A stretch of 38,155 nucleotides of DNA, taken from assembly GCA_030593075.1 (NCBI GenBank), contig JAUVHW010000007.1, forward strand, positions 1 through 38,155, in the 5' to 3' direction. The position numbers were made by a program, and so were the translations under genes. Each line of letters starts with the position of its first letter. Position 1 is the stretch's first letter. The notes beneath the pieces were generated by a model, which saw only the letters and a list, made by a program, of their open reading frames with translations, made no database searches and had not been told where the DNA came from. Positions 1 to 38,155 of the stretch are shown one piece after another. Origin of the DNA: Ardenticatenales bacterium (GTDB taxonomy: Bacteria; Chloroflexota; Anaerolineae; Promineifilales; UBA4811).

Positions 1-62
1 TCCTGGATCAGGCGGAGAAACTCCTGACCGCGCTTACCCTGCAAATGCTCGTGTTGTTTCAT
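1..62 (-). CDS. 5' end of an unidentified gene (cut by window edge)
   Basis: Only the first 20 codons are present, beginning MKQHEHLQGKRG and running off the left edge. The ATG at 62-60 is preceded by a very strong Shine-Dalgarno AGGAGG (plus-strand cctcct, 70-75) at 7 nt spacing, and by a promoter-like pair at 89-118, so this is a real start of an independently transcribed gene. The peptide is charged and has no signal sequence or recognisable motif. The family cannot be told from 20 residues. It lies downstream of the GTPase gene at 307-906 on the same strand. Confidence 0.7.
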   Translation of the reverse strand, partial: MKQHEHLQGKRGQEFLRLIQ

Positions 63-88
63 GTTGGCACCTCCTTGGTGAGAAACTG

Positions 89-118
89 TTAATAGAGGTA
101 CCCTACCACAATATGCAA
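89..118 (-). promoter_or_regulatory. Promoter for the gene at the left edge
   Basis: On the minus strand TTGCAT (118-113) and TATTAA (94-89) are separated by 18 nt. Transcription would start near position 82, giving a leader of about 20 nt that contains the AGGAGG ribosome-binding site. The pair and the strong ribosome-binding site support each other; the assignment is by eye only. Confidence 0.5.
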
Positions 119-133
119 TTCATATCATACCAG

Positions 134-259
134 GGGCGGGGTCTCCCCGCCCTGTCACCCGCGCCGGGATCGACGTAGGCACGGAAACCGCGCCCCTACC
201 ACGAACGGTGGCGACGGCCAGTGCGGCCGCAATCGGGCAGGCACAAGGCCTGCCCCTAC
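134..259. repeat. GTAGGGGC-type hairpin repeats
   Basis: The 244-nt gap between the left-edge gene and the GTPase gene has no ORF of its own. It holds a perfect 8-bp stem GGGCGGGG/CCCCGCCC (134-141 and 145-152, loop TCT) and a second perfect 8-bp stem GGGCAGGC/GCCTGCCC (235-242 and 248-255). The octamer GTAGGGGC occurs twice on the minus strand (199-192 and 259-252). The 17-mer GGGGCAGGCCTTGTGCC (minus 256-240) recurs exactly on the plus strand at 2608-2624, so these are members of a dispersed family. Confidence 0.7.
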
Positions 260-306
260 ACGGTCTGCGCGATGAAACACCCCCCAGAACCAGCAGTGAC
301 CGGCTA

Positions 307-906
307 TTACCCCGGCGCGCCGGTGGAGCGGATGCGGCTCGACACGCCGTCAATCGCCGCCTTTAGGGTGTCGAGAACCCCGTACCCCTCGGTTGCCACC
401 GACTGAAGAACGGGAAAAGTACGGCCGTCGAGGCGCATGATGCGCCGCATGTAGGCCACGGGCGCGGCGTCGCTCAGGTCGCGCTTGTTGAACTGGATCA
501 CCAGCGAAACGCGCTTGGCATCGGTCCCCGCGTCCTTGAGATTCTGGTGTAGGTCCAGCAACGAGAGCAGGTTGTGCTTCATCCGGCCGATCTGCGAATC
601 GGCCACAAACACCACCCCATCCGCCCCCTGCAGCACCAGTTTGCGGCTGGCGGCATAGACAACTTGACCAGGGACCGTATACAGATTGAACTTCGGCTGG
701 TAGCCTTTGATCGACGGCAGCTCTAGCTGCATATAGTCGAAAAAGAGGGTCCGGTCGCCGTAGGTCTTGAGCGCCACCATGTTGCCCCGCCGCTCCGGGG
801 GTGTGTGCTTGTGGATGCACTCCAGATTGGTCGTCTTGCCGCTGAGAGCCGGGCCATAGTAGACGATCTTTAGGTTGATTTCCCCCGTTTCACGATTTAC
901 AAACAC
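307..906 (-). CDS. MglA-like small Ras-family GTPase
   Basis: This 199-residue protein is a bacterial Ras-like GTPase of the MglA group, a cytoplasmic nucleotide-dependent switch that in characterised systems controls polarity and motility. The P-loop GPALSGKT lies at residues 18-25. The switch II/G3 region reads TVPGQ (77-81), the MglA-type replacement for DxxG. The G4 motif NKRD is at 140-143. The length fits MglA (about 195). The start is GTG at 906, with only a weak upstream GGCGTG context. It is closely related to the GTPase at 3509-4084: both have the block YAASRKLVLQGADGVVFVAD. It follows four roadblock-domain genes, whose products are expected to act as its GTPase-activating or exchange partners. 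A 290-nt repeat-filled gap separates it from the roadblock gene at 1197-1574, so co-transcription is likely but not certain. Confidence 0.93.
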   Translation of the reverse strand: MFVNRETGEINLKIVYYGPALSGKTTNLECIHKHTPPERRGNMVALKTYGDRTLFFDYMQLELPSIKGYQPKFNLYTVPGQVVYAASRKLVLQGADGVVFVADSQIGRMKHNLLSLLDLHQNLKDAGTDAKRVSLVIQFNKRDLSDAAPVAYMRRIMRLDGRTFPVLQSVATEGYGVLDTLKAAIDGVSSRIRSTGAPG

Positions 907-957
907 GCCTGCGAACTCTCAGCACCCAGCGACCGACAGACTCCTCTGAGGGGCCGA

Positions 958-1196
958 AAAAGCCCACACCGCCGAGAACGTGGAGAACGCAGAGAAAAAC
1001 CACTGAGTCTGCGGTTCTCTTGCATGCTCTGCGGCCGGAATACGCTGGCGTGGGTAGCGCAAACCACCACAACTCTGCGGTCTCTGCGATCTCCGCGGTG
1101 AAACTTGCTTCCTACAGTAATCAGTGAAATCCTCATAGTCAGTGTAATCAGTGGTTCAATCAGCGCAATCCGTGTAGCCAGTGCAATCCGCGGCTC
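958..1196. repeat. Degenerate short-period repeats in a 290-nt intergenic gap
   Basis: The gap 907-1196 holds no supportable gene. It is built of short words repeated about every 9-12 nt. Around 983-994 the minus strand reads CTCTGCGTTCTC. From 1073 the plus strand reads CTCTGCGG, then CTCTGCGAT, then CTCCGCGGT. From about 1115 to 1195 there is a run of AATCAGTG / AATCCGTG / AATCCGCGG variants. Related words recur at 2768-2785 (CTCTGCGTTCTCTGCGGT) and near 5104-5142. The words occur on both strands and no reading frame is kept, so this looks like non-coding repetitive DNA rather than a decayed gene. Confidence 0.65.
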
Positions 1197-1574
1197 CTAC
1201 CAGACCGCCTTGATCTCCTTGATAGCCCGGTTGGAAATGCGGCGGTAGTAGCGGTTCGCAGGTACCATCAGCGCCAGGATAAGCTCTTCGCCGTCAATCT
1301 GCAGGTAGCGGCAGACCAGCCGCCGCCGGTCCCGGCCGACCACGGTCACCTCGTCCACTCCGGACATGCCCAACTGGTCGTGCGCTTCGTTGCTCACGCT
1401 CTGTAGCAGGGCCACCATCGCGGCCGCGGTCTCGGCATCGTAGGCCGAGGGCACGGTGGCGATGGGCAGGCCGTCGCTGCTGGCCAGGACCGCCCCTTCT
1501 AGCTGCCCCCGGTCGATCATGTTCTGCAGCGCCTCGTCAAAGGTCGCCGGGACCTGGTAGTCACTCATGCGCAT
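1197..1574 (-). CDS. Roadblock/LC7-domain protein (MglB-like)
   Basis: This 125-residue protein spans a single roadblock/LC7 domain, the fold of MglB and dynein light-chain regulators that bind Ras-like GTPases. The typical pattern is visible: an N-terminal helix (residues 11-24), a first strand GAVLASSDGLPIATVP, a long central helix rich in Ala (about 47-66), then VDEVTVVGRDRRRLVCRYL and EELILALMVP strands, and a C-terminal helix. Two in-frame ATGs compete, at 1574 and at 1568. The Shine-Dalgarno GAAGGAG (plus 1579-1585) is 4 nt from the first and 10 nt from the second, so either is possible. The stop of the upstream roadblock gene at 1599-2093 is 24 nt away, so the two are co-transcribed. 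A likely partner is one of the two MglA-like GTPases in the cluster. Confidence 0.85.
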   Translation of the reverse strand: MRMSDYQVPATFDEALQNMIDRGQLEGAVLASSDGLPIATVPSAYDAETAAAMVALLQSVSNEAHDQLGMSGVDEVTVVGRDRRRLVCRYLQIDGEELILALMVPANRYYRRISNRAIKEIKAVW

Positions 1575-1598
1575 TCATCTCCTTCTCGAGGAACGCCG

Positions 1599-2093
1599 CT
1601 ATTCCCAATCGCCAAAGACGTTCTCTAGCTCATCGGCCAGGACGGCGCCAAAGTCGTTGTCAACGGGCGGCCGGGGCTGCGCCTGCACCGTCTCGAACCT
1701 CTCCGCGAGCGGGATCAGCTGCTTGACCGCCTGCTTGGTAAAGAGGCGCACCAGCCCCAACTGCACTTTCTGGTCAAAGATGACCACCAGCAAGAAACTG
1801 TCGCCGACACCGGAGAGGTAGCTGTTCTGCCGTTCGCCCTCGTGGAAGAGCAGCTTGAACGCCTTCTCCTCCCCGATCTGCCGGGCGATCTCGGTGGCGG
1901 CGGCCATGTTGCTGGCCGTCAGAGCCGAGAGGATCACCGGGTCGACGTCCTCCCTGGTGCTCTGGGTGGCGATCAGCTGGCCACCGATGTCGGCCAGTAG
2001 GATGCAGCCGGCCTGGGTCTTGCTCTGGAGATGAGCCAGCACACCCTCGATGTCCTCCACCAGATCGGCCGGCACCACTAGTCCGCTCGTCAT
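1599..2093 (-). CDS. Roadblock/LC7-domain protein with C-terminal tail
   Basis: This 164-residue protein carries a roadblock/LC7 domain over about residues 8-130, followed by a Pro- and acid-rich tail. The stretch FKLLFHEGE and the strand FLLVVIFDQ match the C-terminal half of the receiver-roadblock fusion at 4106-5062 (FKSSYHEGH, FLVAVVFGK), so the two are paralogues. I take the ATG at 2093 (MTSGLVVP), not the longer open frame, because GAGGAGGGAG lies just upstream (plus 2101-2110) and the longer frame only shadows the previous gene. The upstream gene stops at 2095 and this start is at 2093, one base apart, a clear sign of translational coupling. It probably acts as a GTPase partner or scaffold; its specific activity is unknown. 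Confidence 0.87.
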   Translation of the reverse strand: MTSGLVVPADLVEDIEGVLAHLQSKTQAGCILLADIGGQLIATQSTREDVDPVILSALTASNMAAATEIARQIGEEKAFKLLFHEGERQNSYLSGVGDSFLLVVIFDQKVQLGLVRLFTKQAVKQLIPLAERFETVQAQPRPPVDNDFGAVLADELENVFGDWE

Positions 2094-2094
2094 C

Positions 2095-2547
2095 TCACTG
2101 CTCCCTCCTCGAATCCAGCGCGCCCAGCAGCCGTCGCGAGGAGGCGTCGAGATGCCCTTCCGCCAGCAGGTCGGCTCTCTCGCCAGCCCGCGCCGCCAGG
2201 CTTCGCCGCACATCCGGGTCGCCCTTGATGAGACCGGCCGCCGTGTCCAGGATTATGCGGAGCGAGGCCAGTTCTACCCGGGGCCCGCAGAGCACGACCA
2301 GCGCGACGTTCCCCAGGACGCGGGCCACTATGCGCGCCCTCTCATAGCAGAAGCAGAGCTCCTCGGTCGCCTGCCCAGCCGCTTCCAGCGCAGCCCAGGC
2401 AAAGGCAACCTGGCGGCCGACGCCGTGGAAGGCCACCGCATCAGGAGTGGCCTTGGTGGCGCTAGCAATGACCGCGCCCTGCTGGCCGCAGAAGAAGCAG
2501 CCACCCACGCCCGCGACGGCGTTGACGTCAGAAAGGACCCTCTCCAT
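2095..2547 (-). CDS. Probable roadblock-fold protein
   Basis: This 150-residue protein sits inside the roadblock/GTPase operon. The first 100 residues follow the roadblock pattern loosely: a helix, then GCFFCGQQGAVIASATKA as the first hairpin, a long helix around residues 48-70, and the strands RARIVARVLGNVALVVLCG. The last 40 residues are a basic helical tail. The ATG at 2547 has GGAG about 6 nt upstream. The match to the family is weaker than for its neighbours, so roadblock is an inference from pattern and context. The stop codon is separated by one base from the next start (2093), so the two are translated together. Confidence 0.65.
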   Translation of the reverse strand: MERVLSDVNAVAGVGGCFFCGQQGAVIASATKATPDAVAFHGVGRQVAFAWAALEAAGQATEELCFCYERARIVARVLGNVALVVLCGPRVELASLRIILDTAAGLIKGDPDVRRSLAARAGERADLLAEGHLDASSRRLLGALDSRREQ

Positions 2548-2579
2548 CTACACTCCGACCTGCGGCTTCTCGCCGCGGT

Positions 2580-2785
2580 GCCTCTCTTTCACGGCAGAGA
2601 CCGCGTGGGGGCAGGCCTTGTGCCCGTCGCCTTTCTCACCGCGGAGATCGCAAGGTCTGCCCGGTTCTCTGCGGGCGCCGCGCCAAGAGCGTTGCCGCCA
2701 AGGGCGGCCGCCCCTAACGGCCGACGAAGGACGGATATTGCGTCGGTCATTCGTCATTCGTCGTTCTCTCTGCGTTCTCTGCGGT
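2580..2785. repeat. Dispersed repeats in a 247-nt gap
   Basis: The gap 2548-2794 between two operon genes holds no gene. It contains the plus-strand 17-mer GGGGCAGGCCTTGTGCC (2608-2624), an exact inverted copy of 240-256. It also holds a tandem GTCATTC/GTCATTC/GTCGTTC run (about 2746-2766) and CTCTGCGTTCTCTGCGGT (2768-2785), which shares words with the gap at 907-1196. These look like accumulated intergenic repeat fragments rather than regulatory sites. Confidence 0.6.
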
Positions 2786-2794
2786 GCGATCTGT

Positions 2795-3487
2795 TCACTC
2801 GTATCGCCGCAGGGTCGTGCGGACCGACTCGATCAACGCCTCGACCGGCGCGCGGCGGCCAAGAACAAGCCCCAGGTAGTTGCTCTCGCGGCAGGGGACC
2901 ACCATCGCCTTGCGCGCTTGACCCGAGAGAATCAGTCGCTCCCACTGGCCCGCGCACAGCAGGAAGCCCAGCTCCTCGGACCGGCGGCCCACAAAGGCGG
3001 TGAGAGCGGCCTCCTTGGCCGGGTCGCCGGCCATCTTCTGGCCCAGAACCTCGCCCTGGCGGGAGCAGATCAGCGCGCCGTCGATGCCGGGGACTCTCTT
3101 CAAGGCCCGGACGATGCGTTCGGCGGTCTGATCCGTTTCGCTCATTTCGACTTCGTCCCAGTCCACCTCCGGTCCGGCCGCGCTCTCGTCCATGCGGCGC
3201 ATCCCCTCCAGCAGCAAGCGCGACCAGCCAGTGGTCACCGTGCGCTTGGGCGGCGCGACCCCCTGCTCCAGCTCGAACTCGCCCTCCTCCCAGGTCAGCA
3301 GCTCATAGATCGCCTCCTCCCCCTCCTGAGAGTCCAGCACCACGTGGGCGATGTTGCCGTCCGCAAAAAAGAGCGCCGCCTCACGCCCCTGGTGTCTGAT
3401 CGTAAGCCGGGCCTGGTTCATCTCGTTGCAGTTTATCGAGATGAGGCTCGATAAGCTCATATCCTTCAAATCGCCCTTGAGTGCCAC
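2795..3487 (-). CDS. DUF4388 (PATAN-like) and roadblock fusion protein
   Basis: This 230-residue cytoplasmic protein has two parts. Residues about 3-100 fit DUF4388, a PATAN-like module common in response regulators and gliding or pilus regulators: GDLKDMSLSSLISI at the start, then LTIRHQGREAALFFADGNIAHV, and a hydrophobic helix YELLTWEEGEFEL. Residues about 120-228 fit a roadblock domain: IVRALKRVPGIDGALICSRQGEVLGQ, a helix, then LGFLLCAGQWERLILSG and a final amphipathic helix. The start is GTG at 3487; the Shine-Dalgarno is poor. It lies 21 nt downstream of an MglA-like GTPase gene, so the GTPase and its likely partner are made from one mRNA. The fusion suggests the DUF4388 part links GTPase control to another partner. 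Confidence 0.85.
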   Translation of the reverse strand: MALKGDLKDMSLSSLISINCNEMNQARLTIRHQGREAALFFADGNIAHVVLDSQEGEEAIYELLTWEEGEFELEQGVAPPKRTVTTGWSRLLLEGMRRMDESAAGPEVDWDEVEMSETDQTAERIVRALKRVPGIDGALICSRQGEVLGQKMAGDPAKEAALTAFVGRRSEELGFLLCAGQWERLILSGQARKAMVVPCRESNYLGLVLGRRAPVEALIESVRTTLRRYE

Positions 3488-3508
3488 AGTGCGCCTACCT
3501 TCTCGCCA

Positions 3509-4084
3509 CTAACCCAGCTTCTTCACTACCTGGTTGATGATGGCTTTCAGCGTATCGAACACGCCCACTCCTTGCACCGCCACCGCAGGGAGACAGGTGG
3601 CGCCGTTCTGCCCCAGGCGGTCCTGCAGCTCCGCGGGACCGTAGACGTCGGGTAGGTCCTGCTTGTTGCACTGCAGGACAAAGGGGTAGCTCTCCGGCCG
3701 GAAGCCCATCTGCTGCAGGTGAACCAACAGCCCCGCCAAGGTCTCTTTGTTGTCGGGCAGGCGGTCGCGCACGGAATCGGCCACAAAGACCACCCCATCC
3801 GCCCCCTGCAGCACCAGCTTGCGGCTGGCAGCATAGTAGACCTGGCCCGGCACGGTATAGAGGCTGAACTTGGGTTTAAGCCCCTTGATCTTGCCTAGCT
3901 CCAACTGCAAGAAGTCAAAGTAGAGGGTGCGGTCATCGCGGGTCTTGAGCGAAACCAGGTCCCCGCGCATGTCCGGGTTGGCGCGAGCGTGGATTATCTC
4001 CAGGTTGGTGGTCTTGCCGCTCAGAGCCGGCCCATAGTATACGATCTTGAGGTGCAGCTCACCCAGCCGCTGGTTGATGAACAT
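3509..4084 (-). CDS. MglA-like small Ras-family GTPase
   Basis: This 191-residue protein is the second MglA-like GTPase of the cluster. It has the P-loop GPALSGKT near residues 18-25, TVPGQ in place of the usual DxxG, and the G4 motif CNKQDL. It shares long stretches with the GTPase at 307-906 (LKIVYYGPALSGKTTNLE at the P-loop), so they are paralogues. The start is ATG at 4084 with a poor Shine-Dalgarno. It is flanked by a receiver-roadblock gene 21 nt upstream and a DUF4388-roadblock gene 21 nt downstream. This is the arrangement expected of an MglA-type switch with its regulators. No lipidation or membrane signal is visible. Confidence 0.93.
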   Translation of the reverse strand: MFINQRLGELHLKIVYYGPALSGKTTNLEIIHARANPDMRGDLVSLKTRDDRTLYFDFLQLELGKIKGLKPKFSLYTVPGQVYYAASRKLVLQGADGVVFVADSVRDRLPDNKETLAGLLVHLQQMGFRPESYPFVLQCNKQDLPDVYGPAELQDRLGQNGATCLPAVAVQGVGVFDTLKAIINQVVKKLG

Positions 4085-4105
4085 CTCGCCGCGTCCCGCT
4101 CAGGC

Positions 4106-5062
4106 CTACTCGTCACCGCCCAACTCGGGCGGGATTAGCCCCTGGGCGATGGCGTCCTCGATGGTCATCAAGCCGCCGCCGATTCCATCATAACCCCCTT
4201 CCAGCAACTGGTCGAGTCCCGCATCTATCGCCTCGGCCAGATCGTCCTGAAAGCCGGTAGCGACCGACGAGGCATCAGGCATCAGGGGAGCCAAGGCGGC
4301 CGCCGTCTGCTCGGTGTAAAACCAGACAATGCCCGGTTTGCTCTCCTTGCCAAAGACGACCGCCACCAGGAAATCACCGTTCACGTCGTAGGCATAGACG
4401 TTATAGTCGGCCTTGCCGTGCCCCTCGTGATAGCTGGACTTGAACACCGATTCCCGGCCCAGCAGCCGGGCCAGTTCGGCCGCGGCCGCAAAGTTCGCCG
4501 CCACCAGCGTCCCGATGGCCGAGACGTCCATCGAATCGACCGCCCCGGCCGTGTCCACCGCGTAGCCGGTCGCAGTGAGTAGTATTACACTGTAGGCGCC
4601 GCTATCGGCTTGCAGGCTATCCAGAAGCTGGTGCACCGCGTCAGTTGCCACCAACTCAAGCCGGACCTCGGGCTCGACTCCACTCGCCTGCTCCACGGCC
4701 CCTGCGACAACCTCCCGGATCTGATCCATGGTAAAGGGCTTGTCCAGGTACCCGGCGAACTCGCGCCCCGCCTTCTCGCGCAGTTTGGCGGTACCATAGG
4801 CGGTCATCAACACGATCTGCGTGTCGGGCGAGACCCGCTGCACTTCCAGCGCCAGGTCCATACCCGACATCCCAGGCATCTGAAAGTCGGTCAGGATCAG
4901 CGCATAGGCCTCTTCCTGAATCTTGGCCAAGGCCTCGTCGCCGCTGGAGGCAGTATCTACTATGTAGGAATCGCCCATGCGGCTGAGGCCGTCCGCCAGC
5001 GCCTCGGCCACGCGGGGTTCATCGTCCACCACTAGAACGCGCGTCGGCTGCTCCTTTGCCAC
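4106..5062 (-). CDS. Response-regulator receiver fused to a roadblock domain
   Basis: This 318-residue protein joins a CheY-like receiver (residues 7-125) to a roadblock/LC7 domain (about 137-260) and an acidic C-terminal tail. The receiver is complete: acidic pair DDE at 13-15, phospho-acceptor Asp59 in LTDFQMPG, Thr in VLMTAYG, and Lys in LDKPF. The roadblock half resembles the gene at 1599-2093. The start is GTG at 5062 behind GGAGAGG. The fusion would let phosphorylation control a GTPase-regulating domain directly, a role comparable in logic to RomR with MglB in Myxococcus, though the architecture differs. The kinase encoded just upstream (5245-6381) is the obvious candidate phosphodonor. 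This is inference from gene order. Confidence 0.9.
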   Translation of the reverse strand: MAKEQPTRVLVVDDEPRVAEALADGLSRMGDSYIVDTASSGDEALAKIQEEAYALILTDFQMPGMSGMDLALEVQRVSPDTQIVLMTAYGTAKLREKAGREFAGYLDKPFTMDQIREVVAGAVEQASGVEPEVRLELVATDAVHQLLDSLQADSGAYSVILLTATGYAVDTAGAVDSMDVSAIGTLVAANFAAAAELARLLGRESVFKSSYHEGHGKADYNVYAYDVNGDFLVAVVFGKESKPGIVWFYTEQTAAALAPLMPDASSVATGFQDDLAEAIDAGLDQLLEGGYDGIGGGLMTIEDAIAQGLIPPELGGDE

Positions 5063-5103
5063 CGCTACCTCTCCGCCCTTCCGATACCTCCAGCCAATAT
5101 GGG

Positions 5104-5142
5104 AGACGCAGATACACGCAGATAGATGCAGATTGACGCAGG
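5104..5142. repeat. 10-bp tandem repeat in the 182-nt gap 5063-5244
   Basis: The plus strand has GCAGAT at 5108-5113, 5118-5123 and 5128-5133, followed by GCAGG from 5138, an exact 10-nt period. On the minus strand this reads as ATCTGCRTST units. The rest of the gap carries similar CGTCAATC words and no gene. It lies between the hybrid kinase and the receiver-roadblock gene. Confidence 0.7.
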
Positions 5143-5244
5143 TTTTCCTGTTTTGTCAGCGTTCATCTGGGTCCTATTCAGCGCGCCCACGAGGGGCCAT
5201 GCTGCGTGCTCTGCCGAGCCCGTGCCCCTTCGCGCTCATCCGCG

Positions 5245-6381
5245 TCAATCCGCCTCCTGCCCCTCTCCCAGCATCTCCACAGCCACCCGACGAATCTGGG
5301 CCAGCCTTACCGGCTTGTCCAGCACCTGCCGGATGGCGACGCTGTCCGCCTGGTCCCGCAGCCAGTCGCTGCCATAGGCGGTGAGCATCACCACGGCCGT
5401 CTGGGGATAGAGGTGCCGAACCTGGTCCGCCAACATTATGCCATCCACACCCGGCATCTTGTAATCGGCAATCAACAGGTCAAATGGCTCCTCCTCCAGG
5501 AGCCGCAACGCCTCCTCTCCGCTGTTGGCAGCGACGACCTCAAAGGTCTGCAGCTTCTCCAGGCCGGCCTGCAAGGATTGGGTGACGAACTCCTCGTCGT
5601 CCACCAGCAGTATGCGCCGCCGGCGCGGCCGGCTCTCGACCGGCCGGTACGTCTGCTCGGCGGACGGGGCCAGCCGGACCGTGAACTGGCTGCCCGCGCC
5701 CGGCCGGCTCTGGACCTCCAGCTCCCCGCCGTGCGCATCCACCACTGCCTTGGCGACGGTGAGGCCCAAGCCCAGCCCGCCGTAGCGGCGGGTGGGCGAG
5801 CCACCGACCTGAAAAAAGGGGTCAAAGATGTGTTCCAGCTCCTCCGCCTCCATGCCGATGCCGGTATCCGTTACCGCCAGGCAGACCGCTCCGGACTCGG
5901 AATAGGTCCGAACCTCCACCCGGCCGCCCCTGGGCGTGAACTTGAGCGCGTTGTCCAGCAGGCAGTCAGCCGCCTGCTTCAGCTGCAAAGGATTGCCCGC
6001 GACCAGCGGGAGGCCCTGCTCGACTCTCGCCTCCAGTTCCAGCCCGGCCTGCGCCGCGGCCGGGCGCCTGGTCTCTACCACGGCCGTGACCAGGTCGCCC
6101 AGCGCCGTGGGCGCCGTGTCGGCTTCGGTCTGCGCCTGGACCTCCATCAGGGTCCCGATGCGCTCCACCACGGTGTGCAGCTGCTGGGCGTGGCTAACGA
6201 TGGCGACGACCGCGTCGCGCTGCTGCGGCTCCAACGAACCCATGTCACCGTTCTGCAGCATCTCGGAGAAGCCCAGGACGACAGCCAGCGGCGCCCGCAG
6301 CTCATGAGATATGTTCTCGATGATGCTGAACTGCAGGTCGTTCATTTCTGGCTTGGTCTGGTCCGAGCGATCTTTCTGCAT
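5245..6381 (-). CDS. Hybrid histidine kinase-receiver, no sensor domain
   Basis: This 378-residue cytoplasmic protein starts almost directly with the dimerisation/phosphoacceptor domain: His26 in ISHELRAPLAVVLGFSEML. The ATPase domain follows, with an N-box around NPLQLKQAADCLLDNALKF, DTGIGM, and GLGLTVAKAVVDAHGG. A C-terminal receiver occupies about residues 257-370, with phospho-acceptor Asp306 in IADYKMPG, Thr334 and Lys356. There is no PAS, GAF or membrane segment, so its input must come from another protein. The start at 6381 has no clear Shine-Dalgarno; an ATG at codon 13 is an alternative. The receiver is similar in layout to that of the next gene (VLMTAYG / VMLTAYG), suggesting a phosphorelay into the roadblock fusion at 4106-5062. 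Confidence 0.93.
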   Translation of the reverse strand: MQKDRSDQTKPEMNDLQFSIIENISHELRAPLAVVLGFSEMLQNGDMGSLEPQQRDAVVAIVSHAQQLHTVVERIGTLMEVQAQTEADTAPTALGDLVTAVVETRRPAAAQAGLELEARVEQGLPLVAGNPLQLKQAADCLLDNALKFTPRGGRVEVRTYSESGAVCLAVTDTGIGMEAEELEHIFDPFFQVGGSPTRRYGGLGLGLTVAKAVVDAHGGELEVQSRPGAGSQFTVRLAPSAEQTYRPVESRPRRRRILLVDDEEFVTQSLQAGLEKLQTFEVVAANSGEEALRLLEEEPFDLLIADYKMPGVDGIMLADQVRHLYPQTAVVMLTAYGSDWLRDQADSVAIRQVLDKPVRLAQIRRVAVEMLGEGQEAD

Positions 6382-6415
6382 TACGCGTTCTCGTGCCCGT
6401 TCAACGGGCGCCCAC

Positions 6416-6450
6416 GGGCACCCATCTGGGTACCCCTACATCGGGTGCCC
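6416..6450. repeat. GTAGGGGC-type hairpin in the 69-nt gap
   Basis: GGGCACCC (6416-6423) pairs perfectly with GGGTGCCC (6443-6450). The same interval holds acccctac (6432-6439) and gcccctac (6447-6454). The latter runs into the stop codon of the upstream kinase gene (6451-6453). It is the same octamer family as at 192-199 and 252-259. Confidence 0.6.
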
Positions 6451-9400
6451 CTACTCGTCATCGCCGGCCGGCGGCGGGCCTTCCACCGGCAATACGACGG
6501 AAAAGGTACTGCCCTCACCCTCCTTGCTCTCTACCAGAATGTCGCCGTCGTGGGCCTCGACGATGCCGTAGCTGATATAGAGGCCCAGTCCGGACCCCTT
6601 TTCCTTGGTGGTGAAGAAAGGCTCAAAGAGGCGCGCCTGGCGCTCCGGGGACAGCCCCACGCCCTCGTCGACGAAATCGATCCGGACGGCCGGCTCCCTC
6701 TCGCCCGTTTCGACAAAGCTGGTGCGCAGTTGAAGCGTGCCGCCGCTCGGCATGGCATCCGCGGCGTTGAGCACCAGATTCAGAAAGACCTGCTTGAGGT
6801 GGTCCGCGTTGGCCCGCACCTCGGGTAATTCATCGGCCCACTCGCGCTCCACGGTCACCCCGCAGTGCTGCAGCCTCCTGTCAGCCAGGGCCAGCACGCT
6901 CTCCAACACCGGGTGCAGGTCGGTCGGCTGGACTCGGGCGCGCGCCGGCCGGTAGAAATCGCGCATCCGGTGCACAATGGTCGACACCCGCTCGATCTCA
7001 GATTCCACAATGCCCAGGTACCGCTCTACCCGGTCCCGGCCCCCGGCCTCGCTCAAATCCTCCTGGGCCAGGGTGACGTAGGTCTGCACCGCCTGGAGTG
7101 GGTTGTTGATCTCGTGGGTGATAGAGGCGACCAATCGGCCCAGCGCGGACATTTTCTCGCTGTGGATCAGCTGCGCCTGGGTCTTCTGCAGCGCCTCCAT
7201 CTGCTCGTTCAGATCCTGATAGAGGCGCGCGTTGGCGATGGCGATGGCGGCCGAGCTGGACATGCCCTCCAGCACCTCAACGTCGTGCTGGTCAAAGGGG
7301 CCGGTTGCCTTGTTCAGCACCTCGACCACGCCGATGATCTGGTCCCTGTACCTCAGCGGCACTGCCACCAGGGTGCGCGTTATCATGCCGGTGGACTCGT
7401 CGATGCCGCTGTAGAAACGGGGGTCCTGCTGGGCGTCTGCCACCAGAACCGGCGCCCCGGTCTGCACGGCCGCGCCCGCGATGCCGGCGGTGCTGGGAAA
7501 GCGGGCGCCCACCAGCGCCTCGGCGGCCGGGCTGTCGGTGGCGGTGAAGGCCAGTTCGCCGGTCTCGGGCTCGTAGAGCAGCACCGAGCCCGCTTCAGCG
7601 TCCAGCAGGGTCCTGGCTTCGGCGATGGTCTGGTCCAGCACGGTGCTCAGGTCCAGGGTGGAAGTCACCGCTCCGGCCGCTTTGTTGAGGGCGTCCAGCT
7701 CTCGAGCCCGCTGCTGCACCTCGCCAAAGAGGCGCGCGTTCTCCAGCGCCACCGCTGTCTGATCGGCCAGGGTCTGCAGCACCTGCAGGTCTTCGGCCGC
7801 AAAGTGGTCAGCCTCCGTGCTGTCAGCGTTCAGGACCCCAATCACCCGGTCGCCAACCTTCAAGGGGACACACAGCTCGGAACGGGTCTCGTCCCCGGGG
7901 AAAGGAACGTAGCTGGGTTCCTGGCTCACGTCGGGCACGTTGAGCGCATCTCCGCTGCGGACGACGGCTACGCAGAGGCCCTGCTCCCCACCCAGCGGCA
8001 GGCGCAGGTCCACTTGCTCCAGCTCGCCTTCCTTCAGCCGGCGCCGGTAGACGATCTCGCCGGCCGCCTCGTCCACCAGACCACAGGCAGCGTACTCGCA
8101 CCGCAGCACCTGGGCGGCCGTCTCCAGCGCCCTCTGGATGAGAAGCTCCTCGTCGCGCAAGAGCGTCAGCTCTCGGCCCAGCTGGTAGATGGCGCCGAGC
8201 CGCTCTTCCATCCGCACCCGCTCGGTGATGTCCAGTGCAACTGCCCGCAAGCCAACGGCTTCCTCAGCGAGGATGATGGGGCTGCCGTATATCAGAGCCT
8301 CAAACGTGCTGCCATCCTTGCGCGCCGCCGTGTACTGGTAGCCGGCGATCATGCCCCCCGCCATGGCGTTTTGCATCTGCTCGGTCATCCCTTCCCTGTG
8401 CTCGGGGATGACCAGGGCAAGTGCGTTCAGACCCTTCTCCAGGTCCTCCTGCGCGTAGCCGGAGGCCTCAAACCCGGCGGTGTTCGAATAGGTGAAATTG
8501 CCCTCTCGATCACACTCAAAGACCGGCAGCGGCAGCAACTCCGATAGCTCCCTGAATCGCTCCTCGCTCTCCCGCAACGCTTGCTCGATCCACACCTGCT
8601 CGGTGATATCCAGAGCTATCCCCCTCAACCCGGCCGGCTCGCCGTCGCGCAGGATGAGCCCGCTGTAGAGAAGTACGGGGTACGTATTGCCGTCCTTCTT
8701 CAGGGCGGTGTAGCGGCGGTCGTGGACTATGCCCCCCATCAGCAGCCGGTGGACGTCCTGCTCGACTCTCTCTCTGTCCTCGGGGCTGAACAGCTCGAGG
8801 ATGTGCAGGCCCTTCTCCAGGTCATCGCGACTGTACCCAGAGATCTCGAGCCCGTGGCGGTTGGTGTAGATGAGATTCCCCTCCCCATCGACCTCGAAAA
8901 CGGTTTGCGGCAGCAGGTTGGCCAATTGCCGGAAGCGCTCCTCGCTCTCTCGCAACGCCTCCTCCGCCTTCGTCCGGTCGGCAACCTCCTGGCTCAGCTT
9001 CTCGTTGGCCTGCTCCAGTTCGGCCGTGCGCTCCTTGACGCGAGCCTCCAGCTCATCGTGGGCCTTCTGCAGCGCCTCCTCAGCCTGCCTCTTCTCCTCC
9101 CCCAGCCTCTGCTGCTCCAGCAAGCGCTCGATCACGGTGGGCAGCAGGTCGAGATACGAGCCCTCCGCGTCCTTGACCACATAGTCGCCGGCGCCAAGCT
9201 TCATGGCCTGCACGGCGATCTCTTCGTTGCCGGTGCCGGTGACCATCACCGTGGGCGGCAGGGGCTCCTCGAAAGCCAGCGCGCGTATCACGTCCAGACC
9301 ACTGCGGACCGGCATGGTTTGATCCACGAGCAGCACGTCGTAGGAGCCGGCGGCCCACATGCTCAGGCCCTCTTCACCGTCCGCAGCCACCTCAACAGTG

Positions 9401-9492
9401 AATCCGGCCGCGGTCAGCGTTTTCTTCGTGAGACGAGCCAGGCCGGCGTCGTCCTCCATGCACAAGATGCGAATGCGTTTCGATACTGCCAT
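6451..9492 (-). CDS. Receiver-PAS-PAS-GAF-GAF histidine kinase
   Basis: This 1013-residue soluble hybrid kinase has, in order: a receiver (about 6-123, Asp57 in LLVDQTMP), a signalling coiled coil (about 130-185), two PAS domains (about 190-305 and 310-430), two GAF domains (about 445-595 and 605-765), a HisKA domain with His793 in SITHEINNPL, and an ATPase domain (DEGVGLSPE, GSGLGLYISYGIVEAHDG). The C-terminal half resembles NtrB-type kinases. I prefer ATG at 9492, which overlaps the TGA of the upstream receiver gene (TGATG), over the in-frame GTG three bases earlier; GGGAG lies 8 nt upstream. The N-terminal receiver and coiled coil are paralogous to those at 10140-12224 and 12267-13386. No membrane segment is seen. 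The ligand of the PAS/GAF array is unknown. Confidence 0.95.
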   Translation of the reverse strand: MAVSKRIRILCMEDDAGLARLTKKTLTAAGFTVEVAADGEEGLSMWAAGSYDVLLVDQTMPVRSGLDVIRALAFEEPLPPTVMVTGTGNEEIAVQAMKLGAGDYVVKDAEGSYLDLLPTVIERLLEQQRLGEEKRQAEEALQKAHDELEARVKERTAELEQANEKLSQEVADRTKAEEALRESEERFRQLANLLPQTVFEVDGEGNLIYTNRHGLEISGYSRDDLEKGLHILELFSPEDRERVEQDVHRLLMGGIVHDRRYTALKKDGNTYPVLLYSGLILRDGEPAGLRGIALDITEQVWIEQALRESEERFRELSELLPLPVFECDREGNFTYSNTAGFEASGYAQEDLEKGLNALALVIPEHREGMTEQMQNAMAGGMIAGYQYTAARKDGSTFEALIYGSPIILAEEAVGLRAVALDITERVRMEERLGAIYQLGRELTLLRDEELLIQRALETAAQVLRCEYAACGLVDEAAGEIVYRRRLKEGELEQVDLRLPLGGEQGLCVAVVRSGDALNVPDVSQEPSYVPFPGDETRSELCVPLKVGDRVIGVLNADSTEADHFAAEDLQVLQTLADQTAVALENARLFGEVQQRARELDALNKAAGAVTSTLDLSTVLDQTIAEARTLLDAEAGSVLLYEPETGELAFTATDSPAAEALVGARFPSTAGIAGAAVQTGAPVLVADAQQDPRFYSGIDESTGMITRTLVAVPLRYRDQIIGVVEVLNKATGPFDQHDVEVLEGMSSSAAIAIANARLYQDLNEQMEALQKTQAQLIHSEKMSALGRLVASITHEINNPLQAVQTYVTLAQEDLSEAGGRDRVERYLGIVESEIERVSTIVHRMRDFYRPARARVQPTDLHPVLESVLALADRRLQHCGVTVEREWADELPEVRANADHLKQVFLNLVLNAADAMPSGGTLQLRTSFVETGEREPAVRIDFVDEGVGLSPERQARLFEPFFTTKEKGSGLGLYISYGIVEAHDGDILVESKEGEGSTFSVVLPVEGPPPAGDDE

Positions 9493-9941
9493 CACACTCT
9501 CTCCCGGTCCGGTATTGCGACGATCGACAGGAACAGTCCTAGCCTGCGGACGGCCTCGGCGAGATCGTCATACTCCACCGGCTTGCTAATGTACGCGTTG
9601 CACCCCATGTCATAGCAGCGGGTCACTTCGCGACGGTCGTCGGTAGTGGTCAGGATGACCACCGGGATGCGCCGGGTCTCGTTGTCTTCCTTCACACTTT
9701 GCAGCACCTGGTAACCATCAACCACCGGCATGTTGAGGTCCAGCAGCATCAGCAGCGGCCAGGCGCATTCCCTCCCCGCCCAGTCCCCCTCCGAGTGCAA
9801 GTAATCCAGCGCTTGCCGCCCGTCACCAAAGACGAGTATGTCGCCGGCGACGTCGGAGCGGCGCAGGTTCTTTTCAATCAGCCGGGCGTGGCCCGGATCG
9901 TCTTCCACCAGCAGGATGGTGACCGGGTGTGGCTGGGACAC
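9492..9941 (-). CDS. Stand-alone receiver (Rcp1/CheY-like response regulator)
   Basis: This 149-residue protein is a single receiver domain with a short C-terminal helix, of the kind often paired with phytochrome-like or PAS/GAF kinases. The acidic pair is EDD 13-15, the phospho-acceptor is Asp68 in LLDLNMP, and the TTT and SKPVEY motifs are present. The start is GTG at 9941 with GGAAGGAG about 6 nt upstream. A promoter lies at 9983-10011. It overlaps the next kinase gene by one base (TGATG), so the two are co-translated and it is probably a phosphorelay partner. A truncated paralogue lies at 13395-13663. Confidence 0.93.
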   Translation of the reverse strand: MSQPHPVTILLVEDDPGHARLIEKNLRRSDVAGDILVFGDGRQALDYLHSEGDWAGRECAWPLLMLLDLNMPVVDGYQVLQSVKEDNETRRIPVVILTTTDDRREVTRCYDMGCNAYISKPVEYDDLAEAVRRLGLFLSIVAIPDRERV

Positions 9942-9982
9942 GACTCACTCCTTCCAGTAGAACGCTAGCGGCAAGTTTGCGG

Positions 9983-10011
9983 ATTATCGCACAATAGGCG
10001 CAAAACTTCAA
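9983..10011 (-). promoter_or_regulatory. Promoter for the receiver-kinase operon
   Basis: TTGAAG (10011-10006) and GATAAT (9988-9983) are 17 nt apart on the minus strand. Transcription would begin near 9976, about 35 nt before the GTG at 9941. The same layout and much of the spacer sequence recur upstream of the broken paralogue at 13663. The rest of the 198-nt gap up to 10139 shows no gene. Confidence 0.65.
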
Positions 10012-10139
10012 GTGCCTGACCCCTGACCCTGGTAGTGTCATCGGAGCCTCCTCCGGCCGGTTCTCGGGCTGCGGTCCCCTGGATACTATCAGGATACCCC
10101 GTGGTCCTCAGGGGCGCCGTGGATAGCTTTGGCGCCGCT

Positions 10140-12224
10140 TTATCGCGCGCCGGTATCATTCGCTCCGTCTGGGGTACAGCGCTCAATGGTGAAGAAGAAG
10201 GTGGTCCCCACGCCCGGTTCAGATTCACACCAAATGCGGCCGCCGTGCCGGTGCACGAGGGTTTGCACGTAGGCCAGACCCATGCCTTCGCCCGGCACGT
10301 CCTTTTCACCAGCCCGCCGGAACGGCGCAAAGACCTTGTCCATGTCCTTCTCGGCGATGCCGCGGCCGTTGTCCCGCACACGGAACGTAGTTCCATCACC
10401 GGTACACTCGCCGGTGACCTCGATCTGCGCGGGCCGCGCGGGATCGAGGTAGATCACCGCGTTGTTGAGCAGGTTCCCCATTATCTGCTCCACCGCGGTC
10501 CGGTCCGCCACCACTTCGGGCAGGGTACCCACCCTCACCTCCACCTGGCGCTCCTCGATCTGGTGGGCCAGCGTGTTCAAGGTCGCCTCGACCAGGCTGT
10601 TCATGTCGATCCGCTCGAAACGGAGTTCCCGGCGTCCCATACGGGCCAACTGCAAGACGGCGCCGGTGAGGTGGTCCATGCGCGTCAAGGAGTAGTCGAT
10701 GAATCCGAGCGCCTCAGGCACGTCCATGCCCAGGGCCGTGATCGCCGCCGACCGCTGCTCCTCGTCGAGGTGAGGCGAAGCGGCTTCTATCGCCGAGCCT
10801 ATCGGCTCCATTGCCCGTGCCAGTTCCTGGGCAAAGCCCCTGATGTTACCCAGCGGCGGACGGAGATCATGGGAGATAACGTAGGCGAGCTGCCTGACCT
10901 CCTCATTGCGCCGCTTCAACTCGACCGCATTCCGGCTCAACTGCTCCTGCGCCCGCACTCGCTCGGTGATGTCTTCGGTGTGGACCATAACCAGATCCGG
11001 GGGCACAAAGGCATACTTGGCCGCCAAATGCTTCTCCTCACCGTCAGGCTCGAACCGGTAGCGCAACTCCCGCTCAATGGTGGTCCTCTCTCTGAAGCAG
11101 CGCCACAGCTCCTCCAGGATGTCAGGCCTATGGCGCAACATGTCACGGGCAGCGGTCCCTATGAACTTGGCGATCGTTCCTCCGGTGATGGCATCGGCCG
11201 CATCGTTATAGTCCACCAGCGCCAGGTGGGCGCCTTTTCGCTGGAAGGTGAAGGTGGGGACCGGGACGCCTTTGTACTGCGCCCTCGACATCTCCTCCTC
11301 GTCTCGCAGCACCTCCTCGGCCCAAACCTGCCCGGTGATGTCGACGGCGATCCATCTCAGCCCGGCCGTTTCGCCCTCGCGCACGATGGGCGCACAGTAG
11401 GTGAGGACGGGATAGGTATTGCCGTCTGTTCTTAGCGCCTGGTACTGATTGTCGTGGACAATGCCCCCCATCAGCATCATCTGCACGTCCCGCTGGACCC
11501 TCTCTCTTTCCTCAGGGCAAAACAGCTCGAGAGCACTCAGACCCCGCTCAATGTCCTCCTGAGTGTAGCCAGAGATCTCAAACCCATGGCGGTTGACATA
11601 GGTGATGTTGCCCTCCAGATCGACCTCAAAGATCGTCTGCGGCAGCAGGTCGGCCAACTGCCTAAAGCGCTCCTCGCTCGCCCGGGCCGCCTTCTCGGCG
11701 CGTTCCCGCTCGGCGACCTCCTGGCTCAGCTTCTGGTTGGCCTGCTCCAGTTCGGCCGTGCGCTCCTTGACGCGCATCTCCAGCTCATCGTGGGCCTTCC
11801 GCAGCGCTTCCTCCGCCCGCTCCTTCTCGTCCACCAGCCGCCGCTGCTGCAGCAGTCGCTCGACCACGGCGGGGATCAAATCGAGATACCCGCCATCGGC
11901 GTCCTTGACGATATAATCACCGGCGCCAAGCTTCATGGCCTCTACCGCGACACGCTCACCGCCGGCGCCGGTCACCATGATGGTAGGCGGCAGCGGGCCC
12001 CGGGATGCCAGCGTCCGGATCACCTCCAACCCGCTGTAGACGGGCATCTCGTGGTCCACCAGCAGCACGTCGTAAGAGGCAGCAGCCCACATGATCAGGC
12101 CCTGTTCACCGTCGTTGGCCAGGTCAACGCTGTACCCGGCCCGGCTCAGACGTCTCTCCAAGAGACGGGCCACCCCCACATCGTCCTCCATACAGAGGAC
12201 GCGAACAGGCTCAGATTCTGACAT
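10140..12224 (-). CDS. Receiver-PAS-PAS histidine kinase
   Basis: This 694-residue soluble protein starts with a receiver (about 7-123, Asp57 in LLVDHEMP), then a coiled coil (about 130-185), a clear PAS domain (about 190-305), a more divergent PAS-like segment (about 310-425), HisKA with His452 in VISHDLRPPLGNI, and an ATPase domain (NLLNNAVIYL, DNGRGI, EGMGLAYVQTLVHRHGG). The HisKA/ATPase part resembles phytochrome-type kinases rather than the NtrB-like part of the kinase at 6451-9492, while the N-terminal 300 residues are clearly paralogous to it. The output half was therefore exchanged. The ATG at 12224 is preceded by AGGAGTAAGGG. It lies 42 nt downstream of the broken cyclase gene. Confidence 0.94.
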   Translation of the reverse strand: MSESEPVRVLCMEDDVGVARLLERRLSRAGYSVDLANDGEQGLIMWAAASYDVLLVDHEMPVYSGLEVIRTLASRGPLPPTIMVTGAGGERVAVEAMKLGAGDYIVKDADGGYLDLIPAVVERLLQQRRLVDEKERAEEALRKAHDELEMRVKERTAELEQANQKLSQEVAERERAEKAARASEERFRQLADLLPQTIFEVDLEGNITYVNRHGFEISGYTQEDIERGLSALELFCPEERERVQRDVQMMLMGGIVHDNQYQALRTDGNTYPVLTYCAPIVREGETAGLRWIAVDITGQVWAEEVLRDEEEMSRAQYKGVPVPTFTFQRKGAHLALVDYNDAADAITGGTIAKFIGTAARDMLRHRPDILEELWRCFRERTTIERELRYRFEPDGEEKHLAAKYAFVPPDLVMVHTEDITERVRAQEQLSRNAVELKRRNEEVRQLAYVISHDLRPPLGNIRGFAQELARAMEPIGSAIEAASPHLDEEQRSAAITALGMDVPEALGFIDYSLTRMDHLTGAVLQLARMGRRELRFERIDMNSLVEATLNTLAHQIEERQVEVRVGTLPEVVADRTAVEQIMGNLLNNAVIYLDPARPAQIEVTGECTGDGTTFRVRDNGRGIAEKDMDKVFAPFRRAGEKDVPGEGMGLAYVQTLVHRHGGRIWCESEPGVGTTFFFTIERCTPDGANDTGAR

Positions 12225-12266
12225 AGCCCTTACTCCTAGTGTCGAGGTGCGGCCAGCCCCTGCCCG

Positions 12267-13386
12267 TCACTCCGCCAATTCCACCAACTCGTTTACCGGC
12301 ATCCGCTCGCGTCGCCGCTTGAACCGACCAGTGCCCAGCGATCTCACCTTGGCCCGCTCACCCAGCCGATTCCGCAGCTCCTCCCTGATGAGGATCTGCC
12401 CCGCCTTCGCCTGGCTGGAGATGTGAAAGGCAACGTTGGTGGTATCCCCCAGCGCAGAGTACTCGTACCGGTATTCGGTTCCCTGGTAGCCGACGATCAC
12501 AGGGCCGGTACTGAGGCCCATGCCGAATCGCAGCACAGGCAACCCAGCCGCCTTACGCTCGGCCGCAAACCGCTCCAGACTCTCGCGGACCTCCAACGCC
12601 GCCTTGGCCGCACGGTGCGGATGGCCGGGCTGGTCGTTGGGCACGTCAAAGGCTCCCATCACCATGTCGCCCACGTGCTCCATCAACGTGCCCCGGTGCT
12701 GGCGGATCGCCTCGGTGACCACCCGAAAATGGTCGTTGAGGATCTCCAGGCTCCAGGGCTTCGGCCGTCGCCGTAGAGCTGCGCACATCGGCAAACAGGA
12801 TGCTGGCCTCGCGCCTCTCCCCGCCCGGGTTCGGCGGCTGAGGGGTTTCCTCCAGCTTCTGGGCCACTTCCTCGGGCACAAAGCAGTGCAGCAGGTAGCT
12901 GAGCCGGTCCTTGGCCTCATGAAGCTGAGCGTAGAGAAGCGTCAGCTCGTCGTGGGCTTTTCGCAGCTCCCTGTCCTCCCGCTCATTCTCCTCCCGCAGG
13001 CTTCGCTGTTCGAGCACCTGCTCGATGACTGTGGGGACCAGATCGAGGTAGCCACAGTCTACGTCCTTTACGACATAGTCGTCCGCCCCCAGCTTCATGG
13101 CCTCCACGGCGATGTCCTCACTGCCGGTGCCGGTGATCATGATGGTGGGCGGCAGCGGGCCCTCCGAGGCCAGGATCTGTATCACCTCCAGCCCGCTCTG
13201 AACCAGCATGGACTGGTCTACCGCCACGACGTCGCAGGAACCTGCGTGGTACGTGGCCAGGCCCTCCTCGCCGTCGCCAGCCAGGTCCACGCTGTACCCA
13301 GCCTGCACCAGCCTCCTCTTCAGGAGAGGGGCCATGCCCACGTCGTCCTCCATGTACAGCACACGGACCAGCTTGCGCTCAGCCAC
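12267..13386 (-). pseudogene. Receiver-class III adenylate/guanylate cyclase, frameshifted
   Basis: The first frame (from GTG 13386) gives a receiver (acidic pair 14-15, Asp57, with the usual MP replaced by ML), a coiled coil, and the start of a class III cyclase catalytic domain including the first metal-binding Asp in SILFADVRSS. The frame is then lost. The second half, in the +1 frame, continues EILNDHFRVVTEAI, then GDMVMGAFD with the second metal Asp, the TGPVIVGYQG segment, and ends at 12267. The break lies at about 12744-12757, where CTCCAGG is directly repeated. Compared with the family pattern (LxPEEVVxxLNxxF) about four residues are missing at the join, which fits an 11-nt deletion; a 7-nt duplication or a sequence error is also possible. 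As written, neither half can be catalytic. Confidence 0.85.
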
Positions 13387-13394
13387 AGTGGCAC

Positions 13395-13663
13395 CTACTC
13401 CCCGTCTGCAATGGTGATGATCGATAGGAACAGCCCCAGCCTGCGAATTGCCTCTGAGAACCGCGCATAGTCAACAGCGGCCGGGCGGGCTCGCAACCCT
13501 CGTACTGGCCCTCGCCTCCCAGATAGTCCAGCACCCGCTGCCCATCGCCGAGCATAACGATGTCGTAGGTTACGCCGGACCGGCGCAGGTTCTTTTCGAT
13601 CAGCCGGGCGTGGCCCGGGTCGTCCTTCACCAGCAGGATGGTCGCCTCTCGCCTGGTAGACAT
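13395..13663 (-). pseudogene. Receiver-domain remnant with internal deletion
   Basis: From ATG 13663 the protein matches the stand-alone receiver at 9492-9941 (LLVKDDPGHARLIEKNLRRS against LLVEDDPGHARLIEKNLRRS) up to PARPLL. The C-terminal part RRLGLFLSIITIADGE follows in another frame and ends at 13395. About 55 residues are missing between the two parts, including the phospho-acceptor Asp loop and the KP motif, and the reading frame changes at about 13465-13480. The acidic pair is also changed (E to K). It cannot be a working receiver. Like its intact paralogue, it stands immediately upstream of a receiver-effector gene and has a matching promoter. Confidence 0.85.
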
Positions 13664-13695
13664 GCTTGCCCCTCGTCTGCGACACCACTGGCTGG

Positions 13696-13724
13696 ATTAT
13701 GGCACAAGTGGCCGCAATCATCAA
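13696..13724 (-). promoter_or_regulatory. Promoter for the broken receiver/cyclase operon
   Basis: TTGATG (13724-13719) and CATAAT (13701-13696) lie 17 nt apart on the minus strand, about 33 nt before the ATG at 13663. The spacer and flanks resemble the promoter at 9983-10011 (both end TTGTGC-NATAATCC), so the promoter was copied together with the gene. Confidence 0.6.
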
Positions 13725-13747
13725 GCACAGCAGGCGGGCATCCTGCA

Positions 13748-13794
13748 AACCCTGCAAAGGTCCCGAACCGCCGGCTCGCAACCTTCGCAGGGTT
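13748..13794. repeat. Imperfect 14-bp inverted repeat
   Basis: AACCCTGCAAAGGT (13748-13761) and ACCTTCGCAGGGTT (13781-13794) pair with one mismatch around a 19-nt loop. It lies in the 394-nt gene-free gap 13664-14057 between ruvA and the broken receiver. No T-tract follows on either strand. Confidence 0.6.
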
Positions 13795-13844
13795 GTACGT
13801 AAGAGCTTGACGGTTGTGCCGAGGGCAGCGGTGTGGAGCGTCCT

Positions 13845-13881
13845 CCAGGTGCCAGGCACTTTGAAAGTGCCTGGCACCTGG
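13845..13881. repeat. Perfect 37-nt palindrome
   Basis: CCAGGTGCCAGGCACTTT (13845-13862) is followed by one G and then its exact reverse complement (13864-13881). As RNA it would form an 18-bp stem on either strand. It lies downstream of ruvA, so it could end the yebC-ruvC-ruvA transcript, but no T-run follows. A related GTGCCTGACCCCTGACC motif lies at about 10012-10028. The rest of the gap (13882-14057) shows no gene. Confidence 0.8.
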
Positions 13882-14057
13882 ACAAGCCCCTAGAAGCCTG
13901 GCCGAGAAGCCAGAATCCATGACTGCTGGTCAGAGCTCCCCAACCAGCGCGATAGGTCTGGCTTCTGCAAGGCCTGGCCGGACCACCGCAGGCGCGTCAC
14001 CGTACCCATCACTATGCCGGATCCCCCACCCAGCAGGCTGCGTTCCCGGCCAGGCCC

Positions 14058-14639
14058 CTAGCTGCCCAGGCTGCTCAGGGCCAACCGAACCCGCTCTTCC
14101 AGGCCCTCAGGCTCGTCGCGCGGGAGTGACTGGACAGCCCGCTGCGCTTCCACGAGACTGTACCCCAGCGCAGTGAGCGCCGCGATCACTTCAGCGTCCA
14201 CGTCGGTAAGCGCGGAAACCCCAACCGGGATCTCCTCCAGCTTGAGCTTGTCGCGGAGGTGGAACATCAAGCGCTGGGCGGTCTTTCGGCCGATGCCCGG
14301 TACCCGTTCCAGCACCTCAGCCTCTTCGCGGGAGACTGCACCCGTCAACACCTCGGGGCTGAGAGTGGAGAGAACCGCCAGCGCAATCCGCGGGCCTACA
14401 CCCGAAACCGCCAGCAGCAGTTCGAAAAGCTCCAGCTCGGCCTCGCTGCCAAAGCCATACAGAGTGGCGCCCGTCTCCCGCAACTGCAGGTGGGTGTGCA
14501 GCGTGATGCTCCGGCCAGGCCCGCCCGCTGTCTCCAACACGCTCTTGGGCACCGAAACTCGCAGGCCCACGCCCCCCACCTGGACAACCAGAGAGTCCTC
14601 CCGGATCTCCTGTAGGGTTCCGCTGACGGTAGCAATCAC
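14058..14639 (-). CDS. ruvA: Holliday junction branch migration protein RuvA
   Basis: This 193-residue protein is RuvA, the DNA-binding subunit of the RuvAB branch-migration complex. The N-terminal OB-fold starts MIATVSGTLQEI, and the two helix-hairpin-helix motifs are VSGVGPRIALAVLS and VPGIGRKTAQRL. The C-terminal domain (about 145-193) would contact RuvB. The start is GTG at 14639, overlapping the ruvC stop by 4 nt (GTGA), so translation is coupled. ruvB is not in the window. The length is normal for the family. Confidence 0.97.
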   Translation of the reverse strand: MIATVSGTLQEIREDSLVVQVGGVGLRVSVPKSVLETAGGPGRSITLHTHLQLRETGATLYGFGSEAELELFELLLAVSGVGPRIALAVLSTLSPEVLTGAVSREEAEVLERVPGIGRKTAQRLMFHLRDKLKLEEIPVGVSALTDVDAEVIAALTALGYSLVEAQRAVQSLPRDEPEGLEERVRLALSSLGS

Positions 14640-15130
14640 GGCACCCTCAACCGCTCCTCCACCCTCATCGCGTGGAGATGGCAGATAGCAACCGCCAACG
14701 CGTCGGCCGCATCGTCCGGCCGGGGAACCTCTGCCAGGCCCAGCAGCGTCTTGACCATGTGCTGCACCTGATGCTTGTCCGCCCCGCCATAGCCGGCTAC
14801 CGCTTGCTTGATCTCCAGCGGAGTGTACTCGCCGGCGAGCAAGCCGGCGTCCGCCAGCGCCAGCAGCGCCACGCCCCGCGCCTGGCCCACGCTCATAGCA
14901 GTGCGCACGTTCTTGCTGAAAAAGAGCTTCTCCACCGCCCCGGCGGCCGGACGGTGGGTTTCGATCAGTTCGCGCAGACCCCGGTAAATGGCCTGCAGAC
15001 GAACCGGCATGGGCTCGCCGGCCGAAGTGGTGATCGCCCCAAATGCCACCATCTCCAGTTCGCCGTCGCTCTCCCGCACCAGCCCATAGCCGGTGGTGGC
15101 AGTGCCGGGGTCAACGCCCAGGACAATCAC
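14636..15130 (-). CDS. ruvC: Holliday junction resolvase RuvC
   Basis: This 164-residue protein is the RuvC endonuclease that cuts Holliday junctions. The four catalytic acids are in place: Asp7 in GVDPGT, Glu67 in VEKLFF, and Asp140 and Asp143 in PDDAADALAVAICH. The start is GTG at 15130, 5 nt after the yebC stop, and the gene overlaps ruvA by 4 nt. It is the second gene of a yebC-ruvC-ruvA operon, a common order in bacteria. The C-terminus ends normally. Confidence 0.97.
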   Translation of the reverse strand: MIVLGVDPGTATTGYGLVRESDGELEMVAFGAITTSAGEPMPVRLQAIYRGLRELIETHRPAAGAVEKLFFSKNVRTAMSVGQARGVALLALADAGLLAGEYTPLEIKQAVAGYGGADKHQVQHMVKTLLGLAEVPRPDDAADALAVAICHLHAMRVEERLRVP

Positions 15131-15135
15131 AGCGC

Positions 15136-15888
15136 CTACTGGGCAGTCTCGTAGGCCGCCATGAGCTCGTCCGAGATGTCCAGCGTGGAGTAGACCTGCT
15201 GCACGTCGTCCAGCTCTTCCAGCGTGTCGACGATGCTCATCACCTGGAGGGCGTCGTCAGGCGGCAGCGCAACCGGCGCATCCGGGATATACGATAGCTC
15301 GGCGCTCTCGACCTCGATCCCGGCCGCCTCCAGAGCCTCGCGCACCTGCTGGAACTCGTTCAGCCCGGTGATGACCTCGATAAACTCCTCGCCAAAGGTA
15401 ACGTCCTCCGCATCTGCTTCCAGGGCAACCTCAAAGACCTGGTCAGGGTCCTGTCCTTTGGCCGGCAGCGTGAGGTACCCCTTGCGCTGGAACTGCCAGG
15501 AGACCGCGCCCGGTTCGGCCAGGTTTCCCCCCTTGCGGTTAAAGACCTTGCGAACGTCGGCTACGCTCCGATTCCGGTTGTCTGTCACAACGGCGATCAG
15601 CATCGCAACGCCGTGCGGACCATACCCTTCATACAGAACCTCTTCCAGCGCCTCCCCCGCGAGTTCGCCGGTGCCCCGCTTGATCGCCCGTTCGATGTTG
15701 TCCTTGGGCATGTTGGCGGAACGCGCCTTCTCTATCGCCAGCCGCAGACCAAAGTTGGTGGCCGGGTCGCCCCCTTCGCATGCAGCGATCTCGACCTCCC
15801 GCCCCAGGCGAGTGAACAGCTTTCCCCTCTTGGCGTCAGTAGCGGCTTTCTTGTGTTTGATAGTGGACCATTTGGAATGACCCGACAT
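15136..15888 (-). CDS. yebC: YebC/PmpR-family protein
   Basis: This 250-residue protein is a full-length YebC/TACO1-family member. The signature N-terminus MSGHSKWSTIKHKKAA is present, followed by the conserved NMPKDNIERAI and LYEGYGPHGVA segments. The family has been described as DNA-binding transcriptional regulators and, more recently, as translation factors that act at proline-rich stretches. The ATG at 15888 has AGGAGAAG just upstream. It leads the ruvCA operon and is transcribed from the promoter at 15921-15950. Confidence 0.97.
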   Translation of the reverse strand: MSGHSKWSTIKHKKAATDAKRGKLFTRLGREVEIAACEGGDPATNFGLRLAIEKARSANMPKDNIERAIKRGTGELAGEALEEVLYEGYGPHGVAMLIAVVTDNRNRSVADVRKVFNRKGGNLAEPGAVSWQFQRKGYLTLPAKGQDPDQVFEVALEADAEDVTFGEEFIEVITGLNEFQQVREALEAAGIEVESAELSYIPDAPVALPPDDALQVMSIVDTLEELDDVQQVYSTLDISDELMAAYETAQ

Positions 15889-15920
15889 GACGCTTCTCCT
15901 ACCGGTGGCTAGTATAGACC

Positions 15921-15950
15921 ATTATATCACCGGTGCGGCCGGTTTGGCAA
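15921..15950 (-). promoter_or_regulatory. Promoter of yebC-ruvC-ruvA
   Basis: TTGCCA (15950-15945) and a perfect TATAAT (15926-15921) lie 18 nt apart on the minus strand. Transcription would begin near 15914 and leave a leader of about 26 nt with the AGGAGAAG site. Its -35 is two bases from the -35 of the opposite promoter at 15952-15979. Confidence 0.75.
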
Positions 15951-15951
15951 C

Positions 15952-15979
15952 TTGACCCTCACTCGCGGCCTGCTAGAAT
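15952..15979 (+). promoter_or_regulatory. Promoter of the MBL-fold hydrolase gene
   Basis: TTGACC (15952-15957) and TAGAAT (15974-15979) lie 16 nt apart on the plus strand, about 48 nt of leader before the ATG at 16034. It is back to back with the yebC promoter, so a protein bound between them would affect both. Confidence 0.65.
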
Positions 15980-16033
15980 CCCCACCGCACGAATCGCTCA
16001 CCCGGGCCTGGCAGCTGCTGCTGCGAGAGCCAA

Positions 16034-16669
16034 ATGAGATTAGCAGAGATCCACACCATCCCAATCGGCCCCCTGCAGACCAACTGCTACCTGGTTATCT
16101 GCCCGGAGACCCGCTCCGCCTGCGTCATTGACCCCGCCTGGTCAGGCGAGGATATCGACGGCCGGGTCACCGAGCAGCAGGCGGAACTCGAGGCCATCCT
16201 GCTCACCCACGGGCATTTCGACCACTTGGCCGGCGCGGCCGCCCTCAAGCGGATCTGCGGCGCGCCGTTGCTGGCCCACGCGGATAGCAGGCCATTCCTG
16301 ACTAGCGCCCAGCATCACGCCAGGTTGTGGGGGTTTCAGATAGAGCCCCCTCCCGAACTAGACGATGAACTGGCCGAGGGCCAAGTGCTGGAAATCGGCA
16401 CGCTGCGACTGACCGTGCTTCACACACCGGGCCACGCGCCGGGTCACGTCTGCTTCTACGAACCGGCCGCCAACCTCCTCTTTGACGGCGATGTGCTTTT
16501 TAGGGGGGGAATCGGCCGGGCCGACCTGCCAGGCGGGAACTATGACCTGCTGATGGCCTCCATCCGCGAGAGACTGCTCACGTTGCCGGACAGCACGGCC
16601 GTCTACCCCGGCCACGGGCCAGCCACCACCATCGGCGACGAACGGCGCTGGAATCCGTTCTTGAGGTAG
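16034..16669 (+). CDS. MBL-fold metal hydrolase (glyoxalase II-like)
   Basis: This 211-residue protein is a metallo-beta-lactamase-fold hydrolase of the hydroxyacylglutathione hydrolase-like group. The metal-binding motif THGHFDH (58-64) is intact, and later ligands are in HTPGHAPGHV, LLFDGDVLF and VYPGHG. It begins with IPIGPLQTNCYLV, typical of the group. The substrate is probably a thioester, but specificity cannot be read from sequence. It has its own promoter (15952-15979). The start context has only a weak GAGAG. It converges with the gene at 16672-18573, leaving 2 nt between the two stop codons and no room for a terminator. Confidence 0.92.
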   Translation: MRLAEIHTIPIGPLQTNCYLVICPETRSACVIDPAWSGEDIDGRVTEQQAELEAILLTHGHFDHLAGAAALKRICGAPLLAHADSRPFLTSAQHHARLWGFQIEPPPELDDELAEGQVLEIGTLRLTVLHTPGHAPGHVCFYEPAANLLFDGDVLFRGGIGRADLPGGNYDLLMASIRERLLTLPDSTAVYPGHGPATTIGDERRWNPFLR

Positions 16670-16671
16670 TG

Positions 16672-18573
16672 CTACGGGGCGGCCGCCTCGACGACCACCA
16701 GCCGGTGGTCCGAGGCCAGAGAGGTCGAAACCTCAGCGGCGACCGGCTCCAGCCCTCTCACCCACACAAAGTCGACCCGTCGGCTCGGGTGCACCGCCGG
16801 ATCTGTAGACGCGGGCAGACTGCCAGTGACTACAAAGGGGTCGGAAAAGCCGGCCGCCTGAACGGCCGCGTAGACGGGGGAACCCGGCTCGCTGTTCATG
16901 TTCCCACCCAGAAGAGCCAACTTGGCGCCCCCGATTATGTCAAGTGCGGCCCTCACCTGGTTCATCCGCTCGGCCGGATCCAGCCCCAGCCATACACCGT
17001 AGGCATCCACGGCCTTCCCTTCCAGCCCCAGCCGGCCGTGCACGATCGCTGTCTGCTCCAGCTCCGAGGGTAGCAGTGCCCAGTCGCTCTGCTGCAGGGG
17101 CAGCCGCGTGAGCAGCGCAATCCCAGAGAGACCCTCCAGCGTCGGCGCAAAGACGGCCCGCATCTGTAGACGCCGCGCCAGCCAGAGGGCATTGTCGACG
17201 CCATAGCTGGTAATCCGGCCGGCGTCTACCTCCTGCAAAAAGACTACGTCGGCACCGCTGGACTCAATGGCCTGGGCCTGCTCCTCCAGAGTATACCTCC
17301 AGTAGGAGTCGTATCCATAGTGGATGTTGTAGGTCGCCGCCCGGAAGCTGGAAGCGGACTCGCGCAAAGGCAGGGGATCAGGTGCAGACCACAAGGCTAC
17401 CGCCACCACCGCGGCCGCCAGGAGACCGAGGACCTGAGTGTTTACCGGGGCTGCCTCAAGCGGCGCGGGGTCCGGCGGCCGGAATGCGGCCGGCAGCAAC
17501 GTGAGCCCAGCGCCGATCAGCAGAACGGTGAGCCCCGCCCCCCGGAATGCGGGGATAGTGTCGGCATAGGTGAAGGCAAAGGCAAACGCCAGGTGCAGAA
17601 CGAAAAAGCAGGCCATGCCCAGCGCCAACGCTGCTCCGCTCCGCTCGCGGCCGTTCAGCGTAGGCGGGGCAAGCAGCAGTGGCAGCGCCGCCAGCAGCAG
17701 CAGTTGGGCCAATAGAAAGGCCACCAGCGCCAACGCCCCGTCGAGGCGGCGTCCCACGATCAGGCCCAGCAGAGTCCCGCCCGCCAGCAACCCGGCGCGC
17801 CACACAACGCCCCACCCCGCCAGCATCTTGGCAGGGCGGCCGCCGAAGCAGCCAAGGCGACCTGCGGCCACCGGCAGCAGAGGCAGCCCCGTGACCACCA
17901 GCAGCGCGGGAGCAGCCCACTCGTACGGGCAGTCGCTCCAGCGCGCCAGTACGTTGGGATGAGCCAGAGCGGCTGTCTCCAGAAAAAGGAGGCCTCCTAT
18001 CGCCAGCCCTCCGCCCCACCCCAGCCGGCCCTTCAGCCCGTCTTCCTGGCCCGGCCGGTCGACCAGCGTCCAGGCCACACCCAGCAATCCCAGACAGAGC
18101 ACCACCTGGAAGGGGAAGAAACCTGGCTGCAAGGTGGCATCCCAGGTGTCGCCGTAGGCGCGGGCTATCTGGTCCACCAGCAGCGCCAACACCAGCGCCA
18201 CCGGGAACAGCTCTGCTCGCCTCCGCAGCAGGAGCGCCAGATAGACGCCGGCGGAGCCCACAATGACCACTCCGGCCGCCAGGCGAAGCCAGGGGTCGTT
18301 GACGGTGAGGGGAATCCGGGCGATGAGAGCCACCAGGATGTAGGTGAACGACCTCGCCCTCGAGCGCCGAGGGGCGACAGCCGGCGCCAGCAGCGCCGCC
18401 AGCAGGAACGCGACGATCGCTCCCACGACCAGAAACGAGAGTTCAGCGTCAATCAGCGCGTCGTATATCACGCCAAAGAGCACCGAGAACACGACTCGCG
18501 TAGCCTGCAGCCAGAAGAGGAACGCCGCCGTCGCTTCGACCGTCCTCCAGGTGACGAGCTGTATCCTTTTCAC
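16672..18573 (-). CDS. Multi-pass membrane protein with EEP-fold C-terminus
   Basis: This 633-residue protein has about 10-11 hydrophobic segments in its first 400 residues, then an endonuclease/exonuclease/phosphatase-fold domain (about 408-633). The EEP motifs seen are ATYNIHYGYD, VVFLQEVDAG, RVDFVWVRG and ASDHRLV. The usual GGDFN motif reads GGNMN near residue 556, so its conserved Asp is replaced by Asn and activity may be altered. EEP domains on membrane anchors often act on phospholipids or sugar phosphates; the substrate here is unknown. The start is GTG at 18573, overlapping the upstream lipoprotein gene by 4 nt (GTGA). It is the last gene of the tgt-uppP operon. Confidence 0.87.
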   Translation of the reverse strand: MKRIQLVTWRTVEATAAFLFWLQATRVVFSVLFGVIYDALIDAELSFLVVGAIVAFLLAALLAPAVAPRRSRARSFTYILVALIARIPLTVNDPWLRLAAGVVIVGSAGVYLALLLRRRAELFPVALVLALLVDQIARAYGDTWDATLQPGFFPFQVVLCLGLLGVAWTLVDRPGQEDGLKGRLGWGGGLAIGGLLFLETAALAHPNVLARWSDCPYEWAAPALLVVTGLPLLPVAAGRLGCFGGRPAKMLAGWGVVWRAGLLAGGTLLGLIVGRRLDGALALVAFLLAQLLLLAALPLLLAPPTLNGRERSGAALALGMACFFVLHLAFAFAFTYADTIPAFRGAGLTVLLIGAGLTLLPAAFRPPDPAPLEAAPVNTQVLGLLAAAVVAVALWSAPDPLPLRESASSFRAATYNIHYGYDSYWRYTLEEQAQAIESSGADVVFLQEVDAGRITSYGVDNALWLARRLQMRAVFAPTLEGLSGIALLTRLPLQQSDWALLPSELEQTAIVHGRLGLEGKAVDAYGVWLGLDPAERMNQVRAALDIIGGAKLALLGGNMNSEPGSPVYAAVQAAGFSDPFVVTGSLPASTDPAVHPSRRVDFVWVRGLEPVAAEVSTSLASDHRLVVVEAAAP

Positions 18574-19412
18574 CGCACTCGCCCGTACCTTCGGCCTATC
18601 ACCGCCTGCCCATCCCGGCTCAGCAACCAGGTCACGAAGGTGCGAAGTGGCCCCACCGGTTCCTGGGGTGCGACCAGGTAGACCGGGTAGAGCAACGGAT
18701 AGCGCTGCTCAGCCAGCGTCTCTGGCGAGGGATACTGCCCATCCACTGCCAGCAGATTGACCCGGTCGTCGAGAGAGGCAGCCGGCACGTAGCCAATGGC
18801 CCAGGGATGCAAAGCAACATGGTCGAGTGTGGCGGCCGTGTCGGGCTTGACCACTGCCGTCAAGGTCACCCGGCGACCCTGCATCACGTTCTCATCGAAC
18901 AGGTCCCACATTGCCGAGCCTTCTTCGCGGGTCACCACCTCAATCTTGGCGGCCGTCCATCCCATATCGTCCCAGGTGCTGACCTGCCCCTGGAAGACGG
19001 CCCGCACCTGCTGGAGAGTGAGCCCCGTCAGCGGGTTGTCGGGGTTGGCAACCAGCGCCAGCTGTTCCAGCGCGACGGGGCTCTTCCACCACTCCTCCTC
19101 GCCGGCCGGCTCGCCAGGCACCAGGATGGCATCCACGCGTCCCATCCGCAGGTCCTCCAGCAGACCCACGGTGTGCCCCACCTGGGTCTCGATGGTCCCT
19201 GCGGCTATCTCGTCCCAGTAGACCGGCATGACGGCGTCCATGAGCGGCCGAGTCGACTCGGCATAGCCCACGCGAACCACAGCCGGCCCTGGAGTTGGCG
19301 TAGGGGTAACCTTGGGGTAGCACCCCAGGAGGAGCAGCGACAGCAAAGCCAACTGCCAGGCCAGAACAGGCCGGCGGAGACCGGCAGAGTAGCGCCTACC
19401 CGCGGACAACAT
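18570..19412 (-). CDS. PstS-like substrate-binding lipoprotein
   Basis: From ATG 19412 the protein has 280 residues. It begins with a basic stretch, a hydrophobic core and the lipobox LLGC with Cys31, followed by a Thr-Pro linker (TPTPTPGP). The rest fits a periplasmic binding protein of the phosphate/tungstate-like group: VVRVGYAEST, DAILVPGEP, LALVANPDNPLTGLT, FQGQVSTWDDMG, and a GYVPAASL segment. The longer open frame to 19457 is less likely because it lies deeper in uppP and the lipoprotein signal fits the 19412 start. No ABC permease or ATPase is adjacent, so it may be a sensor or orphan binding protein. It overlaps uppP by 17 nt and the next gene by 4 nt. Confidence 0.82.
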   Translation of the reverse strand: MLSAGRRYSAGLRRPVLAWQLALLSLLLLGCYPKVTPTPTPGPAVVRVGYAESTRPLMDAVMPVYWDEIAAGTIETQVGHTVGLLEDLRMGRVDAILVPGEPAGEEEWWKSPVALEQLALVANPDNPLTGLTLQQVRAVFQGQVSTWDDMGWTAAKIEVVTREEGSAMWDLFDENVMQGRRVTLTAVVKPDTAATLDHVALHPWAIGYVPAASLDDRVNLLAVDGQYPSPETLAEQRYPLLYPVYLVAPQEPVGPLRTFVTWLLSRDGQAVIGRRYGRVR

Positions 19413-20232
19413 ATAGCGATAGCGAGACCACGCCCAAGAGAAAGCAGTAGGCGGCAAAAGGATAGAGCGGCCGCCGTCCCACCAGGAACAGCAGCGCGTG
19501 AATCGCCAGGTAGCCTACGACGGCCGCCGAGAAAAAGCCAACGAGCAGTACGCCGAGCTGTTCCGACAGATTCCCAGCCCGAAGCAGCGAGGCCAGTTGC
19601 AGGGCGCCTGCGCCTGCCACGATCGGAATGCTGAGCAGAAAGCTGTACCGGGCCGCCGCCTCCCGCTTGATGCCACCCCGGACCGCAGCCGCGATCGTCG
19701 CGCCGGAACGCGAGATGCCGGGCAGGATAGCCAACGCCTGCGCCAGTCCAATCACCAGGGCATCCCGCCAGTTCATCGCGTCCAGCTTGCGCTCCTGACG
19801 AGCGCCCCTCTCGGCAAAGAAGAGCAGTCCCGCAGTGCCGATGAGGCAGATGGCGGCCGCCTGGGGGTTGCCGAACATCCTCTCAAACCAGTCTTCCAGC
19901 AGCCAGCCGGCAAGCGCGGCCGGGATACTCCCGACCAGGATGAACCACGCCAGCCGGCTGTCAGGTGACCGCATCAGATCCCGCTGCCGGACACCGTTCC
20001 AGGCAGCGACCAGGATTCGCCAAACGTCGCGCCAGAAAAACGCCAGCACCGCGACCAGCGTTCCCCAGTGGACGACGGCGCCAAAGGCCAGATTGCTCCC
20101 TCCCGCCTCCTGCCAGCCAACAAGCCAGGGAACCAGCACCAGGTGTCCCGAGCTCGAGACCGGAAGGAACTCGGTGGCACCCTGAATGATGCCGAGGAGC
20201 AAGGCCTGTACGACCGTCACGCGGGGTTCCAT
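19396..20232 (-). CDS. uppP: Undecaprenyl-diphosphatase UppP (BacA)
   Basis: This 278-residue integral membrane enzyme dephosphorylates undecaprenyl diphosphate, recycling the lipid carrier for cell-wall synthesis. The signatures are QGATEFLPVSSSGHL (17-31, with the catalytic-region Glu21) and LPGISRSGATIA. About eight membrane segments follow the family pattern. I take ATG 20232 (MEPRVTVVQALLLG), 4 nt after the tgt stop, instead of the longer frame that runs into tgt. A TilS gene elsewhere in the window does not bear on this; the coupling with tgt appears to be operon packing only. Confidence 0.95.
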   Translation of the reverse strand: MEPRVTVVQALLLGIIQGATEFLPVSSSGHLVLVPWLVGWQEAGGSNLAFGAVVHWGTLVAVLAFFWRDVWRILVAAWNGVRQRDLMRSPDSRLAWFILVGSIPAALAGWLLEDWFERMFGNPQAAAICLIGTAGLLFFAERGARQERKLDAMNWRDALVIGLAQALAILPGISRSGATIAAAVRGGIKREAAARYSFLLSIPIVAGAGALQLASLLRAGNLSEQLGVLLVGFFSAAVVGYLAIHALLFLVGRRPLYPFAAYCFLLGVVSLSLYVVRG

Positions 20233-20236
20233 CTGC

Positions 20237-21343
20237 TCAGCTGAGAGACCGGTCCAGATACTCGGCCGCAAAGGCGGCAAACGTCCCAGCCAGAATGGCT
20301 TCCCTCATGCGGTGGGCGAGACTCACGAGGAAGCGGATATTGTGCAATGAAAGCAACTGATGCCCCAGTATCTCGTTGCTCCTGGTCAAGTGGCGAAGAT
20401 ACGCCCGGCTAAAGTGCCTGCAGGCGTAGCAGGCGCAGTCCTCCAAGATGGGAGCCGGGTCGGCCGCGAACTTTGCATTGCGGAGGTTGATTCGCCCGCT
20501 GCGCACCAGCGCTGCGCTGTTCCGGCCCAGCCGCGTGGGCAGCACACAGTCAAACATGTCCACGCCGCGAATCACGCCGTTCACCAGGTCCTCCGGTACT
20601 CCGACACCCATGAGGTAGCGCGGCTTGTCTTCCGGCAGCAGCGGGGTCACGACCTCCAGCGCTGCGTGGGTCTCGGCTTTGTTCTCTCCCACCGAGAGCC
20701 CACCGATGGCATAGCCAGGGAAATTCAGGCCGGCAAGGAATCGAGCTGATTGCTCCCGCAAGTCGCCAAAGACCCCACCCTGCACAATTCCAAAGAGAGC
20801 CTGGTCCGAGCGGGTTTGAGCTGCCTTGCAGCGCTCCGCCCAGGCGTGGGTGCGGGCCAAAGCCTCCACGTTGTAGGCATAGTCGTGCGGCTCTGGGCAC
20901 TCGTCGAAACACATGATGATATCGGCGCCCAGATTCTCCTGGATTGCGATCGCCCTCTCGGGGGTGAAGCGATGCTCGCTGCCGTCGATGTGGTCGCGAA
21001 ACGTGACCCCATCAGCGTCCACCTCGCGCGTCTTTCCCAGACTGAACACCTGAAAGCCGCCGCTGTCGGTCAACAGAGGGCCATTCCATGCCATGAAACG
21101 GTGCAGCCCGCCCAGGTCACGGATCAGGCCATCGCCCGGCCGGAGATGGAGATGGTAGGCATTGGCCAGCACGAGGGTGGCGCCCAGTTCCACAAGATCG
21201 CGCGGGCTGACGGCCTTGACGGTGGCCCCGGTGCCGACGGGGGCAAAGACCGGCGTCGGGAGCGGGCCGTGCCGGGTATGAAAGACGCCGGCCCGCGCGC
21301 CTGTGGCCGGGTCTGTGGCAACCACCTCAAACGTGAAGGACAT
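20237..21343 (-). CDS. tgt: Queuine/preQ1 tRNA-ribosyltransferase Tgt
   Basis: This 368-residue enzyme exchanges the wobble guanine of GUN-anticodon tRNAs for a queuosine precursor. Seen are TDSGGFQVFSLG, FDECPEPH, GIVQGGVFGDLREQSA, GGLSVGENKAETH, the nucleophile region GVDMFDCVLPTR, and the zinc site CACYACRHF plus LLSLHN. I prefer the ATG at 21343 (MSFTFEVV) over the ATG at 21352, because the -10 hexamer TACAAT (21356-21351) overlaps the latter, so an mRNA could not include it. The 21343 start would sit at the very 5' end of the transcript, a leaderless mRNA. No Shine-Dalgarno precedes either start. Confidence 0.94.
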   Translation of the reverse strand: MSFTFEVVATDPATGARAGVFHTRHGPLPTPVFAPVGTGATVKAVSPRDLVELGATLVLANAYHLHLRPGDGLIRDLGGLHRFMAWNGPLLTDSGGFQVFSLGKTREVDADGVTFRDHIDGSEHRFTPERAIAIQENLGADIIMCFDECPEPHDYAYNVEALARTHAWAERCKAAQTRSDQALFGIVQGGVFGDLREQSARFLAGLNFPGYAIGGLSVGENKAETHAALEVVTPLLPEDKPRYLMGVGVPEDLVNGVIRGVDMFDCVLPTRLGRNSAALVRSGRINLRNAKFAADPAPILEDCACYACRHFSRAYLRHLTRSNEILGHQLLSLHNIRFLVSLAHRMREAILAGTFAAFAAEYLDRSLS

Positions 21344-21350
21344 GGGCGAC

Positions 21351-21379
21351 ATTGTACTCTACCCCGGCCGGCCTGGCAA
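21351..21379 (-). promoter_or_regulatory. Promoter of the tgt operon, close to the start codon
   Basis: TTGCCA (21379-21374) and TACAAT (21356-21351) are 17 nt apart on the minus strand. The expected transcription start is near 21344, next to the ATG at 21343. The upstream ATG at 21352 falls inside the -10. Confidence 0.65.
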
Positions 21380-21522
21380 AAACCGGCGGCCCTTGTCGCA
21401 GGCCTACGTATGGGGCTTCGGCCTGGCTGCCGCCATCTCGGGTGAGGACTCGACGGTTGGTGCTCGCCTCGCGGGTGCAGCGTCACCTCCCGGCGGATGG
21501 CCCAGCCTCAAGCCTAGGCTCG

Positions 21523-21551
21523 TTGACAGCCAATTGTGGCTGGGGTACAAT
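21523..21551 (+). promoter_or_regulatory. Promoter of gcvH-gcvPA-gcvPB
   Basis: A perfect TTGACA (21523-21528) and TACAAT (21546-21551) lie 17 nt apart on the plus strand. Transcription would begin near 21558 and give a leader of about 105 nt before gcvH. It is the closest match to the sigma70 consensus that I found in the window. Confidence 0.8.
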
Positions 21552-21585
21552 GCGCCCGATTCAGGCGGCTCAAGCCAACGACACC

Positions 21586-21636
21586 TGCTCTGGCTCACGG
21601 CCAGCGGCCACCGGCGCCGAACCGAAACCCAGAGCA
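21586..21636 (+). promoter_or_regulatory. Possible structured 5' leader of the gcv operon
   Basis: In the untranslated leader TGCTCTGG (21586-21593) pairs perfectly with CCAGAGCA (21629-21636), enclosing a 35-nt GC-rich loop that can fold further. The stem ends 13 nt before the AGGAGG of gcvH. No glycine-riboswitch core is recognisable. A regulatory role is only a possibility. Confidence 0.3.
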
Positions 21637-21662
21637 CCAACATCATCCCAGGAGGCCAAGTG

Positions 21663-22049
21663 ATGAACATCCCTGCTGACTTGCGGTACACAGAGCACGA
21701 CGAATGGGTCCGCGTTGACGGCAAAGAGGTCGTGACCGGCATCACCGACTTTGCCCAGGACCAGCTTTCCGACATAGTATACGTAGAACTGCCCGACGTC
21801 GGCGACCATTTCGGCCAAGGTGAGGCGTACGGCGTCGTCGAGTCGGTCAAGGCGGCATCGGACGTATACATGCCGGTCGCCGGTGAAGTCATCGAGGCAA
21901 ACACCGAACTCGAAGACGCTCCGGAAGTCGTAAACCAAGACCCCTACGGCAAGGGCTGGTTCATCCGCATCCAGCCCGACGACCCCCTCCAGATTGGTGG
22001 GCTCCTGGACTCCGACGCCTATCAGGCGCACATTGAGGCCCAGCGGTAA
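21663..22049 (+). CDS. gcvH: Glycine cleavage system H protein
   Basis: This 128-residue protein is the lipoyl carrier of the glycine cleavage system, shuttling the aminomethyl group between P and T proteins. The lipoylated residue is Lys63 in ESVKAASDVY, in the usual surface hairpin. The start ATG at 21663 is fixed by AGGAGG (21650-21655) at 7 nt spacing; the longer open frame upstream is not used. The C-terminal GWFIRIQPDDP segment is typical. It is the first gene of gcvH-gcvPA-gcvPB, with an 81-nt gap to gcvPA. Confidence 0.97.
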   Translation: MNIPADLRYTEHDEWVRVDGKEVVTGITDFAQDQLSDIVYVELPDVGDHFGQGEAYGVVESVKAASDVYMPVAGEVIEANTELEDAPEVVNQDPYGKGWFIRIQPDDPLQIGGLLDSDAYQAHIEAQR

Positions 22050-22130
22050 CGGTCCCGGGCGGCAGGTGAGACCGGGAGCCGGCTGCGCGTTCGGCTGGCG
22101 TCCATATCCTGTGCACAAAGGAAGGCATTC

Positions 22131-23477
22131 ATGAGCTATATTCCCCACACCGATGCGGACCGCGAGGCGATGCTTCGCGCCATCGGAGTCGAGAGCATCG
22201 AGGCTCTGTTCGACGACGTGCCAGAGGCGGTTCGCTTCCCGGAACTGGCCTTGCCGGAACCGCTGACAGAGATGGAAACCGCCGAGGAGCTCGACGAGAT
22301 CGCCAGCTACAACTTGCCGGCCGGAGAGGCGGCCGTCTTTCTGGGCGCCGGCGCCTATCATCACTACATCCCGTCCGTCGTAGACCACATCTTGCGCCGG
22401 GGAGAGTTCCTGACCGCCTACACCCCCTACCAGCCCGAGGTCAGCCAGGGCACTCTACAGGCTATCTTTGAGTACCAGAGCATGATCTGCGAGCTGACCG
22501 GCATGGAGGCGGCCAACGCCAGTCACTATGATGGCGCCACTGCCCTGGCAGAGGCGGTCATCATGGCGCTCAACGTCGGCCGCGGCCGGCGAGAGCGCCT
22601 GGTGCTTTCGCCGGCGGTCCACCCCCAGTACCGGGAGGTGGTGCGCACCTATACCCAGGGGATGGGTCTGGAGATCATCGAGCCGGGTCCCAGCGGCGAT
22701 GGGACGCAGAGCTTGGTAGCTGCGATAGACAAGGACACGGCACTGGTGGCGGTCCAGACACCCAACTTCTTCGGGCAGCTGGAGGAACTGGCCGGGCTGG
22801 CAGACGCCGTCCATGCGGCTGGCGCTCTGCTCTGCGTGGTCACCAATCCCATCAGCCTGGGGCTGTTCACGCCGCCCGGCGAGCTTGGCGCGGACATTGT
22901 GGTAGGCGAGGGGCAGCCGCTGGGCATCCCGCTCAGCTACGGCGGCCCCTACCTGGGCTTTTTCGCCACCCGGAAGAAGCACGTGCGAAAGACGGCCGGC
23001 CGGATCGTCGGCCAGACGGTCGACACGCAAGGCCGGCGGGCGTACGTGCTGACACTCTCCGCCCGCGAGCAGCACATCCGACGGGCCAAGGCCACCTCCA
23101 ACATCTGCACCAACCAGGGACTGATGGCCTTGGCGGCGACAGTCTATCTCTCCCTGATGGGGAAGCGCGGCCTGCGCGAGGTGGCCGAGCTCTGCTACCA
23201 CAGGGCGCACTATGCGGCCGGCCAGATTGACGAGCTGGAGGGGTACTCTGTCTTCCAGGATCGGCCCTTCTTCAACGAGTTCGTGGTACAGTGCCCTCAG
23301 CCGGTGTCAAGAGTCAACCAGTACCTGATGGACTACTGGGGGATAATCGGGGGCTATGATCTGGAGCGAGACTATTCGCAGCGCGCCAACCAGATGCTCG
23401 TTGCGGTGACAGAGATGAACAGCCGGGAAGAGATCGACATCCTGGTGACGGCCCTGGCGGAGGTGCAGAATGACTGA
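22131..23477 (+). CDS. gcvPA: Glycine dehydrogenase (decarboxylating) subunit 1
   Basis: This 448-residue protein is the N-terminal half of the split P protein, which decarboxylates glycine with PLP and loads the aminomethyl group on GcvH. It begins MSYIPHTDADREAMLRAIG, typical of GcvPA, and contains YTPYQPEVSQGTLQAIFEYQ, MEAANASHYDGATALAEA, and YGGPYLGFFATRK. The PLP lysine is in the partner subunit, as expected. The ATG at 22131 is preceded by AAGGAAGG. It overlaps gcvPB by 8 nt, so the two subunits are translated together. Confidence 0.97.
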   Translation: MSYIPHTDADREAMLRAIGVESIEALFDDVPEAVRFPELALPEPLTEMETAEELDEIASYNLPAGEAAVFLGAGAYHHYIPSVVDHILRRGEFLTAYTPYQPEVSQGTLQAIFEYQSMICELTGMEAANASHYDGATALAEAVIMALNVGRGRRERLVLSPAVHPQYREVVRTYTQGMGLEIIEPGPSGDGTQSLVAAIDKDTALVAVQTPNFFGQLEELAGLADAVHAAGALLCVVTNPISLGLFTPPGELGADIVVGEGQPLGIPLSYGGPYLGFFATRKKHVRKTAGRIVGQTVDTQGRRAYVLTLSAREQHIRRAKATSNICTNQGLMALAATVYLSLMGKRGLREVAELCYHRAHYAAGQIDELEGYSVFQDRPFFNEFVVQCPQPVSRVNQYLMDYWGIIGGYDLERDYSQRANQMLVAVTEMNSREEIDILVTALAEVQND

Positions 23478-24966
23478 GCCATTGATCTATGAGCTGGGAG
23501 CCCCCGGCCGGCGCGCCATCCGATTGCCGGAGCCGGACGTCCCTCGAGCAGACCTGCCGGAGGCGATGCTACGGAAGGACCTGAATCTGCCTGAGGTGAG
23601 CGAGCTGGAGGTGGTGCGCCATTTCACCCGGCTTTCCACGCTCAACCACTCAATTGACCGGGGGTTTTACCCACTGGGATCCTGCACCATGAAGTACAAC
23701 CCTCGCGTGGCTGAAGACCTGGCCCGGCTGCCCGGATTCGCGCGGGCACATCCGCTGCAAGATGAAGAGTCGGCGCAGGGTGTCCTCTTTGTGATGCACA
23801 TGTTGCAGGAATGGTTGAGGGAGATAGGCGGCTTTGCCGGAGTGTCACTCCAGCCGGCCGCTGGCGCCCACGGCGAGTTCGCCGGCATTCTGATGATGCG
23901 CGCCTACCACCTGGACCAGGGCGACACCAAACGCACCAAAATCCTCATTCCGGACAGCGCTCACGGAACCAATCCTGCCAGCACCACCATGAGTGGCCTG
24001 GACACGGTGGAAATCCCCTCGGACGGCCGGGGCAATCTGGACCTGCAGGCACTCAGGGCCGCCTGTGATGACACCGTGGTGGGCCTCATGATCACCAATC
24101 CCAACACGCTGGGTCTGTTTGAGGAACACATCCAGGAGGTGGTGGAACTCATCCACGGTTGCGGCGGACTGGTGTACGGCGACGGAGCGAACATGAACGC
24201 CCTGCTGGGTGTCGTACGGCCGGGTGAGCTGGGGTTTGACGTGCTCCACTATAACCTGCACAAGACTTTCGGCACACCGCACGGCGGCGGAGGACCTGGT
24301 TCGGGTCCGGTGGGCGTGGCGGCCCGGCTGGTCCCCTTCCTGCCAGGTCCGATTGCGGTAGCCCTGATGCCCGAGGACGAGCCAGACCGGTCCAAGGCAG
24401 AGGATAACGGCGAGGAAGGAGACCTGGAAATGCCCATCTACCGCCTGGCGATGCCTGCCAAGAGCATTGGCCGGATGAAGGCTTTCCACGGCCACTCTGG
24501 CATATTCGTGCGGGCGTACACCTACATTCGGATGTACGGCTCGCAGGGGATGCGCAAGATAGCCGAGCACTCGGTCCTCAACGCCAACTACCTCCAGTCC
24601 AGGGTGGGCAGAACCTTCCCGATTCCCCACGACAACCGCACTTGCATGCACGAGTTCGTAGCCGAAGGGACAGTGGAAGGGTCTCAAGTGCGAGCTCTAG
24701 ACATCTCCAAGCGGTTGATGGACTTTGGCTTCCACCCGCCCACCAACTACTTCCCGCTCATCGTTCACGAGGCACTGATGATCGAGCCAACGGAGACAGA
24801 GAGCAAGGCGACGCTGGACGCTTTTGCCGAGGCGCTGGCAACCATTGCTCGGGAGGCATTGGAAGACCCAGAGTTGGTTCAGACCGCGCCCCACAGCACG
24901 CCGGTGACGCGCCTGGACGAAGTCAAGGCAGTCAGGGAGCTGGTGCTCCGCTACACAGCGCCGTAG
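23470..24966 (+). CDS. gcvPB: Glycine dehydrogenase (decarboxylating) subunit 2
   Basis: This 498-residue protein is the C-terminal half of the split P protein. The PLP-binding lysine is Lys265 in YNLHKTFGTPHGGGGPG. Other conserved segments are FYPLGSCTMKYNPR, SLQPAAGAHGEFAG and PDSAHGTNPAS. The ATG at 23470 lies inside the end of gcvPA. Together with GcvH it makes the H/P part of the glycine cleavage system; the T protein (aminomethyltransferase) gene is not in this window. A strong hairpin follows at 25065-25097. Confidence 0.97.
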   Translation: MTEPLIYELGAPGRRAIRLPEPDVPRADLPEAMLRKDLNLPEVSELEVVRHFTRLSTLNHSIDRGFYPLGSCTMKYNPRVAEDLARLPGFARAHPLQDEESAQGVLFVMHMLQEWLREIGGFAGVSLQPAAGAHGEFAGILMMRAYHLDQGDTKRTKILIPDSAHGTNPASTTMSGLDTVEIPSDGRGNLDLQALRAACDDTVVGLMITNPNTLGLFEEHIQEVVELIHGCGGLVYGDGANMNALLGVVRPGELGFDVLHYNLHKTFGTPHGGGGPGSGPVGVAARLVPFLPGPIAVALMPEDEPDRSKAEDNGEEGDLEMPIYRLAMPAKSIGRMKAFHGHSGIFVRAYTYIRMYGSQGMRKIAEHSVLNANYLQSRVGRTFPIPHDNRTCMHEFVAEGTVEGSQVRALDISKRLMDFGFHPPTNYFPLIVHEALMIEPTETESKATLDAFAEALATIAREALEDPELVQTAPHSTPVTRLDEVKAVRELVLRYTAP

Positions 24967-25064
24967 GAACAGCAAATGCCCGCGGCCCAGGGGTGCTGAG
25001 ACAGCGCCCGCCGCTGGCGGGAGAGGGGAGAGGCGTGTGGGGGGAGGCAAGCGAGAAAACGAGA

Positions 25065-25097
25065 AAGGAGCACCGCCTGGCCCTGGCGGTGCTCCTT
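25065..25097 (+). terminator. Strong hairpin after gcvPB
   Basis: AAGGAGCACCGCC (25065-25077) and GGCGGTGCTCCTT (25085-25097) form a perfect 13-bp stem with a 7-nt loop, about 100 nt after the gcvPB stop. The plus strand has only TT after the stem. On the minus strand a T-rich stretch (TTTCTCGTTTTC) follows, so it would work better as an intrinsic terminator for minus-strand transcripts. No minus-strand gene ends here. Confidence 0.55.
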
Positions 25098-25107
25098 GGA
25101 GGAGGGC

Positions 25108-25124
25108 CGGTCAAGAGGTGACCG
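25108..25124 (+). repeat. Short hairpin in the gcvPB-GH3 gap
   Basis: CGGTCA (25108-25113) and TGACCG (25119-25124) form a 6-bp stem with a 5-nt loop, 10 nt after the stronger hairpin. The 267-nt gap 24967-25233 holds these two hairpins and the promoter at 25198-25225; I see no gene in it. Confidence 0.4.
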
Positions 25125-25197
25125 ACCATTAGGAGGGAGGGTCCTGATCACTAGCATAGCACAGACCTCTGCGGCCGGCTTGACGCCAGCTCGATGC

Positions 25198-25225
25198 TTG
25201 CTATGCGTGTCCGCTACGGTATAAT
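25198..25225 (+). promoter_or_regulatory. Promoter of the GH3 gene, leaderless type
   Basis: TTGCTA (25198-25203) and a perfect TATAAT (25220-25225) are 16 nt apart. The transcription start would fall at about 25231-25233, right at the GTG start codon (25234-25236). No Shine-Dalgarno lies between the -10 and the GTG. Confidence 0.6.
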
Positions 25226-25233
25226 CCGCAAGC

Positions 25234-28113
25234 GTGGGACACGTCAAGAGAGCCCTTCTGATATTCGGCCTGCTATTGATGCTGGCCGGCGTACCTCCCG
25301 GCGGCCGGCCAGCACTCGCCCAGGACCCGACCCCGGAGGAGTTCCCCTACCAGGAACAGGTAGCCACGCTGATGGCGCAGATGAGCGGCCGCGACCGAGT
25401 GGGCCAGCTCTTCCTGGTCACCTTTGTGGGCGACAACGCTGGCGCCGACACCACCATTGCTGACCTGATCCTGACTTACCGCATTGGGGGTGTTGTCCTG
25501 CTGGCCGCGAACGACAACTTTACCGACCAAGTTGATCCGCCCGCCCAGATCGCTGGCTTGGCCAACGAACTGCAGGCCCGGGCCCACGAGGAGCCGCAGG
25601 GGGAGGAACCCCTCGGGGAGGAAGCGGAATCCCCTGCTAGCTCCCCTCCAATTCCCCTCTTTGTCGCCATTGACCATGAAGGCGATGGCTACCCGTTCAC
25701 CCGGATTCGGTCCGGGTTGACCCAGATCCCAAACAACATGGCTATCGGCGCTACCTGGAACCCAGCACATGCAGAGACGGTGGGGCGCATTGTGGGAGAG
25801 GAACTCTCTGCCATCGGGATCAACATGCTGTTAGGGCCATCGCTGGACGTGCTGGAGGCGCCTCGGCCGGACAGTCCCGGCGGCCTAGGAACCCGCACGT
25901 TCGGCGGCGACCCATACTGGGTTGGGGTCATGGGACAGGCGTACTCCAGAGGGGTGCATCAAGGCGGCGGCGACCGCGTCGCCGTAGTCGCCAAGCACTT
26001 TCCCGGGCACGGAGGGAGCGACCGCCAGCCGGACCGGGAAGTCTCCACAGTGCGCAAGTCGCTGGACGAACTCAAGCTAATTGAGCTGGCTCCCTTCTTT
26101 GGCGTCACCGGAGATGCACCCGGACCCGACGAGACCGCGGACGCGCTGATGACCTCGCACATACGGTACCAGGGCTTCCAGGGAAACATCCGCGAGAGCA
26201 CACGACCCATCAGCTTTGACCCGCAGGCCCTGGACACGATCATGGAACTGCCCGAGTTCGCCGCATGGCGCGGCAGCGGCGGGGTGATCGTCTCGGATGC
26301 GCTCGGCGTTCACGCGGTAAAGCGCTTCTACGATCCGCAGTTGCTCGATTTCCCGCACCGGCAGATCGCCCAGGACGCGTTTCTGGCCGGGAACGACGTT
26401 CTGCTGCTCTCCGAGTTCGCCTTGTCCTCATCGTACGCGGCGCAGGTGGCCAGCATCAAGGACACGCTGGACTGGTTCTACGAGATGTACGGCGAGGACG
26501 TTGCTTTCCAGGCAAGGGTGGACCAGGCGGTGGAGCGCATCCTGCATCTGAAACTGAGCCTCTATGGCGGGGACCTATCTCTGGAGAACGTGCAGGTCCC
26601 GGTGGACGAGGTCGCAACGCGTGTCGGCGGCAGCCGAGACAAAGTGGTGCTAATGGCCCAGGACGCGATCACTCTGATCTCTCCCGGCCCGGAGGAGCTG
26701 GCGGACCGGCTCCCCAGCCCGCCCAACAAGAGCGATCGCATAGTGGTTTTCACCGACGTGCGGATGGCGCGCCAATGCCTCACCTGCTCGCAGCGACCGG
26801 CAATCAGCGTCGGTGCCCTGGAGCGAGCCATCCTGCGCTTGTACGGCCCGGAGGGCACCAACCAAGTCCTGCCCGGCTACTTGACCAGCTTTTCTTTCCA
26901 GGAGCTGGAAGCGTTTCTGCAACAGCCGCCCTCCGAACCGCCTCCCACACCAGAGGGCGAGGCAACCCCGGAACCTCCACCACTGATTCAGACAGCGCTG
27001 GAAGGAGCCGATTGGATAATCCTCGCCATGCTGGACGTGCTGCCAGAGCAGCCTCAGTCAGATGCCGTCAAGACGTTCCTCTCGAAACGGCCGGACATTG
27101 CGAGCGGCGCCAGAATCATCGTTCTGGCATTCAACGCCCCCTACTACTTGGACACCACGGATATCAGCAAGCTGACCGCGTATTATGGCGTATACAGCAA
27201 GATAGAGCCTTTTGTGGAGACCAGCGTCAAGGCGGTCTTTCAGCAGTTCAAGCCGCGGGGCGCATCGCCGGTCTCCATTCTGGGAACCGGATATGACCTG
27301 AACCAGGCCATGTCACCTGCCCCCGGCCAGATCATACAGCTCTACTTTGGCGACCAGGAAGCAGACACGGGAGGGACACCTGCACCTCCTGATCTGCGAG
27401 TGGGCGACTCGCTCAGGCTGCGTACTGGCGTCATAGTGGATCACAACGGCAATCCGGTTCCGGATGGCACCCCAGTCCAGTTCACTATCAGCTACCTGTC
27501 TGAGGGATTGGGGTTTGACGTCCCGCAGCCCGCGGTTCCGACGAAGAATGGAGTGGCGCAGACAGACATTCCGCTCAACGTTCCTGGGCAACTGCAGATC
27601 AAGGCCAGCAGCGGGGAGGCACGAGCCTCGGTGGCACTGGCGGTCAGCGTGTTTGAGGATCAGCCCGCCATTATTGAGGCGATCACGCCGATCCCCACCG
27701 TCACTTTAACGCCGCCGCCCACCCCGACCCCGACCCATACCCCCGCAGCCACAACCCCGCCAGCAACAGCGACCCCCACCCCAACCGCGACACCGGTGGC
27801 CAGCGCCGAGAGTCCATCGGCCTTGCACCCAGGCTTGGAGCAATTGACGCTCGCTCTTACTGGGGTCATGCTGGCGGCCGGCGCCGGCATCTGGCTAGGA
27901 TGGACGACGAGACGCGACAAACCAAGCTGGGGACTGCGTCTGGCTCTGCTTACGGCCGTAGGTGGTCTGTTGGGCTACAACTACTGCGCTCTGAATCTGC
28001 CAGGATCGGAGCACCTGCAGGGCTGGACGGGCGCGTGGAGTGCGACTGGGCTCGCCTGGGCAGGAGGTCTGCTGACGCTGTTAGCCGGCGGGATGTGGTT
28101 CAACCGCCGCTAG
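25234..28113 (+). CDS. Secreted, membrane-anchored GH3 glycoside hydrolase
   Basis: This 959-residue protein has a signal peptide (about 1-29, ending ALA), a glycoside hydrolase family 3 barrel (about 40-450), a long less-conserved region, an Ig-like Big-1-type domain (about 715-805, DHNGNPVPDGTPVQF), a Pro-Thr linker and three C-terminal hydrophobic segments. In the barrel, IDHEGDGYPF, AKHFPGHGGSD (Lys254-His255) and SDALG with the presumed nucleophile Asp355 match NagZ-type beta-N-acetylhexosaminidases, so a role in cell-wall or chitin-derived sugar cleavage at the outer face of the membrane is likely. The N-terminal barrel has an acidic Pro-rich insert near 125-142. The GTG start at 25234 lies where transcription is expected to begin. 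Confidence 0.9.
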   Translation: MGHVKRALLIFGLLLMLAGVPPGGRPALAQDPTPEEFPYQEQVATLMAQMSGRDRVGQLFLVTFVGDNAGADTTIADLILTYRIGGVVLLAANDNFTDQVDPPAQIAGLANELQARAHEEPQGEEPLGEEAESPASSPPIPLFVAIDHEGDGYPFTRIRSGLTQIPNNMAIGATWNPAHAETVGRIVGEELSAIGINMLLGPSLDVLEAPRPDSPGGLGTRTFGGDPYWVGVMGQAYSRGVHQGGGDRVAVVAKHFPGHGGSDRQPDREVSTVRKSLDELKLIELAPFFGVTGDAPGPDETADALMTSHIRYQGFQGNIRESTRPISFDPQALDTIMELPEFAAWRGSGGVIVSDALGVHAVKRFYDPQLLDFPHRQIAQDAFLAGNDVLLLSEFALSSSYAAQVASIKDTLDWFYEMYGEDVAFQARVDQAVERILHLKLSLYGGDLSLENVQVPVDEVATRVGGSRDKVVLMAQDAITLISPGPEELADRLPSPPNKSDRIVVFTDVRMARQCLTCSQRPAISVGALERAILRLYGPEGTNQVLPGYLTSFSFQELEAFLQQPPSEPPPTPEGEATPEPPPLIQTALEGADWIILAMLDVLPEQPQSDAVKTFLSKRPDIASGARIIVLAFNAPYYLDTTDISKLTAYYGVYSKIEPFVETSVKAVFQQFKPRGASPVSILGTGYDLNQAMSPAPGQIIQLYFGDQEADTGGTPAPPDLRVGDSLRLRTGVIVDHNGNPVPDGTPVQFTISYLSEGLGFDVPQPAVPTKNGVAQTDIPLNVPGQLQIKASSGEARASVALAVSVFEDQPAIIEAITPIPTVTLTPPPTPTPTHTPAATTPPATATPTPTATPVASAESPSALHPGLEQLTLALTGVMLAAGAGIWLGWTTRRDKPSWGLRLALLTAVGGLLGYNYCALNLPGSEHLQGWTGAWSATGLAWAGGLLTLLAGGMWFNRR

Positions 28114-28119
28114 CTTGTG

Positions 28120-28146
28120 GCCGAGTGGGTGGGTTGCCTACTCGGC
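28120..28146. terminator. Weak hairpin between convergent genes
   Basis: GCCGAGT (28120-28126) pairs with ACTCGGC (28140-28146) around a 13-nt loop, 6 nt after the GH3 stop. There is no T-run. The rest of the 204-nt gap to 28317 is GC-rich and shows no gene. Confidence 0.3.
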
Positions 28147-28317
28147 GGCCCGGTGCGCTCATTGTGCGGGCCTGGCCCGACACCCGGCCCCCTGGTCTGC
28201 GTGGGCGCTGTGCAGCATCTGCGCCGTGCGGGCCAGGTCCTGCAGAAGTCATTGCGCACGCGCATGTGGGTGACGCATCCAGCAACACTGCCCAAACGGA
28301 GTTGTCTACCTGGGTTC

Positions 28318-29319
28318 CTACGGCACGGGAGCGGAAGGCGGCAGCAAGGTAGCCAGTACAGCAACGATCAACAGCAAGGCAGCAGTGACGCCCAGCCAGC
28401 GGTTCTCTCGCAAGGCGTCGCTCCAGCCAGCCGGCTCCTCTCTCGGATAGGCAACGGCGGCTGGTCGCCGTCCCTGCATGGCATCCCAGAAATCGCCGAC
28501 CGTGGGCGGCCGGTCGTCCGGGTGCAGAGCCAGGGCCCACTCGATGGCCCGCGCTGTGTGCCTGCTCACCTTTGGTCGCAGGCTGCGAACCGGCCGGAAG
28601 CAATTCGGCCTCAGGAATCGCTGTTTCGCCTCGGGCGGCGGCTCGTTGGTCAAGAGATGATACAAGGTGGCGCCCAGGGAGTAGATGTCGGAGCGGGCAT
28701 CGGTATGGCCGCTTTCACCACCGTACTGCTCAAGAGGAGTGTATAACGCAGTGCCCCGGCCCTGCAGGACAGTGATAGTACGGGTTTCGTCAGGCGCCAG
28801 CAGCTTGACAAGGCCAAAGTCAACCAGCTTGACAAGGCCTCCTGGCGTGAGCTTGATGTTGCCTGGCTTGATGTCGCGATGCAGCACTGGAGGATCCCGT
28901 CGATGCAGGTAGGCCAGCGCCCCGCACAGCTGCTCGGCCCATTCCAGCACCCGCTCTTCCGGCAGCTGAAGCCCCTCTCGACGAGACGCATCCATAATCT
29001 CCTTCAGATCGTGACCGGGCACGAAATCCATCACCAGGAAATCCCGCGATTCCTCGGAGAAAAAGTCAGAGACCTTGGGCAGATTGGGATGGTCAAGGCG
29101 AGCCAGGACGCTGGCTTCACGGTGAAACTGCTCATGAGCCTGGCGCTGCTCTTCCTCCTCGACCGTGAGATCGGGCTGGACCTCTTTGATAGCGCACACG
29201 CGCCCCTCCAGCCTCACATCCTCGGCCCGATAGACGCAGCCCATGCCACCTCGGCCCACAACCTGGCTGATTCTGTATCTTTCACGTAGAATATGTTCTG
29301 GCAGCAGCGGGGCTAGCAT
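28318..29319 (-). CDS. PknB-type Ser/Thr protein kinase with C-terminal membrane anchor
   Basis: This 333-residue protein is a complete eukaryotic-type Ser/Thr kinase: glycine loop GRGGMG (22-27), ATP-binding Lys45 in CAIKE, catalytic loop HRDIKPGN, DFG in KLVDFGLVK, and the subdomain VIII/IX segment SDIYSLGATLYHLL. After a short linker a single membrane helix (WLGVTAALLLIVAVLATLL) ends the protein, with only a few residues outside and no sensor domain. The ATG at 29319 has GAGGTG upstream. A promoter lies inside the opposite gene (29361-29390). The divergent neighbour encodes an FHA-domain regulator, an expected target because FHA domains bind phospho-threonine. Confidence 0.95.
   Translation of the reverse strand: MLAPLLPEHILRERYRISQVVGRGGMGCVYRAEDVRLEGRVCAIKEVQPDLTVEEEEQRQAHEQFHREASVLARLDHPNLPKVSDFFSEESRDFLVMDFVPGHDLKEIMDASRREGLQLPEERVLEWAEQLCGALAYLHRRDPPVLHRDIKPGNIKLTPGGLVKLVDFGLVKLLAPDETRTITVLQGRGTALYTPLEQYGGESGHTDARSDIYSLGATLYHLLTNEPPPEAKQRFLRPNCFRPVRSLRPKVSRHTARAIEWALALHPDDRPPTVGDFWDAMQGRRPAAVAYPREEPAGWSDALRENRWLGVTAALLLIVAVLATLLPPSAPVP
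29263..29292 (+). promoter_or_regulatory. Possible promoter of the FHA-regulator gene
   Basis: CTGGCT (29263-29268) and TAGAAT (29287-29292) are 18 nt apart on the plus strand, inside the kinase coding sequence. The -35 is weak. It would give a 35-nt leader with GGGAG (29321-29325). Confidence 0.35.
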
Positions 29320-29333
29320 AGGGAGTGCACCTC

Positions 29334-29984
29334 ATGGAGATGAGCAATGTTCCGGTCCTCATTATGCACGAGGGTCAGCTGAGCGGGCAACGGTGGACGC
29401 TCGAATCGGACGTGTTGAACATCGGCCGGGCCGCAGACTGCGACATTGCGCTGCCGGAAAGACAGGTGTCCCGCTATCACGCTCGGATACTCCGCCAGGG
29501 TGACCAGTACCTGGTGGAGGACCTGGGGAGCAAGAATGGCACCCATCTCAACGGCGCCCCGGTCCACGGCACCGCCAAGATCCAGGATGGAGACGAGATC
29601 CAAGTAGCCCTGTGTGTCAAGCTTCTCTTCGTCGGCACTGAAGCGACCGTGCCGCTGCGCCTGGACCGGCCCGCTCCGGTCGGCCGGCTGGTGCTCGATA
29701 GCGAGCGGCGCGAAGTGTGGGTCGGCGGCCAGCGGGTCGAGCCGCCGCTCTCGCCAGCCCAGTTCCGGCTCCTGGAACTCCTCTACCAGGCCGCGGGGAG
29801 TGTCTGCAGCCGGGACCAGGTAATCGAAGTCGTGTGGCCGGGCACCCAGGGCTACGGCGTCTCCGAGCAGGCGATCGACGCGCTGGTGCGCCGGCTGCGG
29901 GACCGGCTGGCCGACGTGGACGATTTCGGTTTCGTCGTGACCGTGCGAGGACACGGCTTCCGCCTCGAGAACCCTCAACGCTGA
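29334..29984 (+). CDS. FHA-winged-helix transcriptional regulator
   Basis: This 216-residue protein has an FHA domain (about 15-95) and an OmpR/PhoB-type winged helix (about 120-212). FHA landmarks are NIGRAADCDIAL, VSRYHARI and SKNGTHLNG. The DNA-binding part shows LSPAQFRLLELLYQ, a VSEQAIDALVRRLRDRL recognition helix and the wing VRGHGFRL. The ATG at 29334 is 8 nt after GGGAG; a GTG at 29325 and an ATG at 29340 are less well placed. The protein has no receiver domain, so phospho-threonine binding by FHA probably replaces Asp phosphorylation as the signal, as in EmbR although the domain order differs. The adjacent kinase is the likely input. Confidence 0.92.
   Translation: MEMSNVPVLIMHEGQLSGQRWTLESDVLNIGRAADCDIALPERQVSRYHARILRQGDQYLVEDLGSKNGTHLNGAPVHGTAKIQDGDEIQVALCVKLLFVGTEATVPLRLDRPAPVGRLVLDSERREVWVGGQRVEPPLSPAQFRLLELLYQAAGSVCSRDQVIEVVWPGTQGYGVSEQAIDALVRRLRDRLADVDDFGFVVTVRGHGFRLENPQR
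29361..29390 (-). promoter_or_regulatory. Promoter of the Ser/Thr kinase gene
   Basis: TTGCCC (29390-29385) and CATAAT (29366-29361) lie 18 nt apart on the minus strand, within the first codons of the FHA-regulator gene. The leader would be about 35 nt. Confidence 0.5.
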
Positions 29985-29992
29985 CCACTCGC

Positions 29993-31606
29993 TCATTCCG
30001 AACCCCTGCCGCCCGCCCCTTCGGACAGGCACGACTTGACCAGGTTGGCGACAGTCTCCAGTCTACCGGCAATGGACTCCTGCCCGCGGGAGCGCATATC
30101 CCCGAGCATCTCTTCGATCAGCCCCGCGACGGCCGGGGTCAACTCCCCTCGGCGTCGCTCTAGCTCCTGGCGAACCGCATCGTCGTCTTCCAGCTCCATC
30201 AACTCATTGATCAGTCGAATCTCCGGTGGGGCACTGGCCTGCAGCTGAGCGACGATCTTTTGAAACAGCTGCTCCAATCGCCCGCCGGTATCCTGCTGCT
30301 CAGCCTTGGCCGCCATCTCGATTCTGCTGCCCAGGAGCGACAAAAAGAACTCGTCAACTTGAGGCAGCAGGCGCTCGATGGCTGCGTCCTGCTCCTCGGC
30401 AGCCAGCAGCTCTTCTATTTGATGAGACACCTGCTCCGCCCGGGCTCTGCTGGCCTCCTGCCATGATTCTGTCAAGCTGACCAGCTTCTCGCGAAGTGCG
30501 GAGAGCCGCCCGGCCTCCTTGTGGTCACCCTTCTTTTCCGCGGCCTCGATCTTGTCCGCCATCAAGATGAAAAAGCTATAGTCCAGCACCAGACTGCCGG
30601 CCAGAGCCAGCGCCTCAACGGCCGCATCCCCGTCGGCCTCGATGATCTGCTCCAGGAGAAGTTCCCGCGAGAGCCCGCCGGCCGAGTCGGCCGCCGACTC
30701 TAGTCCCTCTAGCGCCTCTTTCCCCTCTTTGAGATCACGGCCGACGGTAGTCAGCTCTGCCAGGCGGTCACGCAGTTTGCGCATCTGGGTGGCCTGTTCG
30801 TCCCGCGCGCCTTCTGCCAGAGCGGTGAGCAACTGGAAGAAGAGATAATCCAGCTGCTGGTTGTGCTTTCGCGCCAGCTCGGGCCACTCTGACTCCTCGG
30901 CCGAGAGGAACTGCTCCACCAATTCTATGCGGACCTGCTGCTCATCCAACCTCTCTGGGGTGATGCCCCGCTCTCGGCTCCACGAAGCCAGAGAGAGCAA
31001 GCGATTGCGCAAGCCGGTCAGCCGCTCGGCTTCGTCTTCCCGGCCGGCCTGTCGGGCCGAGTCGATAGTGGCCGCCAACAGCTGAAAGAGGAGTTCGTCC
31101 ACCTCATCGTCGTTCGCCTTAACCAGCGGCTCGATCTCAGCATCACTGGCGGCGACCAGGCGAGCTAGCAGACGGCTCCGCTTGCGCTGCTCCTCCAGCA
31201 CCTCGGCCGGCACCCCTCCAGCCCTCAGAACCCGATCTACCAGGCCCTCTCTGGTCAGCACGGTCTGCGGGTTGAACAGGTAGCCCTTTCGCCCTTCTGC
31301 CGGCAGGCGCGACATCAGGGTGCGGGTGAGACTGCCAATCAGCGCCTCACGCTGAGGCTGAGGGAGATTCAGCTCCACCGGCACGTGGATCAAGAGCAAC
31401 TCGTGCGCCGGCTCATGGTACAGGAGCGGAGTCGCGAATGCGCTGGCCTTGCCACAGCGTGGGCAGGTAGCTGCGTTCAGCCGGCCTGAAAGCAGCCGTT
31501 CCCTTCCGGCCGGTTCGGCGCCTACGTCAACAATCTGCTCCAACTGAGCGGTGAACTGCTGGCCACAAAGCGGGCAGCGCACCGGGGTCGGCATCAGATA
31601 TGGCAC
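29993..31606 (-). CDS. CpXC-domain zinc-ribbon protein with long helical region
   Basis: This 537-residue protein begins with a CpXC-type zinc ribbon: CPLCGQ and CPRCGK pairs within the first 60 residues, followed by LLIHVPVEL. The remainder is charged and almost entirely helical, with repeated modules of about 75-80 residues (each with FFQLL- or YFFILM-like cores followed by RLSALREKL-like segments), suggesting a helical repeat scaffold. The start GTG at 31606 is preceded by GAGGAAG. It lies 33 nt downstream of the histidine kinase gene and is probably co-transcribed. It ends 8 nt from the convergent FHA-regulator gene. No enzymatic motif is visible; function unknown. Confidence 0.8.
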   Translation of the reverse strand: MPYLMPTPVRCPLCGQQFTAQLEQIVDVGAEPAGRERLLSGRLNAATCPRCGKASAFATPLLYHEPAHELLLIHVPVELNLPQPQREALIGSLTRTLMSRLPAEGRKGYLFNPQTVLTREGLVDRVLRAGGVPAEVLEEQRKRSRLLARLVAASDAEIEPLVKANDDEVDELLFQLLAATIDSARQAGREDEAERLTGLRNRLLSLASWSRERGITPERLDEQQVRIELVEQFLSAEESEWPELARKHNQQLDYLFFQLLTALAEGARDEQATQMRKLRDRLAELTTVGRDLKEGKEALEGLESAADSAGGLSRELLLEQIIEADGDAAVEALALAGSLVLDYSFFILMADKIEAAEKKGDHKEAGRLSALREKLVSLTESWQEASRARAEQVSHQIEELLAAEEQDAAIERLLPQVDEFFLSLLGSRIEMAAKAEQQDTGGRLEQLFQKIVAQLQASAPPEIRLINELMELEDDDAVRQELERRRGELTPAVAGLIEEMLGDMRSRGQESIAGRLETVANLVKSCLSEGAGGRGSE

Positions 31607-31639
31607 TTGGCTTCCTCTACATCATACACAGACATCTGG

Positions 31640-33196
31640 TTAGTTCCGGGGCAAAGAAACAAGGAAGGCGGCACCCTGGCCGGGCGCGCTTTCCACCCAT
31701 ACCCGCCCGCCATGCGCTTCAACAATCGCCCTCACTAGATAGAGTCCCAGCCCCACTCCCTGGGTCTTTCGGCTCAGCGCGTTGTCCACGCGGGTGAACG
31801 GCTGAAAAACGCGCTCCTGTTCCTCGGGCGCCAGCCCGATTCCCTCATCCTCCACTGAGATGACCACTTGTTCCGGCTGCACGCGGCCGCTGACTCGGAT
31901 TGTGCCGCCGTCCTGTGAGTACTTGAGCGCGTTGTTGAGCAGGTTCGCCAACACCTGGCGCAGCCGCTCCTCGTCACCGGGCACGGCCGGGAAATCCGGC
32001 GGAAAATCCGTGATGAGCATGTGGGCGCTGGTCTGGGTGCGGAACTTGTCCACCATCGAGACGGCGAGCTCGTCGAGCGCCACCAGGCCGGTCTCCAGCT
32101 CGAGGGCACCGGCCTGCAGCCGAGAGGCGTCCAGCAGGTTGTTGATGAGACCGTTGAGCCGGTCGCTCTCCTCCTCAATGACCGCCAGACTCTCGTCCAG
32201 GGTTTCGGCATCCCAGTGGGCATCTTCGCGCCTGAGAGTGCCGGCGTATCCTTTGATCAGCGCGACCGGCGTCTTGAGTTCGTGCGATATCACCGAGATG
32301 AAGGTGGATTTCATCTCTTCTGCTTCCCGGAAGCGAGTTATGTCGCGCACGTCTGCTATGATGTTCACCAGCCGGCCGTCTGAACCCCACAGGGGCGCGT
32401 AGGTGATGCCAATGCTCAGCCTGCTGCCATTAGGGCGGTCCAAATCCCCCTCCACATACAGGGGGGGTGAGCCAGGGAGGGGCCATCCACGCGCCCCGGC
32501 CTGGGATAGATTCAGCTCGGTCGTCAACCCGGTCAGCTTGACGACGTCGTCGTGCTCGCGTCCGATGGCGTCGGCCGGGCTGAGCCCGGTCATCCGGCTG
32601 AGCGCCTGGTTAAACACCGTGACCCGATGGCCCGGAGTGAGGATCATGACCCCGTCCGCGCTGTTCTCCAGAATAGCATCCAGCCGCTGCTTCTCCTGTT
32701 TCACCTGCCGGTAGAGCTGTGCGTTATGGACGGCGATAGCGGCCTGGTCCGCAAAGCTGCGCAGAATCTGCCGATCGTTCAACGAAAAGGTGGCGCCTCC
32801 GCTCCTGAAGATCAGGACCGACCCCAAAAAGTCCGACCCCACCCCCATGGGCAGCGCCACCGCATGGGTCAGCCCCAACCCAGATGCCTGCACCAACATG
32901 CGCATCTTGCGGTCGAAACTCGGCACGGCGGCCGGATCCGATCGCTCCAGATCGGGGATGGCGGCAATCAGCGGGGAAAAGAGGTCCAGGAGGGGACTCG
33001 GGATCCCAAAGGCGGCCCGGATGTGAAAACCTCCCTCCTCGTCACGGAGCGCGATGATCCCCGCCCGACCAGCCAGGATTTCCACGGCCGACTGCAGTAT
33101 CAGCCGCAGCACCTCCTCCAAGTCCAGCTGGGCGGTCAGAGCGCGGCTGATTGCCAGCAGGTATTCGCGCTGCCGCACACGATAGTCGATCAGCAT
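31640..33196 (-). CDS. GAF-PAS histidine kinase
   Basis: This 518-residue soluble kinase has an N-terminal GAF domain (about 10-160), a PAS domain (about 170-295), HisKA with His305 in ISVISHELKTPVALIKGY, and an ATPase domain (LLNNALKYSQDGG, DEGIGLAPEE, GVGLGLYLVRAIVEAHGG). The C-terminal half is the common WalK/PhoR-like type. No membrane segment and no receiver is fused. A stand-alone response regulator is not adjacent; the next gene is the CpXC protein. The ATG at 33196 has no clear Shine-Dalgarno. A promoter at 33314-33341 would give a leader of about 110 nt. Confidence 0.94.
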   Translation of the reverse strand: MLIDYRVRQREYLLAISRALTAQLDLEEVLRLILQSAVEILAGRAGIIALRDEEGGFHIRAAFGIPSPLLDLFSPLIAAIPDLERSDPAAVPSFDRKMRMLVQASGLGLTHAVALPMGVGSDFLGSVLIFRSGGATFSLNDRQILRSFADQAAIAVHNAQLYRQVKQEKQRLDAILENSADGVMILTPGHRVTVFNQALSRMTGLSPADAIGREHDDVVKLTGLTTELNLSQAGARGWPLPGSPPLYVEGDLDRPNGSRLSIGITYAPLWGSDGRLVNIIADVRDITRFREAEEMKSTFISVISHELKTPVALIKGYAGTLRREDAHWDAETLDESLAVIEEESDRLNGLINNLLDASRLQAGALELETGLVALDELAVSMVDKFRTQTSAHMLITDFPPDFPAVPGDEERLRQVLANLLNNALKYSQDGGTIRVSGRVQPEQVVISVEDEGIGLAPEEQERVFQPFTRVDNALSRKTQGVGLGLYLVRAIVEAHGGRVWVESAPGQGAAFLVSLPRN

Positions 33197-33313
33197 GTAC
33201 TTAAGGGTAGCGGCCGAAGGGCGAGAGGAAGCAGCTGCCGCCTCGCCAGCGAGCCCTCATTGGTCGGCGTCGCCCGCCCGAGAAACGTGACAAACGGCTG
33301 TCTACCAGAGCCT

Positions 33314-33341
33314 ATTCTAGCATAGCGAGGTGAGATGGCAA
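33314..33341 (-). promoter_or_regulatory. Promoter of the histidine kinase-CpXC operon
   Basis: TTGCCA (33341-33336) and TAGAAT (33319-33314) are 16 nt apart on the minus strand, 118 nt before the ATG at 33196. It is just downstream of the tilS end. Confidence 0.6.
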
Positions 33342-33348
33342 ACAGTAG

Positions 33349-33369
33349 GCGGTCCGTGGCAAGGACCGC
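33349..33369 (-). terminator. Hairpin at the tilS stop codon
   Basis: GCGGTCC (33349-33355) and GGACCGC (33363-33369) form a 7-bp stem with a 7-nt loop that touches the tilS stop codon (33369-33371). No T-run follows on the minus strand. It may act as a weak terminator of the rsmD-tilS operon. Confidence 0.4.
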
Positions 33370-34853
33370 TAGCCCCGAGCAAACACTACTCTGAGCACCC
33401 GGTTAGTCCGTTCGGTGACCTTGGCCCGTTCGTCCAGACGCCAGCCAGCCACCCAGAGGAGGTGTTCCGGCTGGGCCAGAATAGGCACCCGGTCCCGCCA
33501 GCCGGCCGGAATCCGGTTGTTGATCATGAAATCAGTCACCGAGCTGCTCTGGCCGCCCATGCCGAGAGGCTGGAATCGCTCGCCGGATCGGCGCGGGCGC
33601 AATGCAATCTCTTCCCCCACAAGGTCGGCATCCAGAAAGGCCTGCCACCGATCCAGGTTGGCCCGTGCGGCGGCGTACGTTTCGGGATCGGCGGGCAGCA
33701 GAATGACTTCAGCCTGCCAATCGGAACCGGGCAGCGCGGTCCGGCCCGGCAGGGCCAGGGTCACAACGGCGTCGGAGCCGAGCATCGGCCAGTCCGGGGG
33801 TGGCGGCGCGACATAGTCGCCCGGGGCTATCAGCAGCCGATCATAGGCTACGCTGAGCCGGAGGCCACCTGGCAGGGTAGCCTCCACACCGGTCTCGCCC
33901 TCTTCCGCGACCCGCCGGGCGCCCTCTACCTGGCCGAAAGCCAGATCCCGCAGCGAGCGCCCGAGCTGCCGGACTCCCCTGCGCAGCGAACTTCGCCTCA
34001 AGCTGAGCGGCAACCCTCGCCAGGCAGCAAGATCCAACCAGATCGCCTTGCTGGATTCGCTGACGATGAGGTTCGCCCACCTCTCATCCAGCGCGCTTTC
34101 CAGCAGGGCATGGTCGGCCGATGCCAGCTCAGCCAACTGACACAGCCGCTGTCGCAGCCCAGGACTGACCTCTTCCAGAGAAGGCAGCACCTCGTGGCGC
34201 AGCCTATTGCGGTGGAAGGATACGTCGAGATTGGTGCGGTCGAGGCGAGGCTTCAGCCGGTGCCTCCGGCAATAGGCGTCAATCTCCGCGCGAGTGACCT
34301 CGAGCAGTGGTCGAATCAGGGTAACGACAGCGCCATGGGTTTCGCCAGCCTGCGCGCCGGCCGCCAGCAGCCAATCCCCCAGCTCCTGCGTGGCGAGCAT
34401 GCCGCGCAGGCCTGCCAATCCGGCCCCGCGCAGCAGGTGCATGAGCACGGTCTCGGCCTGGTCGTCTGCGTTGTGACCGACGGCAATCTTGGCCGCTCCA
34501 ACCTCGCCGGCCACCCGTACCAGAAACGCGTACCGGGCCTGCCGGGCTGCCTCCTCCACCCCCATGCCACTCTCGGCCGCCTGGGCGTCAACATGGACCT
34601 CGGCGATGGTTGCCGGCAGACCCCATTCGGTGGCCTGCAGCCGCACGAACTCGGCGTCCGCCTCCGCCTCCTTTCCTCGCAGCCCATGGTTGAGGTGGGC
34701 CACGTGCAGGGCCAATTGCAGTTCGGGCTGCAGCCGGGTCAGGAGGTGCAGCAGACAGAGGGAATCCGGTCCCCCCGAGACCCCCACCGCAAGCCGGTCT
34801 CCGGGCTGCAGGAGCCGGCGCCGGCCGATGGCCTTTCGAACCGCATCCAGCAT
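33369..34853 (-). CDS. tilS: tRNA(Ile)-lysidine synthase TilS
   Basis: This 494-residue enzyme converts the wobble cytidine of the AUA-reading tRNA(Ile) to lysidine using ATP. The PP-loop is SGGPDS (26-31), and the conserved HLNHGLRGKEAEADAEFV, VGHNADDQAETVLMHLLRG and RPLLEVTRAEI segments follow. The C-terminal domain carries RPRRSGERFQPLG, typical of bacterial TilS. The ATG at 34853 lies 2 nt after the rsmD stop, so the two are coupled. The length is within the family range. Confidence 0.96.
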   Translation of the reverse strand: MLDAVRKAIGRRRLLQPGDRLAVGVSGGPDSLCLLHLLTRLQPELQLALHVAHLNHGLRGKEAEADAEFVRLQATEWGLPATIAEVHVDAQAAESGMGVEEAARQARYAFLVRVAGEVGAAKIAVGHNADDQAETVLMHLLRGAGLAGLRGMLATQELGDWLLAAGAQAGETHGAVVTLIRPLLEVTRAEIDAYCRRHRLKPRLDRTNLDVSFHRNRLRHEVLPSLEEVSPGLRQRLCQLAELASADHALLESALDERWANLIVSESSKAIWLDLAAWRGLPLSLRRSSLRRGVRQLGRSLRDLAFGQVEGARRVAEEGETGVEATLPGGLRLSVAYDRLLIAPGDYVAPPPPDWPMLGSDAVVTLALPGRTALPGSDWQAEVILLPADPETYAAARANLDRWQAFLDADLVGEEIALRPRRSGERFQPLGMGGQSSSVTDFMINNRIPAGWRDRVPILAQPEHLLWVAGWRLDERAKVTERTNRVLRVVFARG

Positions 34854-34855
34854 CT

Positions 34856-35416
34856 CTACGCCTGATCCCCCACCCGGCCGTAGAAGCAGAGCACGGTGCT
34901 GCCATAAGTGCGCCGGTCCACCAACTGTAGATTGGTCAGCGGCAGCTCCTCATACTCGGCAGGGTGGATCTGGGCAATCGCCAGACCGCCGGCCGCCAGC
35001 CAGCCGGGCCGCGCGTCCAGCAGCATCAGGGCCTTTGCCCACATCCCCTGGCCCTGGGGCGGGGCAATGTAGACCAGGTCAAATGGAGTCCCCGCATCGT
35101 TGCTCAGAAAGACAAGAGCATCCGTCCGCTGGACCTGGGCGCGGTCCTCGAGGCGGCAGTGAGCTAGATTGGCATCAATGACCGAGATGGCGGCGCGCGC
35201 ACTGTCCAGGAACACAGCCTCGGCCGCGCCACGACTGAGCGCCTCGATGCCCACCGAACCGGTGCCGGCAAATAGGTCCAGGAAGCGGCTGCCTGCCACC
35301 TCCCACTGGATCAGATTGAACAGGTTCTCTTTGACCCGGTCGGTGATGGGGCGGGTGCCGCTGCCGGGCACCGTCTTGAGCTTGCGGCCCTTGGCCTCAC
35401 CGGCGATCACGCGCAC
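34856..35416 (-). CDS. rsmD: 16S rRNA guanine-N2-methyltransferase, RsmD family, altered motif IV
   Basis: This 186-residue protein has the RsmD fold: MRVIAGEAKGRKLKTV at the start, RPITDRVKENLFNLI, and the SAM-binding motif LDLFAGTGSVGIEALSRGA. The family's catalytic DPPY motif reads APPQ here (FDLVYIAPPQ), so the Asp and Tyr that normally contact the target base are replaced. The fold and operon position next to tilS support the name; activity on G966 is less certain. The start is GTG at 35416, overlapping the stop of the upstream gene by one base (TAGTG). I recall similar APPQ forms in Chloroflexota, which fits the lineage. Confidence 0.9.
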   Translation of the reverse strand: MRVIAGEAKGRKLKTVPGSGTRPITDRVKENLFNLIQWEVAGSRFLDLFAGTGSVGIEALSRGAAEAVFLDSARAAISVIDANLAHCRLEDRAQVQRTDALVFLSNDAGTPFDLVYIAPPQGQGMWAKALMLLDARPGWLAAGGLAIAQIHPAEYEELPLTNLQLVDRRTYGSTVLCFYGRVGDQA

Positions 35417-36408
35417 TAGGCGGAGGTCTCCACTCCCTGCCGGACGGCGCGGAGATTACCCGCCGGTGCTGTGACCGGCGTCACGCACCCGGTGCCGACT
35501 ATCAGCCGGCGGCCGCCAGTCTGAGCAATGGCGTCCGCCACCTCAGCCCTGACGTCCTCCGCAGTTCCGTACAACAGGGTCTGCTCCTGGCGCACCCCGC
35601 CGCAAACCGCGCCGGGGAACCATTCCTGGCCCCCTGCCAGGGAGGGCGGTGTCTCGCGATCGTGCCAGTTGATCACCTGCACGGGATAGTCGGAGAAGAG
35701 GTCAAAATGGACGTTCTCCCCGTGCAGGTGCAGCACGTTGAGCCAGCCAGAGCTGGTCCGCTCCAAGATCGGCCGGTCGTACGCGCAGCCAAACCGGCGG
35801 TACTCGTCGGCGGCGAGCAGATGGGCCTGGGCGTGCTGCACCGCGTAAAAGATACCGTCGATCTCCAGTTGCAGGACAGCTTCCACAAAGCTACGCGTGG
35901 TCCCCTGAATGGTGCGCAGCCCGGCCTCGATAGCCTCCGGAGCCTGGCGCAGGTGAGCAAGCATACGCGGCTGCCCGGCCAGGTTCTTGGCCTGCGAGAG
36001 CGGGCCAAAGACGGTCTGAATGATAGGCACGTCAGGTCCCAGGCCCTCCCGGATCAGCCGCAGCGCCTCTAGCTGAGCGCCCAGGGCGCCCTGGGTCGGG
36101 TCTAGAGGCTCCAGCCGGCGCCAGTCCTCGGCGCTGGTCACCACCCGCGGGTCATATTCGCGCGTTCCGTGGTAATGGCCGCGCCATTCGTCAGTCGCGC
36201 CCCAGTCCCGTACACAGAAGCTGCTGGCTGGAGTGACCTTGACAAAGTCAAAATCGTACTGCTGCTGGAACTTGACGGCCGCCCAGGCCAGGTCCTCGGG
36301 CCGCTGATCATCCACCGGCCAGTGGCGCCAGAGCGCCACCGGCGGCCGGTCCACCGGCCGGCCCTCAATTGCGGCCGCCAGCCTTTCACGTTTGGCCATC
36401 ACAGTCAT
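35416..36408 (-). CDS. Uroporphyrinogen decarboxylase-family protein (MtaA/CmuA-like)
   Basis: This 330-residue protein belongs to the UroD superfamily but is not HemE: the HemE motif MRQAGR is absent and the N-terminus reads PPVALWRHWP. It resembles the cobamide-dependent methyltransferase branch (MtaA/CmuA). In that branch a zinc ligand sits in a HxCG motif; here the corresponding segment is LHLHGE, so Cys appears replaced by His, while a later Cys is present in GTGCVTP. It may therefore bind metal differently. The ATG at 36408 has GGAGGGA upstream. It is 17 nt after the upstream membrane-protein gene and overlaps rsmD by one base. Its substrate is unknown. Confidence 0.85.
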   Translation of the reverse strand: MTVMAKRERLAAAIEGRPVDRPPVALWRHWPVDDQRPEDLAWAAVKFQQQYDFDFVKVTPASSFCVRDWGATDEWRGHYHGTREYDPRVVTSAEDWRRLEPLDPTQGALGAQLEALRLIREGLGPDVPIIQTVFGPLSQAKNLAGQPRMLAHLRQAPEAIEAGLRTIQGTTRSFVEAVLQLEIDGIFYAVQHAQAHLLAADEYRRFGCAYDRPILERTSSGWLNVLHLHGENVHFDLFSDYPVQVINWHDRETPPSLAGGQEWFPGAVCGGVRQEQTLLYGTAEDVRAEVADAIAQTGGRRLIVGTGCVTPVTAPAGNLRAVRQGVETSA

Positions 36409-36425
36409 GATGTCCCTCCATTGGC

Positions 36426-38155
36426 TCAGTAGCTCACCGTTACCAGGAAAACACTATCACCCAATTCGCGGCCGGCAACGTCCCGGACCGGCAGGCGCTC
36501 GCCCTCGGCCATCAGCCAGAGCCCCACGGCCAGACGGTACTCGCCCGATGGCATCTCGGCAGGAAGCGCCAACCGATGAGGGTCTCGCACGTACTGGTCC
36601 AGCGGCCATCGTCGGGCCGGGTAGTCGCCTGGGTTGAGCCTATCGGATTGAGACACAACCGCACCGCTCTCGTCCCGCAGGTGAACGAACACCTGATAGT
36701 TGGTGGGAACCGGCCGGAGCGCCTTCCAGTACAGGGTCACCTCGGCCGCCTCACCGGGCGTCGCCGGCCGCCAATCGTAGCCAATCAGCGCGACCTCCTC
36801 GCCAACCTGATAAAAGACAGTCTGGTCCGCCCGCTCCACCTCCAACCCCTGAGAGCGCAGCCGGAACCAGCCCAACGGGTCCGCCACGCCGACCTTGAAG
36901 ACCAACACGGCCAGGGCAACCGCGGTCACGCGATAGAAGAGGGGACGGCCAGGGCGGGGGACGATCGCTTCATCACTCCGCGGGAAGCGGACAGCTACCA
37001 GGATGCACAGCACCAGCGCGACGCCGCTGACGCCCCAGGCGACCCGGCGCGCGGGCGTGTCGCGGAACGAGACGCTTACCTGACGTTGGCCGGAGGGAAC
37101 CCTGAAGGTGACAAGGCCGTCCGGCTTGGCCGGCTCAATGGATACCGGCCGGCCATCCACGGTCGCGGTCCAGCCGGGGAAGAAGAAATGAAACAGCCGA
37201 AAGACGAATCCTTCGTCGCCGTCCACCTGGAAGGTCCACGAAAGGGGTCGCTCTCCGACCAGGGTCACCGAGGTGCCGGCCGGGAGTGTTGCCCGGTTGA
37301 CCCGGTCCACCGGGCCGCCTGCGCGATACGACTCTAGCACCTGCGAGTTGGCGGGCGGCAACGCCCTGACGTCGATGGGCAAGAAATCCCCGCCCGAGGT
37401 AGTACCCAACCATCGCCCCTCCTGCTCGCGCGCCAGGATCCCGGCAGGATCGGTTGGGCCGAACTCGGCCGGCCATTCCTCAGGGTAGGTGAGAGGCATT
37501 GCCAGCAGCAGAATGAGCGCGACGACGCCGGCGGCCGCCCAGCCTACCGACCGGATTCCGTCGAACGCCGCCATCGCGGCGCCGGCCAGGACTGCCAAGC
37601 ATGCGGACAAGGGACCGACCAGCCGCCAGGGGAACTGCAGAAGGGGCATCAGCGGGACCCGCTCCCAGATGGGGGCGGAGACCGGCAGCACCAGCAGTAC
37701 AAGCGCAATTGACAGCAGTGCGTAGAAAACGGCTGCCGGCCGGCCTGGGCTCCTCCGCCAGAACAGGCTGGCCGCTCCCGCCAGCCCCAGCAACCACTGA
37801 GCCACCCCCAGGCTGAAATGATACTGGGGTTCGGTGGCGCCTAGATCGAGCAGCGATGTCGGCCGGAACAGCTCGGAGAGGCTGAGAAAATGGTTCCGAA
37901 AGTCAAAATGCCCGCCCTGCGAAACCAGGTTGCCCAACTGCACGGCGTCCCACTCCAGCAGTACCGGCAGCCAGAAGAAGGCGGAAAGCGCCATACCCAG
38001 CAGGAATGGGGCCGCCAGGGACACCAGCAGCGTGCGACGCGGCGGTCCAGAGGCGAGACTGGACGGGCAGCAGCAGAGCTGCCACACCACCCAGGCTCCA
38101 AGGACAGCGGTGAGCACCAGCGCCATCAAGTTGTGAGTGCAGATGAGGGCCGCCA
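36426..38155 (-). CDS. Large membrane protein, YfhO/PTPS-related type (5' end outside window)
   Basis: The frame is open to the right edge, so the N-terminus is missing; the internal ATG near 38127 is not the start, because the sequence continues in frame with ALICTHNLMAL, the HN motif seen in PTPS-related/mannosyltransferase-like membrane proteins. About seven hydrophobic segments are present, followed by an extracytoplasmic stretch with FFPGWTATVDGRPV, typical of YfhO-like proteins, another membrane pair, and a C-terminal beta-rich domain (VTLYWKALRPVPTNYQVFVHL). It probably takes part in cell-surface glycan assembly. It is the first visible gene of the operon with the UroD-like gene, rsmD and tilS. 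Confidence 0.8.
   Translation of the reverse strand, partial: AALICTHNLMALVLTAVLGAWVVWQLCCCPSSLASGPPRRTLLVSLAAPFLLGMALSAFFWLPVLLEWDAVQLGNLVSQGGHFDFRNHFLSLSELFRPTSLLDLGATEPQYHFSLGVAQWLLGLAGAASLFWRRSPGRPAAVFYALLSIALVLLVLPVSAPIWERVPLMPLLQFPWRLVGPLSACLAVLAGAAMAAFDGIRSVGWAAAGVVALILLLAMPLTYPEEWPAEFGPTDPAGILAREQEGRWLGTTSGGDFLPIDVRALPPANSQVLESYRAGGPVDRVNRATLPAGTSVTLVGERPLSWTFQVDGDEGFVFRLFHFFFPGWTATVDGRPVSIEPAKPDGLVTFRVPSGQRQVSVSFRDTPARRVAWGVSGVALVLCILVAVRFPRSDEAIVPRPGRPLFYRVTAVALAVLVFKVGVADPLGWFRLRSQGLEVERADQTVFYQVGEEVALIGYDWRPATPGEAAEVTLYWKALRPVPTNYQVFVHLRDESGAVVSQSDRLNPGDYPARRWPLDQYVRDPHRLALPAEMPSGEYRLAVGLWLMAEGERLPVRDVAGRELGDSVFLVTVSY

Follow-up and report, generated by a model that had tools for sequence, protein, structure and literature searches.

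The locus lies at one end of a contig from a 3.86-Mb, 422-contig assembly, and the window that we analyzed (38,155 nucleotides) is that whole contig. Eight genes run along the minus strand from position 6381 down to 307, and a check of open reading frames and Pfam matches returned them in the order given by the original prediction, with only the start of one gene moved: HK-REC, REC-Robl, MglA1, a fusion of DUF4388 (PATAN) to a roadblock domain (PATAN-Robl), RoblX, MglB, sRobl, and MglA2. HK-REC (5245–6381) is a hybrid histidine kinase with HisKA, HATPase_c, and Response_reg domains, and is the candidate phosphodonor; no sensor domain was found in it with Pfam, and the kinase is soluble. The gene whose start was moved is MglB. 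Its reading frame had been called mechanically from 2213, and the likelier start is the ATG at 2093, right after the RoblX stop codon, so that RoblX and MglB almost touch. Intergenic gaps measure 21–24 bases at several points, and two wider gaps, of 247 bases before RoblX and 290 bases before MglA2, leave room for separate promoters; consensus promoter and terminator scans gave results at chance level, and cannot decide this point. Rfam had no match anywhere in the window. Further receivers and a large sensor kinase (6451–9495, minus strand; REC-PAS-PAS-GAF-GAF-HisKA-HATPase in Pfam), a possible second input, precede the cassette. On the other side, the start of a further open reading frame (MKQHEHLQGKRGQEFLRLIQ..., 1–62, minus strand) sits behind an AAGGAGG-like site and is cut by the contig end. 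Because the window is the entire contig and the cassette reaches its end, the 3' side of the cassette is incomplete, cut at base 1. Elsewhere in the genome, contig C192 holds a truncated MglA1-PATAN copy at ~91% identity. A search of the genome's contigs with REC-Robl returned mostly or only relatives of the receiver domain, with no usable context, and the gene-context comparison was therefore drawn from other genomes.

Both GTPases belong to Group 1 of the MglA family, for which the published criteria are TVPGQ in G3 and an arginine beside the threonine of G2 (PMC4316618). MglA1 (3509–4084, 191 aa; NKQD) and MglA2 (307–906, 199 aa) both read DRTL and TVPGQ, and with R53, which is present in 33 of 33 MglA sequences, and NKxD they carry all the published hallmarks of the group. 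They are also single-domain proteins within the 150–240 aa expected of Group 1, with an MglB-type protein adjoining, i.e., within the expected four genes. As judged from sequence, the active sites of both are intact. MglA1 matches M. xanthus MglA in the PDB at 4e-56, and in a tree of MglA proteins it groups weakly with those of three other genomes (G060, G107, and G177). MglA2 is fast-evolving and forms a long branch.

The original prediction had assigned identities to all of these genes and counted five distinct roadblock-type proteins among them, an assignment that profile searches, fold comparison, and a tree now confirm. Four of the five match Robl_LC7 in Pfam or the MglB model of NCBIfam: REC-Robl (4106–5062), PATAN-Robl (2795–3487; DUF4388 at 5e-22 and Robl_LC7 at 2e-5), MglB (1599–2093; Robl_LC7 at 8.5e-12), and the 125-aa sRobl (1197–1574; Robl_LC7 at 3.5e-9). 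RoblX (2095–2547) had no match in Pfam or NCBIfam. A profile of 12 RoblX homologues aligned to the MglB profile by hhalign with a probability of 90%, and the sole PDB match of RoblX is a Roadblock/LC7 protein (E = 0.033). Its AlphaFold model has an H-E-E-H-E-E-E-H topology, with a mean pLDDT of 67 and values mostly of 67–86 over the first 110 residues; in Foldseek this model retrieved Ragulator subunits, MglB, MglC, and archaeal roadblocks (E = 1e-5 to 4e-7, probability 1.0). The profile and the predicted fold thus identify RoblX as a roadblock despite the absent Pfam match. We placed 102 roadblock domains in a tree, where each of the window's five takes a place of its own. Forks in this tree of a short domain are often weak, yet the groupings of these five are supported. 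REC-Robl is nested inside the MglB clade (20-row clade, support 96/88), PATAN-Robl forms a clade of five with four relatives (99/97), RoblX belongs to a clade of 12 rows (99/87), and sRobl to one of 25 (97/84). By this phylogeny, the five are old and distinct subfamilies, not recent copies.

Two of the five are of the MglB type over their full length. The stand-alone MglB aligns with M. xanthus MglB from the PDB at 5e-21 over 149 residues, with the C-terminal region included, and REC-Robl matches the NCBIfam model of Thermus MglB at 3.6e-12, from position 2 to 160 of 161; both proteins score below the equivalog cut-off of that model. An LDxLF-type C-terminal helix motif occurs in both across the class, and can be aligned, by sequence, with the M. 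xanthus helix. Two residues with a part in the GAP activity of M. xanthus MglB, Asn37 and Arg98, are found neither in the window MglB nor in REC-Robl. The MglB of T. thermophilus, which is reported to stimulate hydrolysis by MglA (PMC4316618), lacks them too. In two related genomes, G107 (95% complete) and G177, Pfam detected no MglB-type roadblock besides REC-Robl, which makes it the best candidate MglB in these genomes, where it is probably doing the job of MglB.

That a receiver is physically fused to the roadblock regulator of a GTPase, as had been predicted, is borne out by the matches of REC-Robl to Response_reg (1e-23) and to Robl_LC7 (1.6e-4) and MglB. The residues of a phosphorylatable receiver, namely the acid pocket, the phospho-Asp, the Thr/Ser (here Thr), and the Lys, are all present in the window protein, and each is kept in 27–30 of 31 rows of an alignment from the class. 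In another class of the phylum, a homologous fusion has a degenerate receiver from which the phospho-Asp is missing; phosphorylation is therefore not essential to the design everywhere. The structure of REC-Robl was also predicted, from an alignment that was thin and built on the window alone; the receiver came out well, the roadblock half was unreliable, and the model was left unused.

We compared the cassette with related loci in the class and the phylum. MglA itself is patchy, being present in 20 of 160 genomes of the class and in 77 of 301 of the phylum, while full-length relatives of REC-Robl occur in most of the 59 relatives searched. Conservation of gene order in relatives, which the original prediction had made its own test, was found around 30 MglA loci of the class. 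The counts at these loci are lower bounds, since some lie at contig ends, and some of the loci are closely related to each other: sRobl is the most constant partner of MglA (at least 27/30), followed by the MglB type (at least 24/30), PATAN (at least 24/30, plus two fused to a receiver), REC-Robl (at least 16/30, with 14 lacking it), and RoblX, the divergent type (at least 11/30). Nearly all of the partner genes are on the strand of the GTPase. G107 and G177 share the order REC-Robl, MglA, PATAN-Robl, RoblX, sRobl, which is that of the window minus MglB and MglA2, and three further genomes (G152, G206, and G060) share the order PATAN, RoblX, MglB, MglA, sRobl. Judged by gene order, the window looks like these two arrangements combined, and among the 30 loci it alone has all five roadblock types in one run. 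A related order in another class of the phylum is kinase, (pseudo)receiver-Robl, MglB, MglA, PATAN. The gene set is more than chance, and recurs across the class. A conserved 453-aa gene downstream in related loci was considered as an amidoligase, a guess that was dropped because it has no Pfam match.

Receivers in the class are fused to the roadblock (16/30 loci), to PATAN-roadblock (two), or to a Ras-type GTPase (three), and kinases often adjoin the REC-Robl fusions. With three of the module's parts serving as fusion partners of receivers, phosphosignalling has been tied to the module more than once, and these architectures support a role for phosphosignalling as a general input to the MglA module of the class.

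How does this set compare with known systems? The survey of Wuichet and Sogaard-Andersen (2014; PMC4316618) reports Group 1 MglA in Chloroflexi, PATAN neighbours, and systems with two MglB proteins, and a remark in its methods mentions five Response_reg proteins with C-terminal similarity to MglB (Response_reg-Robl_LC7). The domain architecture and the MglB similarity of those fusions are as in REC-Robl of the window; the text consulted gives no account of their gene context, subfamilies, helix, or tail. Like the Group 1 MglA/MglB systems of M. xanthus and T. thermophilus, the window has the G2 arginine, TVPGQ, MglB-type neighbours, and an alignable MglB C-terminal helix. Unlike them, it has five roadblock subfamilies, two GTPases, a receiver-MglB fusion, a PATAN-roadblock, and an in-operon kinase, and no PilT. 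The polarity module of M. xanthus (MglA, MglB, MglC, RomR, RomX, and RomY) likewise has a receiver protein, MglB, and a second roadblock (MglC) acting on MglA, whereas in the window receiver and MglB are one polypeptide, the genes form one cassette, and the type IVa retraction motor is absent. REC-NitrOD3 of Thaumarchaeota also joins a receiver to a Roadblock/LC7-like output domain, but it is archaeal, the relation is a distant one detected via HHpred, and no link to MglA is reported (PMC5847659). The novelty that the original prediction saw in this set was overstated: we found no description of the whole cassette, its subfamilies, or its function in the open-access papers searched, but Response_reg-Robl_LC7 fusions and the linkage of MglB with PATAN had been noted in 2014 (PMC4316618). 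The cassette is an elaborate, as yet undescribed form of a known GTPase system.

With moderate confidence, and on the strength of gene content and conserved residues, we propose that the cassette is a two-component-controlled MglA GTPase module, in which phosphorylation of the receiver would control the attached MglB acting on MglA. HK-REC, perhaps with the larger upstream kinase, would phosphorylate the receiver of REC-Robl. Phosphorylation would then shift the MglB part between a state that promotes GTP hydrolysis and one that promotes nucleotide exchange, and this part would act on MglA1, perhaps also on MglA2. In M. xanthus MglB, the C-terminal helix is the exchange-active element and is placed by an N-terminal strand (PMC11016934). 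A shift of state would be expected because the receiver is attached at the N-terminus, where the strand of MglB positions that helix. The stand-alone MglB would act as a constitutive GAP or enter into mixed dimers. As adaptors or effectors, sRobl, RoblX, and PATAN-Robl would assemble into heteromeric roadblock complexes and give the GTPase its location, and the output would be something other than PilT-type pili. Several elements of this scheme are inferred rather than observed: whether GAP or GEF activity goes up or down, which protein is the phosphodonor, what sRobl, RoblX, and PATAN-Robl do, and how MglA1 and MglA2 share the work. In M. xanthus, a chemosensory signal reaches the MglA switch via several separate proteins, whereas here receiver and MglB are one polypeptide beside a kinase, and the fusion reduces the question of a phosphosignal directly setting GAP/GEF activity on a small GTPase to a single biochemical assay. 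The five conserved subfamilies recall the heteromeric complexes of roadblock and longin proteins (e.g., Ragulator) that regulate eukaryotic GTPases. A broader proposal, to which we give somewhat less than an even chance, is that REC-Robl is a response regulator with an MglB-type GAP/GEF output, through which a histidine kinase would set the nucleotide state of a Ras-like GTPase in a single step. In this lineage, receivers would then have been placed interchangeably on the roadblock, the PATAN-roadblock, or the Ras-type GTPase, and the result would be a GTPase network that includes heteromeric roadblock complexes and whose output is not type IVa pili.

The analogy drawn in the original prediction with the polarity switch of Myxococcus would make the cassette a front-rear switch that steers gliding or type IVa pili, and in which REC-Robl stands for RomR and MglB fused. 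The window MglA and MglB are true relatives of the M. xanthus proteins by their PDB matches, the complex that RomR, MglB, and MglC form in M. xanthus (PMC12719032) could plausibly be condensed into a receiver-roadblock fusion, and PATAN response regulators contact PilB in Synechocystis (PMC10519157). As to output, however, the analogy is not supported. PilT was not found in the genome, and the search for T2SSE-family ATPases gave a single one, which is Tad/CpaF-like and adjoins genes that we read from their sequences as CpaE-like and TadB-like. In the phylum sample of 301 genomes, MglA is present in 77 and PilT in 43, and both occur together in one genome against 11 expected (p = 4e-5, uncorrected for phylogeny); within the class, PilT is present in one of the 20 MglA genomes (Fisher p = 1). 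Since MglA and PilT are spread by lineage, the overlap count cannot serve to test antagonism; it does eliminate PilT-driven twitching as the general output of MglA modules in the phylum, whose output differs from the well-studied one. On the missing PilT and this near-exclusion, we rejected type IVa pili as the likely output, and consider such a polarity switch unlikely.

It is also doubtful that the receiver is a mere tag for dimerization or localization, phosphorylated to no regulatory effect, with REC-Robl as another roadblock scaffold. The homologous N-terminal domain without phospho-Asp in the other class would fit such a tag, as would pseudo-receivers such as FrzS, which function in M. 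xanthus (PMC11580455), but nearly every fusion in the window's class retains the active-site residues, and the frequent neighbouring kinases also speak for a working receiver. Gene accumulation without shared function, in which duplicated roadblocks and GTPases came together by chance or drift, could draw on the fast evolution of MglA2 and on the C192 copy, which shows that duplication and decay happen in this genome; against five separate subfamilies, a gene order that recurs, and genes that lie almost all on one strand at the 30 loci, it is very improbable. The actinobacterial conservons (CvnA-D) have like parts, i.e., a kinase, an MglB-type roadblock, and a small GTPase per operon (PMC4316618 and PMC13343842), and the GTPase itself would there be the output of the kinase in a receptor complex. 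Conservon GTPases are of Group 2, however, whereas those of the window are of Group 1; no cassette protein matched DUF742 (CvnC) in Pfam, and the cassette has a receiver, which conservons lack. We rejected conservon membership on the Group 1 motifs and the absent DUF742 match; the cassette is thus already largely set apart from the conservons, and a conservon-like receptor complex is extremely unlikely.

The C-terminal tail of REC-Robl carries a further feature. The window protein has the motif IEDAIAQGLI, and the pattern [FILMV]xxAxxxG[LIF][ILVMF] was found in 15 of 30 REC-Robl tails, mostly 4–24 residues from the C-terminus and behind a variable, often proline-rich linker, in tails that are otherwise dissimilar. 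Shuffled tails gave a count of 0.29 on average and of three at most in 1000 rounds, a comparison in which kinship inflates the real count. No simple link was seen between the motif and the presence of RoblX or sRobl. In M. xanthus, the C-terminal helix of RomR docks on the MglC roadblock (PMC12719032), and our guess is that the motif may be a docking peptide of a similar kind. One protein (L056) has several copies of it.

The C-terminus of 15 of the 30 REC-Robl proteins, the receiver-roadblock fusions of the window (4106-5062) and its relatives, carries the tail motif PhixxAxxxG[LIF]Phi, which is repeated in several copies in the fusion at locus L056; a possible role for this tail is that of a docking peptide. 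The REC-Robl protein of the window also gave a weak Plectin-repeat match. A second REC-Robl fusion is encoded elsewhere in the same genome (contig C155, L046:9066-10187), where the tail motif is present and two hybrid kinases lie directly upstream; no MglA was seen near this copy. In four fusions from another class of the phylum (L170, L171, L173 and L189), the phospho-Asp is missing from the receiver half, i.e., this half is a pseudo-receiver on MglB.

The position held by REC-Robl in other loci can be occupied, within the MglA cassette, by a protein that joins a Ras-family GTPase and a receiver in a single ORF (family f40; Pfam Ras 3e-40, Response_reg 2e-21), found at L142:3539-4489, L143:13623-14780 and L137:14418-15341. 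Its GTPase part had only three close matches among the 301 phylum genomes, and in two of these (L192 and L193) the N-terminal part differs. RoblX, the divergent roadblock protein, is fused to a C-terminal stretch at L133:6193-7359 and L139:9597-10754; the stretch at L133 gave a weak, below-cut-off nucleotidyltransferase match (PF14907, 1.6e-4).

Conserved genes adjoin the cassette downstream at L040, L042, L047, L048, L131, L132 and L141, and encode, besides a glutamine amidotransferase (PF13522), a 453-aa protein that matched no Pfam family. A conserved protein of ~158 aa, also without Pfam match, lies beside the cassette in nine loci.

A partial copy in the same genome (contig C192, L004:1-485) comprises the MglA1 C-terminus and the PATAN start at about 91% identity to the cassette, and ends inside PATAN, followed by unrelated sequence; it is either a duplicate that has decayed or strain-level variation. 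On the minus strand of the window (12267-13386), two ORFs, one for a receiver and one for a guanylate/adenylate cyclase, overlap in different reading frames; this looks like either an error of assembly or a frame change that has split a single REC-cyclase gene. Degenerate CCGCAGAGA-type repeats lie within the intergenic regions 907-1196 and 2548-2794, and a 38-base stretch at 240-277 recurs inverted at 2587-2624.
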